A stretch of DNA of 64,000 nucleotides, taken from NCBI RefSeq assembly GCF_026000375.1, contig NZ_AP026708.1:2764001-2828000 (forward strand), written 5' to 3'. The notes under the pieces are model-generated. The model was not told where the DNA came from and ran no database searches. It saw only the letters and a list, made by a program, of their open reading frames with translations. The position numbers and the translations under genes were made by a program. This stretch comes from Pseudodesulfovibrio portus (GTDB lineage: Bacteria; Desulfobacterota; Desulfovibrionia; Desulfovibrionales; Desulfovibrionaceae). Shown in pieces: positions 1-64,000 of this stretch (within the stretch, counting starts at the first letter, position 1; every line of letters starts with the position of its first letter).

Positions 1-696
1 CTGTCGCGGGTCAAGAAGGCTGGGGAAATCAGTTTCGCCATGAGCGGCGGGTATCCCCCGTTCAACTTCTATAACGAAAGCAACGAACTCGTCGGTTTTG
101 ACGTGGACGTCGCAAGGGAAGTGGCCGCCCGCCTGGGCGTTTCGCTCAAGCCCGTGACCACCGAATGGAGCGGCATCATCGAAGGCCTGCGTTCCGGCGT
201 CTACGACGGCATTCTCGGTTCCATGGCCGTGACGGAGAAACGGCTGGAAGTGGTCGATTTTTCAACCCCATACTACTATTCGGGCGCGCAGCTGCTCGTG
301 AAGAAGGGCGCGTCCTATTCCGACCCTGCCCAGCTCAAGGGTAAGATCATCGGCGTGGTCACGGGAACGACCTTTTCCGACGACGCCGTCGGGCTCGGGG
401 CCGGGGACGTGAGGCTCTACAAGGACGACACCCACACCCTGACCGAGTTGAACAACGGCGTGGTGGACGGCGTCATCACCGACCGCGTGGTCGGCGTGAA
501 TGCCATGAACAGCGGGAAATTCGACATAGCCCTGCTCGGGATGCCGTTGCGCGGCGAAGACATCGCCGTGGCCTTCCGCAAGGGCGACGACACCCTGCTG
601 GCCGAGGTCAACAAGGCGCTGAGCGCCATGCATGCGGACGGCACCCTTTCCGACCTCAGCCGCAAATGGCTCAAGACCGACATCACGGTCCGATAA
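1..696 (+). CDS. Amino-acid ABC transporter substrate-binding protein (5' truncated)
   Basis: The frame is open from the first base, so the N-terminus and any signal peptide lie outside the window; 231 residues are visible. The visible part begins in the first lobe of a family 3 periplasmic solute-binding protein (motifs YPPFNFYN and [11 protein letters not shown]), continues through the typical [13 protein letters not shown] and [15 protein letters not shown] segments, and ends WLKTDITVR, as in other polar amino-acid binding proteins. A permease and an ATPase gene follow, so it should deliver an amino acid to that importer in the periplasm. The ligand cannot be read from sequence. The lysine aminomutase gene just downstream makes a basic amino acid conceivable, but that is inference. 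Confidence 0.9.
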
Positions 697-708
697 CGCA
701 CTCCGGTC

Positions 709-751
709 CGGCGCGGCGTTTCGTGGGGGAACGCCGCGTCGGTCTTTTTTT
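709..751 (+). terminator. Intrinsic terminator/attenuator between binding protein and permease
   Basis: A GC-rich stem (GCGCGGCGTT paired with AACGCCGCG) with a 9-nt loop is followed within a few bases by seven Ts. It lies between the stop codon of the binding-protein gene and the ribosome-binding site of the permease. Partial termination here would give more binding protein than membrane components, a common arrangement in ABC importer operons. Confidence 0.75.
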
Positions 752-768
752 AACAACAGGACAAAGCC

Positions 769-1431
769 ATGTACTTCGATTATACCGCGCTCGCCAAATA
801 CCTGCCGTTCTTTCTGCCGGCTGCCTGGATGACCATCAAGGTCACGACCATGGGCATTCTGCTCGGAATGGGGCTGGGGCTGGGAACGGCCTTTCTGCGC
901 ATTTCCGAGAAACCGGTCTTCTACCTTCCGGCCCGGGCCTACATATACCTTATTCGGGGTACTCCCCTGTTGCTTCAGCTGCTGTTCATCTATTTCGGCC
1001 TGCGCAGCGTGGCCGGGTTCGACGCCCTGACCTCGGCCACTCTGGCCCTCGGCATCCACAACGGCGCGTATATCGCCGAGATATTCAGGGGGGCCATCGT
1101 CTCCGTCTCCGGCGGCCAGATGGAAGCCGCGCGGAGCCTGGGCATGTCCTACAGGCGCGCCATGGTCCGCATCGTGCTTCCGCAGGCCTTCAAGCGGGCC
1201 ATTCCCGCCCTGGGCAACCAGTTCATCATCGCCCTGAAGGATTCCTCCCTGGCCTCAACCATCACCATCAACGAGCTGCTGCTCAAGTCCCAGCAGTTGG
1301 CCTCGTCCAATTTCATGATGATGGAGATGCTGACCATCGCGGCGTTGTTCTATCTGTTGTACACGGCAATCTTCAGCAAGACTTTCAGCTTCATCGAGTC
1401 CCGTCTCGATGTGGACGGGGTGCAGGCATGA
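769..1431 (+). CDS. Polar amino-acid ABC transporter permease (HisM/GlnP family)
   Basis: A 220-residue inner-membrane protein with several hydrophobic segments (about residues 12-40, 54-78, 80-100 and 180-205). It carries the cytoplasmic EAA loop ([14 protein letters not shown], starting near residue 120) through which permeases of this family contact the ATPase. Length and the G-rich first half fit the HisM/GlnP family; a single permease gene suggests a homodimer. The stop codon overlaps the start of the ATPase gene as ATGA, indicating translational coupling. Confidence 0.92.
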
Positions 1432-2174
1432 CTTTGGACGAACAACAACCCGTCATCGAGATCAACGGCCTGAACAAGTGGTTCGGGGACAACCACGTGC
1501 TCAAGGGCATCGACCTCGACGTCCTGGACTCCGAGGTCCTGTGCGTCATCGGTGCCAGCGGCTCCGGCAAGTCCACCCTGTTGCGCTGCGTCAACTACCT
1601 GGAGACCTTCCAGGAGGGCTCGGTGCGCATCAAGGGGTGGGAGCTGACCGGCGATGAAAAACGCATCAACTCGTTGCGCGCCAGGGTGGGCATGGTGTTT
1701 CAGCATTTCAACCTGTTCCCCCACATGACCGTGCTGGGCAACGTCATGGAGGGCCCGTCCCAGGTCAAGAAGGTCAAGAAGCGGGCCGCCAGGGAAATCG
1801 GCAGGCATTTCCTGGACAAGGTCGGCTTGAGCGACAAGGAGAAAGCCTATCCCAATACGTTGTCCGGCGGCCAGAAACAGCGCGTGGCCATCGCCAGGGC
1901 CCTGGCCATGGAGCCGGACGTGATGCTCTTCGACGAGCCCACGTCCGCCCTGGACCCGGAGCTGGTGGGCGAGGTGCTCTCGGTCATGAAGGACCTGGCC
2001 GAGGACGGCATGACCATGATGGTCGTCACTCACGAGATGGGCTTTGCCCGCGAGGTGGGGGACATGGTCGCCTTCATGGACCAGGGCGTGATCCTGGAAG
2101 AGAACACGCCCTCGGCCTTTTTCGACGCCCCCAAGGAAGAACGGACTCGGGAGTTCCTGAGTCAGATACTGTAA
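1428..2174 (+). CDS. Amino-acid ABC transporter ATP-binding protein (GlnQ-like)
   Basis: A 248-residue ABC ATPase. Walker [10 protein letters not shown] is at residues 42-50, followed by the Q-loop region ([12 protein letters not shown]), signature LSGGQKQR, Walker B VMLFDEP and switch histidine VVTHEM, all in the expected order for a polar amino-acid transporter ATPase. The frame is open further upstream, but the ATG that overlaps the permease stop gives the family's normal N-terminus, so I use it. It should energise import together with the two preceding gene products. Confidence 0.95.
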
Positions 2175-2187
2175 TCAAGGAGTTGTT

Positions 2188-3501
2188 TTGGAAATATTCA
2201 ATGAACACCAACAGGAGGTCGCTGAGACGCTCCGCCGGGAAACCTCGAAATCGGACTGGACTGACTGGAAGTGGCATATCCGCCATTCCGTCAAGAGCGT
2301 CGATGACTTCGAGCGTGTGCTGGGCGTGAGCTTCCCGGAAGGGAAAAAACGGATATTCGAACGCACCGTGGACAAGTTCCCCATGTCCGTCACCCCGTAT
2401 TATCTCTCCCTCATCGATCCGGAGGATTACGAGAACGACCCGGTCTTCCACCAGTCCTTCCCGTCGGGCGAAGAACTCAAGATCGGTCGTTTCGACATGA
2501 CCGATCCCCTGCACGAGGACGAGGACAGCCCGGCTCCGGGCATCACCCACCGCTATCCCGACCGGGTTCTCTTCCACATCAGCAACCTCTGCTCCATGTA
2601 CTGCCGCCACTGCACGCGCAAGCGCAAGGTGGGCGATCGGGATTCCATCCCGTCCCGCGACGACATCGAGCAGGGGCTCGAGTACATCCGCAACACGCCG
2701 CAGATTCGCGACGTGCTTCTCTCGGGCGGCGACCCGTTCATGCTGTCCGACGAGCGTTTGGATTGGGTCCTGACCCGGATCGGCGAAATCGAGCATGTGG
2801 AGGTGGTCCGGATCGGCACCCGCATGCCCGTGGTCCTGCCCTACCGGATCACGGACGAGCTGGTGTCCATGCTGAAGAAGCACCATCCGCTTTGGATCAA
2901 CACGCATTTCAACCACCCTCGCGAGATCACCACGTCCGCCCGACGCGCCCTGCAGAAGCTGGCCGAGGCCGGGATACCGCTGGGCAACCAGAGCGTGCTC
3001 CTGGCCGGAGTCAACGACTGCCAGCGGCTGATAAGGACCCTGAATCACAAGCTGGTCAAGAACCGGGTGCGCCCCTACTATCTGTATCAGTGCGACCTGT
3101 CCGAGGGATTGACCCATTTCCGCACCCCAATCGGCAAGGGTATCGAGATCATCGAGAGCCTGCGCGGCCACACAAGCGGCTTTTCCGTGCCCACCTACGT
3201 GGTGGACGCGCCGGGCGGCGGCGGCAAGATTCCGGTCATGCCCAATTACATCGTGTCCTGGGGGCCGAATAAGGTGGTGCTCAGGAATTACGAGGGCGTC
3301 ATCACCACCTACAACGAGCCCGAGTCCTACGAGCCCAACTACTGTGATCGCGATTGTTTGAACTGCAGCCTCCAGCTCAAGGAGGACGATGCGGAAGAAA
3401 AGGCGATCGGCATCGAGAAGCTCCTGTCCGACTGGGACGACACGACCAGCCTGACCCCGGAGAACAACGAACGTTTGGAGAGGAGAGACGATGCAGCCTG
3501 A
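2188..3501 (+). CDS. ablA: Lysine 2,3-aminomutase (KamA/AblA family radical SAM enzyme)
   Basis: A 437-residue radical SAM, PLP-dependent aminomutase that interconverts L-lysine and beta-lysine. The [4Fe-4S] ligands are in CSMYCRHC (Cys135, 139, 142). The PLP-binding region [12 protein letters not shown] and a C-terminal Cys cluster (YCDRDCLNC) match true lysine aminomutases rather than the shorter EpmB proteins. No ATG lies at the right place; a TTG five bases after AAGGAG is used as start. The last 11 bases overlap the acetyltransferase gene, so the two are probably translated together to make N-epsilon-acetyl-beta-lysine, an osmoprotectant. Confidence 0.92.
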
Positions 3502-4351
3502 TGAAATCATCCGTCTCGGGCATTCCCTTGTTCAGCACGGACCGACCAATGACCGCGTTTACCTGATGAAACTCGCGCCCGAAGACCTGCCGGGCATAGC
3601 GAACGACGTCTATGAGCTGGGACGGCGGCACGGCTACTCCAAGCTGTTCGCCAAAGTTCCGGCGGACGCCATGAGTCATTTCACGGACCTGGGGTTCGTG
3701 GACGAAGCCCGTGTGCCCTTCATGCACAAAGGGGAGCGGGCCGGGTATTTCATGAGCAAATACCTGGATCAGGGGCGGGCGGTCCCGCGGAACATCGAAC
3801 GGATTTCCGCAGTACTTGATCAAGCGGAGAGAAAACGGCATGAACCCCTTGCGCTTACCGGCGGGGAGGAGATACTCCGTCTTCGGCTGGGCGATGCTGA
3901 TGAGTTGGCCGAGCTCTACGGGGCGGTGTTCGAAACCTACCCGTTCCCCCTCGACGACCCGTCCTATATCCGTCAGGCCATGATAGCCGATGCCGCCTTT
4001 TTCGGCATTGTGTCCGAAGGGCGGATTGTTGCCGCCGCATCCGTGGAGTTGGATATGGAGTGGCGTTGTGCCGAAATGACGGATTTCGCCACCCGGCCGG
4101 AGTTCCGGGCAAAGGGGGCGGCGGGAAGGCTGCTGGCGACCATGGAAGAAGCATCACGTGACATCAATATCGAGGTCGCCTATACCATCGCCAGAGCCGA
4201 GAGCTTCGGCATGAACATCGTCTTTGCCAGGGCGGGGTATACCTTCGGCGGGACGTTGCACAACAACACGCAGATCGCGGGCAAACTGGAGAGCATGAAT
4301 GTCTGGCACAAGCAGATCCTATCTCGGCAAAGGGCCGGTCTTTCGGCTTAA
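3491..4351 (+). CDS. ablB: Beta-lysine N6-acetyltransferase (AblB, GNAT family)
   Basis: A 286-residue protein with a C-terminal GNAT fold. Residues about 120-270 include an acetyl-CoA loop of the form [10 protein letters not shown], and a leading domain starts [15 protein letters not shown]. It directly follows and overlaps the lysine 2,3-aminomutase gene, the diagnostic arrangement of ablAB. By family knowledge it acetylates the epsilon-amino group of beta-lysine using acetyl-CoA in the cytoplasm, completing synthesis of a compatible solute. The GNAT fold is clear; the exact substrate rests mainly on the neighbour. Confidence 0.88.
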
Positions 4352-5195
4352 CATATCCTATTCGATCTGGTGGAATCTGCTGCTCCTGACAGTGGGGTCG
4401 CTCATCGTATCGGTGGGCATCAAGAGCCTGGCCGTTCCCCACGGCCTCGTGACCGGGGGCGTGTTCGGCCTTGCCTCCCTGCTGTACTATATGACGGACG
4501 CGATGAATCCCGGCTGGATATACTTCCTGCTGAACGTGCCGCTGTTCCTGTTCGCCTGGTTCAAGGTCAGCCGGAGGTTTTTTCTTTACAGCCTCTACGC
4601 CATGGTGGCGACCACGCTCCTCTATGAGTCGGTCACCATCCACATCCAGGTTCAGGATCAGCTGTACGCCGCCATAGCCAGCGGCGTCATGACCGGATTC
4701 GGGGCGGGCATCGTGCTTCGTTCCCTGGGATCCAACGGCGGGCTGGACGTCATCGCCGTCTATCTCTTCCAAAAATTCAACGTGGGCATCGGCCGCGTCT
4801 ATATGGTGTTCAACGCATTGCTGTTTTGCGGCAGCCTCATGCGGCTGCCGCTGGACGTCATCATAGCATCACTGATCATGGTCGTTATCACTTCCATGGT
4901 GGTGGACCAGACACTGTCGCTTTTCAGCCAGCGCAAGGTCGTGTTCATCATCTCCAACATGGCCGATGAGATCAGCAGGGACGTCCTCATCCAGCTCAAG
5001 CAGAGTGCGACGTTTCTCAAGGGATTCGGCGCGTTCTCCCGACAAGAGAAGAACGTGCTCATGACCGTGGTCAACAACGTGCAGCTCAAGAAGCTGGAAG
5101 AGATAACCTTCACCCACGACGAAGATGCGCTGTTCATCGTCGAGAACACGTTCTCGGTAATCGGCGCGAGCTTTTCCCGCAGGAAAATATATTGA
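4299..5195 (+). CDS. YitT family membrane protein (DUF161 + DUF2179)
   Basis: A 298-residue protein with about five or six transmembrane segments in the first 190 residues (for example LLLLTVGSLIVSVGIKSLAV and SNGGLDVIAVYLFQKFNVGIG). A soluble C-terminal domain (about 210-298, KVVFIISNMADEISRDVLIQ) is typical of the YitT group. Function of the family is not established; a role in small-molecule export is sometimes suggested. The start lies 53 bases inside ablB; no alternative ATG, GTG or TTG exists before the first membrane helix, so the overlap is probably real and implies coupling to ablAB. Confidence 0.85.
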   Translation: MSGTSRSYLGKGPVFRLNISYSIWWNLLLLTVGSLIVSVGIKSLAVPHGLVTGGVFGLASLLYYMTDAMNPGWIYFLLNVPLFLFAWFKVSRRFFLYSLYAMVATTLLYESVTIHIQVQDQLYAAIASGVMTGFGAGIVLRSLGSNGGLDVIAVYLFQKFNVGIGRVYMVFNALLFCGSLMRLPLDVIIASLIMVVITSMVVDQTLSLFSQRKVVFIISNMADEISRDVLIQLKQSATFLKGFGAFSRQEKNVLMTVVNNVQLKKLEEITFTHDEDALFIVENTFSVIGASFSRRKIY

Positions 5196-5554
5196 TGTGA
5201 CGGGGCGCGGAGTGGGTAGGGCGTTGCTGCGGGCTCCGAAGAGCGGCCGGTTCGCCTCAATCATGAGCTGAAGGGATGATCGCGCGGGGCCAAGGCGAAG
5301 CCCGCCGGACATCCGCGAAGACGCTGCTGCGGCGTTCTCCCGATAATGCGCCCGGCACCGTCCCGGCCTTGAACTCTGCTGATAATCGTCTTTCCCGGCG
5401 CTTGTGTTTAAGTCCATCCCATCATCTTGATTTCATTTAGTAATCTGTCTCAGACAAACGCTACCGAAAATGTCCTGTTCAGGACGCCGCCGCCATTTAT
5501 TTAAATGCTCATGTCCTATTATGCAGTGAACCATTCATTGTGCGCTGTGTTGAA
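5196..5554. other. Intergenic stretch without recognised genes
   Basis: Between the YitT-family gene and the hairpin element at 5555 no frame has a plausible start or protein-like composition. The first part is GC-rich with short self-complementary pieces. From about 5410 it becomes AT-richer. I recognise no RNA gene here; it may be decayed mobile or intergenic sequence. Confidence 0.5.
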
Positions 5555-5622
5555 TGACCTGCTCCCCGAAAGCTGGCCCATACTTAACATTCGATGTGGG
5601 CCAGTTTTCGGGGAGCAGGTCA
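5555..5622. repeat. 68-nt near-perfect palindrome with insertion-sequence-like tips
   Basis: Two 26-nt arms (5555-5580 and 5597-5622) are complementary except for one G.T position and enclose a 16-nt loop. The tips read TGACCTGCTCCCCG, which resembles terminal inverted repeats of some IS3-type elements. No transposase is present, so it could be a miniature element or the fused ends of a deleted insertion sequence. No clear target-site duplication is visible. It abuts the terminator of the tRNA-Thr gene. Confidence 0.6.
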
Positions 5623-5660
5623 AAAAAAGCGCTTACGACATGCCGTAAGCGCTTGTTTTT
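5622..5660 (-). terminator. Intrinsic terminator of tRNA-Thr (bidirectional)
   Basis: An 11-bp perfect stem (AAGCGCTTACG with CGTAAGCGCTT) and 6-nt loop are flanked by an A run on one side and a T run on the other. Read on the minus strand it ends the tRNA-Thr transcript with seven Ts; it could also act on the plus strand. Confidence 0.85.
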
Positions 5661-5662
5661 CC

Positions 5663-5738
<76 letters not shown>

Positions 5739-5804
5739 GAAACGGGAGACGATTTTTATAACAGGGGGAGGGGCGGGGTCAAGGGAAAAAGCGCGGGGTG
5801 CGGG

Positions 5805-7778
5805 TCAGCCGGTTTGCAGGATCAGATTGGACAGGGGGTCCACGGTGACCGGGGTGTCGGGCGGGATGACGATGGTGGAGCTGTATTCCGTGACGATGGC
5901 CGGGCCGGTGAAGCGGTTGCCCGGGCGCAGCTCGGTGCGGTCGATGATGGCCGTCTCAAATGGCTGGCCGTTGAATACGGTTTGTTGGCTGCCGACCACG
6001 GCCTGGTCGGAGAGGGCGGCCTCGCCCGCTTGGAGGCGGGGCAGGGGGAGGCGGTCCTGGCGGCCGCGGCTGCGCAGGCGGACGTTGACCACCTCCACGG
6101 GCTTGGCCGCGTTGCGGTGGCCGTACCGGCGTTCATGCAGGGTTTCGAACGCCTCGCGCATGTCCGGGGCGAACGGGACCGTGATCTCGAAGGACTGGCC
6201 CGAGTAGCGCATGTCCAGGAATCGCTCGTGGCCGATGCGTTCAGGGGGGACGCCCTCGGCGGCCAGTTCGGCCCCGGCCTGTTTTTCCAACTCGTCGAAC
6301 AGGGGGGCCAGGTCGTCCGCGCCGGTGTCCGCGCCGCGCATGACGGTTTGCGAGTAGTCCTTGACCACGTCGGCCAGGAGCATGCCCTGGGCCGAGAGGA
6401 TGCCGGGGTTGACCGGGATCAGGACACGGGGCATGCCCAGCAGCCGGGCCAGCTCGACGCAGTGCATGCCGCCCGCGCCGCCAAAGGAGAACAGGGTGAA
6501 CTCGCGGGGGTCGAACCCCTTTTCCACGGAGATTACCCGGATGGCCCGCTCCATGTTGGCTGCGGCCACGGCCAGGATGCCCTCGGCCAGCTCTCCCGGG
6601 CCCATGCCGAACCGGCGGGCAAGTCTTTCCACGCCCTCCCGCGCACCGTCCGCGTTCAGGGCCATGCCGCCGCCGAGGAAGCGTTCGGGCACGATGCGGC
6701 CGAGGAAGAGATTGGCGTCGGTCACGGTGACCTCGACGCCGCCCCGCCCGTAGCAGATGGGGCCGGGGGCCGCGCCCGCGCTCTCGGGCCCCACGCTCAG
6801 CGAGCCGCCGGGGTCCGGGGACGCGATGGAACCGCCGCCCGCGCCCACGGTGTGGATATCGATCATGGGCACCTTGACCGGGTACCCGGCTATGCTCGAC
6901 TCGAAGGTCATGGGCAGGTCCCCGTCCATGAGGCTGACGTCCGTACTCGTGCCGCCCATGTCAAAGGTGATCAGTCTGTCGAACCCGGCGGCGTGTCCGA
7001 TCTCCAGCGCACCCACCGCCCCGCCGGCCGGACCGGAAAGGATGGTGCGCACGGACTCGCGCATGGCCGTGGCTGTCGAGATGGAACCGCCGTTGGACTG
7101 CATGACGCGCAGCCTGTTGCCCGCCATGCCCCGGGTCAGATCGGTCAGGTACCGGGTCATGATGGGCGAGACATAGGCGTTGACCACCGTGGTGGAGGTG
7201 CGCTCGAACTCGCGGAATTCGGACAGGATTTCATGGGACAGGGACACGGGCAGGCCGAGTTCGGCCAGCATTTCCCCCATGCGTTTCTCGTGGTCCGGGG
7301 CCAGGAAGGAGAAAAGAAAGCAGACGGCTGCGGACTGCGCGCCGGAATTCCGCACGGCCCGCACCACCTGCCGGGCCGCGTCCTCGTCAAACGGTTCGAT
7401 CTCCTCGCCGGTTGAGGCGATCCGGCCCGGCGCGCCGAAGCGGCGTTCGCGCGGCACGATGTGGGGCTGCCGCCGGTAGGCCAGGTCGTAGAGGCGGCTG
7501 CGGTTCTGGCGGCCGATCTCGATGACGTCCGTGAAATTGGCGTTGGTCACCAGGGCGGTGGGCACCCCCTTGCGTTCCAGGATGGCGTTGGTGGCCACGG
7601 TGGAGCCGTGCACCACGGACATGTCCTCCGCGTCCCCGGCGATGCGGGCCAGGCCGTGCAGCACCGCCTCGGCCGGGTTGTGCGGCGTGGACAAGGTCTT
7701 GTAGGTGCCGATCCGTTCGTTGGAGACATAGATGAAGTCGGTGAAGGTGCCGCCGGTGTCGACGCCGATGGTGAGCAC
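5805..7778 (-). CDS. Hydantoinase/oxoprolinase family protein, HyuA-type subunit
   Basis: A 657-residue protein of the ATP-dependent N-methylhydantoinase A / 5-oxoprolinase family. The phosphate-binding motif GVDTGGTFTD lies at residues 4-13, a second nucleotide-binding segment reads FDMGGTSTDVSL, and FSFGGAGGMHC is the conserved signature of HyuA proteins. The start is a GTG preceded by AGGAGGA at good spacing; the longer open frame upstream lacks family similarity. These enzymes hydrolyse cyclic amides at the expense of ATP and normally need a HyuB partner. No hyuB gene is adjacent, so the partner is elsewhere or this copy acts alone. The substrate is unknown. Confidence 0.9.
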   Translation of the reverse strand: MLTIGVDTGGTFTDFIYVSNERIGTYKTLSTPHNPAEAVLHGLARIAGDAEDMSVVHGSTVATNAILERKGVPTALVTNANFTDVIEIGRQNRSRLYDLAYRRQPHIVPRERRFGAPGRIASTGEEIEPFDEDAARQVVRAVRNSGAQSAAVCFLFSFLAPDHEKRMGEMLAELGLPVSLSHEILSEFREFERTSTTVVNAYVSPIMTRYLTDLTRGMAGNRLRVMQSNGGSISTATAMRESVRTILSGPAGGAVGALEIGHAAGFDRLITFDMGGTSTDVSLMDGDLPMTFESSIAGYPVKVPMIDIHTVGAGGGSIASPDPGGSLSVGPESAGAAPGPICYGRGGVEVTVTDANLFLGRIVPERFLGGGMALNADGAREGVERLARRFGMGPGELAEGILAVAAANMERAIRVISVEKGFDPREFTLFSFGGAGGMHCVELARLLGMPRVLIPVNPGILSAQGMLLADVVKDYSQTVMRGADTGADDLAPLFDELEKQAGAELAAEGVPPERIGHERFLDMRYSGQSFEITVPFAPDMREAFETLHERRYGHRNAAKPVEVVNVRLRSRGRQDRLPLPRLQAGEAALSDQAVVGSQQTVFNGQPFETAIIDRTELRPGNRFTGPAIVTEYSSTIVIPPDTPVTVDPLSNLILQTG

Positions 7779-7977
7779 GATGTTCCTCCTGTGGTGTCGG
7801 GGGAGGATACAGCAAACCGCAGGCGTCCGCCAGAGGGCCTGTCCGCCGGAGGGCGGTCGGGTGAAGGCGCTTCCCCGACCGCGTCGTCTGTGCCGGTTGA
7901 GCCGGACGCGAACGGAAACCTTGCGGTTTCCTTGTGGAATGTGGAATAAGGACCGACAAACAGAAACGGACGCGAAC

Positions 7978-8346
7978 ATGTATTCCATCGATTTCCAAAT
8001 AGAGAACGGCGTGCTCAGGGCATCGGTCTGCGGCGTCATCGCCAGCGGCGAGGAGGCTGCGGCCAAGGCGCGGGACGTGATCGACACGGGCCTGAAGGTC
8101 GGGGTTCACCGTATCCTGCTCGATGAGCGGGAGGTGGACATCTCCATTGACGTCCACGAGATCATCTCCATTGCCAGGGAGCTTGTGGGGCGGGAGATTC
8201 CTCTCTACGGGGGCAGGATGGCCTGCCTGTATCGGCCGGAGAAGAAGGACCTCTACAAGACCTACGAGACCATCTACCAGAACCGGTCGCTGAGCTACCG
8301 GCTGTTCGACGACCCGGGCCGGGCCATGGCCTGGCTCAGGAAGTGA
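7978..8346 (+). CDS. Small STAS/SpoIIAA-like protein
   Basis: A 122-residue soluble protein with alternating strands and helices and no membrane segment. It resembles small STAS-like (SpoIIAA/SEC14-type) proteins of unknown function: an N-terminal beta-rich stretch (YSIDFQIENGVLRASVCGVI), a central conserved RILLDEREVD, and a C-terminal NRSLSYRLFDDPGRAMAWL. The last segment is shared with the gene at 60343-60771 (NRSFTVRLFSDSKAAASWF), so the two look like paralogues. An in-frame ATG 39 bases upstream is also possible. It is divergent from hyuA and precedes the acyl-CoA synthetase gene. Function unknown. Confidence 0.75.
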   Translation: MYSIDFQIENGVLRASVCGVIASGEEAAAKARDVIDTGLKVGVHRILLDEREVDISIDVHEIISIARELVGREIPLYGGRMACLYRPEKKDLYKTYETIYQNRSLSYRLFDDPGRAMAWLRK

Positions 8347-8441
8347 AGCCGTCTCCTGCCGACCTTTCCCTTGTTCCCTCCGCCCCTTTCGGGTTACTCT
8401 CGGCCCACTGTTCAACCCCGACCGCATCAGGAGTGACCCGC

Positions 8442-10547
8442 TTGACTTCCACGGACAAACTGCACGCCTTCTTCTATCCCGAAAAAGTGGCCGTTATCGG
8501 CGCATCCGCCACCCCCGGCAAGGTGGGCCATACCGTGGTCGCCAACATGCTGGGGGCCGGGTTCAAGGGCCGGGTCATCCCCGTGAATCCCAAGGGCGGC
8601 GAGATCGAGGGGCTTGCGGTGACCACGGATATCGCGGACCTGCCGCGCGGCCTTGACCTGGCCGTGATTTCGGTGCCCCCCCAATTCGTCATCCCGGCCA
8701 TCGAGGCCCTGGGAGCCATCGGCGCCAAGTCGGCCATCGTCATCACCGCCGGGTTCAAGGAAGCGGGCAAGGAAGGGTATGACCTCGAACAGCGGATCAT
8801 CGCGTTGTGCGAGGAACACTCCATCGCGTTGCTCGGCCCCAACTGCCTGGGCATGATGAACACCTCGGCGGGTGTCAACGCGTCCTTTGCCGCAGGCCAG
8901 CCCAATCCCGGTTCCATCGCCTTTTTTTCGCAGAGCGGCGCCCTGTGCGTGGCCATCCTCGACTGGGCGCTGGGCGCGAACATCGGCTTTTCCAAGTTCG
9001 TGTCGCTGGGCAACAAGGCCGTGCTCGACGAGGCGGACATGCTCGACTACCTGAACGAGGACGATGAGACGAGCGTCATTCTCGGCTACATCGAAAACGT
9101 GGAGCACGGGGACGCCTTCCTGGACGCCGCGCGCCGGACCTGCCTGAACAAGCCCGTGATCATGATCAAATCCGGCACCACGGCGGCCGGAGCCAAGGCC
9201 GCCTCCTCGCATACCGGAGCCATTGCCGGGTCGGACCAGACCTACACGGCCGCCTTCCACCAGTCCGGAGTCATCCGGGTGGGGGACGTGGCCTCGCTCT
9301 TCAACCTGGCCCAGGCCTTTTCCAGCCAGCCCCTGCCCAAGGGCCCGAACCTGGCCCTGGTCACCAACTCCGGCGGGCCCGGCATCCTGGCGGCGGACGC
9401 GGCTGACCGGTCCCGGCTGACCATGGCCGCCCTGTCCCAGAAGACCATCCAGCGGCTTCAGGAATTTCTGCCCAGCTATGCGGCCTTCTACAATCCGGTG
9501 GACATCGTCGGCGACGCGGACGCCAAGCGCTACCGCCAGACCCTGGACGTGGTGGCCGACGACCCCATGGTCCACTCCATCCTCGTCCTGCTCACGCCCA
9601 CGGCCTCCGTGCAGATCGAGAAGACCGCCGAGGCGGTCATCCGCATCGCCGAGAAGTCCGGCAAGCCCGTCTTTGCCTGCTTCATGGGCAAGACCCGTGT
9701 GGCCGGGGCGCGCCGCATGCTCATGGAGGCGGGCATCCCGTGCTACGCCTTCCCCGAGCCCGCAGTGCACGCCATCGAGGCCATGTATGAATATTACCTG
9801 TGGAAGAACCGCCCGGAGCCGCAGTACCGCGAGGTCGAACGCGACATCGAGGCTGCCCGCGCACTGATTCGCGATCACGAGCGGCGCAACCAGCCGGAGA
9901 TCGTGGAGTTCGAAGCCCAGCAGGTACTCAAGGCGTACGGGCTGCCCACGCCGCAAACCGTGCTGGCCCGTTCCTCGGATGAGGCCGTGGCCGCCGCCGA
10001 GGAGATCGGTTACCCCGTGGTGCTCAAGATCGCTTCGCCGGACATCTCCCACAAGTCCGACGTGGGCGGTGTGAAGGTGAATCTCGGCAACGCCACCGAG
10101 GTCATGAAGACCTTCAAGGAGATCACGGCCCGGGCCCAGCGGCTGCGCCGTGACGCCTACATCGCGGGCTGCCTGGTCCAGGAGATGGCCCCTCCGGGCG
10201 TCAGGGAAGTGATAATCGGCTTCAAACGCGACGAGCAGTTCGGTCCCATGCTCATGTTCGGGCTGGGCGGCATCTACGTGGAGATCATGAAGGACATCGC
10301 CTTCAAGCTGGCCCCGCTGTCAAAGCAGGATGCCTTCGAGATCGTGCGCGAAATCAAGTCCTACATGCTGCTCAAGGGGCTGAAGGGCGAACAGCCGGTG
10401 AACTTCACCGCCCTCGAGGAGATCGTCATGGTCATGTCGCGGCTGGCCCTCGACCTTCCGCAGGTGGTGGAGGCCGAGTTCAACCCGGTTCTCGTCAATC
10501 ACGAGCGGGCCATCGTCGCTGATGTGCGGATGACCCTGCGGGTTTAG
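8442..10547 (+). CDS. ADP-forming acetate/acyl-CoA ligase (fused alpha-beta)
   Basis: A 701-residue NDP-forming acyl-CoA synthetase. The N-terminal CoA-binding domain (FYPEKVAVIGASATPGKVG) is followed by succinyl-CoA-ligase-like domains (PNCLGMMN; SSHTGAIAGSD, which should contain the phosphorylated histidine) and a C-terminal ATP-grasp domain from about residue 470 (GYPVVLKIASPDISHKSDVG). It couples an acyl-CoA thioester to ADP phosphorylation, or activates the acid. The TTG start is placed eight bases after AGGAG; a GTG nine bases earlier is in frame but sits on that ribosome-binding site. Family identity is firm; substrate range unknown. Confidence 0.93.
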   Translation: MTSTDKLHAFFYPEKVAVIGASATPGKVGHTVVANMLGAGFKGRVIPVNPKGGEIEGLAVTTDIADLPRGLDLAVISVPPQFVIPAIEALGAIGAKSAIVITAGFKEAGKEGYDLEQRIIALCEEHSIALLGPNCLGMMNTSAGVNASFAAGQPNPGSIAFFSQSGALCVAILDWALGANIGFSKFVSLGNKAVLDEADMLDYLNEDDETSVILGYIENVEHGDAFLDAARRTCLNKPVIMIKSGTTAAGAKAASSHTGAIAGSDQTYTAAFHQSGVIRVGDVASLFNLAQAFSSQPLPKGPNLALVTNSGGPGILAADAADRSRLTMAALSQKTIQRLQEFLPSYAAFYNPVDIVGDADAKRYRQTLDVVADDPMVHSILVLLTPTASVQIEKTAEAVIRIAEKSGKPVFACFMGKTRVAGARRMLMEAGIPCYAFPEPAVHAIEAMYEYYLWKNRPEPQYREVERDIEAARALIRDHERRNQPEIVEFEAQQVLKAYGLPTPQTVLARSSDEAVAAAEEIGYPVVLKIASPDISHKSDVGGVKVNLGNATEVMKTFKEITARAQRLRRDAYIAGCLVQEMAPPGVREVIIGFKRDEQFGPMLMFGLGGIYVEIMKDIAFKLAPLSKQDAFEIVREIKSYMLLKGLKGEQPVNFTALEEIVMVMSRLALDLPQVVEAEFNPVLVNHERAIVADVRMTLRV

Positions 10548-10553
10548 GGGGTA

Positions 10554-10692
10554 GGCTCCAAACCCGCTTTGCGGGTTTGATCGCCTCATATTTTAGAGTG
10601 TGCGCGCATTCGCGTTCAACGTTGCCCGTTTTCCTTTTGGAGTGTTCCGCCCCTCGGCGGCCCTATTTTTGGCTAGCGCCCCAAAAATAGGG
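10554..10692 (+). repeat. Composite structured repeat, left (forward) copy
   Basis: Starts GGCTCCA, then hairpin AACCCGC-TTT-GCGGGTT, TGATCG, the conserved block GAGTGTGCGCGCATTCG, a hairpin CCGCC-CCTC-GGCGG and a stem CCTATTTTTGG / CCAAAAATAGG. The right copy (11251-11474, inverted) has the same order of elements with compensatory changes in each stem. The left copy lacks the four-hairpin module that sits inside the last stem of the right copy. Confidence 0.75.
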
Positions 10693-10720
10693 GAAAAAAC
10701 GCGCTTTTGCGCCAGCTCGT

Positions 10721-10834
10721 GATGGCGGGGCCAAGAGCCTGTAGGCGACTTCGCTGCCCGTCAGGATAGCCTGCATACGCAGGTTCGGACGGGCCGCGCT
10801 GCGTCGCCCTCGACAGGCTCTAAGCCCCGCCATC
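10721..10834. repeat. Large branched hairpin (possible structured RNA)
   Basis: The ends pair over 11 bp (GATGGCGGGGC with GCCCCGCCATC), then 9 bp (AGAGCCTGT with ACAGGCTCT), then GGCGAC with GTCGCC. Inside is a second hairpin in which GCCCGTC pairs with GACGGGC around CCTGC-ATAC-GCAGG. No protein frame is present. It could be a structured RNA or a chromosomal repeat; I recognise no known family. Confidence 0.6.
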
Positions 10835-11250
10835 AATTGCCGATCTTCGTATGTGGATTTGAAGCAGTTGCGACGAGACAACCATAAACGAACTACCAGC
10901 TTCCCCAGTCTTTTTTCCCCCATTCCCATGGAGCGTCACCGGAGAGCGAAGCGATCCGGCAGCGGCTCTCGCTCCCGTGCACCGTACCGCGCCTAGGACT
11001 GTTCTTCCAAGGCGCACCCGTTATTGTCCCTTGGCCTCCCAGTCAGTGGAACGCTTCAGCCCTTGATCGGCGGCTTAGAAGTCGACAGCGAGGGGCGGCG
11101 GCTCCCGAAACGGGACACGATTGTATCGCCAGGGAGTTCGGCCTTGCGGGGAGGCAGCGCCTCGCATCCCCCACGGATGGGAGCCGCGCCGAGCGCATCG
11201 GATTCTTGCCGCCGATCTCGGGGCGGCCAAGCTCACAAAGCGCACTTTTT

Positions 11251-11474
11251 GCTGACTTTTTGGTGCGCCAGCCACAAATCCGCAGGACAGCGGATTTGGA
11301 GCGCGCCTGGCAAGGCGCGACCCCGGAGGGGTGAGGGCCATGGACGGCCCGAATCAAAAAGTCAGCCGCTGTAAAAGCGGAACACGATGTAAGGATAACG
11401 AATGCGGTAAAACGCGAATGCGCGCACACTCCAAAAACGAGACGATCATACCCGCCAAAGGCGGGTATGGAGCC
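11251..11474 (-). repeat. Composite structured repeat, right (inverted) copy with four-hairpin module
   Basis: Read on the minus strand it repeats the left copy's order: GGCTCCA, stem TACCCGCC-TTT-GGCGGGTA, TGATCG, GAGTGTGCGCGCATTCG, hairpin CCGCT/AGCGG, then an outer stem (11251-11264 with 11353-11366, GCTGACTTTTTG/CAAAAAGTCAGC). That outer stem encloses the four-hairpin module at 11276-11350. Stems differ from the left copy by paired changes. Confidence 0.75.
11276..11350. repeat. Four-hairpin module, copy 1
   Basis: Four consecutive small hairpins: AAATCCGC-AGGACA-GCGGATTT; CGCGCC-TGGCAA-GGCGCG; CCCC-GGA-GGGG; GGGCC-ATGGAC-GGCCC. The same order with the same loops AGGACA and ATGGAC but altered stems occurs three times at 30151-30528 (there GAATCCGC/GCGGATTC and GGCCCCC/GGGGGCC). 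Paired stem changes with fixed loops are the mark of a conserved secondary structure. Confidence 0.8.
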
Positions 11475-11531
11475 CGAAACAGCAAGGCATAGGCCACTGG
11501 AGTAGAGCCGTTCCGCGCTTCCCGCCGTGGG

Positions 11532-11750
11532 CTACGCCGTGGACTTTTTGGGGCCCGCTGCCCGAAGCGAACTCACCGACTCTCCTCCGATGCCCCAGTT
11601 GTCGGTGTCCACCTCGTCTATGATGACGAAGGTGGTCTTGGGGTTTTTGCCGAGCACATCGGCCAGAAGGTCGGTGACGCCCCGGATGAGCTGCTGTTTC
11701 TGTTCGGCGGTGGCGCCTTCCCTGGTGATGCGGATATTGACGAACGGCAT
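11532..11750 (-). CDS. 4-oxalocrotonate tautomerase family protein
   Basis: A 72-residue protein beginning MPFVNIRITREGATAEQKQQ. Once Met is removed, Pro1 becomes the catalytic base of the tautomerase superfamily. The length and the GVTDLLADVLGKNP segment fit the small homohexameric 4-OT/YwhB group, which interconvert enol and keto acids. It lies two bases downstream of the sensor kinase gene on the same strand. The physiological substrate is unknown; many such proteins are promiscuous. Confidence 0.9.
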   Translation of the reverse strand: MPFVNIRITREGATAEQKQQLIRGVTDLLADVLGKNPKTTFVIIDEVDTDNWGIGGESVSSLRAAGPKKSTA

Positions 11751-11752
11751 GG

Positions 11753-13180
11753 CTAGGCTCCTGTTTCAGTGGAATCGTGCTTGGGCAGGGTCACGGTGAT
11801 GGTGGTGCCCGCTTCTTCGGATGAACGCATGGTTATGTCGCCGCCCATGGTGCGGGTCAGAAGCCGGGCCGAATAGGTGCCCAGTCCCGTGCCGTCCTGT
11901 TTCCCGGCGGTGGTGTATTTATCGAAAAAGTTGTCCCTGATGGTCTCGGGAACGGCTCCGGTGTTGTGCACCTCGATGGTCACCTCGCCGTTGGAGGACA
12001 GGATGATGTCCACTGTCCGGTCAGGCTCCGAGGCCTCGACGCCGTTCTTCACCAGATTGGCGAGCAGGGAGTAGCAGAGCGGCTCTTCTCCGGCAACGTA
12101 GAGCGCATCGGCTTCGTCTTCCGGGGCATCCTCGCGTATGATCCGTATGGTGACGTTCCGTTCGGCGGCCAGGCCCGACAGGTCGGCGGCCACCTGGTGA
12201 CAGGTGGATGCGATGTCCACGCCGACCGGCGTGTACTGGTACTTGCCGGTTTCCATCTTGTAGATGTCCAGGCTTCGGTTGATCAGGTCGAGACCGACGA
12301 TCACCGTGTTGTGCATTTCGTCGAGCACTTCCCGCTGTTCCGCGTTCGTTTCCGTGTACTGCTTGAGGTAGCTGATGCCGTTGAGCGCGCCCACCAAGGG
12401 ACTCTTGAGGTCGTGCCGCGTGATCCGGTCCACGTCCGCCCGAAGCCTGTCGGCCTGGCGCAATGCCTTGAGGCGGCTTGATTCCTTGCTCAGCAGGCCG
12501 ATGACGCCGAGCAGGATGCACAGGGACGTGATGATGGACCCGTATGTGGCATAGGTGTTGAAGCGGTCCATGTTGCTTTTGACGTCCGAGATGTCGAATT
12601 GAAACTCGAAGGCGCCGAGAAACTCGCCGTCGTTCATGAGGGGGACGGTGGTTATGACCATGTCGACGCGTTTTTTCAGGCCGCCCGGGCCGGGTTTGGT
12701 CGTGGTGCCGAGCTTTGAATCGATGCCCCCCTTGGCCACCACGCGCAGGAATTGCGGGTTCTTGTTGATGGTCGTGATCTCCGATGCGTCGGAGGAATAC
12801 AGGGTGGCCCCTTCAGGAGAGTAAAGCCCGATCTTGAGCAGCTCGAAGTTTTTTTCCAATCGGTAGATGTCGGCCAGAAGGCGCGGGGACTCCATGCTTT
12901 GGTGGGTCAGCTTCCCGTATTTTTCCGAGGGCGGTATGGTGTGTGCCGCCAACCGCACGGCGCCGGTCTCGATGGTGGCGATGAGCAGTTTGCTATAGGC
13001 CGGGAAAATGATGGTGATGTTGATCAGCGGCAGGGCCACGGCCACGACCAGGGCAAGGGCGAGAATGCCGAGCAGGGGACGGCTGCGCCGGAAGGCGAGG
13101 GTGTCTTCCGTGAGCACCGCGCTCAGTATGGGTATTTTCAGGGAGACGCGATCAAGCGCCTGTCGGTCGATTTCCGCCAT
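11753..13180 (-). CDS. Membrane sensor histidine kinase
   Basis: A 475-residue two-transmembrane sensor kinase. TM1 is about residues 35-57 (LLGILALALVVAVALPLINI) and TM2 about 211-230, enclosing a roughly 150-residue periplasmic sensor region rich in cache-like features (GLYSPEGATLYSSD, LGAFEFQFDISDV). The cytoplasmic part has the H-box RITRHDLKSPLVG (His near 256) and a HATPase domain (N box LLANLVKNGVEAS, G box GTGLGTYSARLL). No response-regulator gene is adjacent, so it is an orphan kinase here. Signal unknown. Confidence 0.9.
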   Translation of the reverse strand: MAEIDRQALDRVSLKIPILSAVLTEDTLAFRRSRPLLGILALALVVAVALPLINITIIFPAYSKLLIATIETGAVRLAAHTIPPSEKYGKLTHQSMESPRLLADIYRLEKNFELLKIGLYSPEGATLYSSDASEITTINKNPQFLRVVAKGGIDSKLGTTTKPGPGGLKKRVDMVITTVPLMNDGEFLGAFEFQFDISDVKSNMDRFNTYATYGSIITSLCILLGVIGLLSKESSRLKALRQADRLRADVDRITRHDLKSPLVGALNGISYLKQYTETNAEQREVLDEMHNTVIVGLDLINRSLDIYKMETGKYQYTPVGVDIASTCHQVAADLSGLAAERNVTIRIIREDAPEDEADALYVAGEEPLCYSLLANLVKNGVEASEPDRTVDIILSSNGEVTIEVHNTGAVPETIRDNFFDKYTTAGKQDGTGLGTYSARLLTRTMGGDITMRSSEEAGTTITVTLPKHDSTETGA

Positions 13181-13300
13181 TTCCGGGCGTTCCTCCGGGC
13201 TTTGCTGGTTTTAAGGTGTCATTGACCATAGCATAAGCGGGAAAACAGGCAAGCGGGTGATAATCCGATATGGCGGCAGTCGCACGCCGGACGGGACTTG

Positions 13301-14095
13301 TCAGCCGCCGAGCATCATCCCGGCAATTTCACGCAGTATCTTGGATCCGGTCATGGCCGTGATCCCGTCGGTGTCGCGATCCGGGTTGAGCTCCACGATG
13401 TCCGCGCCGATGACGGGCGCGTCCACGGCATGGATGACGTCCAGCAGCTCGCGGGTGGTCATGCCGCCCGGCTCGTGGTGCGACACCCCGGGCGCGCAGG
13501 CCGGGTCCAGGACGTCCAGGTCCACGGTAATGTATACCGGGGTGTCGAAGACCAATTCGGGCCACTTCCGGCGGTCCTTCATTTCCAGCCACCGGATGCC
13601 GAATTTGTCCCGCTGTTCCCGTTGGTGGCCGGAGGCGGTGCGGATGCCCACGGATACCAGCCGGGTGCAGAGGCCCTCCTCCATTATCCGCGAGAACGGG
13701 CAGGCGTGGGAGAGGGGGTTGCCTTCGAACTCGTGGTAGCAGTCGGGGTGGGCGTCGAAATGGAGGACGGCGAAGTCCCCGTGCGCCGCCTTCATGCCTT
13801 TCACCAGCGGGTAGGTCACGGAGTGGTCGCCGCCGATGAAGATGGGCGTGGCGCCGCTCTCGCCCGCCTCGCGGGCCGCGTTTTCGATGCGGCCGAAGGC
13901 TTCTTCCGCATCTCCCAGGTCGATGATCCCCCGGTGGTCGATGATCCCGGACAGGTCATGCCCGGTCTCGGTCCACAGGTTGGCCGAATCGCAGTGCAGG
14001 GCTTCCACCAGCGCGAGCGGGCCCTTGGCCGAGCCCCGCAGGTAGGAGGAGTTGTGGTCCAGGGGGACGCCGATCAGGGAGATGCGTTTTTCCAT
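13301..14095 (-). CDS. Arginase/agmatinase family hydrolase
   Basis: A 264-residue ureohydrolase. The manganese-binding motifs of the family are all visible: GGDHSVTYP, FDAHPD and VDLDVLDPACAPGVSHHEPGG. Enzymes of this family hydrolyse the guanidino group of arginine, agmatine or related compounds to give urea. The sequence alone does not decide between agmatinase, arginase and formimidoglutamase; the EPGG segment and length are most like SpeB-type agmatinases. It sits six bases downstream of hslU on the same strand and may be co-transcribed. Confidence 0.88.
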   Translation of the reverse strand: MEKRISLIGVPLDHNSSYLRGSAKGPLALVEALHCDSANLWTETGHDLSGIIDHRGIIDLGDAEEAFGRIENAAREAGESGATPIFIGGDHSVTYPLVKGMKAAHGDFAVLHFDAHPDCYHEFEGNPLSHACPFSRIMEEGLCTRLVSVGIRTASGHQREQRDKFGIRWLEMKDRRKWPELVFDTPVYITVDLDVLDPACAPGVSHHEPGGMTTRELLDVIHAVDAPVIGADIVELNPDRDTDGITAMTGSKILREIAGMMLGG

Positions 14096-14101
14096 GGCTG
14101 T

Positions 14102-15487
14102 CTACAGGATGTAGCGCGACAGGTCGCGGTCCTCGATCACCTGGCCGAGCTGGGCCACGACGTAGTCCCGGTCGATGACCACCTTCTGGCCGGATTTGTC
14201 CGGGGCCTCGAAGGACAGGGTGGCCAGGATCTTCTCCATGATGGTGTAGAGCCTGCGCGCACCGATGTTCTCGGTCTCCTCGTTGATCTTCTCGGCCATG
14301 GCCGAGATTTCCTCCAGCGCCTCCCTGGTGTAGTCCACGGCCACGCCCTCGGTCTGGAGCAGGGCCTTGTACTGCACGGTGAGCGCGTTCTTGGGCTCCG
14401 TCAGGATGCGGTAGAACTCCTCCTTGTGCAGCGAGGCCAGCTCTTCGCGCAGGGGAAAGCGCCCCTGGAGTTCCGGGATCAGGTCCGACGGCTTGGCGAA
14501 ATGGAAGGCCCCGGCAGCGATGAACAGGATGTGGTCGGTCTTGACCATGCCGTATTTGGTGTTGACCACGCTGCCCTCGACGATGGGCAGCAGGTCGCGC
14601 TGCACGCCTTCTCGGGAGACGTCGGTCGAGCCGCCGCCGGCGTGGTCGTGGCGGGTGGCGATCTTGTCCATCTCGTCGATGAACAGGATGCCCGACTGCT
14701 CCACGCGTTCGCGGGCCAGCTCGTTGACCGCGTCCGGGTCGATGAGCTTGTCCGCCTCCTCGTCGATGAGCACCTCAAAAGCGTCCTTGATCTTCATCTT
14801 GCGCGTCTTGCGCTTGCCCGGGAACATGTTGGAGAACGCGCTCTGGAGGTTGGAGCCCATGTCCTGCATGCCGGGGATGGCCATGATCTCGACCTGCGCC
14901 CCGCTCTGGATGGTCACCTCCATCTCCACTTCGCGCTCGTCCAGGTGGCCCTGGCGGAACATCCTGCGGAACTTTTCCCTGGTGTCGTCGTCCTTGGGCG
15001 GCTCCACCGGCTCGACGTCGCCGTTCTGCCCGGCGGAGAAAAAGCCCATGGGATTGGCCGGTTCCTTTTTCTTGCCCGGCAGGAGCAGGTCCAGCAGCCG
15101 CTCCTCGGCGTTCTTCTCGGCCTTGATGCGGACCTTTTCCGTTTCCTCCTTGCGGACCATGGTGATGCCGATCTCCATCAGGTCGCGGACCATGGACTCC
15201 ACGTCGCGGCCCACGTAGCCCACCTCGGTGAACTTGGTGGCTTCGACCTTGAAGAAGGGGCAGTTGGTCAGCCGGGCCAGACGGCGGGCGATCTCGGTCT
15301 TGCCCACGCCGGTCGGGCCCATGAGGATGATGTTCTTGGGCGCGATCTCGTCGCGCAGGTCCGGGTCTATCTGCTGCCTGCGCCAGCGGTTGCGCATGGC
15401 GATGGCCACCATGCGTTTGGCGTCGTTCTGGCCGATGATGTACTTGTCCAGTTCCGATACGATCTCTCGGGGAGTCAGGTTGCTCAT
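14102..15487 (-). CDS. hslU: ATP-dependent protease ATPase subunit HslU
   Basis: A 461-residue AAA+ unfoldase that feeds proteins into the HslV peptidase. Walker [10 protein letters not shown] is at residues 57-65, the pore motif [10 protein letters not shown] follows, Walker B is [11 protein letters not shown], and the C-terminus (RDLSRYIL) has the form that docks into HslV. The start is the ATG giving [20 protein letters not shown]; the open frame continues upstream into repeat sequence with no family similarity. Its ribosome-binding site GGAGG is supplied by the end of the intergenic repeat at 15494-15607. HslV is encoded just upstream. Confidence 0.97.
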
Positions 15488-15493
15488 GTGATG

Positions 15494-15607
15494 CCTCCGG
15501 CGGTCGGGGGAAGGGGAGGAAAAACCCTTTGAAAAGGGGGCTTTCCTCCCCTTCCCCCGAACCCCCATCCCCTCCTTTTCCCAAATTTTTTATGGCCGCT
15601 GCGCGGG
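15494..15607 (+). repeat. GC-rich hairpin repeat, copy in hslV-hslU gap
   Basis: Begins GCCTCCGGCGG, forms a long stem GGGGGAAGGGGAGGAAA / TTTCCTCCCCTTCCCCC around CCCTTTGAAAAGGG, then continues CCCCCATCCCC, CCCAAA, a T run and a small GC hairpin. Copies of the same plan lie at 43451, 44351 and 53522, with a partial one at 53684. Read on the coding strand, its last bases CCGGAGGC give hslU its Shine-Dalgarno sequence. Confidence 0.85.
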
Positions 15608-15642
15608 TGGGAAAGAGGGCGGGTCCGCCTCTGGTTTGGTGC

Positions 15643-16182
<540 letters not shown>

Positions 16183-16191
16183 AGTGTCTCC

Positions 16192-16737
16192 TTACAGTAT
16201 TTCGCGGGCGATGCCGGTCCAGATGTCGAGGGCCGGTTGCCCGTGCAGGACCATGCGCGCCTCGGCCACCAGCCCCGCTTCGAGTCCCCGCCGCAGTGCG
16301 GTCAGGGCGATGCGGGCCGCGTCTTCGACCGGGTAGCCGTAGACGCCGCAGGATATGGCCGGAAAGGCGATGGTCCGGATGTCGTGTTCGTGGGCGAGCT
16401 TGAGGGAGTTGGCGTAGGCGTTTTCCAGCAACTCGGGCTCGCGGTCGTCGCCGCCGCGCCAGATGGGGCCGACGGTGTGGATGATGTGTTTGGCCGGGAG
16501 ATCGAAGCCGGGGGTGATGGCCGCCTCGCCCGGGGGCAGGGAGCCGATTTCCCTGATGATTTCCCGGCATGCTTCCTGGAGCTTGTCCATGCCTGCGCCA
16601 CGGTGGATGGCCCCGTCCACGCCGCCGCCCCCGGCCAGCCGGGAGTTGGCCGCGTTGACGATGGCGTCCGCGTCGAGCGCGGTGATGTCGCCGTCTGCAA
16701 GCGTCAGCCGTCCGGAGGTGAATTTCCAGTGTTGCAT
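16192..16737 (-). CDS. Macro-domain protein (ADP-ribose/O-acetyl-ADP-ribose binding)
   Basis: A 181-residue single macro domain. The loop [28 protein letters not shown] contains the Asn-Ala-Ala-Asn and Gly-rich ADP-ribose contacts of the MacroD/YmdB group, and ISCGVYGYP is the second ribose/phosphate-binding loop. Such proteins remove ADP-ribose from proteins or hydrolyse O-acetyl-ADP-ribose. It ends upstream of hslV on the same strand by a few bases and probably shares a transcript with hslVU, though a functional link is not known. Confidence 0.9.
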
Positions 16738-16834
16738 GATACCCCGGAAGATAAATCCTCAGACCGGTTTGGCAAGGGTAAACCTGCAGCAGTAAATCAT
16801 TCCTGAATATGTGTGGGCGGTGTAGGGTGATTTC

Positions 16835-18010
16835 ATGGCACACCGGGAAACCATACTCATCGTGGATGATCAGCCCGAGAACATCACCATCATGGTCGAG
16901 GCGCTGAAGTCGTCCTATGCGCTGGTCGCGGCCACGGACGGGGAGTCCGCCCTGGAGCGGGCCGGTGCCGAGCCGGGGCCGGACATGATCCTGCTCGACG
17001 TGATGATGCCGGACATGAACGGGCACGAGCTGTGCCGCCGTCTCAAGGAGGACCCTGCCACCCGCGACATCCCGGTCATGTTCGTCACTTCACTGGACAA
17101 GCCCGACGACGAGGCCCTGGGGCTTTCCCTGGGGGCTGTGGACTACATCACCAAGCCCATCAGCCCGCCGGTGGTGGCGGCACGGGTCCGCGCGCACCTC
17201 CAGCTCAAGCGGGCCAAGGAGCTGCTCGAAAGCCAGAACGAGGTCCTTGAGGAGCGGGTCCGGGAGCGGACCGCCGAGGTGGTCCGGATGCAGAAGGAGC
17301 GGGTGGAGAGCCTCAATCATTTTGCCGACGCCCTGGCCCATCAGATTCGCAATCCGGTGGTGTCCATCGGCGGCATGGCCGGGCTGATGATTAAAAAGGC
17401 CCCGGAGGACAGCCCGCTGATCGAGTATGCCGAGGCCGTGCGCGAGGACGGGTTCCGGCTGGAGCGGCTGGTGGGCGTGGTCCGCGAGTACGTGTCCCTT
17501 GCGGCGGGCGGAATCCAGGTCGCCTTTGTGGAGAGCATGGTGGAGCAGGCCCTGGAAAAGGCGCGCGTCACGGCCCGGGAAATGGAACTCGGCCTGGAGT
17601 GCTCGATGCAGCTCGAGAAGGACATGGTGGGCGTGGACGTGCGCATCGTGGTCCTGGCCTTGACCGAGATTCTGGTCAACGCCTTGGAGTTCGCCACGGG
17701 CGAGACCGTGCATCTGACCGTGGAGGGTGGCATCGGCCGATTCAGGGACGTCCTCTCGTCGGGGGAGGGCGGATGGAAGGAAAACCGCTGGTACGGCGTG
17801 CGGATCACGGACGACGGCCCGGGCATCGCCGGGGACGTGCTCCCCTATGTGACCGACCCGTTCTTCACCACCAAGGCCCGCGGCGTGGGCATCGGCCTGA
17901 CCAAGGTCAAGCGGGTCATCTGCGACGAGCACGGCGGCACGCTGCTGATCCGTTCGCCGTCTGAAAACGGCATCGGGACCGAGGTCATCTTCAATCTGCC
18001 GCTGGCATAG
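16835..18010 (+). CDS. Response-regulator/histidine kinase hybrid
   Basis: A 391-residue cytoplasmic protein. The N-terminal receiver domain (about 4-125) shows the acidic pair IVDDQPEN, phospho-acceptor ILLDVMMPDMNG and the conserved Lys in YITKPI. A coiled-coil linker (LLESQNEVLEERVRERTAEV) leads to an H-box LAHQIRNPVVSIGG near residue 168 and a HATPase domain (NALEF, ITDDGPGIAG, GVGIGLTKVKRV). Receiver plus kinase without a sensor suggests it relays phosphate within a larger pathway. No partner gene is adjacent. Confidence 0.9.
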   Translation: MAHRETILIVDDQPENITIMVEALKSSYALVAATDGESALERAGAEPGPDMILLDVMMPDMNGHELCRRLKEDPATRDIPVMFVTSLDKPDDEALGLSLGAVDYITKPISPPVVAARVRAHLQLKRAKELLESQNEVLEERVRERTAEVVRMQKERVESLNHFADALAHQIRNPVVSIGGMAGLMIKKAPEDSPLIEYAEAVREDGFRLERLVGVVREYVSLAAGGIQVAFVESMVEQALEKARVTAREMELGLECSMQLEKDMVGVDVRIVVLALTEILVNALEFATGETVHLTVEGGIGRFRDVLSSGEGGWKENRWYGVRITDDGPGIAGDVLPYVTDPFFTTKARGVGIGLTKVKRVICDEHGGTLLIRSPSENGIGTEVIFNLPLA

Positions 18011-18028
18011 GCGGCGTCCGTCTGCGGG

Positions 18029-19900
18029 TTATTCTTCCGCTTCGCCCAATTCCCCGCCCTTCACTTCGGCTATTGCCTCGGCATAGGCCTGGAACACGTC
18101 GTCGCGGTTGATGAGCCCGATGATCTCCGAGGTGTTGGTCTGGGCGACCACCGGAATCTGGCCGTAGTCCGTGTTCACGAAGCGGAGCAGGGCCTGGTAC
18201 AGGTCGTAGTCCGGGCGGACGTAGACCGGCCTGGACATGAGGTCCTTGACCACCACCAGGTCGTGCAGCCCCTCGTCGAACATCCAGTTGCGGATATTGT
18301 GGATGGAGACCATGCCCACGTACCGGCCGTCCTCTCCTCCCCGCACCGGGAAGTAGAGCTGGTCGGAGTTGGCGATGATGTCGGTCAGGGCCTTGAGCGT
18401 GGTCCCTTCCTCCACGACGATGACGTCGTGGGGATCGTAGAAGTCGGACACGTGCATCTGTTCGAGCACGTTGATGGTGGCGTCTTCCACGTGGGCCGGG
18501 GAGTCGAACTTGTTCTCCACCTGGTGTTCGTAGAGCGAGTAGTTGCGCCCGAGCACGATGCAGATGGCCGAAGCCAGCATGAGCGGGGCCAGCAGCCCGT
18601 AGCCCTGTGTCAGTTCGGTGACCATGATCAGCGGGCCGATGGGCGCGTTGGCGACCCCGGCGAAGAAGGCGGCCATGCCGACCAGGATGTAGGCACCGGG
18701 CTGGGTGACGATGTTCGGGAAGAAATGGTGCCCGATCTTGCCCACCAGTCCGCCGGACATGCCGCCCACGAACAGGGCGGGCGCGAACATGCCGCCGGAC
18801 ATGCCCGAACCGATGGTGATGGACGTGGCCACGGTCTTGCCGACGATCATGTAGCACATGCCCAGCGCCGGAATCTGGCCGAGAATGGCCAGCTCCAGCC
18901 AGCCGTATCCGCCGGACAGGATGCCGCCGGTGACCAGCCCGTCGGTGGCGGTGTAGGGGTAGGCGATGCCGAGCAGTCCCATGGACAGGCCGCCCAGGCC
19001 CATGGCCCAGATGATGCCGATCTTCTCCTGCAGCGGGCAGAAGATGTGGTATTTTATGAAATAGAACGTCTTGATGTACATCCAGCCCACCGCCGCGCAG
19101 ACAAAGGCGAGCAGGGCGTAGAAGATCAGCTCGCGCGGGTCGTGGAAGGAGAAGCGCGGGATGCCGAAGATGGGGTCGGTGCCGTAGAAGAATGTATAGA
19201 TGGAGTAGGAGACCACCGAGCTCATGACCGCGGGCAGGATGGCCTCGGCCTCGAAGTCCTCGCGGTAGATGACCTCGATGGCGGTCAGCGCGCCGCCGAG
19301 CGGGGCCCGGAAGATGGCCCCCAAGCCGCCGGCAGCACCGGACAGCAGGAGCAGACGGCGTTCCTTGGCGGACAGGTCGAAAATCTTGGCGATCCATGCG
19401 CCCGCGCCCGCGCCCATCTGGGTGATGGGGCCTTCGCGGCCTGCGGAGCCGCCCGAGGCGATGGTCAGCACCGAGCACAGCCCCCTGATGATGGCCACGC
19501 GCGACTTGATGACGCCGCCCTGGTTGTGGAAGGCGTTGATGGTGGCGTCGGTGCCGTCGGTGCCGCCGTTGATGGTCTCTGGGATGAAGGTCTTGACCAG
19601 CCAGCCTGTGAGCAGGGCCGTGCCCGTGGTGGCAATGGGGATGACCCAGGGCCGGAACACGGAGCCGTGGCCCTCGAAGATGCCTTCGCCCGCCGGTTCA
19701 GGGGAGACGATGCCCGCCAGGTTGGCCTGGATCATGTGCTTGCCGAACTCCACCAGCCAGAAGAAGGCCACGGCCACGAGGCCGGACAGCACGCCGACCA
19801 GCACGCCGATGACCAGCCACCTGAACGAGGTGACCGTGCGGTAGGACTTCACGAAGTCCTTCCAATAATTCATTACCCTGGTGATGACGTCGATGGGCAT
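18029..19900 (-). CDS. ClC-family chloride channel/transporter with CBS domains
   Basis: A 623-residue membrane protein. The ClC core (about residues 20-440) has the anion-pathway motifs GSAGREGP (with the gating glutamate), and GMSGGMFAPALFVGG. A tandem CBS pair follows (about 470-600: MHVSDFYDPHDVIVVEEGTT and LMSRPVYVRPDYDLYQALL), which in related proteins binds adenine nucleotides and regulates transport. Whether it is a channel or a Cl-/H+ antiporter is not decided. It lies four bases downstream of ribF on the same strand. Confidence 0.92.
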   Translation of the reverse strand: MPIDVITRVMNYWKDFVKSYRTVTSFRWLVIGVLVGVLSGLVAVAFFWLVEFGKHMIQANLAGIVSPEPAGEGIFEGHGSVFRPWVIPIATTGTALLTGWLVKTFIPETINGGTDGTDATINAFHNQGGVIKSRVAIIRGLCSVLTIASGGSAGREGPITQMGAGAGAWIAKIFDLSAKERRLLLLSGAAGGLGAIFRAPLGGALTAIEVIYREDFEAEAILPAVMSSVVSYSIYTFFYGTDPIFGIPRFSFHDPRELIFYALLAFVCAAVGWMYIKTFYFIKYHIFCPLQEKIGIIWAMGLGGLSMGLLGIAYPYTATDGLVTGGILSGGYGWLELAILGQIPALGMCYMIVGKTVATSITIGSGMSGGMFAPALFVGGMSGGLVGKIGHHFFPNIVTQPGAYILVGMAAFFAGVANAPIGPLIMVTELTQGYGLLAPLMLASAICIVLGRNYSLYEHQVENKFDSPAHVEDATINVLEQMHVSDFYDPHDVIVVEEGTTLKALTDIIANSDQLYFPVRGGEDGRYVGMVSIHNIRNWMFDEGLHDLVVVKDLMSRPVYVRPDYDLYQALLRFVNTDYGQIPVVAQTNTSEIIGLINRDDVFQAYAEAIAEVKGGELGEAEE

Positions 19901-19904
19901 GGTC

Positions 19905-20873
19905 TTATCCGTCGAAGTCGGGACGGGTCAGTCTGATGGCCGCTTCGGGCTGGGAGAGAATCTGCCGTCCCAGGTCGATGTCGATGCCGATGCGTGCTTT
20001 CAATTCGTCGATGCCGTTGAATTTCTTTTCGTCGCGGATGCGCTGCACGAAATGGACGCGGATGTCCGCGCCGTAGATGTCGCCGGAAAAATCAAGGATG
20101 TGCGCTTCCACGGAAAGGGCGTCGTTGCCGAAGGTCGGGTTGATGCCGATGTTGGCCACGCCCATGTGGACTTCCCTGTCCACCTCCACCCAGACGGCGT
20201 AGACGCCGGGCTTGGGGAAGAGCTCGTCCACCAGCTTCAGGTTGGCCGTGGGGAAGCCGAGCAGCTTGCCGCCCCGGTCCATGCCGTGCACCACCTCGCC
20301 CTTGACCTGGTAGAACCGCCCCAGCAGGGGGCGCGCGGACCAAACCTTGCCCGCCTGGACAAGGTCGCGGATGCGGGTGGAGGAGACGACGGCGTCGTCC
20401 ACGGTCACCGGGTCCAGCCGGTCCACGGTGAAGCCGTGCTTGGCTCCCAGCTGGGTCAGGGTCTCGAAGTTGCCGGCCCTGCCCTTGCCCAGGTGATAGT
20501 CGTAGCCGATGATCATCTCCTTCATCTTCAGTCCGTCCAGAAGGTACTTTTGGACGAATTCCTCGGGAGAGAGTCTGGCCATGTCCCTGGTGAATTCCAG
20601 GAGCAGGCAGACCTGGGGGCCGTACTGGGAAATGAGCTCGATCTTCTGTTCGGTCAGGGTGATGAAGGGGGGCGTCTTGTCGCTGCGCAGTACCCGCAGG
20701 GGGTGCGGGTCGAAGGTGACCACCACGGAGACCAGGTCGCGGGCCTTGGCGCGCGAGCAGGCCAGTTCGATGAGTTTCTGGTGTCCCTTGTGCACGCCGT
20801 CGAAGTTGCCGATGGTCACGCATGACCCGGCAATGGCGTCCTCTATGTCCTCTAATGTCCGTGCGACGATCAT
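19905..20873 (-). CDS. ribF: Bifunctional riboflavin kinase/FMN adenylyltransferase
   Basis: A 322-residue enzyme that phosphorylates riboflavin to FMN and adenylates FMN to FAD. The N-terminal nucleotidyltransferase domain shows TIGNFDGVHKGHQKL and YDYHLGKGRAGN; the C-terminal flavokinase domain (from about 185) shows GKLLGFPTANL and GINPTFGND. Normal length for the family. It is followed closely by the ClC gene. Confidence 0.96.
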   Translation of the reverse strand: MIVARTLEDIEDAIAGSCVTIGNFDGVHKGHQKLIELACSRAKARDLVSVVVTFDPHPLRVLRSDKTPPFITLTEQKIELISQYGPQVCLLLEFTRDMARLSPEEFVQKYLLDGLKMKEMIIGYDYHLGKGRAGNFETLTQLGAKHGFTVDRLDPVTVDDAVVSSTRIRDLVQAGKVWSARPLLGRFYQVKGEVVHGMDRGGKLLGFPTANLKLVDELFPKPGVYAVWVEVDREVHMGVANIGINPTFGNDALSVEAHILDFSGDIYGADIRVHFVQRIRDEKKFNGIDELKARIGIDIDLGRQILSQPEAAIRLTRPDFDG

Positions 20874-20942
20874 GTATTATTTGGTGTTCGGGTTTGAAAG
20901 AAAAGCAACCTACGCCAAAAGTTTCCGGTTCACAAGGGTCGG

Positions 20943-22391
20943 CTATTTCTTGGCCTTGGCGCGCTCCTCGATCAGGTCGGACAATTCCTTGAGTTCCTGT
21001 TTCTGGGTTTCGGTCTGGGCAAGTTCCCCGGCCTGACGCTGGTGGCGGCGGGCCTTTTCCAGATTCATGGAATAGGCGGAGGCAAAGCCCAGGTGCAGGT
21101 TGCCGCCGAAGTGGTCGCCGGACGCACCGAGGATCATGCCCAGGTGGTGGTGCACTTCCCAGTCTTCCGGGACGAGCGTTTCCACCTTGCGCATGTTGGC
21201 GATGGCCTGGGTGAACTGCTTGCCCTCGGCCTGGAGCCGGGCCAGGTAGAACAGGGCCAGGGCGTCGCGCTTGTTGTGGATGGCCGCCTTTTGCAGCAGT
21301 CCGACGGCCCTGTCCGGCGCGCCGACCGTGAAATAGTAGATGCCGGCCTCGCGGGCGACCAAGGGATCGTCCCCGGCCTTGGAGAGGGCTGTCTCGAAGG
21401 CGGCCCGGGCCTCCTCCATTTTCTTGAGCCGCATCAGGGCGTTGCCCCGTCCCACGTAGTCCATGGGGGTGTAGTCGGATTTCGGCTTGTCGTCCCAATA
21501 GGCCAGGGCCGTGTTGGCCGGGGACATCTTGGACCGGACCAGGCACTGGATCTTTTTGAGCAGGGTGGGGTCCTCGTGCCGCTCCAGGAATTCGGGGGGC
21601 ATGCGCTGGATGCGGTCCTGGAGGTAGGAGATGCGGTCGGCCAGCCCGGGGTGGGTGGACAGGTAGCTCGGCATTTCCGAGCCGGAGTCGAACCACCGGT
21701 TCTTCATCATGATCTCGAAGGTCTCGGGCATGCCGGACGGGTTGTACCCCGCCTTGACCATGGAGTTGAGCCCCACGTGGTCGGCTTCGCGCTCGTCCTC
21801 CTGGGAATACTGGAGCATGGCCGCCGCGCCCGCGCCCGCTGAACCGACCATGATGGCCTGTCCCGCCTTGGTGCCGGTATCGCCGCCTGTGACCGCGCCG
21901 AGCAGCAGCCCGGCCAGCATGCCTGCCGTGGACAGGACCGTGACCCGTTTCTGCTTTTCGATGCGGCTGACCACGTGGCGTTGGGAGACGTGGGCGAGCT
22001 CGTGGGCGATGACCCCGGCCAGCTGCGATTCGGTTTCCACGGCCTGGATCAGGCCGGTGAAGACGTAGATGAAGCCGCCGGGAATGGCAAAGGCGTTGAG
22101 CAGCGGGTTGGCGATGACCGCGCTCTTGACCTGATAGGGCATGGGGCGTTTGCCGGTGACCACCCGGGCCACGATGTGGTCCACGTAGTCGGTGATGTAG
22201 GTGTCGCCGACCATGGCCATGCGGCTGCGGATGATCTGGTCGAATTCCCGACCCATCTTGTTTTCGTCGCGCAGGGTCAGCTTGTCGCCGAACAGCATGT
22301 TGGCGCGGGCGGTCGCCACGGGGGCGATAACCAGGAGCAGTGCCGCGAACAGGGCGGTCAGTGTGGCAGGCGTTCTTCGCATGGAGTCCAT
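20943..22391 (-). CDS. Periplasmic M48 metalloprotease with TPR repeats (BepA-like)
   Basis: About 482 residues: an N-terminal signal peptide (ALFAALLLVIAPVATARA), an M48 zinc protease domain with VIAHELAHVSQRHV, the third zinc ligand region in DEREADHVGLN, and C-terminal tetratricopeptide repeats (YVGRGNALMRLKKMEEARA and following). This domain order matches BepA/YfgC, which maintains outer-membrane protein assembly in the periplasm. Three in-frame ATGs lie within 18 bases (22400, 22391, 22382) and none has a good ribosome-binding site, so the exact start is uncertain. Confidence 0.88.
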   Translation of the reverse strand: MDSMRRTPATLTALFAALLLVIAPVATARANMLFGDKLTLRDENKMGREFDQIIRSRMAMVGDTYITDYVDHIVARVVTGKRPMPYQVKSAVIANPLLNAFAIPGGFIYVFTGLIQAVETESQLAGVIAHELAHVSQRHVVSRIEKQKRVTVLSTAGMLAGLLLGAVTGGDTGTKAGQAIMVGSAGAGAAAMLQYSQEDEREADHVGLNSMVKAGYNPSGMPETFEIMMKNRWFDSGSEMPSYLSTHPGLADRISYLQDRIQRMPPEFLERHEDPTLLKKIQCLVRSKMSPANTALAYWDDKPKSDYTPMDYVGRGNALMRLKKMEEARAAFETALSKAGDDPLVAREAGIYYFTVGAPDRAVGLLQKAAIHNKRDALALFYLARLQAEGKQFTQAIANMRKVETLVPEDWEVHHHLGMILGASGDHFGGNLHLGFASAYSMNLEKARRHQRQAGELAQTETQKQELKELSDLIEERAKAKK

Positions 22392-22437
22392 ACTAATCAT
22401 TTGATTGCGCAAAGCAACCACAGGCTGTCTTTTGCAC

Positions 22438-22469
22438 AAAAAAGGGGCGCGGACTGGTGTCCGCGCCCC
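22438..22469 (-). terminator. Intrinsic terminator of rho
   Basis: An 11-bp stem (GGGGCGCGGAC with GTCCGCGCCCC) with a 4-nt loop is followed on the minus strand by six Ts, shortly after the rho stop codon. Confidence 0.85.
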
Positions 22470-22491
22470 CGGGTGTCGTTGTCGGCGTTCG

Positions 22492-23865
22492 CTACTTGGA
22501 CATGGAGTCCAGGAACTCCTGGTTGTTTTTGGTGCCCTTCATCTTGCCGCGCAGGAATTCCATGGAGTCGATGGAATTCATGGGGGAGAGGAGCTTGCGC
22601 AGGATCCAGACGCGGTTGAGCACGTCCTCTTCCAGGAGCAGCTCTTCCTTGCGGGTGCCGGAGCGGTTGATGTCGATGGCCGGGTACACGCGCTTGTCGG
22701 ACAGGTGGCGGTCCAGGTAGATTTCCATGTTGCCGGTGCCCTTGAACTCCTCGAAGATGACCTCGTCCATGCGCGAGCCGGTGTCGATGAGCGCAGTGGA
22801 TATGATGGTCAGGGAGCCGCCTTCCTCGATGTTGCGGGCCGCGCCGAAGAAGCGCTTGGGCCGCTGCAGGGCATTGGCGTCGATACCGCCGGAGAGCACG
22901 CGCCCGGAGGACGGGGTCACGGCGTTGTAGGCCCGCCCGAGGCGGGTGATGGAGTCGAGGAGGATGACCACGTCGCGCTTGCGTTCCACCAACCGCTTGG
23001 CCTTCTCGATGACCATGTCCGCAACCTGAACGTGGCGCTGCGGCGGTTCGTCGAAGGTGGAGGAGACCACCTCGGCCTTGACCGTGCGCTGCATGTCGGT
23101 CACTTCCTCGGGCCGCTCGTCGATGAGCAGGACGATGAGGTCCACCTCGGGGTGGTTGGCGTTGATGGAGTTGGCGATGGTCTGGAGCATGATCGTCTTA
23201 CCCGTGCGGGGCGGGGCCACGATGACGCCGCGCTGGCCCTTGCCGATGGGCACGAGCAGGTCGATGATGCGGGAAGAATAGTTCTGGCTGCCGTTTTCGA
23301 GCTTGAGTTGCTCTTCGGGATAGAGCGGTGTCAGGTTGTCGAAGAGGACCAGGTTCTTGGAGTGCTTGGGGTCCTCGAAGCCGATCTCGGACACGCGCAG
23401 CAGGGCGAAATACCGTTCCCCTTCCTTGGGCGGGCGGATCTGGCCGGACACGCAGTCGCCCTTGCGCAGGCCGAAGCGGCGAATCTGGGACGGGGAAACG
23501 TAGATGTCGTCGGGGCCCGCCATGTAGCTGTACATGGGGGAGCGCAGGAAACCGAAGCCGTCGGGCAGGATTTCCAGTACGCCTTCACCGAAGATCTGTC
23601 CGTCCTGGGAGGCACACTCCTGAAGCAGGGAGAAGATCAGTTCCTGCTTGCGCATGGTGGAGGGGTTTTCCACTCCGAATTCCATGGCCAGGTCCGTCAG
23701 GTCCTGCATGGATTTGAGCTTCAGCTCGGTCAGGTTCAGGCTGCCGCCGTTCCCGTTCCCGTTGGCGATGGTCTTCGCCTTCTTTGGGGTTGTTTTCTTG
23801 GGACGGCCCCGTTTGGGAGCGCCAGCCTTGCCTTTGGGTTCGGTCTCGGTCTTTTTTTCGGCCAT
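22492..23865 (-). CDS. rho: Transcription termination factor Rho
   Basis: A 457-residue hexameric RNA helicase. It has a Lys- and Pro-rich N-terminal extension (residues 1-50), the cold-shock-like RNA-binding domain (DGFGFLRSP), Walker A APPRTGKT, Walker [17 protein letters not shown], and the Q/R loop regions ([14 protein letters not shown] and [11 protein letters not shown]). I use the ATG giving MAEKKTETE; a TTG 36 bases earlier is in frame but adds no family-like sequence. Confidence 0.96.
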
Positions 23866-24140
23866 GCGTGAAATTTTGGGTTGAGGTTGAAGGATGTGCA
23901 AACGTGTATGCTTGATGCAACTATACTAGCTTATTGTATATTCCTGATGCAGGCGTGTCGAAAGATGGGAGTGGCCGGTCCGGGAGGACGGGGCGAAGAT
24001 AAGACGAAAATGCGTACCTCTTTTGAAGTTGCGCTCACAGCCTCGTGTCAGAACTCATGTGGTGTGGGAAAAATATGATCAAGCCGCAACGCGGCATCGA
24101 CTTAGGGGTTATCGCAAAAGGCGGGCCTTGACAAGCCCTA
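23866..24140. other. Region upstream of rho, no gene seen
   Basis: 275 bases between the rho start and the carD stop. The part around 23915-23950 is AT-rich and probably holds the rho promoter. No convincing -35/-10 pair or RNA fold could be fixed by eye. Confidence 0.4.
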
Positions 24141-24656
24141 CTAATCCTTTTCTTCCTGGGCGGCGATAACGTCGGCGAACATTTCGTTGATATCTTCCTT
24201 GATGGACTCCTGGTCCCGGTCCACGGAGTAGGCCAGTTCCATGGAGACCAGGCCCATGGCCTGCTCCAGGAGGCGGCGTTCGCCAAAGGACAGTTCCTTG
24301 TCCTTGCCGATGAGGAAGAGCTCCTTGAGGACGTAGGCCACGTCGGAGAGATCGCCGCTTTTGAGCTTCTCGGAATATTCGCGATAGCGTCGGTTCCAGT
24401 TCTGGCCGGTGTAGCCGGTAAACTCGGAACGGTCTTCCAGGGATTCGAATATCTTCTGGCCTATGCGCTTGGAGCATACGGGCCTGAGCCCCACGTTCTC
24501 GGCGTTGGCCACCGGGACCATCAGGGTCACGTTGTTGCTCAGTATCCGCACGATATAGAAATCGGCTTTCACCCCGCCGATCTCCTGGGATTCGACACGC
24601 TCCACGCGACCGACTCCCTGAGAGGGATACACGACCAATTCGTTAACCTTGAACAC
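24141..24656 (-). CDS. CarD/CdnL-type RNA polymerase-binding transcription regulator
   Basis: A 171-residue protein. The N-terminal Tudor-like RNA-polymerase-interacting domain (VNELVVYPSQGVGRVERVE) is followed by a helical DNA-contacting domain (RYREYSEKLKSGDLSDVAYV, LLEQAMGLVSMELAY), as in CarD and CdnL. In other bacteria these proteins stabilise open promoter complexes at housekeeping promoters. It stands alone; pth follows on the same strand. Confidence 0.92.
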   Translation of the reverse strand: MFKVNELVVYPSQGVGRVERVESQEIGGVKADFYIVRILSNNVTLMVPVANAENVGLRPVCSKRIGQKIFESLEDRSEFTGYTGQNWNRRYREYSEKLKSGDLSDVAYVLKELFLIGKDKELSFGERRLLEQAMGLVSMELAYSVDRDQESIKEDINEMFADVIAAQEEKD

Positions 24657-24736
24657 GGTGAATTAAACTCCTGAATAAGGGCTTTTTACATGCGACAGAA
24701 GGCCATCATAACGAAAAGGGATTGAAGAGTCCACGA

Positions 24737-25354
24737 TTACTCCATTTCTTCTTCTCGGAGGGAGAAGGAGTTGACGTGCTGCTGGGCAAAACCCCTGCCA
24801 CGCCGGTAAAAGATGTCCAACCCCTTGGCCGCGTGAGCGATGATGTCCGGCAGGAACGACGCTTCCCGGCCTGCAAAGGGCTCCAGCACCCAGTCGCTGA
24901 TGACCTTGTACGGGTCGGCGGGTCGGCTCACTCCGAGGCGCAACCGCCAGAAGTCGGGGGTGCCGAGACGTTCCTGTATGGATTCCAATCCGTTGTGGCC
25001 GTTGTTGCCGCCGCCTATCTTGAACTTCATCCGGCCCACGGGCAGGTCCAGTTCGTCGTGGACCACGACCACGTCCCCGGGAGCGAGCCTGTGACGGCCG
25101 CAGATCTTGGACACGGCCTTGCCGCTCAGGTTCATGTAGGTCATGGGCTTGGCCAGCAGCCGGAACGCGCCCGCAAACTTGGCGCTCCACAGTTCGTAGT
25201 CGCCGGACTCGTTGATTTTCTCGAGCCGCATGGACTTGCGCTGTTCGGCCTGGAGCAACAGGTGATCAACGAGCATGAACCCGATGTTGTGCCGGGTCTT
25301 CTCGTATTTCGGGCCGGGATTGCCGAGTCCCACTATGACGCCTTTGTAGTCCAT
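24737..25354 (-). CDS. pth: Peptidyl-tRNA hydrolase
   Basis: A 205-residue enzyme that frees tRNA from prematurely released peptidyl-tRNA. The motifs VGLGNPGPKYEKTRHNIGF (with the catalytic His), KPMTYMNLSG and VHDELDLPVGRMKFK are those of bacterial Pth1, and GGGNNGHNGL is present. It lies downstream of rplY, a common pairing. Confidence 0.97.
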   Translation of the reverse strand: MDYKGVIVGLGNPGPKYEKTRHNIGFMLVDHLLLQAEQRKSMRLEKINESGDYELWSAKFAGAFRLLAKPMTYMNLSGKAVSKICGRHRLAPGDVVVVHDELDLPVGRMKFKIGGGNNGHNGLESIQERLGTPDFWRLRLGVSRPADPYKVISDWVLEPFAGREASFLPDIIAHAAKGLDIFYRRGRGFAQQHVNSFSLREEEME

Positions 25355-25411
25355 GCCGGGGTGCCGTCCGTTCTCGTTGCGTGCAGTCTATCAGCCTCTT
25401 CGGCCGGAGGC

Positions 25412-25446
25412 AAAAAAATCCCGGAGCGCGACGCCGCGCCCCGGGA
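25412..25446 (-). terminator. Intrinsic terminator of rplY
   Basis: A GC-rich stem (CCCGGGGCGCGGC against GCGCTCCGGG on the minus strand) is followed by seven Ts just after the L25 stop codon, separating rplY from pth. Confidence 0.75.
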
Positions 25447-25471
25447 AGTCGTATCAATGTATATGTCGGAA

Positions 25472-26137
25472 CTATTCGGAAGCTTCCTCTTCGGAGCCGC
25501 CTTCTTCGCCTTCGCCTTCCTCTTCGCCCATGATGCCTTCGAGGCCTTCGTCCTCATCCAGCTCTTCCTCTTCGCGGGCGGCCTGGACGGCCACGACGGC
25601 GTAGTTTTCGTCAAAGAGCGGGGTGACGCCTTCGGGGAATTCGATTTCCTCGATGTGGACGGAATCCATGATGTCGAGGTCGGTGATGTCGATGGTGATG
25701 GAGGACGGAATGTCCATGGGCTTGCAGACGACCTCGATGGTGTCGCGGTACAGTTCCAGAACACCGCCGAGCTTGACGCCCTTGGAGGAGCCGACCAGCT
25801 CGAAGTGGACGGCGACCTTGATTTCCTGGTCCAGATCAACGCCGAAGAAGTCGACGTGCTCGGGCAGGCCCTTGACCGGCTCGTTGCGGACGCGCCAGAG
25901 CAGCGCGGGCATGGTTTCGGTCTTGCCGCCCTTTTCCAGGACCAGCTCGAAAACCTGCGCGTTGCCCACTGCGGCGTAGGCCTTCTGCAGGGGAACCATG
26001 GCCACCTTGACCGGAATGTTGGAGCCCTTGGCATCGTAGTAGATGCCCGGGACCATGCCGGTGGCACGGAGGCGGCGGTTGGGGCCCTTGCCCAGTTCAG
26101 TGCGTTCCTCAACGTTGAGTTTCAGCAGTTCTGCCAT
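25472..26137 (-). CDS. rplY: 50S ribosomal protein L25/general stress protein Ctc
   Basis: A 221-residue two-domain L25. The N-terminal 5S-rRNA-binding domain (LNVEERTELGKGPNRRLRA, GMVPGIYYDAKG) is followed by the TL5-type C-terminal beta domain and a highly acidic Glu/Gly tail. The ATG giving MAELLKLNVEE is preceded by AAAGGAG; the frame open upstream is not used. It sits between prs and pth, a conserved neighbourhood. Confidence 0.95.
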   Translation of the reverse strand: MAELLKLNVEERTELGKGPNRRLRATGMVPGIYYDAKGSNIPVKVAMVPLQKAYAAVGNAQVFELVLEKGGKTETMPALLWRVRNEPVKGLPEHVDFFGVDLDQEIKVAVHFELVGSSKGVKLGGVLELYRDTIEVVCKPMDIPSSITIDITDLDIMDSVHIEEIEFPEGVTPLFDENYAVVAVQAAREEEELDEDEGLEGIMGEEEGEGEEGGSEEEASE

Positions 26138-26218
26138 GTGATTTTCTCCTTTTACGCCCTGGCCGTCCACCATGGACGGACGCTCGCGCTTTATCAGGTT
26201 TATGCGGGACGATTCCCT

Positions 26219-27157
26219 TTATACAAACAGCACGGAAACGGATGATTCCGTGTGCACGTTGTTGATTGCCTTGGCCAGCAGGGAGGCCACGCTCCGCTGC
26301 TTGATCTTGGAGCAGCAGGTCTTCTTGTCGTCCAACGGGATGGTGTCGGTGACAACCACCTCGGAAAAGGCGGACTCTTCCAGCCGCTGGATGGCCGGGC
26401 CGGACAGCACCGGGTGGGTGGCGCAGGCCATGACTTCCTTGGCCCCGTTTTCCATGATCACGTTGGCGGCGGCGCACATGGTGCCGGCGGTGTCGATCAT
26501 GTCGTCCACCACCACGGCCACCTTGTCCCTGACGTCGCCGATGATGTGCATGGCCTTGGCCTGGTTGGGGGCGTCGCGGCGCTTGTCCACGATGGCCAGG
26601 GACGCGCCGAGGCGTTTGGCATAGGCACGGGCGCGCTCAACGCCGCCCGCGTCCGGGGAAATGATGACGAAATCTTCGTTCTTGTCGCGCAGGTGCTCGA
26701 GCAGGGCCGGGGCGGCGAACAGGTTGTCCACCGGACAGTTGAAGAAGCCCTGGATCTGGCCTGCGTGCAGGTCGATGGTCACGAGCCGCTGCATGCCCGC
26801 CGTGGACAGCAGGTCGGCCACCAACTTGGCGGAGATGGGCGCCCTGGGAACCACTTTCCGGTCCTGGCGTGCATAGCCGAAGTAGGGCACCACCGCGGTG
26901 ACGCGGGAGGCGCTGGCCCGCTTGAGGGCGTCGAGCATCAGGCACAGTTCCATGAGATGGTAGTTCACGGGCGAACAGGTGGGCTGCACCACGAACACGT
27001 CGTCACCGCGCACGTTCTCGCCGATCTCGATGCGGATCTCTCCGTCGGAGAAGCGTTCACGCAGGACCGGTGAGGCCTTGGTGCCCAGGTGCTCGCAGAT
27101 GGCATCAGCCAGCTTGGGGCTGGCAGAACCGCTGATGATTTTCAACTCGCCGTGCAT
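26219..27157 (-). CDS. prs: Ribose-phosphate pyrophosphokinase (PRPP synthetase)
   Basis: A 312-residue class I PRPP synthetase making phosphoribosyl pyrophosphate from ribose 5-phosphate and ATP for nucleotide, His and Trp synthesis. It shows [41 protein letters not shown] and the PRPP-binding loop [12 protein letters not shown]. Ribosome-binding sequence GGGAGA precedes the ATG. Confidence 0.97.
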
Positions 27158-27187
27158 TGTCCATCTCCCTGGATAGCTTTGTAAAAT

Positions 27188-27262
27188 TGGCTGGGGCGGG
27201 AGGATTCGAACCCCCGAATGTCAGGACCAAAACCTGATGTCTTACCACTTGACGACGCCCCA
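27188..27262 (-). tRNA. tRNA-Gln (anticodon UUG)
   Basis: The minus strand folds as a cloverleaf: acceptor TGGGGCG/CGCCCCA, anticodon stem TCAGG/CCTGA with loop TTTTGGT (anticodon TTG), T arm GGGGGTTCGAATCCTCC, discriminator G and encoded CCA. 75 nt with CCA. It lies between ispE and prs on the same strand. Confidence 0.95.
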
Positions 27263-27423
27263 GCGGATTCGTCGAGAAGCGGCCAATCGCTGCGCTAAGT
27301 GAATTCTTAGCGAACTTGTTCGCTTAGAAGACCTTACACCTTAGGCGTGCTGCGGGCTCGCAGTACCTTTTGTACAGCTTCGCCCTTGCGCCTTGCGCTT
27401 GACCGCTTCTCGACGAATCCGCT
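27262..27423. repeat. Hairpin-array element closed by a perfect 21-bp stem
   Basis: Perfectly complementary 21-nt arms (27262-27282 and 27403-27423) enclose about 120 bases made of short palindromes in a row: GCTAAGTGAATTCTTAGC, GCGAACTTGTTCGC, CTGCGGGCTCGCAG and GTACCTTTTGTAC. It abuts the 5' end of tRNA-Gln. No protein frame is present. The architecture (outer stem around a series of small hairpins) recalls the element at 11251-11366, though the primary sequence differs. Confidence 0.7.
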
Positions 27424-27519
27424 TCCCGTTTGGGGAGCGGCGGCATCGCTTCGCCGGCCGCCGGTTGGACAGCCTTGGAAGGATGGCGAGGAAGTGGCCT
27501 GATTGGCCTTGGCGGGTGC

Positions 27520-28392
27520 CTATCGGCAGTCCACCGTGAAAATTTCAATTCCTTCGGATTCGAGGGCCAGGGCAGCGGACATGGCTGATTCCCTGGTCGG
27601 ATAAATGCCGAACAGGGCGGCCCCCGAGCCGCTCATGGCGGCGAATTCGGCCCCGGCAGCAAGGAGTTTTTCCTTGATTTCCCGTAGTGTTGGGAACTCG
27701 TCGAAGACGACCGGTTCGAAGTCGTTCCTCATGTCCGGGGGCGAAACGGGAGATGGATTCTTAGACCCGGAAGGCTGGGATGTCAAGGATTCCGGGGCTT
27801 GCGGGGAGCCATTTTTTTCGTCCCACGCCCTGAACGCCCATGGGGTGTCGACGTGGATCGCCGGGCAGGCGATGACCAGGGTCTTGTCGGACAGGTCCAC
27901 GTCGGCGGGCTCGAGCTTTTCGCCGATGCCGCCCGCCCAGGCCGGGGCGTTCATGAGGAAGAAGGGGACGTCCGCGCCGATGGCGGCTCCAAGGGAGAGC
28001 AGTTCGTCCGGGACCAGGGCCGCATCGCCCGCCTCGTCGTTGAGCCATTTGAGCATGGTCGCCGCGTTTGAGCTGCCGCCGCCCAGGCCGCCTCCCATGG
28101 GGATGCGCTTGGTCAGTGTGACGAACACGCCGGGCTTGAACCCGGTGGCCGTGCCGTATGCCTTCCATGCCTTGTAGATGAGGTTGGAGGTGGTCTCTAG
28201 GTCCGGGTTGTCCGGGCAGCGGATGTAGAAGTCGTTGTCCGGGGCGGGCTCGATCTTGATCAGGTCGCAGGGCATGTCCACGGGGTAGAACAGCGTGTGC
28301 AGCTCGTGATAGCCGTCTTCCCGCAGTCCCCGGATTTCGAGGTGCAGGTTTATCTTGGCCGGGGCGATGAGGGTGACGGTGTCCATAATCAT
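27520..28392 (-). CDS. ispE: 4-diphosphocytidyl-2-C-methyl-D-erythritol kinase
   Basis: A 290-residue GHMP kinase of the MEP isoprenoid pathway. APAKINLHLEIRGLREDGYHEL is typical of the N-terminus, the ATP loop is PMGGGLGGGSSNAAT, and AMSGSGAALFG is the third GHMP motif. Two in-frame ATGs (28392 and 28386) are possible. The terminator of the upstream protease gene ends directly at this start, so ispE may have its own promoter or rely on read-through. Confidence 0.95.
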   Translation of the reverse strand: MIMDTVTLIAPAKINLHLEIRGLREDGYHELHTLFYPVDMPCDLIKIEPAPDNDFYIRCPDNPDLETTSNLIYKAWKAYGTATGFKPGVFVTLTKRIPMGGGLGGGSSNAATMLKWLNDEAGDAALVPDELLSLGAAIGADVPFFLMNAPAWAGGIGEKLEPADVDLSDKTLVIACPAIHVDTPWAFRAWDEKNGSPQAPESLTSQPSGSKNPSPVSPPDMRNDFEPVVFDEFPTLREIKEKLLAAGAEFAAMSGSGAALFGIYPTRESAMSAALALESEGIEIFTVDCR

Positions 28393-28393
28393 T

Positions 28394-28421
28394 AAAAAGG
28401 GGGCTCCGTGCGGAGCCCCCG
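28394..28421 (-). terminator. Intrinsic terminator of the DegP/HtrA gene
   Basis: Perfect stem GGGGGCTCC / GGAGCCCCC with a 4-nt loop, followed on the minus strand by five Ts, immediately before the ispE start codon. Confidence 0.85.
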
Positions 28422-28427
28422 TATTGG

Positions 28428-29843
28428 TTATTTGTCCAGCGGCAGGGCCACGAAGCTGTTCTGGCCCTGGCGTTTGATCAGGAGCATGACCGCGCCGCGT
28501 TTCTTGTCGCGTTCGATCACGCCCTTCAATTCGTCCACGGAGTTCACGTCCTGCTGGTTGGCCTGGACGATGACGTCGCCCTGGCGGATGCCTTCCTTGC
28601 CGGCCGGGGTGGTCTGGTCCACGGAGACCACGAGCAGGCCGTAGGCCTTTTCCAGCCCGAGGGCCTGGGCCTCCTGTTCGGTGATCGGGGAGAGTTCCAT
28701 GCCGAGCACGGTGTCGGTGGCGAGCTTGTCCTTGCCGTTGGGAATCATGGAGGCGAGGGTCTTGTCGCCGCGCTGGCCGAGGATGACGGTCTTCTTCACC
28801 CGCTTGCCGTTGCGCCACAAAACCAGGTTCGCCTTGTCGCCGGGAGCCAGGCCCGCGATCTTCTTGAGCAGGTCGTTGTTGTCGTCCACCTTCTTGCCGT
28901 TGACCTGAAGGATGACGTCGCCCTGCTTGACCCCGCCCTTGTCGGCCGGGTGCCCCTTGCCGACGGAGGCCACGAGGGCGCCGGTGGGCTCGGGCAGGCC
29001 AAGGGCCTTGGCCTGGGTTTCGGACACGCGCTGGATGGTCACGCCGAGCCAGCCGCGCTGCGGGGTCTTGCCCTGCTTGAGCTGGTCGATGACGTTGGCG
29101 GCCTGGGAGCTGGGGATGGCGAAGCCGATGTTTTCGGCAGCCGCGTTGATGGCCGTGTTGATGCCGATGACCTCGCCCTGCATGTTGAGCAGGGGACCGC
29201 CGGAGTTGCCGGGGTTGATGGAGGCGTCGGTCTGCAGGAAGTTGTCGAACGGCCCCGCGCCGATGATGCGGTGCTTGGCCGAGATGATGCCTGCGGTCAC
29301 GGTGTTGTCCAACCCGTAAGGGTTGCCGATGGCCACGACCCACTCGCCCACCTGGAGGGCGTCGGAGTCGCCGAATTTCAGGGTGGGCAGGGGATGATCG
29401 GCCTTGATCCTGATGACCGCCAGGTCGGTTTCCTTGTCCGCGCCGACCACCTCGGCCACGTATTCCTTCTTGTCGTCCTGGAACTTGACGGTCACCTTGT
29501 CCGCGCCGTCGATGACGTGGTTGTTGGTGACGATCAGGCCGTCGGAGGAGATGATGAAGCCGGAACCCTGTCCGCGCTGGATGCGCGGCTGCTGTCCCTG
29601 CTGGCCGAAGAACTGGTCGAACTGCTCGAAAAATTCACGGAAGGGGTGTCCTTCGGGCACCTGCTGGCGGAACTGACGTCCCGGGTCGCCCGTGGCGGTC
29701 TTCTCCGTGGAGATGAAGGCCACGGCCTTTCCCGCCGTGGCGGCCAGTTCCGTGAACACGGGCAGACCGTTGGCCCTGGCGGCGAGCGGCACGACCATGA
29801 CCATGGCAAAGGCGATGGTGAGTATTTTGATTTTGCGAATCAT
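28428..29843 (-). CDS. Periplasmic serine protease DegP/HtrA family
   Basis: A 471-residue trypsin-like protease/chaperone with an N-terminal signal peptide (ILTIAFAMVMVVPLAARA). The catalytic triad is in VTNNHVIDG (His), ETDLAVIRI (Asp) and NPGNSGGPLL (Ser). Two PDZ domains follow (about 265-360 and 380-465). The ATG giving MIRKIKIL is preceded by GGAGG; the upstream part of the open frame is not family-like. It degrades or refolds misfolded envelope proteins. Confidence 0.95.
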   Translation of the reverse strand: MIRKIKILTIAFAMVMVVPLAARANGLPVFTELAATAGKAVAFISTEKTATGDPGRQFRQQVPEGHPFREFFEQFDQFFGQQGQQPRIQRGQGSGFIISSDGLIVTNNHVIDGADKVTVKFQDDKKEYVAEVVGADKETDLAVIRIKADHPLPTLKFGDSDALQVGEWVVAIGNPYGLDNTVTAGIISAKHRIIGAGPFDNFLQTDASINPGNSGGPLLNMQGEVIGINTAINAAAENIGFAIPSSQAANVIDQLKQGKTPQRGWLGVTIQRVSETQAKALGLPEPTGALVASVGKGHPADKGGVKQGDVILQVNGKKVDDNNDLLKKIAGLAPGDKANLVLWRNGKRVKKTVILGQRGDKTLASMIPNGKDKLATDTVLGMELSPITEQEAQALGLEKAYGLLVVSVDQTTPAGKEGIRQGDVIVQANQQDVNSVDELKGVIERDKKRGAVMLLIKRQGQNSFVALPLDK

Positions 29844-30017
29844 ATATCCTCCAAAACTAAGGATGCGGAAAACAGGATGGCGGCTTGAGCCGCATTTTGG
29901 AAATATAGCCCTTTTTTTCCACTTGTAAATAGTGTGAATCAAATTGCACGCAACATTCGTTGCAATCCATGAAACGCTTGCCTTTTCGCCACCGGTCGGC
30001 TAGGAGAAATTCCCCGT

Positions 30018-30094
30018 GCCCCCATAGCTCAGTTGGATAGAGCGCTGGATTCCTAATCCAGGTGCCGCGTGTTCGAATCGCGCTGGGGGCACCA
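30018..30094 (+). tRNA. tRNA-Arg (anticodon CCU)
   Basis: Complete cloverleaf on the plus strand: acceptor GCCCCCA/TGGGGGC, D arm GCTC/GAGC, anticodon stem CTGGA/TCCAG with loop TTCCTAA (anticodon CCT, decoding AGG), T-loop GTTCGAATC, discriminator A and encoded CCA. 77 nt. Its last 19 nt are repeated twice downstream as part of a 154-bp tandem repeat. Confidence 0.95.
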
Positions 30095-30104
30095 CTCAGA
30101 CGAT

Positions 30105-30134
30105 AACCCGCTCTCCCCCGAGAGCGGGTTTTTT
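30105..30134 (+). terminator. Intrinsic terminator of tRNA-Arg (repeated three times)
   Basis: Stem AACCCGCTCT / AGAGCGGGTT with a 6-nt loop and a T run begins ten bases after the tRNA CCA. Because it is part of the 154-bp unit it recurs at 30259-30288 and 30413-30442, giving three terminators in series. Confidence 0.9.
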
Positions 30135-30150
30135 GTACCTCGTGTTCGCC

Positions 30151-30226
30151 GAATCCGCAGGACAGCGGATTCGGAGCGCGCCGCATCGGCGCGACCCCGC
30201 AGGGGCGGCCCCCATGGACGGGGGCC
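30151..30226. repeat. Four-hairpin module, copies 2-4 (first of three shown)
   Basis: Hairpins GAATCCGC-AGGACA-GCGGATTC, CGCGCCG-CAT-CGGCGCG, CCCC-GCA-GGGG and GGCCCCC-ATGGAC-GGGGGCC follow each other. Two more copies lie 154 and 308 bases downstream; the last lacks its final stem arm. Same plan and loops as 11276-11350 with paired changes in the stems. Confidence 0.85.
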
Positions 30227-30532
30227 GTCAATCGCGCTGGGGGCACCACTCAGACGATAACCCGCTCTCCCCCGAGAGCGGGTTTTTTGTACCTCGTGTT
30301 CGCCGAATCCGCAGGACAGCGGATTCGGAGCGCGCCGCATCGGCGCGACCCCGCAGGGGCGGCCCCCATGGACGGGGGCCGTCAATCGCGCTGGGGGCAC
30401 CACTCAGACGATAACCCGCTCTCCCCCGAGAGCGGGTTTTTTGTACCTCGTGTTCGCCGAATCCGCAGGACAGCGGATTCGGAGCGCGCCGCATCGGCGC
30501 GACCCCGCAGGGGCGGCCCCCATGGACGCGCT

Positions 30533-32680
30533 TTAGCTCCAGATCGTGGGCAGCGAGAAGGAGAAGCAGCTGCCATGGCCCTCGGTGGACTCCACCCAGA
30601 TGTTGCCGCCGTAGTGCTCGACGATTTCCTTGCAGATGGCGAGCCCGAGGCCGGTTCCCTTGTTCTCGTCGGTGACGGTGTCGCCGCAGACGGACTTGTG
30701 AAATTTTTCGAACAGATGGGGCAGGTCCGCCGGGGGAACGCCGGACCCGGTGTCGAGAATCGATGCGGTCATGGCCCCCCGGGCTTCCGTGAGGGAGATG
30801 GTGACCGAGCCTTTTCGGGTGAATTTGTAGGCGTTGTTCAGGAGGTTGATGACCACCTGCTGTATCTTGTCCGGGTCTGCGTGGATGGGCTTGCAGGTGT
30901 CGGGCAGATTGATCTCCAACCTGATCTCGGGGTTGGCCGCGAAGCTGCCCGAAGCGGCCGAGACCGCCTGCCTGATGATTTCGCACGGATCGATGAGGCG
31001 GTCATGCCATGACGCCTTGCCCGACTCGATGCGGCTGATGTCCAGGAAATCGTTGATCAGGCGGGTCAGCCGTTCGCCTTCCATGTCGATGATTTCCAGG
31101 TTGTTCCGGATGCGGTCCGCCTTGTTCTTCAGCTTGGGGCTGTCGGCCAGTATGCCGAAATAGCGGAGGAAGTCCTTGGAGCACAGCTTGGCGAAGCCCC
31201 GGATGGACGTCAGCGGGGTCCGCAGCTCGTGGGACACGGACGAGACCAGGGACGACTTGACCTGGCCCAGCTCCAGGAGGCGGGCGTTGGCTTCCTCCAG
31301 CTCGGCGGCCTTTTTGCGGAGTTCGCGGGTCCGCATGTCGACCTTGAGTTCCAGCTCTTCCTCATTCAGCTTGCGTTCGATGGCCAGGGCCACCTGCTCC
31401 GAAACAGCGGTCATGAAGGTCACGTCCGCCTCGGAGTACTGGCGGGGGTTTTGGTAGTCCTGCACGGCCATGGCTCCCATGATTACGCCCCGCAGCCGCA
31501 GGGGCACGCCCAGCCATGACGCGGGGAGGGTGCCGATGATGCCGATCTGCTCCATGTGCTGCATGTCCCGGGGGGAGGCGGCCGAAAGCAGCAGGGGCAC
31601 GCCTGTGCGGAAGACGTGGATGGACAGGCTGTTCCGGGAGGGATCGCTGACGTCGGGGATGGTGTAGTAGTCGTCCTTTTCGTCGGAGAAATACACGAAT
31701 TCCAGGGAATCGGTCTCCTCGTTCAGGAGGGTGATGAAGAAATTGTCCGCGTCGATGGCTTCATCGATGATGCGGTGGATGTGTTCATACAGTTCGCGCG
31801 GGTCGCGGGTGGTGCTGATGGCCGAAGAGATGGCGTAGAGGGCGTTGGTGGTGCGCTCGTTGAATTTTCTGGCGGTGATGTCGGTGTGGGTGCCCGCCAT
31901 GCGATGCACCTTGCCGTCTTTGTCGCGCACGCTGGCGCCCCTGCCGAGAATCCAGCGAACCGAGCCGTCCTTGTGGAGCATCCTGTACTCCACCTCGAAT
32001 TGATCCACCTTGCCTTCCAGGCACTGGCTGTTGGCGTCGAGGGCCCGGCCATAGTCATCCGGGTGTATGGCGTTGATCCACGATTCCGGCAGGTTCGGGA
32101 ACTCCTCGTCCGAATAGCCGAGGATCGCCTTGTACCGCTGGGAGTACCAGACCGCGTTCGTGGTCAGGTCCCAGTCCCAGAATCCGTCGTTGGCCCCTTT
32201 GGCCACAAGCGCATAACGCTCTTCGCTCTTGCGCAGGGCCTCCAGGGTCTCCTCGCGGTCCGTGACGTCGATGAGCGAGCATATCCGTTCCCCGCTTTCC
32301 GGGTTCAGGCGGACGAAGACATGGACCGTCTTGCGGACGTTGTCGCAGGCGAGAAACGTGAACGTGTAATTGTCCGGGGGCTGGCCCCCTGCCTGTGTCC
32401 GTTGCCGAAAATAGGTTTTCATGCGGCGCAGGTCTTCGGCATCGACGAAGTCCGACCACTTCATCTTGCCGGCGATGTCCTCGATGGGACAGGCCGCGAG
32501 TTTGGAGAATTGCGTGTTGCAACGCAGTATGACCGAGTCCTCGTCCACGGTGGCCATGGCCGTGCCCGTATTCTCAAACAGGGCGCGATACTCGTTTTCA
32601 TTGGGACACGGGGCGGTTCCGTCCGCCCGGGGTCCCGTTTTTGTCTGCCGTTGCTTGTCTTTCATTTTCTGCCATCGCAC
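30533..32680 (-). CDS. Cytoplasmic PAS-PAS-GAF sensor histidine kinase
   Basis: About 715 residues without membrane segments. Two PAS domains (first around YRALFENTGTAMATVDEDS, second around RYALVAKGANDGFWDWDL with a PAC motif DGSVRWILGRG) are followed by a GAF domain (LYEHIHRIIDEAIDADNFFI). A coiled coil, H-box SSVSHELRTPLTSIRG and HATPase domain (NLLNNAYKFT, GTGLGLAICKEI) complete it. The start is uncertain: a GTG eight bases after AGGGAT is chosen; an ATG at 32665 is the alternative. No regulator gene is adjacent. It converges on the tRNA-Arg repeat array. Confidence 0.9.
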   Translation of the reverse strand: MRWQKMKDKQRQTKTGPRADGTAPCPNENEYRALFENTGTAMATVDEDSVILRCNTQFSKLAACPIEDIAGKMKWSDFVDAEDLRRMKTYFRQRTQAGGQPPDNYTFTFLACDNVRKTVHVFVRLNPESGERICSLIDVTDREETLEALRKSEERYALVAKGANDGFWDWDLTTNAVWYSQRYKAILGYSDEEFPNLPESWINAIHPDDYGRALDANSQCLEGKVDQFEVEYRMLHKDGSVRWILGRGASVRDKDGKVHRMAGTHTDITARKFNERTTNALYAISSAISTTRDPRELYEHIHRIIDEAIDADNFFITLLNEETDSLEFVYFSDEKDDYYTIPDVSDPSRNSLSIHVFRTGVPLLLSAASPRDMQHMEQIGIIGTLPASWLGVPLRLRGVIMGAMAVQDYQNPRQYSEADVTFMTAVSEQVALAIERKLNEEELELKVDMRTRELRKKAAELEEANARLLELGQVKSSLVSSVSHELRTPLTSIRGFAKLCSKDFLRYFGILADSPKLKNKADRIRNNLEIIDMEGERLTRLINDFLDISRIESGKASWHDRLIDPCEIIRQAVSAASGSFAANPEIRLEINLPDTCKPIHADPDKIQQVVINLLNNAYKFTRKGSVTISLTEARGAMTASILDTGSGVPPADLPHLFEKFHKSVCGDTVTDENKGTGLGLAICKEIVEHYGGNIWVESTEGHGSCFSFSLPTIWS

Positions 32681-32789
32681 GAAGATACATCCCTTATAGC
32701 AAGGAAAAAATACTTTCAGCAATGATATTAATGAAGAAGCTGCGTCCGTTGATACGGGGCACACCGGGCGGGAAGTGGCTCAAGCGGGG

Positions 32790-32847
32790 CCGGAGGAAGG
32801 GGGAGGGGAAAGGGGTGGGAAACTCTTTCCGCTTCCCCTTCCTCCGG
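32790..32847 (-). terminator. GC-rich hairpin downstream of infA
   Basis: Arms CCGGAGGAAGGGG and CCCCTTCCTCCGG, extended by GGGGAAAG/CTTTCC, lie just after the infA stop codon. There is no T run, so it is either a weak terminator or a relative of the GC-rich intergenic repeats. Confidence 0.5.
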
Positions 32848-32860
32848 TCTCCGTGAGTGC

Positions 32861-33079
32861 CTAGCGGGGGCGGAAAGTGATACGGCCTCGTGTCAGGTCG
32901 TAGGGAGAGAGCTCCACGGTGACGGTGTCGCCGGGCATGACACGGATGCGGAATTTGCGCATCTTGCCGGAAATATGGGCGAGTACGGTGTGACCGTTCT
33001 CGAGTTCCACGCGGAACATGGCGTTGGGCAACGCTTCTTCAACGGTGCCTTGAACGACAATGCCTTCTTCTTTAGCCAT
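32861..33079 (-). CDS. infA: Translation initiation factor IF-1
   Basis: A 72-residue S1/OB-fold protein ([46 protein letters not shown]), full length and closely matching bacterial IF-1. It binds the 30S A site during initiation. It lies downstream of the RRM protein gene on the same strand. Confidence 0.97.
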
Positions 33080-33111
33080 CTAGTAATCCTTTTTGAAAGT
33101 TGAACGACGGG

Positions 33112-33139
33112 AAAAGCCCGCCCCTGCTCAGGGCGGGCT
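33112..33139 (-). terminator. Terminator hairpin after the RRM gene
   Basis: Stem AGCCCGCCC / GGGCGGGCT with a 7-nt loop, followed on the minus strand by TTTTCCC, between the RRM gene and infA. Confidence 0.65.
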
Positions 33140-33172
33140 CATAGTGTCGTGCATCGACGTCTATGTCAATGT

Positions 33173-33436
33173 CTACCAACGCGGGCGTTCGGGACGGGGC
33201 CGAGCCTCGTTGACCTTGATGTTGCGGCCGCCGAAATCGGTGCCGTCCAGGGCTTCGATGGCGGCAAGCGCACCCTGGTCTTCCATTTCAACAAAGCCGA
33301 AGCCGCGGGGGCGGCCGGTTTCGCGGTCGTTGATCAGTTTGACGGAAACGACTTCGCCGTATTCGGCGAAAGCAGCGCGGACGTCATCTTCGGTGGCACT
33401 CCAGGGCAGGTTGCCCACATAAATGTTCTTGGACAT
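33173..33436 (-). CDS. RNA-binding protein with one RRM domain
   Basis: An 87-residue single RRM. RNP2 is IYVGNLPW near the N-terminus and RNP1 is RGFGFVEM near residue 44; the tail is Arg/Pro-rich (ARPRPERPRW). Such small glycine/arginine-tailed RRM proteins are common in cyanobacteria and deltaproteobacteria and are often cold-induced. The 236-base upstream region could hold a long leader, but no known element is recognisable. Confidence 0.93.
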   Translation of the reverse strand: MSKNIYVGNLPWSATEDDVRAAFAEYGEVVSVKLINDRETGRPRGFGFVEMEDQGALAAIEALDGTDFGGRNIKVNEARPRPERPRW

Positions 33437-33672
33437 GTCGTACTCAACTCCAAAAGCGAATGAAAATGTAACGGCGGATATTGCCAGGTGAAAGATTCCA
33501 AGGAAAAGTCGCGTACGGACGCACTCACAACCTGTAATTCATTCCACCAACCGTCGGCGATGCCTGGAAAAATCCTGGTGCGCTCCCGTGAGCGCCACCG
33601 ACTCCCGTAGTAAAGCCCCTTACGCGGAGAGGGGATACCAGTCAAGGGAAAAATATTTGCCAGGAAAGGCTC
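33437..33672. other. Upstream region of the RRM gene
   Basis: 236 bases without a gene. It contains a hairpin near 33580-33600 (GTGCGCTC-CCGT-GAGCGCCAC). It may be a regulatory 5' leader for the RRM protein; nothing further can be supported. Confidence 0.4.
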
Positions 33673-33972
33673 CTAGATAGCGGTTTCCATGTCCGCAAAG
33701 AGCGTGTCCGGGGCGTACAGGCCGGGGTGGTCCGCCGCCACCTGCTCCATGGTTTCGAAGAAAGCGTCCCAGCCGATGACCTCTGCCGCCTTCTTCTTGT
33801 CCACGAAAATTTTGAACACCGTGCCTCTGGGGCATTTGGTCAGGTTCAGCTCCAGCACCCCGTTGGGCGTCATGTCCGTCCAGTAGGCGGACCAGGCCGT
33901 GCGGTCGCCTTCCGTCTTCTTGTATTTTTCGAAATAGGCCTCGAAAATCCGTTCGATGTCAGCGCGTTCCAT
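33673..33972 (-). CDS. Conserved hypothetical protein (99 aa)
   Basis: A 99-residue soluble protein beginning MERADIERIFEAYFEKYKKT, with helical N- and C-termini and a central strand region (GVLELNLTKCPRGTVFKIFV). The ATG follows GGGAGG at good spacing and overlaps the end of the sialidase-like gene by 14 bases, so the two are probably coupled. I do not recognise the family. Confidence 0.75.
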   Translation of the reverse strand: MERADIERIFEAYFEKYKKTEGDRTAWSAYWTDMTPNGVLELNLTKCPRGTVFKIFVDKKKAAEVIGWDAFFETMEQVAADHPGLYAPDTLFADMETAI

Positions 33973-35518
33973 GGGGGCCTCCCTGTTTGAAGTCGTCCGG
34001 GGTGAACCAGGTTCCGGCCACATGGGCCGTCTTGAGCGGTTCGTAGCCGCGTTCAGTGCCGTTTCCATGATGATAAGCACAAAACAGTCGCCCGTCACCC
34101 GTTTCGCACCAGCCCGAATAGCCGAAGTCCGGGGCCGCCGCGTGGCGGTCGTTGCGCAGTTCAAGGATAGTGTCGCGCATCCATTGGTCGGGCGGCCCGT
34201 CCTGTGCCCGCCACGACCACGAATAGTTTCTGCCGTAGGCGGGCTCATTGACGGCCAGGTCGGCCCGCTGCCAGGTGCAGTCCACCGCGTTGTCCTCAAA
34301 GGGGTAGGGCGCGCCGAACATGACGGGTCGGGTCTCTGCATGGTCGGGTTCGACCCGGACCAGCGCCCGGCGTGCCCCGTTGACGGACAGGGCCACTTCG
34401 CCGTCCGCGTACTCGAGTTTGATGCGGTTGAAGCGGCCCGGCTCAAGTGAAATCGGTTTTGCGTCCTCCACGTCCGGCACCACGGCGTCGGGATACAGCC
34501 GCCACCACACTCCCACGCGGATGGCGCAGCCGTTTGCGTCCGCCCTGTCCACGCGGACGGTCGTCTCGAAGCAAAGAGTGGCCGTGCGCGGGTCGGTCAT
34601 GGGGCGCAGGGCATAGCGCACCACGGACGCGTTTCCCGCCTCGTTGCGCACCCGCATGCCGTCTTCGGTGAAGGTCGGGTTGCCGGGGTCGGCACTCCTG
34701 CCGTGGACCCGGAAACCGGACAGCAGTTCCTCCGCCGTGCCGGACCAGGCACAGGTGCCCCAGTCCGGGCCGGTGTTGCGGTAGGTGACCAGGAGGTTGC
34801 CGTCGGCGAGCAGGCCCATGGTCGGCCGGTGGCCGATGAGCGACGTGGGCGCGGGGTCGGACCAGGTGAGCCCGCCGTCCCGGCTGAAACAGGCGTACAT
34901 GGGCTCGAACACGAAGCTGTTTTCGCGCATCAGGGCCATGATGCGGCCGTCCGGCAGCCGGACCATGGACGCCTCGCACAGCGTCAGGTTGCGGTGGGCG
35001 GCCAGCACGGAGATGCGTTTCCAGGTCGCGCCCCGGTCCGTGGAGCGGAACACCACCTGTTCGGTGGGAGGCTGGCGGATGGCCGGATGTTCCTCTCCCA
35101 CGTGCCGGTGCCCGGCGGTCAGCCAGGAGCCGTCGTCCAGGATCAGGACGCGGTCGTGCATGTCGTGGGACAGGCCGGAGGGCCGCATGGGTGTCCAGGT
35201 GTCGCCGTTGTCGGAGCTGGTGTGAAATATGCGGGAGCTGTCCGAGATCAGCAGCCTGCCGTCGGCAAGGCGGAGCAGCCGGGGGCAGTGGCTGGACGGC
35301 GAGTCGGGATAGACGGGGGGCGACCAGGTGCGGCCATGGTCGTCGCTGGTCCTGACCACCACCACGCGGCGGTCGGGCCGCACGTGCTCGTTCATCTCGT
35401 TGTAGGCGACCACCAGCCGGTCGCCTGCGGCCCGGATCACGTCCGGGAAGGCGATGTAGTGTCCCTCGCGCCGGTCGATGACCACGTGGCGGGCCGGGGT
35501 ATCGGACAGGCTGGGCAT
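33959..35518 (-). CDS. Sialidase-like BNR-repeat protein
   Basis: A 519-residue beta-propeller protein with at least four Asp-box motifs: SDDHGRTWS, SSDNGDTWT, STDRGATWK and SRDGGLTWS. An embedded segment around residues 270-400 (RYALRPMTDPRTATLCFETT, RIKLEYADGEVALSVNG) resembles a lectin-like insert. No signal peptide is visible, so it seems cytoplasmic. The family includes exo-alpha-sialidases, but many BNR proteins have other substrates, so activity is uncertain. Confidence 0.8.
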   Translation of the reverse strand: MPSLSDTPARHVVIDRREGHYIAFPDVIRAAGDRLVVAYNEMNEHVRPDRRVVVVRTSDDHGRTWSPPVYPDSPSSHCPRLLRLADGRLLISDSSRIFHTSSDNGDTWTPMRPSGLSHDMHDRVLILDDGSWLTAGHRHVGEEHPAIRQPPTEQVVFRSTDRGATWKRISVLAAHRNLTLCEASMVRLPDGRIMALMRENSFVFEPMYACFSRDGGLTWSDPAPTSLIGHRPTMGLLADGNLLVTYRNTGPDWGTCAWSGTAEELLSGFRVHGRSADPGNPTFTEDGMRVRNEAGNASVVRYALRPMTDPRTATLCFETTVRVDRADANGCAIRVGVWWRLYPDAVVPDVEDAKPISLEPGRFNRIKLEYADGEVALSVNGARRALVRVEPDHAETRPVMFGAPYPFEDNAVDCTWQRADLAVNEPAYGRNYSWSWRAQDGPPDQWMRDTILELRNDRHAAAPDFGYSGWCETGDGRLFCAYHHGNGTERGYEPLKTAHVAGTWFTPDDFKQGGPHGTR

Positions 35519-35530
35519 GGATTCCTCCGG

Positions 35531-36820
35531 TTACTCTTCGCCGCGGTCGTCCTGCACGCGCTTGGTCTTGGAGAAGCTGCGAGGCAGTTCGCCGGGGCCG
35601 AGAATCTCGACCTCGGACCGGACCAGGATGTGCTTGCGGATTTCCGAGGCCAGCCCCTGGGCCAGGCTCTCGTCGAGAGAGGCGGTCGAGCCGGGGGCGC
35701 GCTCCACCTGCACGGCCATGTGGTCCAGGCCGCCCCTGCGGGTCAGGGTGATCTTGTATTCCGCAGACAGGTCGTTGAACCCTTCCAGCACGGACCCGAT
35801 CTGGCCGGGGTAGATGTTGACGCCCCGGAAGATGAACATGTCGTCGGACCGGCCCTGGATCTTGTCTATGCGCGGCATGGTCACGCCGCAGGCGCAGTCG
35901 CCGGGCAGGATGCGGGTCAGGTCGTGGGTGCGGTAGCGGATGAGCGGGGAGGCCTCCTTCCTGAGCGAGGTGACCACCATCTCGCCCGTTTCGCCCGGAG
36001 CCACGGGCTCGCCGGTCTCGGGGTCGAGGATCTCCACGATATACAGGTCCGCCCAGTAGTGGATGCCGTCGTGGGCCGCGCATTCCAGGCCGGTGCCCGG
36101 GCCGTACAGCTCGGTCATGCCGATGATGTCGAAGCTGTCCTCCAGGCCCAGGGCCTCCTCGAACTGGCGGCGCATCTTGGGGGTGTGGGTCTCGGAGCCG
36201 AAGATCGCCTTTTTCAGCGCGATCTTGTCGGTCAGCCCCTGTTTCTGGACTTCCTCGCCCATGAGCAGGGCCATGGAGGCCGTGGAGCAGATGCAGGTGG
36301 ACTTGAGGTCGGTGAGCATCTGGAGCTGGATTTCCAGCAGGCCGGGACCCACGGGCAGGGCCATGGCCCCGAACCGTTCACAGCCCAGCTGGAAGCCCGC
36401 CCCGGCGGTCCACAAGCCGTAGCCCACGCAAATCTGCACGCGGTCTTCCACGGTCAGCCCGGCCATCTCGTAGCATCGGGCGAACATGTCTTTCCAGACG
36501 TCGATGTCGTTTTGGGTGTAGGCCAGGATCTTGCGCTTTCCCGTGGTGCCGCTGGAGCCGTGGATGCGGACCACGTCCGCCTCGGGCACCGAGAGCAGGG
36601 GCATGGGATACCCGTCCTTGAGGTCTTCGGCGGTGGTGAAGGGGAGCTTGCGGAGGTCGTCCAGGGTCTTGACGTCGCCGGGTTCCACGCCGGTTTCCTG
36701 CCACCTGGCCTTGTAGAACGGGCTGGCGGCATAGACGTGCTGCGCGGTCCACTTCAGGCCTTCGAGCTGGATGTCGGCGATCTGTTCCTCGGTCAGATTC
36801 GGAATGAAACGGTGGTCCAT
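35531..36820 (-). CDS. Phenylacetate-CoA ligase family protein
   Basis: A 429-residue AMP-forming acyl/aryl-CoA ligase. The adenylate-forming core motif is IHGSSGTTGKRKILAYT, with the downstream GMTELYGPG and LIRYRTHDLTRI segments and the C-terminal domain typical of PaaK. It activates phenylacetate or another aryl acid to its CoA thioester. The ATG giving MDHRFIPNLTEEQ follows GAGGGAG; the longer open frame is rejected. No other phenylacetate genes are nearby. Confidence 0.92.
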   Translation of the reverse strand: MDHRFIPNLTEEQIADIQLEGLKWTAQHVYAASPFYKARWQETGVEPGDVKTLDDLRKLPFTTAEDLKDGYPMPLLSVPEADVVRIHGSSGTTGKRKILAYTQNDIDVWKDMFARCYEMAGLTVEDRVQICVGYGLWTAGAGFQLGCERFGAMALPVGPGLLEIQLQMLTDLKSTCICSTASMALLMGEEVQKQGLTDKIALKKAIFGSETHTPKMRRQFEEALGLEDSFDIIGMTELYGPGTGLECAAHDGIHYWADLYIVEILDPETGEPVAPGETGEMVVTSLRKEASPLIRYRTHDLTRILPGDCACGVTMPRIDKIQGRSDDMFIFRGVNIYPGQIGSVLEGFNDLSAEYKITLTRRGGLDHMAVQVERAPGSTASLDESLAQGLASEIRKHILVRSEVEILGPGELPRSFSKTKRVQDDRGEE

Positions 36821-36958
36821 GGACGGCTCCCTCTGTGTGAATGATGGCAAGGCGGCTCCCTTGTGCGGCCCGGTGAAATCCGGTAGCGTCACGGGTGCCG
36901 CGCTCAAGCGGTATTCATGCAGGAAAAACGTCGATTCTTCAAGTAGCAAGGACGGAAC

Positions 36959-37741
36959 ATGGACGCCATCCCCCTGTGGGCATTCTACTTCGCCGCCGGT
37001 GTCATCGGCCTGGAACTGGGCGGCCTGTCCACCATCTTCATCCAGCGGTGGATCGACGAGCAGCCCATTCTCAGGCCCGGTCGTTCCCGCTGTCCCTCAT
37101 GCGAGAAAAAGCTCGGCTGGCTCGACACCATCCCCGTGCTCGGCTTCATCCTGCTCAAGGGGCGGTGCCGCCATTGCGGCGCATCCATCGGCCCGCAATA
37201 CCTGCTGGTGGAACTCTCCTGCCTGGCCTGGGCCCTGGCAACGGCCCACAAGTTCGGCATGTCCCCGGAGTGGGCGGTGTACCTGGTGCTCGGCACCATG
37301 CTCATTGCCGGCAGTTTCATCGACTTCGAGACCTTCCTGCTCCCGGACCGCATCACCCTCGGGGGCACGGGGCTGGCCCTGGCCGCCGGTTTCGTGCTCG
37401 ACAAGGGGCCGACCTGGCAGGACGCCTGCCTCGGGGCCGTGCTGGGCGCGGGACTGTTCTGGTTGCTGCAGCAGCTGTACCGGCTGTGGCGCAAGGAGGA
37501 GGGGCTGGGCACCGGCGACGTCAAGCTCATGGCCATGATCGGGGCCATGGTCGGCCTTCATGGGCTGCCCCTGACCATCCTCGTCAGCGCCGTGACCGGG
37601 GCCGGGGGAGCCGTCTACTACATGATCCGCCCCGGCGAGGGCGGCATCCGGGGCCGCGTGCCCTACGGTCCGTTCCTCAGCCTGGGCTGTATGCTCTACC
37701 TGCTCTACGGCCGCGAGATCATGCGCTGGTGGATGGGCTGA
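36959..37741 (+). CDS. Prepilin peptidase/N-methyltransferase (type IV leader peptidase)
   Basis: A 260-residue polytopic membrane protease. The N-terminal zinc-binding domain has CPSCEKKLGW and CRHCGASIGP. The two catalytic aspartates are in IDFETFLLPDRITL and GTGDVKLMAMIG. It cleaves and N-methylates type IV pilins and type II secretion pseudopilins. Its last 23 bases overlap the convergent kinase-like gene. Confidence 0.94.
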   Translation: MDAIPLWAFYFAAGVIGLELGGLSTIFIQRWIDEQPILRPGRSRCPSCEKKLGWLDTIPVLGFILLKGRCRHCGASIGPQYLLVELSCLAWALATAHKFGMSPEWAVYLVLGTMLIAGSFIDFETFLLPDRITLGGTGLALAAGFVLDKGPTWQDACLGAVLGAGLFWLLQQLYRLWRKEEGLGTGDVKLMAMIGAMVGLHGLPLTILVSAVTGAGGAVYYMIRPGEGGIRGRVPYGPFLSLGCMLYLLYGREIMRWWMG

Positions 37742-38678
37742 CCGCGTCCCGCATGTCCCCGACGAATTCGGCCACCGAGTCGTAGCCGATCTCCGCGCTT
37801 TCCGCGAAGTGGAGCAGCACCCTGTTGAGGCTTTCGGGCACGTAGGGGAAGAGCTTCCGCAGATTCATGATTTCGTTTTTGTGGACGCAGGAAAAGTCGC
37901 CCGCTTCAAGGCGTGCCGTTGCCGGGTCCAGGCCGAAGTCGCCGAGGGTGTGGAGCGTGTGCACCCATTTGCCGGTGATGCAGGCCAGCATGCGGCCCAG
38001 GCCGAACAGGTCCAGGGCGAACGGGTTGGCCCGGGTCTCATAGGCGTAGTCGAAGTCGATCCAGCGCAACGCCCCGGTCCCGTGTTCCCGCATGAGGTGG
38101 TCGAGGCTGATGTCGCCGTGCTGTTCCCCCTGGTCGTGGAGGTGGCCGATGGCCTCGCATGCCTTGATGAATCCGTGCAGGATGCCGGGGAAGTGTTCGC
38201 GGAAGTATGTCTCGTGGTCCGCCTTGATGGCGGCGGTAACGAGGTCGATGCGCTTGCCGGAGATGATGTCGATGATCCGCACCGGGTTGCCCGCCGCGTC
38301 GGGCGCGGTCCTGCCCTGCATGAACCGGGTGTCCCCGCGCACCAGGTCGAGCATGCGCGCCTCCTTCTGCGGGCTGCGGTAGCACCGGATCTTCACGCAC
38401 CCGTATGAGAGGTGGAAGCTCTCGAGGAAGACGAGCTTGAGCAGCTTGGCCTCGCCGGTCTCCAGTTCCATGCACTTTTTGACCCAGAACTTGTTGTCCT
38501 TGTAGGCATAGCCGCGCTCCACCGCGTCCCGGTGCACCAGGAAGTGGCGGCCGCCGACCCTGATGACGTCGCCGGGGCCGATGGACATGAATTCCGTGGT
38601 GTCCGTGACCACCCGGCCGCAGGCCCGGACATGCAGGCCGGGCCGTAACCGATTTATCAGCCCGCGAACCGTCTCCAT
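37719..38678 (-). CDS. Atypical protein-kinase-like protein A
   Basis: A 319-residue protein with a degenerate eukaryotic-like kinase core: ATP lysine candidate in KLLKLVFLE, helix-C Glu in EARMLDLV, catalytic-loop HGDISLDHL (Asp kept, the usual Asn replaced by His) and IDFDYAYE in place of DFG. A shared N-terminal module (VVTDTTEFMSIGPGDVIRVG) precedes it. It is paralogous to the protein at 39182-40147, and the two flank a universal stress protein gene on the same strand. It could be an active kinase, a small-molecule kinase or a pseudokinase. Confidence 0.75.
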   Translation of the reverse strand: METVRGLINRLRPGLHVRACGRVVTDTTEFMSIGPGDVIRVGGRHFLVHRDAVERGYAYKDNKFWVKKCMELETGEAKLLKLVFLESFHLSYGCVKIRCYRSPQKEARMLDLVRGDTRFMQGRTAPDAAGNPVRIIDIISGKRIDLVTAAIKADHETYFREHFPGILHGFIKACEAIGHLHDQGEQHGDISLDHLMREHGTGALRWIDFDYAYETRANPFALDLFGLGRMLACITGKWVHTLHTLGDFGLDPATARLEAGDFSCVHKNEIMNLRKLFPYVPESLNRVLLHFAESAEIGYDSVAEFVGDMRDAVSPSTSA

Positions 38679-38693
38679 TGCGGCCTCCGCGCG

Positions 38694-39185
38694 TCAGGCG
38701 ACCACCCAGACAGTGCTGTTCTTGACCGAGTGGATGATCTTGTTGGACACCGACCCGAACAGGAACTCCTCGGCCTTGGACACGCCCCGGCGGCCCACCA
38801 CCACGGTGCCGAACCCGCCCGCATCCAGCGCGTTGAGGATTTCCTGGGCCGTGCCCGTTCCCTGGCTGCAGGCCGGGCCCGGTTCGTCAAAGGGGGAGGC
38901 GCAACTGGTCACGTATTGCTCGGTCAGCCTGTCCAGGGAAACGCCCATGCCCACCAGATGGTCCCTTGCCCTGTTGAGGAATTTCCGCAATTCGGTGCGC
39001 GTGGCTTCGCAGGCCTTTTTCCAGGCCTCCTCGTCCGGGTAGAGGTCGCGGTGGGGCAGCCGCTCGATGCACAAAAGCTCCACGGAGAACCCGGCGCAGT
39101 CGCCGGCGATGTCCCCGACGTATTCCACGGCGCGCATGGCGTTGTCGCTCGCGTCGACGGCCAGCAGGATTTTCTTGAAGTTCAT
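38694..39185 (-). CDS. Universal stress protein (ATP-binding type)
   Basis: A 163-residue UspA-fold protein starting FKKILLAVDASDNAMRAVEYV. The C-terminal motif VVGRRGVSKAEEFLFGS has the G-2x-G-9x-G-S spacing of ATP-binding USPs. Its start overlaps the stop of the kinase-like gene at 39182-40147 as ATGA, and another kinase-like gene follows 15 bases downstream, so the three form one operon. It may be a target or nucleotide-sensing partner of these kinases (inference). Confidence 0.92.
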   Translation of the reverse strand: MNFKKILLAVDASDNAMRAVEYVGDIAGDCAGFSVELLCIERLPHRDLYPDEEAWKKACEATRTELRKFLNRARDHLVGMGVSLDRLTEQYVTSCASPFDEPGPACSQGTGTAQEILNALDAGGFGTVVVGRRGVSKAEEFLFGSVSNKIIHSVKNSTVWVVA

Positions 39186-40147
39186 GCTTCCTCCTTTGGT
39201 TGGGGCACGAGATCGAGACAGGGGCGCAGGTCCGTCAGGAATTCGTCCACGGTTTCGTAGAAGACTTCGCTTCCGGCGGCGAAGTGCATGAGCACCCGGT
39301 TCAGTTCCTCCGGGATATACGGGAACAGCCGCCGCAGGTTCACCAGGCGGTTCCGGAAGATGAGGGAGTGGTCGTCCTCGACGATCCTGTCCGCCCCGTC
39401 CATGTGCGCAAATTCCCTGGGCGTGAATATCTGCTTGCCCGTGATGAAGAGCAGGACGTTGCCCAGGCCGAACAGGTCCAGGGCGTAGGGGTTGGCGTGC
39501 GCCTCGTAGGCGTAGTCGAAGTCGATCCAGCGGGCCGTGCCCGTGCCCGACTCCAGCCAGAGATGGTCGCGTCGGACATCGCCGTGGCGTTCGCCGTTGT
39601 CATGGAGGAACTTGATGGCCTCGCAGGCGGAGATGAAACGCACGAGCATGGCGTACAGGTCGGTGTCGAAGTATTCGCGGTGCGTTCCGGGCAGGTTGTA
39701 GATGGCCATGTCCAGCCGCTTGCCCCGGATGATGTCCAGGACCCTGACCAGGTTCCCTGCCTCGTCCCTGAGGGAGAATCCCTGCATGAACCGGGGATCG
39801 TCCCTGACCAGGTCGAGGATGCGGGCCTCCTTGGTCTCGCTCCGGAAGCTGCGGATGGACAGGGGGCCGATGCGCTGGGTGAACTCCTCGTGAAAGACGA
39901 GCTTGAGGATGGCGGGCTGTCGGGTCTCAAGGGTCGTGCACCGCTTGACCCAGAACTTGAAGTCCTCGATGCTGAACCTCCGCTCGGCCTCGTCCCTGAG
40001 CACCAGGTAGTGGACGTCGCCGAGGCGGATGACATCGCCGTACCCGATGGACGTGAAGTCGGTGGTATCCGTGACCAGCCGCCCGATTCGGCGGATCGGG
40101 AAGTTGGGCTGGTGGCGGTGGACGAATTCCCGCAGATCGAAATCCAT
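39182..40147 (-). CDS. Atypical protein-kinase-like protein B
   Basis: A 321-residue paralogue of the 37719-38678 product. Matching features are the N-terminal module VTDTTDFTSIGYGDVIRLG, Lys in AILKLVFHE, EARILDLV, HGDVRRDHL in the catalytic loop, IDFDYAYE, and the NPYALDLFGLGNVLLFITGK helix. Asp of the catalytic loop and Asp of the DFD motif remain; the metal-binding Asn is replaced by His. First gene of a three-gene operon with the universal stress protein. Substrate unknown. Confidence 0.75.
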   Translation of the reverse strand: MDFDLREFVHRHQPNFPIRRIGRLVTDTTDFTSIGYGDVIRLGDVHYLVLRDEAERRFSIEDFKFWVKRCTTLETRQPAILKLVFHEEFTQRIGPLSIRSFRSETKEARILDLVRDDPRFMQGFSLRDEAGNLVRVLDIIRGKRLDMAIYNLPGTHREYFDTDLYAMLVRFISACEAIKFLHDNGERHGDVRRDHLWLESGTGTARWIDFDYAYEAHANPYALDLFGLGNVLLFITGKQIFTPREFAHMDGADRIVEDDHSLIFRNRLVNLRRLFPYIPEELNRVLMHFAAGSEVFYETVDEFLTDLRPCLDLVPQPKEEA

Positions 40148-40213
40148 GGGTCCTCCTCTGGTTGGTCTCAGGATATCACAATATTGTCATGAGAACATCC
40201 TTTTCCACAGGAC

Positions 40214-40252
40214 AAGTGAAGGCCGCCCGCACGCTGCGGACGGCCTTCACTT
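40214..40252 (-). terminator. Long hairpin between BON lipoprotein and kinase-like genes
   Basis: An 18-base arm starting AAGTGAAGGCCG pairs with TGCGG-A-CGGCCTTCACTT around a 3-nt loop with a single mismatch. No T run follows on either strand, but its position after the lipoprotein stop codon suggests transcript-end protection or termination. Confidence 0.55.
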
Positions 40253-40289
40253 GGAGGGTGGCCAAGGTCGGGTGCGGGGGGAGAGCGGG

Positions 40290-41081
40290 CTACCGCCCCC
40301 TGTCGGGGTTGGTGACCACGAGCACCGGACCGCGCGGTTGCGGCATGACAGTGACCTTGGGCCTGGATTGGCGTTTGTTTTTTCTGATCGGGGGTTCGGG
40401 AACATCGGGCATCGACCGGGGGGGCAGCTGGGCCGTCATGATGTGCGGCTCGGGGCCGCCGTTTTCCTGGTGGTAGAGGTAGGATATGACCCGGTTGACG
40501 TTGTCCATGGACAGGGCGTGGGCCATGATGCGGTCGCGCTCCTCCTTGTCGGCGATGACGCCGAGCAGGATGATGTCGTTCTGGACGATCTCCACCTCGA
40601 TGGGTGAGCTGGTGACCTCGAAGTCGGCCATCAGCTGGGCGCGCAGCTCCGCGTATTGGGCCTGTTCGGTGAGAAAGTCGTGTTCCTCCCCCTCATCCTT
40701 GAGATAGAGGCGGCTGACCACGCCGCGCTTGTTTTCCACCTTGTCTACGCATTCGTAGATGGTCCTGAGCTGCTCCTGGGAGTCGTATTCGCCCACCAGG
40801 TAGAGCCTGCCGAAATAGCAATGGGTGGTGATCTGGCTGGCCCGGATTTCCTTGTTCTTGTACAGCTCGGCCTGGGCGTGCCCCGCGATGATGGCGTCCA
40901 GCATCTGCTGTTCCGTGCTTCGCTCGTCCATGGCGGTTTCGTACATGGTCTGTCCGCCGCCGATGAGGGACGAGACATAGGATGGCGCACCGGGAATGAG
41001 CCCGAGGCCGAAGGGCACCATGGCGCATCCCGGCAGCAGGAAGATGATGCAACAGATGATTGCCAGTTTCAGTTTGAACAT
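40290..41081 (-). CDS. BON-domain lipoprotein
   Basis: A 263-residue lipoprotein. The signal peptide LKLAIICCIIFLLPGC has a lipobox with the acylated Cys near residue 18. The middle of the protein contains BON domains (TTHCYFGRLYLVGEYDSQEQ; SSPIEVEIVQNDIILLGVIA), as in OsmY/YraP/DolP, which bind membranes or peptidoglycan-associated targets. The C-terminus is basic and Pro-rich. The ATG giving MFKLKLAII follows AAGGGC; the upstream open frame is excluded. Confidence 0.87.
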   Translation of the reverse strand: MFKLKLAIICCIIFLLPGCAMVPFGLGLIPGAPSYVSSLIGGGQTMYETAMDERSTEQQMLDAIIAGHAQAELYKNKEIRASQITTHCYFGRLYLVGEYDSQEQLRTIYECVDKVENKRGVVSRLYLKDEGEEHDFLTEQAQYAELRAQLMADFEVTSSPIEVEIVQNDIILLGVIADKEERDRIMAHALSMDNVNRVISYLYHQENGGPEPHIMTAQLPPRSMPDVPEPPIRKNKRQSRPKVTVMPQPRGPVLVVTNPDRGR

Positions 41082-41317
41082 ACGCCCTTGTCCCGTGCTT
41101 TGAGGTTCCGGTTCCACCCTGTCGGTCCCGGTTGGAATTGAGCAAGAATCCTGCCAGAAATCCGGGCATGGTGAAAAAAGCGCCACAGCCCTTGGGGGGC
41201 AAAGATCGCGCAATCACAGGTTGTTATGAAATGCGCGGGTGAAATCTACTAAAAATAGATTCCGCCCATCGAGGTCGACAATGATGGTCCACGGAAAGTG
41301 GATTCATGCGGAGGGAT
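41082..41317. other. Intergenic region
   Basis: 236 bases between the glycosyltransferase stop and the lipoprotein start. AT-rich around 41215-41260, which may hold the lipoprotein promoter. No gene or RNA fold recognised. Confidence 0.35.
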
Positions 41318-42901
41318 CTAATATTTGCCGAGTCCGAGTCGGGGCCAGGCGCCGGTGAAGCCCTTGCACAGGATGACGGTGAACCGGCGGCCCGGTCCGC
41401 CCTTGAACGTGGTCTGGTAGTCCATGGGCTCGGACACCGATTCGAACATGCTGGCCAGCGCGGTGGGAGTGCCTTCCTCGTCGCGGGCCCGGATCATGAC
41501 CGCGTCCCAGCCGACCCGCTCCTGTCCCGGATCGGGCCAAAGGTCGTACTGGTTCATGCGCCGCATTTCCGTCCACGAGCAATAGGTGATGGGCTGGCCG
41601 GGCACGTAGAAGGCGAGTTCCGAGGTGATGCCGTAGTTGTCCGAGAAGACGAAGACCTTGTCCGGGTCGAGGAATTCGGTCTGTTTGAGCCGGTCAACCT
41701 GTCGGCCCAGGTCTGTCCACCCCTTGAGCCGGTGGGTCGGGTTCAGGTTGTCAGGGACCGGGGCCAGGGGGGAGAGGAAGGTCATTGCCATGAGCAGCAT
41801 GGCCAGACCGGCAAGGATGGCCCGGCCGCGAAACTTTCGCTGCGGGGATTCCCACCATCCCTTGAGGGCCATGCCGCCCAGGAGCGCCCCGGCCATGAAT
41901 GCGGCGGCGGTCCAGTTGGCCTCGACCTTGGAGAAGATGGCCTTGAAGGTGATGATGCCCCACAGGGGCCAGAAATAGAGGAGCGCCTGGAGGCCGTGGC
42001 GATAGGCCGCGTCGAATCTTCCCACCGGGCCGATCCAGGATTTCCTGAAGGCGGCCCACGATCCGGTCATGGCGAACAGGAACCACCATGGGGCGAACAG
42101 GCCGATCTGCGCGCCGAGCATTTCCAGGAACGGCAGGAAGCGGATGCCCGAATGCTTGCCCGGACCGCTGCTTGAAAGCTTTGCCACGTGCTTGTAGGCC
42201 ACCCAGTCGTTGTCCATGTTCCAGAGCACGATGGGGGCCAGGCCGACGGCCGTGCCGACGAGCGAGGCCAGGAGGAACCGGGCCCAGAACCGGCGGGGCA
42301 TCTGCCCGCGCAGGTGCAGGATCAGGCAATGGATCACGGCCAGGCCGATAAAGGCGAGCATCATGTATTTGGCCAGGGTGCCGACGGCGATGCACACGGC
42401 CAGGATCACGAACGGTCGGTTGGAAGGCGTTGTGTCGGGGTCGTTGCGGGTGGCGGCGGACAGGGCGAAGAAGGCCACGGTCCAGCACAGGATGAGCGGG
42501 TTGTCGGTGGTGGCCAGCACGCCCAGCCCGTTCAGCAGCGGCATGGTGGCGGCCACGAAGAGCACGTACACGGCCAGGGAATGCCGTTTCCACACCCGGG
42601 ACACGCCCACGTAGAGGGCGGCCTGGATTCCGGTCATGCCGATGACCGACCCGAAGCGCACGCCCAGCTCGGTGTTGCCGAAGACCTGCGTCCAGGCGGC
42701 GATCACCCAGGCGATGAGCGGCCCTTTGGAGTAGTAGGAAAGCTGCGGGCGGCGAATCCAATCCCAGTACTGGGCCTCGTCCTGCACCAGGTTCAGCTGC
42801 CCGGAGGCGACGAACCAGTAGCGGACGGCAAAGGAGGCCAGGATGATCGCAAGGGCGATCAGATCGTATTGTGGCGTGTAGCTGTCTTTCGGGGAAGTCA
42901 T
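41318..42901 (-). CDS. Family 39-like membrane glycosyltransferase (ArnT/PMT type)
   Basis: A 527-residue protein with about ten or more transmembrane helices. The first periplasmic loop carries VQDEAQYWDW, the acidic motif used by lipid-linked sugar transferases of the ArnT/PMT class, followed by SYYSKGPLIAW. A soluble C-terminal domain (from about 400) contains DNYGITSELAFYVPGQPITY. It likely moves a sugar from a polyprenyl phosphate carrier onto an envelope acceptor. Donor and acceptor cannot be read from sequence. Confidence 0.85.
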   Translation of the reverse strand: MTSPKDSYTPQYDLIALAIILASFAVRYWFVASGQLNLVQDEAQYWDWIRRPQLSYYSKGPLIAWVIAAWTQVFGNTELGVRFGSVIGMTGIQAALYVGVSRVWKRHSLAVYVLFVAATMPLLNGLGVLATTDNPLILCWTVAFFALSAATRNDPDTTPSNRPFVILAVCIAVGTLAKYMMLAFIGLAVIHCLILHLRGQMPRRFWARFLLASLVGTAVGLAPIVLWNMDNDWVAYKHVAKLSSSGPGKHSGIRFLPFLEMLGAQIGLFAPWWFLFAMTGSWAAFRKSWIGPVGRFDAAYRHGLQALLYFWPLWGIITFKAIFSKVEANWTAAAFMAGALLGGMALKGWWESPQRKFRGRAILAGLAMLLMAMTFLSPLAPVPDNLNPTHRLKGWTDLGRQVDRLKQTEFLDPDKVFVFSDNYGITSELAFYVPGQPITYCSWTEMRRMNQYDLWPDPGQERVGWDAVMIRARDEEGTPTALASMFESVSEPMDYQTTFKGGPGRRFTVILCKGFTGAWPRLGLGKY

Positions 42902-43026
42902 GTGCTGCTGAGGTATAATAACAAGGGGCGCTTGGCAAGCGTGGGGGTTGCTGAAGCTTGTGAACCACGCTTAGTTGTTATACCTTATATTTTATCAAAT
43001 CCATTATTTTATAGTTTGGGGGTGTT

Positions 43027-43317
43027 ATGGATACTTCTGAGTTTGGGTTAGAAGATTTTCTCAAAGACCTTTTAGCCTTTGGTTATTTAGATGGAGAAGA
43101 TGTCGCGCAAGGAATAACACGACAGGTAATTGACCGGGGAGTTGAGTCATTGAGTGAAAAACAAAAGTGGGTATTCAACAATCGAGTGATAGAGGAATAT
43201 GTAATTGAGGATTGCAAACTATGTTCGGCTGAGATCCCCTGGGAAGAGAAAATTGGAGCCTTAGACAATGGGGGATATTGTAGTTGGTGCCAACATAAAT
43301 TAGAAAAAGATGATTAA
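43027..43317 (+). CDS. Low-GC orphan protein with two CxxC pairs
   Basis: A 96-residue protein, MDTSEFGLEDFLKDLL to HKLEKDD, with a possible zinc knuckle formed by CKLCSAEIP and YCSWCQH. GC content is clearly lower than in neighbouring genes, and the flanking 42960-43430 sequence is also AT-rich, so the gene was probably acquired horizontally. It is short, acidic and alone on the plus strand between minus-strand genes. I do not recognise the family. Confidence 0.75.
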   Translation: MDTSEFGLEDFLKDLLAFGYLDGEDVAQGITRQVIDRGVESLSEKQKWVFNNRVIEEYVIEDCKLCSAEIPWEEKIGALDNGGYCSWCQHKLEKDD

Positions 43318-43450
43318 TTGTTCCTAATCGCGTCATCGGGGGAGGAGAGCCGCTGTCGGATGCCGCCGGCATCCGAATCGCTCCATAAGATTGAATAATT
43401 GGGGATGGATTAGTGAGGCGATCGCGTTCCCTGAATGGAGATGACGTCAT

Positions 43451-43568
43451 CCCCGCCGAAGGCGGCGATAAAAAGTTTGGGAAAAGAGGGGGATGGGGGT
43501 CCGGGGGAAGGGGGAGAAACAACCCTTTTCAAAGGGTTTTTCTCCCCCTTCCCCCGGCCGCCGGAGGC
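43451..43568 (-). repeat. GC-rich hairpin repeat, copy downstream of trpA
   Basis: Same plan as the copy at 15494 but inverted: GCCTCCGGCGGCC, long stem of GGGGGAAGGGGGAG against its complement around AACCCTTTTCAAAGGGTT, CCCCCATCCCC, CCCAAACTTTTTATCGCC and a terminal GCC-TTC-GGC hairpin. It begins four bases after the trpA stop codon. Confidence 0.85.
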
Positions 43569-43572
43569 ATTC

Positions 43573-44334
43573 CTACTTCCACGGCTCCATGAAGGAGTCG
43601 CTGGTGTTGCCGTTTTCGATGTGGGTGATGAGGGCGGAGCCGAACACGGCGGCGTCCATGAGGCCCTCGAACTGTTTGAGCTGGTCCGGGTGCTTGATGC
43701 CGAAGCCCAGCGCGATGGGGATGTCGAAGACTTCCTTGGCCTCGGCCAGTTTTTCCTTGATCTTGGCGGGCAGGGACTCGCGCTGGCCGGTGGTGCCGAG
43801 GACCGAGACGAAGTAGCAGAACCCCTGGGCGTTTTCGGCATACAGGGCCATGCGTTCCCTGGTGGTGTTCAGGCCGACCAGGGGGACCAGGGACACGCCG
43901 TGCGGCTCGATGGCGTCCTTGACGAAGCCGGACTCCTCGAACGGCATGTCCGCGATGATCAGTCCGGACACGCCTGCGGCCTCGCAGTCCGCGCCGAACT
44001 TGTCGAGCCCGTACTGGTAGACCGGGTTGAGGTAGCCCATGAGCAGCAGGGCCGCGTTGAACCGGCCCTTGCGCTCCTTGAGGCCGTCGAATATCCACGC
44101 CAGGTTGATGCCGTCGGCCAGGCATTTGAGCGACGCCTTTTCCACCACCGGGCCGTCGGCCACGGGGTCGGAGAACGGCATGCCGATCTCGATGACGCCG
44201 GCACCCGCCGCGTCCAGTTCTTCCAATTCCTTCCAGAATTGTTCGCGAGAGGGAAATCCTGCGGGCAGAAAGGGGATGAGTCCCACTTTGCCTTGTTTCC
44301 TCGCCTCTTCTATCTTGATTTGCATCGGATTCAT
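43573..44334 (-). CDS. trpA: Tryptophan synthase alpha subunit
   Basis: A 253-residue TIM-barrel lyase that releases indole from indole-3-glycerol phosphate. It shows LIPFLPAGFPS, VIEIGMPFSDPVADGP with the catalytic acid region, LLMGYLNPVYQYG, and the C-terminal GFGIKHPDQL. The start is MNPMQIKIEEA after AGGTGAGG; the longer frame runs into repeat sequence. Last gene of the aromatic operon, separated from trpB by a repeat. Confidence 0.96.
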   Translation of the reverse strand: MNPMQIKIEEARKQGKVGLIPFLPAGFPSREQFWKELEELDAAGAGVIEIGMPFSDPVADGPVVEKASLKCLADGINLAWIFDGLKERKGRFNAALLLMGYLNPVYQYGLDKFGADCEAAGVSGLIIADMPFEESGFVKDAIEPHGVSLVPLVGLNTTRERMALYAENAQGFCYFVSVLGTTGQRESLPAKIKEKLAEAKEVFDIPIALGFGIKHPDQLKQFEGLMDAAVFGSALITHIENGNTSDSFMEPWK

Positions 44335-44350
44335 CGTATTCACCTCACCT

Positions 44351-44478
44351 GTGCGCCCCTTGCGCGAAGCGCACACAAAAAGTTTAGGAAGGGAGAGGGG
44401 ATGGGGGTCCGGGGGAAGGGGAGAGGGACAACCCTTTTCAAAGGGTTTCCCTCTCCCCTTCCCCCGGCCGCCGGAGGC
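44351..44478 (-). repeat. GC-rich hairpin repeat inserted between trpB and trpA
   Basis: Inverted copy: GCCTCCGGCGGCC, stem GGGGGAAGGGGAGAGGG against CCCTCTCCCCTTCCCCC around AACCCTTTTCAAAGGGTT, then CCCCCATCCCC, CCTAAACTTTTTGTG and a small terminal hairpin. The stem differs from the other copies by paired changes. Confidence 0.85.
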
Positions 44479-44484
44479 TCCCCC

Positions 44485-45648
44485 TTACAGAATTTGGTCC
44501 AGTATCCCGAGGTCCTTGTCTCCCCGTCCGGACAGGCAGACGAGCACGGACCTGCCTTGCAGTTCGGCCTTGTTCTCGATGGCGTAGGCCACGGCGTGGG
44601 AGGATTCGAGCGCCGGGATGATGCCCTCGCGCCGGGACAGGGCCTTGAAGGCGTTGAGCGCCTGGCCGTCGTTGATGGTGGTGTATTTCACCCGCCCGGT
44701 GGCCTGGAGATGGGCGTGCTCGGGGCCGACGCCGGGGTAGTCCAGGCCGGGGGCCACGGAATGGGACGGCAGGATCTGGCCTTCGTCGGTCTGCAGCAGC
44801 TTGGTGACCATGCCGTGCAGCACGCCGTTGGTGCCGTGGTCGAGCGGAGCGGAGTCGCAGCAGCCCGGCTCGCCGGTGCCCGCCGCTTCAACGCCCACGA
44901 TCCTGACGGACTCGTCCGGGATGAAGTGGTGGAACATGCCGATGGCGTTGGAGCCGCCGCCCACGCAGGCCACGACCACGTCCGGCAGGCTGCCGTCGTT
45001 GCGGTCCATGAACTGCCGCCGCGCCTCCTTGGAGATGACCTGCTGGAATCCGCGCACCAGGGTGGGGAACGGGTGCGGCCCGGCAGCCGTGCCGAAGCAG
45101 TAGTGGGTGTTCTCCTGGTCCGCGATCCAGCGCCTGAGGGCTTCGTTGATGGCGTCCTTGAGGGTCTTGGTGCCGGACTCGACGGACACGATTTCCGCGC
45201 CCATGAGCCGCATGCGGTTGACGTTGGGGGCCTGGCGCACGATGTCCGTGGCGCCCATGTAGATGACCGCCTTCATGTCGAGCATGGCCGCGGCCACGGT
45301 GGTGGCCACCCCGTGCATGCCCGCGCCGGTCTCGGCCAGGAGCACTTCCTTGCCCATCATCTTGGCCAGCAGTCCCTGGCCCAGGCAGTTGTTGATCTTG
45401 TGCGCGCCCGAGTGGTTCAGGTCCTCGCGCTTGAGCCACAGGTCCAGGCCCAGGTCCTTGGACAGGTTGGGGCAGTGCGTGATGGTCGAGGGTCGGCCCA
45501 CGTTTTCCTCGAGCATGTGGGCAAACCGCGTCTGGAACTCCTCGGACGGGAGGATGGTCTCCATGGCCTGCTCGAGCTCGATGAGCGGCGGCATGAGCAG
45601 CTCGGGGATGAACTGCCCGCCGAAGTCGCCGAAATAACCTTTCTTCAT
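44485..45648 (-). CDS. trpB: Tryptophan synthase beta subunit
   Basis: A 387-residue PLP enzyme joining indole and serine to make tryptophan. LKREDLNHSGAHKINNCLGQ contains the PLP lysine; AETGAGMHGVATT and the phosphate-binding loop CVGGGSNAIGMF are present. Normal length for TrpB1. Forms an alpha2-beta2 complex with TrpA. Confidence 0.97.
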   Translation of the reverse strand: MKKGYFGDFGGQFIPELLMPPLIELEQAMETILPSEEFQTRFAHMLEENVGRPSTITHCPNLSKDLGLDLWLKREDLNHSGAHKINNCLGQGLLAKMMGKEVLLAETGAGMHGVATTVAAAMLDMKAVIYMGATDIVRQAPNVNRMRLMGAEIVSVESGTKTLKDAINEALRRWIADQENTHYCFGTAAGPHPFPTLVRGFQQVISKEARRQFMDRNDGSLPDVVVACVGGGSNAIGMFHHFIPDESVRIVGVEAAGTGEPGCCDSAPLDHGTNGVLHGMVTKLLQTDEGQILPSHSVAPGLDYPGVGPEHAHLQATGRVKYTTINDGQALNAFKALSRREGIIPALESSHAVAYAIENKAELQGRSVLVCLSGRGDKDLGILDQIL

Positions 45649-45657
45649 GGTAAATCC

Positions 45658-46281
45658 TTATTCGTATTCCGCGAGAATATCGAAGACTTCCCGCAGCTTT
45701 GCTTCGTCCTTGATGCCCGGAGCCTTTTCCACGCCTGAATTGATGTCCAGGCCGGAAGGGTTCAGGGCCATGGCCTCGCGTATGTTGTGCGGCCCTAAGC
45801 CGCCTGCAAGGAACCAAGGTGTTTGTATTTCAATATCTTGCAGGATGCCAAAATCAATGGTCCTGCCGGTTCCGCCCTGGCCGATCCTGCCCGCGTCGAG
45901 CAGGAAATGGCCGCACGCTTCCTCAAATCCCTCCAGATCGCGCAACAGCGCCGCAGCCGATGCATATGTTTCCGGCCAGAACACGCGGATGGACCGGTCC
46001 GGGCCGATGCGCCAGCAGAAGTGCATGTCCTGGTTGCCGTGGAGCTGTGCGGCGTGCAGGCCGCAATGCTCCATGATCTCAAGAACCTCTTCGTGGGGCT
46101 GGTCCACAAAGACGCCGACCTTGGTGATCCCGGTCTTGACCGAGGCCACGAAGTCCGGGTCCACGTTGCGCGGGGATTTGGGGTGGAAGATGAAGCCGAG
46201 CAGGTCCGCGCCGAGCGCGGCGCACAGCTCCACATCCTGCATGCGGGTCATGCCGCAGATCTTGACCAGGGGGCGAGACAT
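45658..46281 (-). CDS. trpF: Phosphoribosylanthranilate isomerase
   Basis: A 207-residue TIM barrel. VKICGMTRMQDVELCAALGAD contains the catalytic Cys, GFIFHPKSPRNV is typical, and the C-terminal phosphate-binding segment is GLDINSGVEKAPGIKD. It isomerises N-(5-phosphoribosyl)anthranilate in tryptophan synthesis. One base separates it from trpC. Confidence 0.95.
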   Translation of the reverse strand: MSRPLVKICGMTRMQDVELCAALGADLLGFIFHPKSPRNVDPDFVASVKTGITKVGVFVDQPHEEVLEIMEHCGLHAAQLHGNQDMHFCWRIGPDRSIRVFWPETYASAAALLRDLEGFEEACGHFLLDAGRIGQGGTGRTIDFGILQDIEIQTPWFLAGGLGPHNIREAMALNPSGLDINSGVEKAPGIKDEAKLREVFDILAEYE

Positions 46282-46282
46282 T

Positions 46283-47039
46283 TTAGGCTCCCGTGAGTTC
46301 GGCCAGCTTGGCTCCGGGGTCTTCGGCGGTCATCAGGCATGTGCCGATGAGCACGGCGTCGAAGCCGAGCGAGGCCATTTCCTCGACCTGGCTGCGCTCG
46401 GACACGCCGGATGCGCAAATCCACAGCTCGCCTTCCTGCTTCTGCTTGATGAAGCGGCGGGCCTGGTCGAGGGTGATTTCCAGAGTGTCCAGGTCGCGGT
46501 TGTTGACCTGGATGATGTCGGCTCCGGCTGCGCGGGCCATGTCCAGGTCCGCCTGGTCGAATATCTCGACCACCGGGGCCAGGCCGGGCATGCGGGCGAT
46601 CTCGATGAGCTGCGCAAGGTGGTTGACGTCTTCGCACATGCGGGCGATGAGCAGCACGGCCGAGGCCGGGCTTGAGGCGGTCATGGCCACCTGGAGCGGG
46701 TCGAAGATGAAGTCCTTGCGCAACAGCGGCACGCCGGGCCGGCTCATCATGAACAGGAAGTCCGGGGTGCCCTTGAAGTACTTGTGCTCGGTGAGCACGG
46801 AGATGGCCGCCGCCCCGTTGTTCGCGTACATGTCGGCGAAATCCATGGGGTTCAGGCTGTCCCGCAGGATGCCTGCCGACGGGCTGGCGGGCTTGAACTC
46901 GGCGATGACCGCGCCCGGCCCCTTGGCCCTGACGGCTTCGACGAACGAGGGGCGTTCCCCCTGGTACACGGCGGGCAACCGGCCCTCCACGAAGTCCTTT
47001 TGCAGGGAGTCGATCTCCAGCTGCTTGGCTTCCCTGAAT

Positions 47040-47050
<11 letters not shown>
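46283..47050 (-). CDS. trpC: Indole-3-glycerol phosphate synthase
   Basis: A 255-residue TIM barrel. AVIAEFKPASPSAG holds the catalytic Lys (variant of the EIKxxSPS motif), LRKDFIFDPLQV and IIQVNNRDLDTLEI are the other family motifs. It closes the indole ring from CdRP. Overlaps trpD by 11 bases, so the two are translationally coupled. Confidence 0.95.
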
Positions 47051-48047
<997 letters not shown>

Positions 48048-48051
48048 GGTT

Positions 48052-48624
48052 CTATCCTTTCATGTTCAGGAAGTTTGCAAGCAGCTTGGGGCCGTCCGGA
48101 GTGAGGATTGATTCCGGGTGGAACTGGACTCCGAACCAGGGGCGGTCCTTGTATTGCAGCCCCATGACCTCGCCCTGCCGGGTGCGGGCCGTGACCTCGA
48201 TCATGTCGGCGGCCTTTTCCGCCGGGACGATGAGCGAGTGGTAGCGGCAGACTTCGAACGGGGAGTCGAGCCCGGCGAAAACGCCCCGGCCCTCGTGGAC
48301 CACCATGGAGGTCTTGCCGTGCATGATGCGCCCTGCGCGCTCGACCGGAGCCCCGGCGAAGTGCCCCAGGGTCTGGTGGCCCAGGCATACGCCGAGCACC
48401 GGGATCTCCTTGGGCAGCCGGGCCAGGAACTCCAGGCAATAGCCAGCGTTCTCCGGGTTGGAGGGGCCGGGCGAGAGGCAGACGCGGGTGAGCTTGCCGC
48501 TCTCGGCCAGTTCCAGGACCTCCTCCCGGTCGTTGCGGATGACCACCGGGTCGGCCCCCAGCTGCTGGAAGGCCTGCACCAGGTTGAAGGTGAAGGAGTC
48601 GAAATTATCGATCAGCAAAAACAT
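48052..48624 (-). CDS. trpG: Anthranilate synthase glutamine amidotransferase component
   Basis: A 190-residue class I glutamine amidotransferase. It starts FLLIDNFDSFTFNL; the nucleophile is in PVLGVCLGHQT and the His-Glu pair in GVQFHPESILT. It supplies ammonia to TrpE. Its start lies 20 bases inside trpE and follows GGGAGG, so the subunits are made together. Confidence 0.96.
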   Translation of the reverse strand: MFLLIDNFDSFTFNLVQAFQQLGADPVVIRNDREEVLELAESGKLTRVCLSPGPSNPENAGYCLEFLARLPKEIPVLGVCLGHQTLGHFAGAPVERAGRIMHGKTSMVVHEGRGVFAGLDSPFEVCRYHSLIVPAEKAADMIEVTARTRQGEVMGLQYKDRPWFGVQFHPESILTPDGPKLLANFLNMKG

Positions 48625-50074
48625 CGGTGCCTCCCTTGCCGGTGATGACTTCGAGCAGCACCCGGGCCTTGTTGTTGCATTCAACCCATTCGGCTTCGGC
48701 GTTGGAATCGTAGACGATGCCCGCGCCCGCCTGCCAGTGGCACTTGCCGTCGCGGACCCACATGGACCGGATGGTGATGCCGGTGTCGAGGGAGACCTCG
48801 CCGTCGTCCAGTCCCATCCAGCCGATGCAGCCGCCGTAGGGGCCGCGATCCTGGGGCTCCAGGTCGGCGATGATCTCCATGGCCCTGATCTTGGGCGCGC
48901 CGGACAGGGTGCCCGCCGGGAAGGTGGCCTGGAGCACGTCCACGCCGTCCAACCCGTCCTTGAGCTCGCCCTCGACGTAGGAGGTGAGGTGCATGACGTG
49001 GGAGAACCGCTCGACGTTCATGAATTTTTCCACGGTCACGGTGCCGGGCTTGGAGATGCGGCCCAGGTCGTTTCGGCCCAGGTCCACGAGCATGACGTGC
49101 TCGGCCCGTTCCTTGGGATCGGCCAGCAGCTCCTCTTCCAGCCTGATGTCTTCCTTCACGGTATCGCCTCTCCAGCGGGTGCCCGCGATGGGCCGGACCT
49201 CGAGCTGCCCGGCAGCGGACCGGACCATCATCTCCGGCGAGGAGCCGAGCAGGGTGGTGCCGCACGATTTGCCCATTGACGGGCAATCCGGGAATTTCAT
49301 GTAGAACATGAACGGGGAGGGGTTGGCCTGCCTGAGCCGCCGGTAGATTTTGAACGGCTCGTCGGGCACGGGTACGGTGAACCGGGTGGAGAGCACCACC
49401 TGGATGCACTCGCCCTCGGCGATGAGTTCCTTGCACCGCTCCACACCGGCCATGTATTCTTCCTTGCCGGGGTGGACCGTGGGCGTCCCGGCCTCGGGGG
49501 CGGTCAGGTCCGCGCCCCACTGTATGGGAGCGGGCATGGGTGCCGCGCCTTCGTCCAGGGAGAGGTAGCAGCAGGAGTGGCGCAGGTGGTCGAAGAGGAC
49601 CATCTGGCCCGGCAGGACCAGGCACGCCTCGGCGTCGGCGGGTTTGCACACCTCCGCCAGCTTGCGCTCGAACATCCCGGCCACGCCGTAGCCGAAGTAT
49701 CCGTATAGGCCGCGCGTCAGGCCCGGCAGTCCGTCGCGCCCGATGGTCGCGGAGGATCCGCCGGTGGTCTTCTGCTCGATGGACAGCATCTGAACGGCCT
49801 GTTTCACGCCGCTGAGATAGTCCAGTCCTTCCAGTTTCTTGAGGGGGGCGAGCCGGTCGTCGGCCACCTCCACCACCAGCTTACCGTCCACGGGGTGCAG
49901 GGTCAGGCGGTAGTCGAAGGCGATGAGGGAATAGCGGCCCAGCCGTCCGTCCACCTCGGCCGATTCCAGGAGAATTCCCGGCTGGTCGCCCACCAGCCCC
50001 ATGTACAGGCTGATGGTGGTCTGCACGTCGGCAGGCAACCATTTGCCATGCTGCGTGAGGGTAATCGTATCCAT
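48605..50074 (-). CDS. trpE: Anthranilate synthase component I
   Basis: A 489-residue chorismate-utilising enzyme. The LLES motif in GILLESAEVDGRLGRYS is the tryptophan feedback site of TrpE; catalytic motifs include RPIAGTRWRGDT, MLVDLGRNDLGRIS and GTLSGAPKIRAME. The ATG giving MDTITLTQHGKW follows AAAGGATACTGACA. First trp gene of the block; a terminator-like hairpin lies between it and tyrA. Confidence 0.96.
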   Translation of the reverse strand: MDTITLTQHGKWLPADVQTTISLYMGLVGDQPGILLESAEVDGRLGRYSLIAFDYRLTLHPVDGKLVVEVADDRLAPLKKLEGLDYLSGVKQAVQMLSIEQKTTGGSSATIGRDGLPGLTRGLYGYFGYGVAGMFERKLAEVCKPADAEACLVLPGQMVLFDHLRHSCCYLSLDEGAAPMPAPIQWGADLTAPEAGTPTVHPGKEEYMAGVERCKELIAEGECIQVVLSTRFTVPVPDEPFKIYRRLRQANPSPFMFYMKFPDCPSMGKSCGTTLLGSSPEMMVRSAAGQLEVRPIAGTRWRGDTVKEDIRLEEELLADPKERAEHVMLVDLGRNDLGRISKPGTVTVEKFMNVERFSHVMHLTSYVEGELKDGLDGVDVLQATFPAGTLSGAPKIRAMEIIADLEPQDRGPYGGCIGWMGLDDGEVSLDTGITIRSMWVRDGKCHWQAGAGIVYDSNAEAEWVECNNKARVLLEVITGKGGTDVFADR

Positions 50075-50194
50075 TGTCAGTATCCTTTGGTTACCGATTA
50101 TGTTTAATGATATGGCCTGGGAATGACTTCCCATCCTTTGATCTTCTTCCGGTTTTCATGTCTCTTTCACGTGAATCCCATGACATTCTCCTTG

Positions 50195-50234
50195 AAAAAA
50201 ATGAGGCCGCACCCTTTGCGTCGGGTGCGGCCTC
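50195..50234 (-). terminator. Intrinsic terminator between tyrA and trpE
   Basis: A 12-bp perfect stem GAGGCCGCACCC / GGGTGCGGCCTC with an 8-nt loop is followed on the minus strand by A and seven Ts. It lies 43 bases after the tyrA stop codon and 120 bases before trpE, so it can partly separate the trp genes from the upstream aro/phe/tyr genes. No Trp-rich leader peptide is seen around it. Confidence 0.8.
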
Positions 50235-50276
50235 GGTTACTGACGTATCCTTGGCAACGGCAGGAGCCGCACCCGT

Positions 50277-51047
50277 TTAATATGTTTCGTTACGCCACCA
50301 CCACTGGGCCCGCTCGGCGAGCAGGTCGAGATCGCCGCCCGCAGCCAGGGCGAGGTAGGACATGAACTTGCGCGAGACCTCCTGCAAAAACGGGTTGGCC
50401 TCGGAGATGATTTCGAACAGCTCGGTGTCCTGGGTGAACATCTTCGCTCCGGCGTCCAGCCTGCGCTGGAAGGACGGGGTGACGAAGTTCTCGATGCCGT
50501 CCATGTCCCTGGCGGCGGCCAGGTAGGCGGCGGTGGTGGTGTAGTTCAGCCCCTGGATCAGGGCCATGGCCCGGTCGTGTTCTTCGGGCGTGGAGTCAAA
50601 GCAGGTGTACCCGCAGCGGGTGAACAGGTCGGTGACCGCTTCTGCGGCTTTTGCATCACTGTCGCGGCCGGGCATGATCGCGATCCTGGGCTCGAACCCT
50701 TCCGGGATCACCGGCCCGAAGAGCGGGTGGGTGCCCACCACCGGGCCGGAGTATTTGTCGAGCATGGTCCGGATCGGGTGGACCTTCACGCTGCCCACGT
50801 CGCAAAGGATCGTGGTCGTGTCCATGAACGGCAGCAGGGTGTTCAGGACGTCGTCCATGGCCGTTACCGGGACGCTGAGCAGGAGCAGATCGCAGCCGTC
50901 GAGGGCGGCGCGCACGGCGTCGTCCCCGTAGGGCCGGTTCAGGGGCGCGACCGTGCAGCCGAGTGCGGCGAAGTCCCTGCTGAAGAGACCGCCCATCTGC
51001 CCGTTCGCGCCCACGATGGCGATTTTTTCGATTCCTGCTGTTGCCAT
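50277..51047 (-). CDS. tyrA: Prephenate dehydrogenase
   Basis: A 256-residue NAD(P)-dependent enzyme of tyrosine synthesis. The Rossmann motif is IAIVGANGQMGG, and the catalytic region GPVVGTHPLFGPVIP is typical of prephenate/arogenate dehydrogenases. There is no chorismate mutase or ACT domain, so the mutase activity should come from PheA. Lies between aroA and the trp genes. Confidence 0.92.
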   Translation of the reverse strand: MATAGIEKIAIVGANGQMGGLFSRDFAALGCTVAPLNRPYGDDAVRAALDGCDLLLLSVPVTAMDDVLNTLLPFMDTTTILCDVGSVKVHPIRTMLDKYSGPVVGTHPLFGPVIPEGFEPRIAIMPGRDSDAKAAEAVTDLFTRCGYTCFDSTPEEHDRAMALIQGLNYTTTAAYLAAARDMDGIENFVTPSFQRRLDAGAKMFTQDTELFEIISEANPFLQEVSRKFMSYLALAAGGDLDLLAERAQWWWRNETY

Positions 51048-51063
51048 GATTCAAGCCGCCAAG

Positions 51064-52407
51064 TTAATCGGTGACCTTCTTCCATTCGTCGAAGAAGCCC
51101 GGGAATGATTTGTTGACGCAGGCCGGATTGTCAAGCGTTACGTCCATGTCCGCCAGTTTGAACAGGGACATGGACATGGCCATGCGGTGGTCGTTGTGGG
51201 TGGTGAAGTCCACCGCGTGGCCCTTGGGCAGCCGTCCGGGCCGGATGATCAGGGAGTCGCCCGCGATCTCGGTCTCGGCCTGGGTCCGGGCCACTTCGGT
51301 GGCGCAGGCCGCCAGCCGGTCGGTTTCCTTGATGCGCAGGTGGGCCACGTTCTCGATGGTCGTCGGGGTGGAGGCGAAGGCGGCCACGGCGGAAACCGTG
51401 GGCACCAGGTCCGGGCAGCGGCCCATGTCCACGCTGATGCCCCTCAGGCGGGACGGGGTGACCAGGATGCCGTCGAAGGTGACCTTGATGTCCGCGCCCA
51501 TCTGGCTGAGGATGTCCATGATCGCCCGGTCGCCCTGGAGCGAATCGGCGGCCAGCCCCTTGATCAGCACCGGGCGTTGGCCCACGGCGCCGGCGGCCAG
51601 GAAGTAGCTGGCGTTGGACCAGTCGCCTTCCACGATGTAGTCGGTGGGCTGGTAGCCGGTGGGCTGGACGGTGAACCGGACCTTGCCGGGGGTCACGCCC
51701 TTGACCGAGCGCCAGGGGACCTCCTTCCAGGTGGAGCGGCCTTCGCGGACTTCCACGGTGAAGCCCGCCTTGAAGTCCTCCATGATGCGCAGGGTCAGGG
51801 CCACGTAGGGCCAGGACACGGCCTTCTTGCCGGTCACGGAGATGGTTATGGCATGATCAGCCAAGGGCGCACCCAGGAGCAGGCCGGAGAGGTATTGGCT
51901 GCTTTCTTCCAGGGTGATTTCCACGCTTTTCTTCGTGTAGCCCTTGCTGGTCATAACAAAGGGGAGGAACCCCTCTTTGCCGTCGTACTTGAATTTTGTT
52001 CCCAGCCCGGACAGGGCCGTGGTCAGTTCGGCCATGGGCCGCTCGTGCATGCGCTTGGCGCCGTGCACCCGGAAGGTGCCGCGCCCGGCGGCGGCCACGC
52101 CGGTCATCAACCGGCAGGTGGTCCCGGATTCGTGCATGTACAGTTCATGCGGCTCCTCGTCCTTGTGCTTGCCGTCGGCGTTGCCCCCCTTGGGGCCGTC
52201 CTCCATGCCGGTGACGACGAGCAGGCCGTCCCTGTCCTCGATCCGCGCGCCGCAGGCCGCCAGGCAGCCCCGGGTGCGGGTGATGTCATCGGATTCGAGG
52301 ATGCCGGATATCTCGGATTCGCCGTTGGCCAAGGCTGCGGCGATGAGCGTGCGGTGGGACAGCGACTTGCTGGCCGGGGCGTTGATGGTGATCGGTCCCT
52401 TGGTCAT
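51064..52407 (-). CDS. aroA: 3-phosphoshikimate 1-carboxyvinyltransferase (EPSP synthase)
   Basis: A 447-residue two-domain enzyme making EPSP from shikimate 3-phosphate and PEP. It shows NAPASKSLSHRTLIAAALA, the phosphate/PEP loop YMHESGTTCRLMTG (the common Gly-Asn replaced by His-Glu) and RIKETDRLAACATEV. The ATG follows AGGAGG and overlaps the last base of the pheA stop as TAATG. The variant loop is a divergence to note; the remaining family motifs are intact. Confidence 0.94.
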   Translation of the reverse strand: MTKGPITINAPASKSLSHRTLIAAALANGESEISGILESDDITRTRGCLAACGARIEDRDGLLVVTGMEDGPKGGNADGKHKDEEPHELYMHESGTTCRLMTGVAAAGRGTFRVHGAKRMHERPMAELTTALSGLGTKFKYDGKEGFLPFVMTSKGYTKKSVEITLEESSQYLSGLLLGAPLADHAITISVTGKKAVSWPYVALTLRIMEDFKAGFTVEVREGRSTWKEVPWRSVKGVTPGKVRFTVQPTGYQPTDYIVEGDWSNASYFLAAGAVGQRPVLIKGLAADSLQGDRAIMDILSQMGADIKVTFDGILVTPSRLRGISVDMGRCPDLVPTVSAVAAFASTPTTIENVAHLRIKETDRLAACATEVARTQAETEIAGDSLIIRPGRLPKGHAVDFTTHNDHRMAMSMSLFKLADMDVTLDNPACVNKSFPGFFDEWKKVTD

Positions 52408-53507
52408 TATCGTTCCTCCTGGGTGGGGTAGGTGCCGAGCACGCGAAGCGTGTGGCACTGCTCCCTGATGTCCTGAAGCACGTCCTCGTACCGGCCGCCC
52501 GACATGTCGCAGGCCAGGTCGGCGAAGAAGACGTACTTCCATTTTTCGCCCTTGAACGGGCGGGATTCGAGCTTGGACAGGTTGATGGATTGATGGGCCA
52601 TGGTCGTCAGCACCCGGGCCAGCGCACCGGGCCGGTCGGGCAGGGTGAACAGGATGGTGGTCTTGTCCCGCTTGTCCTCCTGGGAGGGCGACGGGCCGAT
52701 GATGAAAAAGCGCGTCCAGTTGTCGGGCTGGTCCTCGATGTTCTGGGCCAGCACATTCAGGCCGTGCATGTCGGCCAGCTTGATGTGGCCGATCACGGCG
52801 GCGGCCTTTTTCCCGGCCACGACCTCGGCGGCCTCCGCAGTGGATTCCAGGGGGATGGTCGGCACGTCGCGCATGTTGGCGCGCAGCCATTCCCGGCATT
52901 GCCCCAACGGCTGCGGGTGGGAGTAGATGACCTCCACGTCCTCCAGCCTCTCGGCGTTGGACATGAGGCTGTGGCTGATCTTGCTGAAGACCTCGGCCTG
53001 GATGTAGACCGTGTATTTCATGAACAGGTCCACCACCTGGCCCACGGTGCCCTCTATGGAATTTTCCAGCGGGATGACGCCCAGCTCCGCACCTTCCTCG
53101 GCCACGGCCCGGAAGATCTCCTCGAAGTTGTTCTTGGGCGTGAGCGAGGCCGAGGTGCCCATGTGCTCGATGGCCGCGAAGTAGGAAAAGGTGCCCTCGG
53201 GGCCGAGGTAGACCACCCGCTCGGGCCGCTGCAGATGGCGGGAGGAGGACATGATCTCCCGGTAGATGGTGCGCAGGTGCTTGTCCGGCAGCGGGCCGGG
53301 GCTGGAATCCGCGATCTTGTTCAGCACTTCCTGCTCGCGAAACGGCTTGTAGATGGTCTCGCCCGTGGCCGCCTTGTACCGGCCCACGCCGAGGCTCACC
53401 TCGGCGCGCTTGTTGAGCAGGTCCACGATTTCGCGGTCGATGGCGTCGATGTTCTCGCGCAGTTCGCCGAGATCGGGAATGTCGTTCTGTTCAGTCTTGT
53501 CAGCCAT
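52407..53507 (-). CDS. pheA: Bifunctional chorismate mutase/prephenate dehydratase
   Basis: A 366-residue P-protein: AroQ-type chorismate mutase (residues about 10-95, LRENIDAIDREIVDLLNKRA), prephenate dehydratase (about 100-275, VVYLGPEGTFSYFAA and IPLENSIEGTV) and a C-terminal ACT domain (about 280-360, LPDRPGALARVL) with the ESRP motif that binds phenylalanine. It makes phenylpyruvate and also supplies prephenate to TyrA; feedback inhibition by Phe is expected. Confidence 0.96.
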   Translation of the reverse strand: MADKTEQNDIPDLGELRENIDAIDREIVDLLNKRAEVSLGVGRYKAATGETIYKPFREQEVLNKIADSSPGPLPDKHLRTIYREIMSSSRHLQRPERVVYLGPEGTFSYFAAIEHMGTSASLTPKNNFEEIFRAVAEEGAELGVIPLENSIEGTVGQVVDLFMKYTVYIQAEVFSKISHSLMSNAERLEDVEVIYSHPQPLGQCREWLRANMRDVPTIPLESTAEAAEVVAGKKAAAVIGHIKLADMHGLNVLAQNIEDQPDNWTRFFIIGPSPSQEDKRDKTTILFTLPDRPGALARVLTTMAHQSINLSKLESRPFKGEKWKYVFFADLACDMSGGRYEDVLQDIREQCHTLRVLGTYPTQEER

Positions 53508-53521
53508 GATTGCTCCGATTT

Positions 53522-53607
53522 GCCTCCGGCGGCCAAGGGGGAAACCCTTTGAGAAGGGTTTCCCCCTTGGATCCCCCTTCCTAAACTTTTTGTCGCGCCT
53601 TCGGCGG
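53522..53607 (+). repeat. GC-rich hairpin repeat upstream of pheA
   Basis: GCCTCCGGCGGCC, stem CCAAGGGGGAAACCC against GGGTTTCCCCCTTGG around TTTGAGAA, then ATCCCCCTTCC, TAAACTTTTTGTC and a GCGCC-TTC-GGCG hairpin. Same orientation relative to the genes as the hslU copy, with GGAGGC facing the pheA start. Confidence 0.85.
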
Positions 53608-53683
53608 GGTTGTGCCGATGCGGGTGATTCTCTCTCTTCTCACAGGCCCTTGCAACATCGTATTTCTCATCTCCCCCCTCTCC

Positions 53684-53743
53684 CCCCGCGAAGCGGCCAT
53701 AAAAAGTTTGGGAAAAGGAGGGGATGGGGGGGCGGGGGCTACC
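53684..53743 (-). repeat. Partial GC-rich hairpin repeat after the DHQ synthase II gene
   Basis: Only the distal half of the repeat (GCCCCC, CATCCCCTCC, CCCAAACTTTTTATGGCC and the CGCTTCGCGGGG end) is present, inverted relative to the copy at 53522, and touching the stop codon of the aroB'-type gene. Confidence 0.75.
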
Positions 53744-54722
53744 CTTCCTTGATCTCTTCCTTGATGCGCATGCCGAAGTGGCGTCCGGCCTCGTCGGTCC
53801 TGACCATGATTTTGTCGCCCTTCTTCAGGGTGACCACGGACACGGGTTCGCCCTTGTCCGAGACCACGCGGATGGTTTCCGCGTTCTGCAGGAACACCTG
53901 GCCGGACTTGACGCCGTCATCGGTCTTCACCTCCGCCTTGATGAGCAGCATGGGCCGGACCTCCACCTTGACGCGGCCCACGGTGGCCAGGGAGGTGGCC
54001 CCGCCCGCGCCCACGATGAGCACGTCGTCGCCCGCGCCCAGTTCTTCGAGATAGGTGGTCTTGTCGCCGGGCATCTGGGCGTAGGCGTGGACCGCGCCCG
54101 CATTGATGCGGAAGGGGCGTGCGGCCACATAGGGGTTGGACTCGGTCTCGGCGTGGACCAGGAAGGAGAAGGCCGAGGAATTGCCGATGAGCATGCCCTG
54201 GCCCCTCTTGAGCACGGAGATGGTGTCCACGCAGACGCGGTGACCCAGGCCGGTGGATTCTATTTCGGTGACGGTGGCGGCTTGAAGATCCATGGTTCCC
54301 TGCGAGAGTTTGAGTTCGGCGACGATCTGCTTGAGGTCGGCGGCGCCCTCGGGCAGGACCACGATGGTGTCGCAGCCGCGCTCCAGGATGCCCGCCGCCA
54401 GCACGGCCCGGTCCAGGGATTCGCATTCCAGGGCCAGGGAGTCCACCTGGGCCAGGATGTTCTCCACCGGGATGATCTCCCATCCCTTCTTGAGGACCAC
54501 GTCCTTGCCTGCCTTGGCGGCTTTGACGGCCACGTCCTCGTCCGCCTTCTTGGTCAGTTCCACCGTGACCATGTCTTCCGGGGTGAGGGTGGTGATCTTG
54601 CTCAGGGCTTCGACGGCGGCCACGTGGTTCTTGTCGACCATGACGGCGTCCACGCCGGATTCCAGGGCCAGGGTGACCAGTTTCTTGTCGAAGGGGACGG
54701 ACTTGAAGATGACTTTTTTCAT
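53739..54722 (-). CDS. 3-dehydroquinate synthase II (archaeal type, AroB')
   Basis: A 327-residue protein matching the archaeal-type dehydroquinate synthase that oxidatively deaminates 2-amino-3,7-dideoxy-D-threo-hept-6-ulosonate. Conserved stretches are DAVMVDKNHVAAVEAL, VCVDTISVLKRGQGMLIGNS, RPFRINAGAVHAYAQMPGDK and YLEELGAGDDVLIV. It lies 10 bases after the ADH synthase gene, the typical pairing. Replaces the usual AroB route from DAHP. Confidence 0.95.
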   Translation of the reverse strand: MKKVIFKSVPFDKKLVTLALESGVDAVMVDKNHVAAVEALSKITTLTPEDMVTVELTKKADEDVAVKAAKAGKDVVLKKGWEIIPVENILAQVDSLALECESLDRAVLAAGILERGCDTIVVLPEGAADLKQIVAELKLSQGTMDLQAATVTEIESTGLGHRVCVDTISVLKRGQGMLIGNSSAFSFLVHAETESNPYVAARPFRINAGAVHAYAQMPGDKTTYLEELGAGDDVLIVGAGGATSLATVGRVKVEVRPMLLIKAEVKTDDGVKSGQVFLQNAETIRVVSDKGEPVSVVTLKKGDKIMVRTDEAGRHFGMRIKEEIKEG

Positions 54723-54732
54723 GGTGCTACCG

Positions 54733-55530
54733 TTATGCGTTGAGATGGTTGAGGGCGGCTTCCACGGTCTCGTCGCCGTGCACGATCATGTTCAGCGATT
54801 CCACCAGGCGGGTGGGATTCTTGTGCTGGAACACGTTGCGGCCCACGGACAGCCCTGCGCCGCCTGCTTCAAGGGAATCATGCACCATCTGAAGGAAAGC
54901 CCTGGTGCTGTCAAGTTTCGGCCCGCCCGCGATGACCACCGGGACACAGCAGGAGTCGCAGACCTTGGCAAAGGTGTCGATGTCGCCGGTGTAGGGGACC
55001 TTGACCACGTCTGCGCCCAACTCGGTGCCCACGCGGGCGCAGTGGGCGACCACTTCGGGATCGTACTCGTCCTTCACCTTGGGACCGCGCGCGTAGACCA
55101 TGGCCAGCAGCGGGATGCCCCAGTTGGCGGCGTCCGAGGCCATTCTGCCGAAATCGTTCAGCATGGCGGATTCGGTCTCGTCGCCCAGGTTGCAGTGGAT
55201 GGACACGGCGTCCGCGCCCAGCCGGATGGCGTCCTCCACCGAGGCTACCAGGGACTTGGCGTTGGGGAAGGGCGACAGGGACGTGGAGGCGGACAGGTGG
55301 ACGATGAGCCCGATGTCCTTGCCCTCGGCGCGGTGGCCGCAGCGGACCAGCCCCTTGTGCTCGATGACGGCGTTGGCCCCGCCGTCCACGACCTTGCCCA
55401 CGGCTTCGCGCATGTCCACCAGCCCGTCGATGGGGCCGACTGTCACGCCGTGGTCCATGGGGACCACGATGGTGCGGCCCGTGTTGCGGTTGAAGATGCG
55501 CTCCAGTCTGATTGCTTTGCCGATGTGCAT
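54733..55530 (-). CDS. 2-amino-3,7-dideoxy-D-threo-hept-6-ulosonate synthase (AroA', class I aldolase)
   Basis: A 265-residue DeoC/FbaB-type class I aldolase. [15 protein letters not shown], the Schiff-base region [11 protein letters not shown] and [14 protein letters not shown] fit ADH synthase, which condenses 6-deoxy-5-ketofructose phosphate and aspartate semialdehyde at the start of the archaeal-type shikimate pathway. The ATG giving [13 protein letters not shown] follows AAGGAGAGAGAAC. First structural gene behind the aromatic leader. Confidence 0.93.
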
Positions 55531-55581
55531 GTTCTCTCTCCTTGATTGTTCGCTCAAGGGGGCGGGGTGTCCGGCGGTTAT

Positions 55582-55620
55582 AAAAAAACAAGGGCCGCCG
55601 GCTTTCGCCCGCGGCCCTTG
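55582..55620 (-). terminator. Attenuator terminator of the aromatic operon
   Basis: A very stable stem (CAAGGGCCGC with GCGGCCCTTG, extended by a second GC block around the loop GAAA) is followed on the minus strand by seven Ts. It lies 40 bases after the leader-peptide stop codon and 52 bases before the ADH synthase start. The sequence just upstream (CCTCTTCAAGG) can instead pair with GAAGAGG inside the leader ORF, a plausible antiterminator. Confidence 0.85.
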
Positions 55621-55659
55621 AAGAGGATTCCTGTTTTGCTTCTGTAGTCCACCAACTGG

Positions 55660-55755
55660 TTACACAGCACCTCTTCCAAGCCCGCGAGCGTGGCTGTACC
55701 AATACCAAAAATAAAAGTTGGAAAAGTATGCGTTGGAAACAGTGGTGGTCTTCAT
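55660..55755 (-). CDS. Aromatic amino-acid leader peptide (31 aa)
   Basis: A 31-codon frame on the minus strand. Residues 10-20 read YFSNFYFWYWY: four Tyr, three Phe and two Trp in 11 positions, after MKTTTVSNA and before SHARGLGRGAV. It ends 40 bases before a strong terminator and lies upstream of the genes for all three aromatic amino acids. This is the layout of a ribosome-mediated attenuator: shortage of a charged aromatic tRNA would stall the ribosome and free the following GCTTGGAAGAGG to block the terminator. A Shine-Dalgarno sequence is not obvious. The peptide itself probably has no other function. Confidence 0.85.
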   Translation of the reverse strand: MKTTTVSNAYFSNFYFWYWYSHARGLGRGAV

Positions 55756-55763
55756 GGCCACTA

Positions 55764-55792
55764 GAGCTACACCGCGAGGGTTGTTCTGTCAA
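55764..55792 (-). promoter_or_regulatory. Possible sigma-70 promoter of the aromatic operon
   Basis: A perfect -35 hexamer TTGACA (55787-55792) is followed 17 bases later by TAGCTC (55764-55769), a poor -10. If used, transcription would start within a few bases of the leader ATG. Weakly supported. Confidence 0.3.
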
Positions 55793-56012
55793 CTAAAATA
55801 TTTGTTACGATTTCAGTGAGATATCATATATTACCATATTTTCTTGCGACCGGCGGTCATTTTTATGGTGTTTAACATTTTTCGAAAGTTTGACAATTTT
55901 GACCTAAAAAAATGACTTCAAAATTGTAATAAATTACATAAATGTTAAATCAGAATACACAAAAAGCGGGACAAATGGCGACTTTTACATGAATAGCAAC
56001 AAAAAACGACTT
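55793..56012. other. AT-rich divergent regulatory region
   Basis: The AT-rich stretch between the aromatic leader and amtB shows no gene. It should carry the control sites of both transcripts; enhancer sites for a sigma-54 activator are expected but I cannot assign them. Confidence 0.4.
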
Positions 56013-56028
56013 TGGCACGGCTTTTGAT
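56013..56028 (+). promoter_or_regulatory. Sigma-54 (RpoN) promoter upstream of amtB
   Basis: TGGCACG, four bases, TTGAT: the -24 GG and -12 G are 12 bases apart as required, with A in place of C in the -12 GC. It lies about 50 bases before the amtB start codon. Ammonium-transporter/PII operons are classic sigma-54 targets. Confidence 0.7.
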
Positions 56029-56077
56029 AGAGGGGTGTCAGGTTTGAAACGCATTCCATTCAAAGAGGAGTATTGCA

Positions 56078-57436
56078 ATGTTTTCGAGAAAGTCCCCGAC
56101 CCATGTTTCCAAGAGGCTCGCCATAGGCGTGGCCGCTTTGGTTGCAGCCCTGGCTCCCACCCTCGCCTATGCAGAAGAGGTGGAGTATCTCACCCAGTCC
56201 AACGGCAACATCCTTTGGACCCTGATCGCCGCCTGTCTGGTCATGCTCATGCAGGCGGGCTTCGCGTGCGTTGAGGCCGGTTTCACCCGCGCCAAATCCG
56301 CCGGCAACATCATGATGAAGAACTTCCTGGATTTCTCCGCCGGTTCCCTCGTCTTCTTCCTGTTCGGTTTTGCCGTCATGTTCGGCCTGGATGCGGGCGG
56401 TTTCATCGGCACCTCCGGCTACATGCTGGGCGGCGTCGCCGAATCCGACATCATGTGGACCTACACCTTCTGGTTCTTCCAGTCCGTGTTCGCAGCCACC
56501 GCCGCCACCATCGTTTCCGGCGGCATGGCCGAGCGCACCAAGTTCGGCAGCTACATTATCGTATCCATCGTGATCACCGGCCTCATCTACCCCATCTCCG
56601 GCCACTGGGCCTGGGGTTCCCTGTGGCTGGGCGATGACGGCGCGGGTTGGCTGGAAGGCCTCGGCTTCTGCGACTTCGCCGGTTCCTCCGTGGTCCACTC
56701 CGTGGGTGGCTGGGTCGCCCTGGCTGGTGCCCTGGTTCTCGGTCCCCGTGTCGGCAAGTACTCCGAAGACGGAAAGGCCAAGGCCATTCCCGGTCACAAC
56801 ATCCCCCTGGCCGGTCTGGGCGTGTTCCTGCTCTGGTTCGGTTGGTTCGGCTTCAACCCCGGTTCCACCACCACCGCCGACAACACCATCGGCCTGATCG
56901 CCATGAACACCTCCCTGGCCGCTGCCGGCGGCGTGCTCGGCGCCATGTTCATCTCCTGGTTCCGTTACGGCAAGCCCGACATCTCCATGACCATGAACGG
57001 CGCCCTGGCCGGCCTGGTCGGCATCACCGCCCCCTGTGCCACCGTCACTCCCGGCGCTTCCATCCTCATCGGCCTCATCGCCGGTCTCCTGGTCGTCCTG
57101 TCCATCGAATTCATCGACAAGGTGCTCAAGATCGACGATCCGGTCGGCGCATCCTCGGTCCACGGCGTCTGCGGCGCCTGGGGCACCATTGCGGCGGGCC
57201 TGTTCAACGTCGACGGCGGATTGTTCTACGGCGGCGGCATGGCCCAGCTCGGCGTGCAGCTGATCGGCGTGGGCGTGTTCTTCATCTGGGCTTTCGGTGC
57301 CGGTTACATCCTGATGTCCGCCGTCAAGGCCATCTTCGGCATCCGCGTCAAGAAGGAAGAAGAGCTCAAGGGCCTGGACATCGCCGAACACGGCTCCGAG
57401 TCCTACAACGGTTTCCAGCTCTTCAGCAACGAATAG
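56078..57436 (+). CDS. amtB: Ammonium transporter AmtB
   Basis: A 452-residue protein with a signal-peptide-like N-terminus (GVAALVAALAPTLAYA) and eleven expected membrane helices. The pore histidines lie in VVHSVGG and SVHGVCG; MLMQAGFACVEAGFTRAK and GFNPGST are conserved. It conducts ammonia/ammonium across the inner membrane. The ATG follows GAGGAG. The PII gene follows 42 bases downstream, so PII should gate the channel. Confidence 0.97.
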   Translation: MFSRKSPTHVSKRLAIGVAALVAALAPTLAYAEEVEYLTQSNGNILWTLIAACLVMLMQAGFACVEAGFTRAKSAGNIMMKNFLDFSAGSLVFFLFGFAVMFGLDAGGFIGTSGYMLGGVAESDIMWTYTFWFFQSVFAATAATIVSGGMAERTKFGSYIIVSIVITGLIYPISGHWAWGSLWLGDDGAGWLEGLGFCDFAGSSVVHSVGGWVALAGALVLGPRVGKYSEDGKAKAIPGHNIPLAGLGVFLLWFGWFGFNPGSTTTADNTIGLIAMNTSLAAAGGVLGAMFISWFRYGKPDISMTMNGALAGLVGITAPCATVTPGASILIGLIAGLLVVLSIEFIDKVLKIDDPVGASSVHGVCGAWGTIAAGLFNVDGGLFYGGGMAQLGVQLIGVGVFFIWAFGAGYILMSAVKAIFGIRVKKEEELKGLDIAEHGSESYNGFQLFSNE

Positions 57437-57478
57437 GGCCAGTTGACGCTTAACCAGAGATCATAAGGAGATATAGAA

Positions 57479-57811
57479 ATGAAGCTCATCATAGCATACA
57501 TCAGGCCTGAGATGCTGAACGCAGTGAAGCAGGCCCTTTACGCCAAGGAGATCTACTCCCTGTCCGTGACCAACGTCCTCGGTTCGGGCCGCCAGAAAGG
57601 CTTTACCGAAACCTACCGCGGCGTGCAGATGGAAGTGAACCTGCTCAAGAAGGTCCGTCTCGAGATCGCTGTCAACGACAGCTTCGAGCCCCTGGCCATC
57701 GAGGCCATCAAGACCGCCGGACAGACCGGCAACGAAGGCGACGGCGTGATCTTCGTCGTCGAGTTGGCCAAGGCCATGCGCATCAGGACCGGCGAGGACG
57801 GTATCCTCTAG
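57479..57811 (+). CDS. PII signal-transduction protein (GlnK-type)
   Basis: A 110-residue PII protein with AAGGAG ahead of the ATG. The B loop (QTGNEGDGVIFV) and C-terminal RIRTGEDGIL are typical. In the T loop Tyr46 is kept (TETYRG) but position 51, the uridylylated Tyr of proteobacterial GlnB/GlnK, is Met (VQMEVNLL). Control by uridylylation is therefore unlikely; binding of ATP/ADP and 2-oxoglutarate should still regulate AmtB. Encoded with amtB behind a sigma-54 promoter. Confidence 0.93.
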   Translation: MKLIIAYIRPEMLNAVKQALYAKEIYSLSVTNVLGSGRQKGFTETYRGVQMEVNLLKKVRLEIAVNDSFEPLAIEAIKTAGQTGNEGDGVIFVVELAKAMRIRTGEDGIL

Positions 57812-57837
57812 GACGGATTGCGACACGTATACAAGCG

Positions 57838-57872
57838 CCGGGGCGGCGTCCACACACCGCCGCCCCGGCCTT
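57838..57872 (+). terminator. GC hairpin after the PII gene
   Basis: Arms GCCGGGGCGGCG and CGCCGCCCCGGC with a 9-nt loop lie shortly after the PII stop codon. The following bases are not T-rich, so it may be a pause or processing site instead of a strong terminator. Confidence 0.55.
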
Positions 57873-57937
57873 ATGCCGGATTTCCCCGGCACGGTTTGAG
57901 AGCAAAGAGCCGGCGAGCAAAAATAACGAGAATTTCA

Positions 57938-59185
57938 GTGTTGAAGACAGTGCCGGACCTTGGCGAGATCATTGAAAACAGGTCCATCATCATCCACTTC
58001 CAGCCCCAGGTTTCCCTCAAGCGGAAGGCCGTTGTCGGGCTGGAGGCCCTGAGCAGAGGATTCGACCCCCAAAGCGGAGAAATCATACCTCCAACCCTGC
58101 TGTTCGCGCAGGCCCGGGACAAGGCATCCCGGCTCGCCCTGGACCGGGCCTGCCGAACCAACGCGGTCGAAGCTTTCGCCTCCCTCCATCGAAGGGAAAA
58201 AAGCCTGATGCTCTCCATGAACGTCGATGCCTCCTGCATCAACGAGGAGACGCGCGGCTCCAACCACATCCTGAATCTGGCAAAGCGGTGCGGGGTCAGC
58301 CCCGGCAACGTGATCATCGAGATCATCGAATCCCGATGCGACGACACCGAGGCCCTGATGGAGTTCGTGCGCTTCTATCGCAAGCACGGCTTTCTTATCG
58401 CCCTGGACGACGTGGGCGTGGGCTTTTCCAACCTGGATCGCATTCCCATGCTCAAGCCGGACGTCATCAAGCTCGACCGCTGCCTGATCAACGGGGTCAA
58501 CAAGCATTTCCACAAGCTGGAAGTGGTCCGCAGCTTCGTGCAGATGGCCAACCGGCTCGGCTGCCTTGTCCTGGCCGAGGGAGTGGAGACCGCCGAGGAG
58601 GCCATGTGCCTGCTCTCCAACGGGGTGGACGTGTTCCAGGGATTCTATTTCGCCCGGCCCGCTCCGGGGCTGGACGCGGTGCCCGGCATGGAGAGCAAGG
58701 TCAACGCCCTGGCCGAAAGGCACCGTGAGAACCGGACGCAGCAGATCGCCGAGGACAAGCGGCGCTATTCCAGCTACGACCTGACCGTGCTGACCATGTG
58801 CCAGGCCCTGGCCGAGAGCCCGGCCAGGGACACCTGCAAGGACCTGGCCCGGTTCATCGACACCTACCCGAGCGTGGAGTGTCTCTACGTGCTGGACATG
58901 AAGGGGAACCAGATTTCCGAAACCCTGTGCAACCCCGCCCGGCTCAACAGCAGCAAGCGGTTCTTGTATGAACCCGCCAGCGAGGGAGCCGACCATTCGC
59001 TCAAGGAATACTTCCTGCCGATCCAGGCCGGGCTGGAGAAGTTCACCACCCGTCCCTACATATCACTGGCTTCGGGCAACCTCTGCACAACCATCTCCCA
59101 CGTCTTCTACCACAAGGGCACCGGCCGCCACCGCATCCTGTGCGTGGACATGAAGCGCGAGGAGGAATCGTCCTGCAACTGGTAG
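57938..59185 (+). CDS. EAL-domain protein with C-terminal sensory-like domain
   Basis: About 415 residues. The EAL domain covers roughly 15-255: EALSRG (residues 36-38 EAL), NVDASCI, IIEIIES, LDDVGVGFSNLDR, IKLDRCLI, LAEGVETAEE and FQGFYFARP. Most residues binding metal and cyclic di-GMP are kept, although DDFG has become DDVG. The rest (about 280-415, YPSVECLYVLDMKGNQIS) resembles a PAS/cache-like fold. Likely a cyclic-di-GMP phosphodiesterase or receptor. The GTG start has a weak ribosome-binding site; a TTG follows it directly. Confidence 0.85.
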   Translation: MLKTVPDLGEIIENRSIIIHFQPQVSLKRKAVVGLEALSRGFDPQSGEIIPPTLLFAQARDKASRLALDRACRTNAVEAFASLHRREKSLMLSMNVDASCINEETRGSNHILNLAKRCGVSPGNVIIEIIESRCDDTEALMEFVRFYRKHGFLIALDDVGVGFSNLDRIPMLKPDVIKLDRCLINGVNKHFHKLEVVRSFVQMANRLGCLVLAEGVETAEEAMCLLSNGVDVFQGFYFARPAPGLDAVPGMESKVNALAERHRENRTQQIAEDKRRYSSYDLTVLTMCQALAESPARDTCKDLARFIDTYPSVECLYVLDMKGNQISETLCNPARLNSSKRFLYEPASEGADHSLKEYFLPIQAGLEKFTTRPYISLASGNLCTTISHVFYHKGTGRHRILCVDMKREEESSCNW

Positions 59186-59200
59186 CCTCCGGGCGCAAGA

Positions 59201-59230
59201 AAAGGGCGGAAACGTGAGTCTCCGCCCTTT
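59201..59230. terminator. Bidirectional terminator between convergent genes
   Basis: Perfect stem AAAGGGCGGA / TCCGCCCTTT with a 10-nt loop lies between the convergent EAL and PEP-CTERM genes and can serve both. Confidence 0.7.
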
Positions 59231-59258
59231 ATGCAGTTTTACGTTCCGGTCCCGGGTC

Positions 59259-60122
59259 TTATGCCGTGGTGAACCTGCGCCGGACTACCGTCAGGCCTGC
59301 GATGCCGAAACCGAGCAGCAGGGCCGTGCCCGGGATGGGGGTTGCCTGAGAAGCGGCCACTGCGTACCACGCCTCCGCAATCATTATCCTGCCGTCACCG
59401 TTCAGGTGGCCGCCGTCGTCGGTCCAGCCGGACCACAGGGTTTGGTATACCGAGCCGTCGCCGGCCACGTATGTCTGTTCATTGCCGAACTCGTCGTGCG
59501 CCTCCAGGTCGGCGATGTCGAAGAGCAGCTTGTCGTTGGTCTCGGCATAGGCGCGAACCGCTTCGTTGTATCGGTTGCGCAGGTCGTTGCTGCTGCCTGA
59601 GCCGGTGGTCAGGGGCATGGTGGTGTAGACGAAGGTGGCCGAGTATTGGCCTTCCAGCTCGTTCATCATTGCCAGGTACACGCTGACATCGGCTGCCTGG
59701 TCAATGTAGCAGAGCTTGTCCATGACGAAGTCCGCCGAGTTGCCCCAGCCTGCCTTTACCATGGTCTCGAAGATCGTGTACTTGCTGGCCCAGCCCGGAT
59801 TGCCGCGGTTCACGTCGTAGACCGAGCCGGGGGTCAGGCCGCCCGCGGGCGGAGCGGACCCCGAGGACGCGGTGGGCGTGGTCAGCTGGTATTTGTTGGA
59901 ATCGCCGGAGTGCAGGGTGTCCATGCCGCCGAGCATGTTGCCGCCCACCGAGGCGTGGGTGAACATCCAGGTCTGTTGGCCTATGGCGTCATAGGCGGCC
60001 TGGTTCAAAGAGTTGAAGTCATGTGTGCCGACGTACGAGTAGTCGATGGTCAGCGCCCATGCCGTTGACGATGCCAGGATCGTCAGCAGCAAAGCCAGAG
60101 CAAGCCTTTTGAAATAATCCAT
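59259..60122 (-). CDS. Secreted PEP-CTERM protein with SGNH-hydrolase-like motifs
   Basis: A 287-residue exported protein: signal peptide ALALLLTILASSTAWA, then an extracellular domain with THASVGGNMLGG (Ser block) and DDGGHLNGDGR (Asp-x-x-His block) suggestive of an SGNH/GDSL esterase. The C-terminus is a sorting signal: a Pro-Gly motif (TPIPGTALLLGFGIAGL) ending in RRRF. The latter is the PEP-CTERM type recognised by exosortase; no exosortase is in the window. The ATG giving MDYFKRLAL follows AAGGAG. Hydrolase activity is a guess from two motifs. Confidence 0.8.
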   Translation of the reverse strand: MDYFKRLALALLLTILASSTAWALTIDYSYVGTHDFNSLNQAAYDAIGQQTWMFTHASVGGNMLGGMDTLHSGDSNKYQLTTPTASSGSAPPAGGLTPGSVYDVNRGNPGWASKYTIFETMVKAGWGNSADFVMDKLCYIDQAADVSVYLAMMNELEGQYSATFVYTTMPLTTGSGSSNDLRNRYNEAVRAYAETNDKLLFDIADLEAHDEFGNEQTYVAGDGSVYQTLWSGWTDDGGHLNGDGRIMIAEAWYAVAASQATPIPGTALLLGFGIAGLTVVRRRFTTA

Positions 60123-60342
60123 GCCGGAAATCTCCTTTTCGATACCCGCTGGTTGCAGTGATCGATCCACCCCGGAGAAACATTCCTCTGGCGATAGAGA
60201 GCAAAACCGGTGCCATAATTTGACCGAATATACTGTTTGGGCCGCTTGATCAAGGGGTGCGGAGAATTTTCTTCGGCTGCGAAAGTCATTGAGGTTGTGG
60301 TAATGGTGGGTTGAGTGGTGCTCCTGTCTGCATGACGTAGAA

Positions 60343-60771
60343 TTATTGTCGGCCTGCCGGGTCCTGATCGATTTTGCCTGTGAACCAGCTTGCGGCCGCT
60401 TTTGAATCGCTGAAGAGCCGGACCGTGAAGGACCTGTTGATCAGCGCGGTCTCGAAGAGCCGGGCAGCGGCCTCACCCCGGTGGTCATGAACGATGGCGA
60501 TCCGGCCCCGCATTGCGGGGGACGCCAGTTCAGCGAGGCATTCGCCGAATTGAACCGCATCGTACATGGACAATTCCGACGTCGACTTTCTTATGTCGGC
60601 CAGTATGCCGTTGAGATTGTGGTCGAGCCGGTTCCTGAGGGATTTCTCGGCCAGATCGAGCAGGGCGGGTCCATCCAGAACCCCTTCACAGGTGCACAGT
60701 ATGTAGTCGGGTTTTGTTTCCAGCGCGATTTTGCAGGGTGGCAGCTGTCCGTCTTCGTCCGATTCCCGCAT
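60343..60771 (-). CDS. Small STAS-like protein, second copy
   Basis: A 142-residue soluble protein. After a variable start the core runs from ALETKPDYILCTCEGVLDGP to NRSFTVRLFSDSKAAASWF, sharing the NRS...RLF.D...A..W ending and overall plan with the 122-residue protein at 7978-8346. GGGAG precedes the ATG. No operon partner. Function unknown; in STAS-like proteins a conserved Ser can be a phosphorylation site, but I cannot identify one with confidence. Confidence 0.7.
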   Translation of the reverse strand: MRESDEDGQLPPCKIALETKPDYILCTCEGVLDGPALLDLAEKSLRNRLDHNLNGILADIRKSTSELSMYDAVQFGECLAELASPAMRGRIAIVHDHRGEAAARLFETALINRSFTVRLFSDSKAAASWFTGKIDQDPAGRQ

Positions 60772-60936
60772 TTGGGTACTCCCTGTCGTGAGTGGGATGG
60801 GGTTTTATTATGTTGGAATGAGCATAATAAGAATGACCTGAACGCGCAACCGGTTTGATGCAGGGCGCATGGATATCCGGGTGGAAACACCGGGGTGGCC
60901 GGTTTCAGTCTTTTCTGCGCACCATGGCCCATGTTG

Positions 60937-60971
60937 AAAGGGAGGGGCGGCCTAGGCGCGCCCCTCCCTTT
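60937..60971 (-). terminator. Terminator hairpin of the glutamate-synthase-domain gene
   Basis: Stem AAAGGGAGGGGCG / CGCCCCTCCCTTT with a short loop just after the stop codon. The T run is short, so efficiency is uncertain. Confidence 0.6.
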
Positions 60972-61001
60972 GGGTGGTGGTGTCGTTGATCGGGTGAGCC
61001 G

Positions 61002-62630
61002 CTACATGTCGAGTATCTTCTTGGCGGACTCGTCCATGATGTCGGTGATGAACTTGACGCCGGTCTCTTTTTCCGTCTCACGGTTGCCGGAGGCGATGTC
61101 GTCGCGACCGACCTGTTGGAGGTTGAACTTGCGCGCGCCGCACATGAGCTGCTGCAGCCCTGCGGAGAGTTTGTCCACGAGGCTCCAGATGGCCACGGCC
61201 CCGAGGGGGACGTTCTTCATCTCGTTCTTGCCGATCTGCTTTTCCACGTCCTGGTAGCAGGTGAAGATTTCCTCGGCGGACCGGCCGTACTTGCTGACTG
61301 CGGCGGGGAGCTTGTCCCAGTTGCCGTTGACGGTTTCGCGGCGTTCGGGGAAGAGCACTCCTTCGATGTTGGAGCCGAGGAAGCCGGGGATCATCATGGC
61401 GCGGCCCATGCAGATCATCTTGGTGTAGGGCGCGCCCAGTGCGAGGGCCTTGAAGATGTTGCTGCCCTTGGCGAAGCCGCCGGCAAAGGACATGTCCACC
61501 ACGCGCTTGCCGCGTGCGGCCAGGCGGGAGGCGTATTCGTGGGCCTTGGCGTGGAGCAGGATGGAGGGAACGCCCCAGCTTTCCATCATGTTCCAGGGGC
61601 TCATGCCGGTGCCGCCGCCGGAGCCGTCCATGGTCAGCAGGTCGAGTTCGGCCTCGGAGGCGAACTTGATGGCCATGGCCAGGGCTTCCATGCCGTAGGA
61701 CCCGGTTTTCAGGGATATCCGCTTGAAGCCAAGTTCGCGCAGGTACTTGACCGAGGTCATGAACTCGTCGCGGACCTGCTCGTAGGTGGACAGGTTGGTG
61801 TAGCCCAGCCGACTGTGGCGGGCGAAATGCTTGATGGAGCCGCGCGCGTAGCCTTCCTGGACCTCGGGCTTTTCGGGGTCGGGATCAACGAGATAGCCGC
61901 GTTTCTTCAGGAATTGGGCGTATTCCAGGCTGGTGACTTCGATTTCACCGCCGATGTTCTTGGCACCCTGGCCCCACTTGAGTTCGATGATGACCTTGTC
62001 GCCGTATTTTTCGGCCACGTATTCGGCCACACCGTTGCGGGTGTCTTCCACGTTGAGCTGGACGATGATGGCGCCGTAGCCGTCGTAATAGCGCATGTAG
62101 GTGTCGATGCGGCGTTCCAGTTCCGGAGCCTTGGCGATGCGGCCGTTCTTGATCTCGGATTGCCGGTCCACGCCGACCACGTTTTCACCCACGACGATGG
62201 GTGCGCCCACCAGGGCGCAGCCCACGGCAAAGGCGTCCCAGTACTTGGCTGCGATGAAGGTGGAGCCGAGGGCGCCGGTCATGAAGGGAACCTTGCACTT
62301 GGTGATTTCCCTTGCGCCGAAGGAGGTCTCGAGGCTGACGTCGGTGAAGAGCAGGTCGCCGTCGGTGTCGGCGGCGCCCATCGCCCCGTAGTTCAACCCC
62401 TGAATCCGGAGGGAGTTGTAGGAAACGCCCACGTGGGTCGTGTTGCCGCTGCCTGCGGTGACAAGGCCGAAGTCGCGGGGGTAGAGGATTTCACGACCGC
62501 GCATGGATGCAAGCCAGGTCTCGCATTTCCCCTGGCAGTCCGCCCGGCAGAGGGTACAGAGTCCGGACTCGATGGCGTTGCCACGGTTCACGCTTCCGAT
62601 GACATCATTGCTTTTGGGATAGTTGTTCAT
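61002..62630 (-). CDS. FMN-dependent glutamate-synthase-like protein (archaeal-type GltB domain)
   Basis: A 542-residue protein corresponding to the synthase domain of glutamate synthase without the amidotransferase domain. An N-terminal cysteine cluster CTLCRADCQGKC precedes the FMN-binding barrel (GSFGAREI-like start, IELKWGQGAKNIGG, MDGSGGGTGMSPW, FAGGFAKGSNIF). Such free-standing proteins work with separate glutaminase and reductase subunits in archaea and anaerobes. The ATG giving MNNYPKS follows GGAGC. The partner subunits are not in the window, so the reaction is inferred. Confidence 0.88.
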   Translation of the reverse strand: MNNYPKSNDVIGSVNRGNAIESGLCTLCRADCQGKCETWLASMRGREILYPRDFGLVTAGSGNTTHVGVSYNSLRIQGLNYGAMGAADTDGDLLFTDVSLETSFGAREITKCKVPFMTGALGSTFIAAKYWDAFAVGCALVGAPIVVGENVVGVDRQSEIKNGRIAKAPELERRIDTYMRYYDGYGAIIVQLNVEDTRNGVAEYVAEKYGDKVIIELKWGQGAKNIGGEIEVTSLEYAQFLKKRGYLVDPDPEKPEVQEGYARGSIKHFARHSRLGYTNLSTYEQVRDEFMTSVKYLRELGFKRISLKTGSYGMEALAMAIKFASEAELDLLTMDGSGGGTGMSPWNMMESWGVPSILLHAKAHEYASRLAARGKRVVDMSFAGGFAKGSNIFKALALGAPYTKMICMGRAMMIPGFLGSNIEGVLFPERRETVNGNWDKLPAAVSKYGRSAEEIFTCYQDVEKQIGKNEMKNVPLGAVAIWSLVDKLSAGLQQLMCGARKFNLQQVGRDDIASGNRETEKETGVKFITDIMDESAKKILDM

Positions 62631-62853
62631 GCTAGCTCCGCATTTAGATATGGAAAGGACAAACGAATATGTGAACATGAGCGCAATAAAGCTGGAGATT
62701 CCTAGCAGAAAGTGGCGTGATTGTCATGGATTTTCGACAACGATGGAAAATATTGCCCTACAAAAATGTAGTTTTTGCTAATTTTGGACATTCGAATCAG
62801 TTTCTAAACGGAAAGGGCGGACTCGTTCGGGAGTCCCCGTGTCGGCGGGAATG

Positions 62854-62886
62854 AAAAAAGGGTGGAAGCCGAAGCTTCCACCCTTT
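62854..62886 (-). terminator. Intrinsic terminator of metK
   Basis: A 13-bp perfect stem AAAGGGTGGAAGC / GCTTCCACCCTTT with a 4-nt loop, followed by Ts on the minus strand, just after the metK stop codon. Confidence 0.85.
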
Positions 62887-62903
62887 GATCGGCTGGAGGG
62901 GCG

Positions 62904-64000
62904 TTAGATCTTGCAGGCGGTGCGAAGATCGTCCACGGCGTCGGTCTGCTCCCAGGTGAACTCGGGGAGTTCGCGGCCGAAGTGGCCGTAGTTGGTGGAG
63001 GCCTGGAAAATGGGACGACGCAGGTTGAGGCGTTCCAGGATGAAGTAGGGGCGCATGTCAAAGACCTCGGTGACGGCCTTGGTCAGCGCCTCGTCGGTCA
63101 CCTTGCCGGTGCCGCGGGAGCAGACGACCACGGAAACCGGGTCGGCCACGCCGATGGCGTAGGCGATCTGGACTTCGCACTGGTCGGCCAGGCCTGCGGC
63201 CACGACGTTCTTGGCCACGTAGCGGGCCATGTAGGCACCGGAGCGGTCGACCTTGGACGGGTCCTTGCCGGAGAACGCGCCGCCGCCGTGGGCACCCGCG
63301 CCGCCGTAGGTGTCGTTGATGATCTTGCGACCGGTCAGTCCGCAGTCGCCGACCGGGCCGCCGATGACGAAGCGGCCGGTGGGGTTGATGTAGGACTTGA
63401 GCTTATCGTCGATCAGTTCGGCGGGCAGGGTCTTCATCACGACTTCGCGCAGGATGTCTTCCTGCAACTGGCCCAGCTCGACGCCTTCGGCATGCTGGGA
63501 GGAAACGACCACGTTGTCGATGCGAATGGGCTTGCCGTTGTCGAATTCGACGCAGACCTGGGTCTTTCCGTCAGGGCGCAGGTAGTCGAGAATGCCTTCC
63601 TTGCGCACGTCGGTCAGACGCTTGGAGAGCTGATGGGCGTAGTAGATGGGGGTGGGCATCAGGGTCGGGGTTTCATTGGTGGCGAAACCGAACATCATGC
63701 CCTGGTCGCCCGCGCCCTGTTCCTCGGGCTTCTGGCGGTCAACGCCCTGCGCGATGTCGGGGGACTGCTTGTCGATGGAGGAGATGACGGCGCAGGTTTC
63801 CGAGTCGAAGCCCATGGTGTCGGCGGAATTGTAGCCGATGTCCTTGATGGTGGCGCGGACGATCTCGGGAAAGTCGGCGTAGGCCGTGGTGGAGATTTCA
63901 CCGGCGATGAATGCCATGCCGGTGGTGACCAGCGTCTCGCAGGCCACGCGCGCCATGGAGTCCTGGGCGATGATCGCGTCCAGGATGGCGTCGGAAATCT
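62904..64000 (-). CDS. metK: S-adenosylmethionine synthetase (5' end beyond window)
   Basis: The frame runs off the right edge; 364 of about 390 residues are visible, beginning [15 protein letters not shown]. It has [10 protein letters not shown] (nucleotide/methionine site) and the P-loop-like [22 protein letters not shown], with [13 protein letters not shown] between. Makes S-adenosylmethionine from methionine and ATP. Any control element upstream lies outside the window. Confidence 0.96.

Follow-up and report, generated by a model that had tools for sequence, protein, structure and literature searches.

A probable ribosome-mediated attenuator with a leader peptide for phenylalanine, tyrosine and tryptophan before the archaeal-type aromatic operon of Pseudodesulfovibrio portus

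Background

The leader peptides of the enterobacterial trp, phe and his attenuators hold regulatory codons for one amino acid each and are read from frames led by a Shine-Dalgarno (SD) sequence, and the leaders of the E. coli operons ilvGMEDA and ilvBN are multivalent, with branched-chain amino acids as their subject. Elsewhere, T-boxes control the transcription of aromatic genes. The leader described here differs from the enterobacterial ones in that it would serve three amino acids, is probably leaderless and stands before a different operon. With the ilvGMEDA and ilvBN leaders it shares the principle that a single leader responds to more than one end product of the operon that follows; the likeness is one of description and not of sequence, and the E. 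coli end products are branched-chain, not aromatic. Both E. coli operons are among those listed in PMC1183508. The architecture, as far as trpL and pheL are described in PMC11802643, is common to the enterobacterial attenuators and this locus: a short ORF with regulatory codons, an antiterminator formed by segments 2 and 3, a terminator formed by segments 3 and 4, and possibly a protector formed by segments 1 and 2.

Three other described leaders come close in one respect each. The AroR leader of Corynebacterium glutamicum aroF contains Phe-Tyr-Phe and is reported to respond to Phe limitation (PMC11802643); like the present leader it precedes the first enzyme of the aromatic pathway, but that account mentions no Trp, and enzyme and phylum are different. 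The uORFC-13-1 motif before Acholeplasma aroF, known from 24 representatives in one genus and environmental DNA (PMC8632094), likewise combines a short ORF containing one or more Phe codons with a terminator before a first-step aromatic enzyme, but as described there it involves Phe only. The attenuator leader ORF of rnTrpL/peTrpL in Sinorhizobium meliloti begins with an AUG that is the 5' end of the transcript, as the AUG of the present leader probably is too, but its account in PMC7298713 concerns Trp only.

For Desulfovibrio itself, Table 7 of PMC1173090 (2005), drawing on Merino's database, lists a putative attenuator ahead of the D. vulgaris genes aroA'>aroB'>aroQ-pheA>aroF>tyrA>[trp operon]. 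Operon type, relatedness of the organism and the proposal of attenuation, there drawn from a database of predicted attenuators, agree with the present case, but the entry gives no leader peptide, specificity, covariation or distribution; the word 'leader' occurs 0 times in that paper and no leader peptide is named. The view in the earlier note that no description was known thus has to be narrowed: the attenuator had been listed in that table, and the peptide had not. Within the literature found, no aromatic leader peptide is described for Desulfovibrio or its relatives, nor do the relevant parts of PMC545781, PMC2965389 and PMC4833913 treat one; Vitreschak 2004 and Lopatovskaya 2010 were outside the scope and may list delta-proteobacterial attenuators.

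Results and discussion

The operon and the leader ORF

All coordinates refer to the window, i.e. the whole 64-kb stretch of DNA that was analysed, which lies in a genome of 3.4 Mb on a single contig whose closest named relatives are mostly Pseudodesulfovibrio; features are on the minus strand unless stated otherwise. The operon of 12 genes 3' of the leader extends from the gene of 2-amino-3,7-dideoxy-D-threo-hept-6-ulosonate (ADH) synthase (54733–55530, TIGR01949), with its Shine-Dalgarno sequence AGGAG at 55538–55542, to trpA (43573–44376, PF00290). Between them lie genes for 3-dehydroquinate synthase II (53739–54722, NF002628), chorismate mutase/prephenate dehydratase (52407–53507, profile match), EPSP synthase (aroA; ORF 51064–52899, TIGR01356 over residues 172–609, so that the true start may be internal) and a prephenate dehydrogenase-like protein (tyrA, 50277–51047, match below curated cut-offs), followed by trpE (48605–50134, TIGR00564, below its curated cut-off), trpG for the glutamine amidotransferase (48052–48684, PF00117), trpD (47040–48047, TIGR01245), trpC (46283–47050, match below curated cut-offs), trpF (45658–46281, PF00697) and trpB (44485–45648, PF00291). 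The operon makes Phe, Tyr and Trp, as the earlier note had stated. The corresponding D. hydrothermalis genes DESAMv2_21548–21557 change expression together under pressure (PMC4162548), which would fit a single control point and tests nothing here.

The leader ORF (55660–55755; ATG at 55755, stop codon ending at 55660) codes for 31 amino acids, MKTTTVSNAYFSNFYFWYWYSHARGLGRGAV. Its codons 10–20 (55696–55728) read YFSNFYFWYWY, so that nine of eleven residues are aromatic (3 Phe, 4 Tyr, 2 Trp). From the leader ATG to the ATG of the ADH synthase gene at 55530 there are 225 nt, and from the 3' end of the leader to that gene 129 nt. Position, composition and the downstream hairpin with its seven Ts were all recovered as the earlier note had reported them. 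Among 576 short ORFs (8–60 aa) on both strands of the 64-kb window, the runner-up to the 9 aromatics in 11 residues had 6.

Several features of the surroundings were recorded in passing. The ammonium transporter gene amt (56078–57436, plus strand) lies divergently upstream of the attenuator. The sequence GGUGG 3' of the leader stop codon (55649–55653) can pair with CCACC in codons 3–5 (55744–55748), and this possible extra long-range helix occurs in many members of the genus, as judged by eye. Codon usage of the leaders is opposite to that of the genes: TTT is preferred over TTC by 144:51 and TAT over TAC by 74:46 in 43 leaders of the family, and the corresponding ratios in 11 of the 12 operon genes, counted for the window genome only, are 16:120 and 9:58. 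Slow codons or avoidance of pairing are two readings of the TTT/TAT preference.

Conservation in the genus, the family and the phylum

As the leader of each locus we took the short ORF, up to 420 nt upstream, that was richest in aromatic residues. ADH synthase is present in 36 of 36 genomes of the genus that were searched, and at all 32 genus loci whose upstream DNA was read the leader is present, with 7–9 aromatics per 12 residues. The ORF that the earlier note had suggested seeking in relatives is thus not missing, and since it is kept in 32 of 32 loci, a chance ORF was rejected as its explanation. The aromatic run survives as well: across 30 genus sequences the residues Phe11, Phe16 and Trp19 never vary, and Tyr15 and Tyr18 are encoded by both Tyr codons, which argues for selection on the aromatic codons and not on the DNA alone. 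At position 20, 21 of these sequences have Tyr, 8 have Phe and 1 has Gln; at position 17, 19 have Trp and 11 have Gly. Columns without variation in the genus alignment fall in the aromatic run and in the hairpins alike.

At the level of the family, ADH synthase was found at E<=1e-100 in 169 of 199 genomes and 40 of 44 genera, and a leader with 6–11 aromatics per 12 residues precedes it in 39 of the 40 genera and in four named lineages (one representative each). The genus without one, g22, is represented by a 67%-complete genome in which the single match is another type of ADH synthase copy. In the phylum the synthase occurs in only 64 of 198 genomes; of the best-scoring 23 loci from outside the family, 22 came with upstream sequence, and in 18 of them this contains a leader of 6 or more aromatics. 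Leaders are also present in Desulfoluna (L045) and in a locus of the Desulfobacterales (L034). No leader with at least 6 aromatics was found at two named delta-proteobacterial loci (L032, L033) or at six loci outside the phylum (L035, L037, L039–L042).

Promoter and probable leaderless start

A -35 element TTGACA (55787–55792) is followed, after a 17-nt spacer, by a putative weak -10-like hexamer TAGCTC (55764–55769). Given that spacer after TTGAC, transcription would begin at the leader AUG, and we infer a start at the leader ATG or within about 2 nt of it, so that the leader ORF is probably leaderless. A strict consensus scan of the locus, which returned 0 promoters and 0 terminators, does not include the -10 element; that hexamer is weak, and the terminator stem has an internal G.G mismatch. 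Of 43 representatives, 25 have TTGAC 35–38 nt 5' of the leader ATG; an SD-like 4-mer stands ahead of the leader ORF in 13 of the 43 and ahead of the ADH synthase gene in 37. In g40, g6, g12, g39 and Mailhella, TTGAC is located 52–58 nt upstream of the leader ATG and is combined with an SD-like sequence, and in 13 of 43 representatives no TTGAC was found up to 60 nt upstream. The five lineages with the more distant TTGAC (L139, L141, L137, L125 and L038, respectively) retain the attenuator, which looks like a switch between leaderless and SD-led leader ORFs. Transcripts initiating 3' of the terminator were considered and rejected: the U-run is only 51 nt from the ATG of the ADH synthase gene, and the strict scan detected no promoter-like site there.

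Terminator, antiterminator and covariation

The intrinsic terminator hairpin (segments 3 and 4; 55589–55620) starts 39 nt 3' of the ORF and is followed by the seven T of the U-run (55582–55588). Folding and covariation delimit segment 2, the ORF tail GCUCGCGGGCUUGGAAGAGG (55670–55689), and its antiterminator partner segment 3, CCUCUUCAAGGGCCGCGGGC (55607–55626), which overlaps the 5' arm of the terminator. The full antiterminator pairs GCUCGCGG-G-CUU-G-GAAGAGG with CCUCUUC-AAG-GG-CCGCGGGC and comprises 18 bp. The pairing of CUU-GGAAGAGG with CCUCUUC-AAG that the earlier note had seen is right and is incomplete, for 8 further pairs, GCUCGCGG with CCGCGGGC, reach into the terminator 5' arm; the part that had been missed is the decisive part of the antiterminator. 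Segment 1, CUUUUCC in codons 10–12 (55720–55726), can pair by folding with GGAAGAG of segment 2 as a protector. The minimum free energy (MFE) structure of the full-length RNA (-64.3 kcal/mol, z -3.08) contains this protector, CUUUUCC:GGAAGAG, together with the terminator, and a shorter RNA, from codon 23 through segment 3, adopts the antiterminator (-35.3, z -3.46).

In an alignment of 30 genus sequences (A1), 91.7% of the 539 cells of the 18-pair antiterminator helix are paired. Changes on both sides of a pair occur in 15 cells, compared with a mean of 4.1 after shuffling, a number as high being reached by 0 of 500 shuffles; they affect 7 pairs, and the covariation score, too, was reached by 0 of 500 shuffles. 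The protector helix is paired in 95.2% of cells; covariation was looked for in the alignment and none was seen, and the truncated RNA does not prefer the protector.

Codon 24 gives the strongest individual evidence. In a second alignment (A2) of 42 chosen family sequences, 40 of them from the 109 distinct loci used for folding below and two (L022, L024) with hand-set coordinates that start a few nt off, the first base of this codon pairs with its partner in the terminator 5' arm as T-A in 20, C-G in 15, A-T in 1 and T-G in 5 sequences; with one gap, the pair is broken in 0 of 41. Codon 24 is Arg, Cys or Ser as its first base is C, T or A, and the partner is G, A or T. Since the same partner base is mismatched within the terminator in 36 of 42 sequences (A.G 19, G.G 14, G.A 2, A.A 1), the terminator cannot account for this covariation, and the antiterminator is supported by it. 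That the residue at codon 24 varies with the pairing of the RNA points to selection on RNA rather than peptide, and a pure peptide function was rejected because the leader tail varies in this way. An unaligned, rule-based reading of 63 loci gave C-G in 28, T-A in 20, A-T in 2 and T-G in 9, with 4 failures (2 A-G, 2 A-A); two of these, L029 and L091, were wrong-register picks according to the alignment, and the other two, L044 and L106, lay outside A2.

Tails and arms also match each other on average. Among 39 representatives, a tail pairs with its own arm at a mean of -33.2 kcal/mol and with the arms of other loci at -27.2 kcal/mol, and 0 of 20000 permutations gave as low a value. The effect is one in the mean and not in every locus, because the own arm ranks first for only 10 of 39 tails (median rank 4).

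Folding as a function of ribosome position

In an RNA that ends before segment 4, the antiterminator is predicted to form with P=1.0 while the ribosomal A site is at codons 8–18; the value for its lower part falls to 0.56 at codon 19 and to 0 from codon 20 on. By these probabilities seven of the nine aromatic codons would be productive stall sites and Trp19 partly so, and stalling at Tyr20, the final codon of the run, should be unproductive. The same behaviour was sought in 109 distinct loci, identical leader-to-terminator DNA being counted once and loci lacking a recognised terminator being excluded: 96 form at least 8 pairs when the ribosome is stalled and lose at least 4 when it is at the stop codon. 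With a mid-run stall, the tail does better than at least 19 of its 20 mononucleotide shuffles in 84 loci. The other 13 of the 109 consist of L151 and L155–L158 (five loci of a single outgroup family), L170, L171 and the Desulfoluna locus L045, plus five loci (L026, L096, L114, L120, L130) in which the antiterminator forms and too little of it is lost at the stop codon.

Equilibrium folding of the full-length RNA favours the terminator at every ribosome position; the antiterminator would therefore have to win kinetically. The truncated RNA prefers the antiterminator when no ribosome is present, too, so that basal termination in the absence of translation is not predicted by equilibrium folding, and a ribosome that has reached the stop codon still lets the upper 8-bp half of the antiterminator pair for as long as segment 4 has not been transcribed. 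On this analysis the decision between termination and read-through must be kinetic, as in classical attenuators.

Leader codons and the gene content of the operon

Among distinct leaders, the number of Trp codons in the run is 1–3 where trpE lies behind on the same strand (n=26, mean 1.88) and 0–2 where it does not (n=30, mean 0.70; p=9e-8). A hand choice of about one locus per group gave means of 1.94 (n=16) and 0.64 (n=22), with p=4e-6 overall and p=1.2e-4 inside the family. Transitions in trp gene content are few on the tree, so that these p-values overstate independence and are indicative only. The larger comparison took in all long loci with a leader, at least 6 kb of downstream DNA being required where trpE was lacking; 25 loci were dropped (11 without leader, 3 duplicates, 11 too short). 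The hand choice contains the window and L180 from one genus, and L200, L034, L045 and L038 were left out of it. Phe plus Tyr codons are similar with and without trpE (6.4 and 7.1), and all 16 hand-chosen leaders of trpE operons contain Phe, Tyr and Trp. In an outgroup locus (L209) with trpE directly behind the ADH synthase gene the leader has three Trp codons; four loci (L038, L197, L200, L207) keep two Trp codons although their operons lack trpE.

For 23 of 30 genomes searched, a separate trpE locus was found. An ATG-initiated ORF containing the pattern W.?W lies upstream in 23 of 23 of these; the reverse strand of these stretches has one in 1 of 23, and shuffled sequences in 42 of 1150. These separate trpE genes (L218–L240) have a Trp-rich leader ORF of their own, e.g. 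MLIGENWWWAL, like ordinary trp leaders. The comparison as a whole supports the view that the leader codons track the gene content of the operon.

Sister leaders of a second ADH synthase and a symporter

The second, monocistronic ADH synthase gene of the window genome (G000:C1:565354, L002/L178) is preceded by the leader MHHNTARFFFFFSFYYRNACGLGVH with its own terminator, and 14 of 14 second copies read in the genus have a poly-Phe leader with no Trp and 0–2 Tyr in the run. In other genera such leaders are Phe-rich in g29 (2 of 4 loci), g32 and g43, Tyr-rich in g9, g25, g27, g36 and g41 (nine loci), and mixed in g5 and g31. The Phe-rich leaders of the genus and the Tyr-rich ones of these five genera are those of L002/L178, L241–L252, L099, L121, L127, L148 and L256–L260. 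No aromatic leader was seen before the other two of the four g29 copies examined (L253, L254) or before the further ADH synthase copies L003, L103, L105, L109/L023, L111/L031, L115 and L129. Three of the latter (L103, L109/L023 and L111/L031; an ADH-synthase/aldolase copy) follow a conserved small frame, ...ELVFYSDNS.EFPP..Y.L.RDY.GDI.RA..G.V.WA.SDMT.K.

A scan of the own genome uncovered a third leader, MNTNQNRFGFFFFFSFRFFRSACGLGVCN, near G000:C1:261.2 kb (L265:1474-1563), before genes of a symporter accessory protein and an SSF sodium:solute symporter. The symporter was found at 30 distinct loci of the genus, two of which (L310, L320) have too little upstream DNA; the leader is present at the other 28 of 28, with at least 6 aromatics per 12 residues in 27 and 5 in one, and TTGAC lies 35–37 nt 5' of the ATG in 28 of 28. 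Judged by these sequences it is probably a poly-Phe, leaderless attenuator, and because a Phe leader precedes it, the symporter is predicted to import phenylalanine. The five-codon Phe/Tyr pattern is not enriched overall in the own genome (34 matches, 54 in the reversed control), and of 30 pattern-match loci read, two were leaders, those of the second ADH synthase and the symporter. Three candidates (L261, L267, L274) were rejected as not leader-like on re-inspection.

Mechanism and alternative explanations

We take the locus for a ribosome-mediated transcription attenuator whose trivalent leader peptide senses Phe, Tyr and Trp together, and put the probability of this at roughly 0.92. The reading, already that of the earlier note, is supported by leader conservation, antiterminator covariation, folding by ribosome position and the match of leader codons to operon genes. 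The expected features are there: codons for the end products of the operon in a short ORF, a terminator between ORF and gene, and, from covariation and folding, an antiterminator that excludes it; as far as sequence and comparison can establish them, these parts, their conservation, the covariation and the codon-gene match are firm. Transcription would begin at or adjoining the leader AUG, with translation initiating on the 5' end as it emerges. A shortage of charged tRNA for Phe, Tyr or Trp would stall the ribosome within codons 10–19 and leave segment 2 free to pair with segment 3; the resulting 18-bp antiterminator would occupy the 5' arm of the terminator, and RNA polymerase would proceed into the 12-gene operon. 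With all three amino acids plentiful, the ribosome would cover segment 2, segments 3 and 4 would pair, and termination would occur at the U-run. In this scheme the start at the AUG, the stalling of the ribosome, termination and a response to all three amino acids are inferred.

The most serious competitor is a real attenuator that answers mainly to one or two amino acids, the other aromatic codons being tolerated or kept for pairing, as UUUUCC might be for the protector. Phe11 and Trp19 are invariant in 30 of 30 sequences while position 17 varies between Trp and Gly, TTT TCC may be kept partly to pair with segment 2, and the theory in PMC1183508 holds that mixed codons reduce sensitivity; but the presence of Phe, Tyr and Trp in 16 of 16 chosen leaders of trpE operons, the drop in Trp codons once trpE leaves the operon, and the alternation at position 20 of mostly Tyr (21) and Phe (8) make this unlikely. 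It is still less probable that, besides attenuation, the peptide or the terminated small RNA acts in trans like peTrpL/rnTrpL of Sinorhizobium (PMC7298713): the terminated transcript would indeed be a leaderless mini-mRNA like rnTrpL, but beyond its aromatic run the peptide changes along with the pairing of the RNA, with R, C or S at codon 24.

Leader ORFs have been proposed to act on translation (PMC4833913), and the present one might govern ADH synthase by reinitiation or coupling; a strong hairpin with a U-run stands between ORF and gene, however, the leader ends 129 nt before the gene, and ADH synthase has an SD sequence of its own, so that we consider this highly improbable. Hardly any weight is left for another RNA switch (T-box, TRAP or metabolite riboswitch) with an incidental ORF. 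T-box control of aromatic genes elsewhere speaks for it, but in the window no Rfam family other than tRNAs, and thus no leader family and no T-box, reached its gathering score, the best sub-threshold match at relaxed thresholds being BjrC68 (24.1 bits against 39), and the invariant columns are found in both the aromatic run and the hairpins.

Conclusions

To judge by the literature searched, five things are new: a peptide covering three amino acids, an antiterminator that covaries, a start that is probably leaderless, leader codons that match the gene content, and sister cassettes rich in Phe or Tyr. With a Phe- or Tyr-rich leader before the second ADH synthase and a Phe leader before the symporter, the cassette looks re-coded gene by gene. 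We lean, with some reserve, towards an aromatic regulon in the Desulfobacterota that is controlled by attenuation only and replaces TyrR/TrpR, one RNA cassette being re-coded for each gene; TrpR and TyrR are absent outside the gammaproteobacteria in the data of PMC5343134. The cassette would consist of a leaderless ORF, a tail '(A)(C/R/S)G' for the antiterminator and a GGCCGC terminator. It would carry Phe, Tyr and Trp codons before the full operon, mostly Phe and Tyr where the trp genes have left, Phe- or Tyr-rich runs, depending on the genus, before the second ADH synthase isozyme, and Phe only before the sodium symporter, a phenylalanine importer on this reading; specificity would evolve by codon exchange with the switch retained.

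The locus would then represent a multivalent aromatic attenuator with all three end products in one peptide, family-wide and, with changes, phylum-wide, and leader codons that follow the gene content of the operon would provide a natural experiment on how attenuator specificity changes. The theory of PMC1183508 that mixed regulatory codons cost sensitivity becomes testable, and gene function may be predicted from the leader, in that a Phe-attenuated symporter should carry phenylalanine. For the organisms themselves, the attenuator would offer a regulatory explanation for the archaeal-type aromatic operon in a group that, going by PMC5343134, is without TrpR and TyrR.
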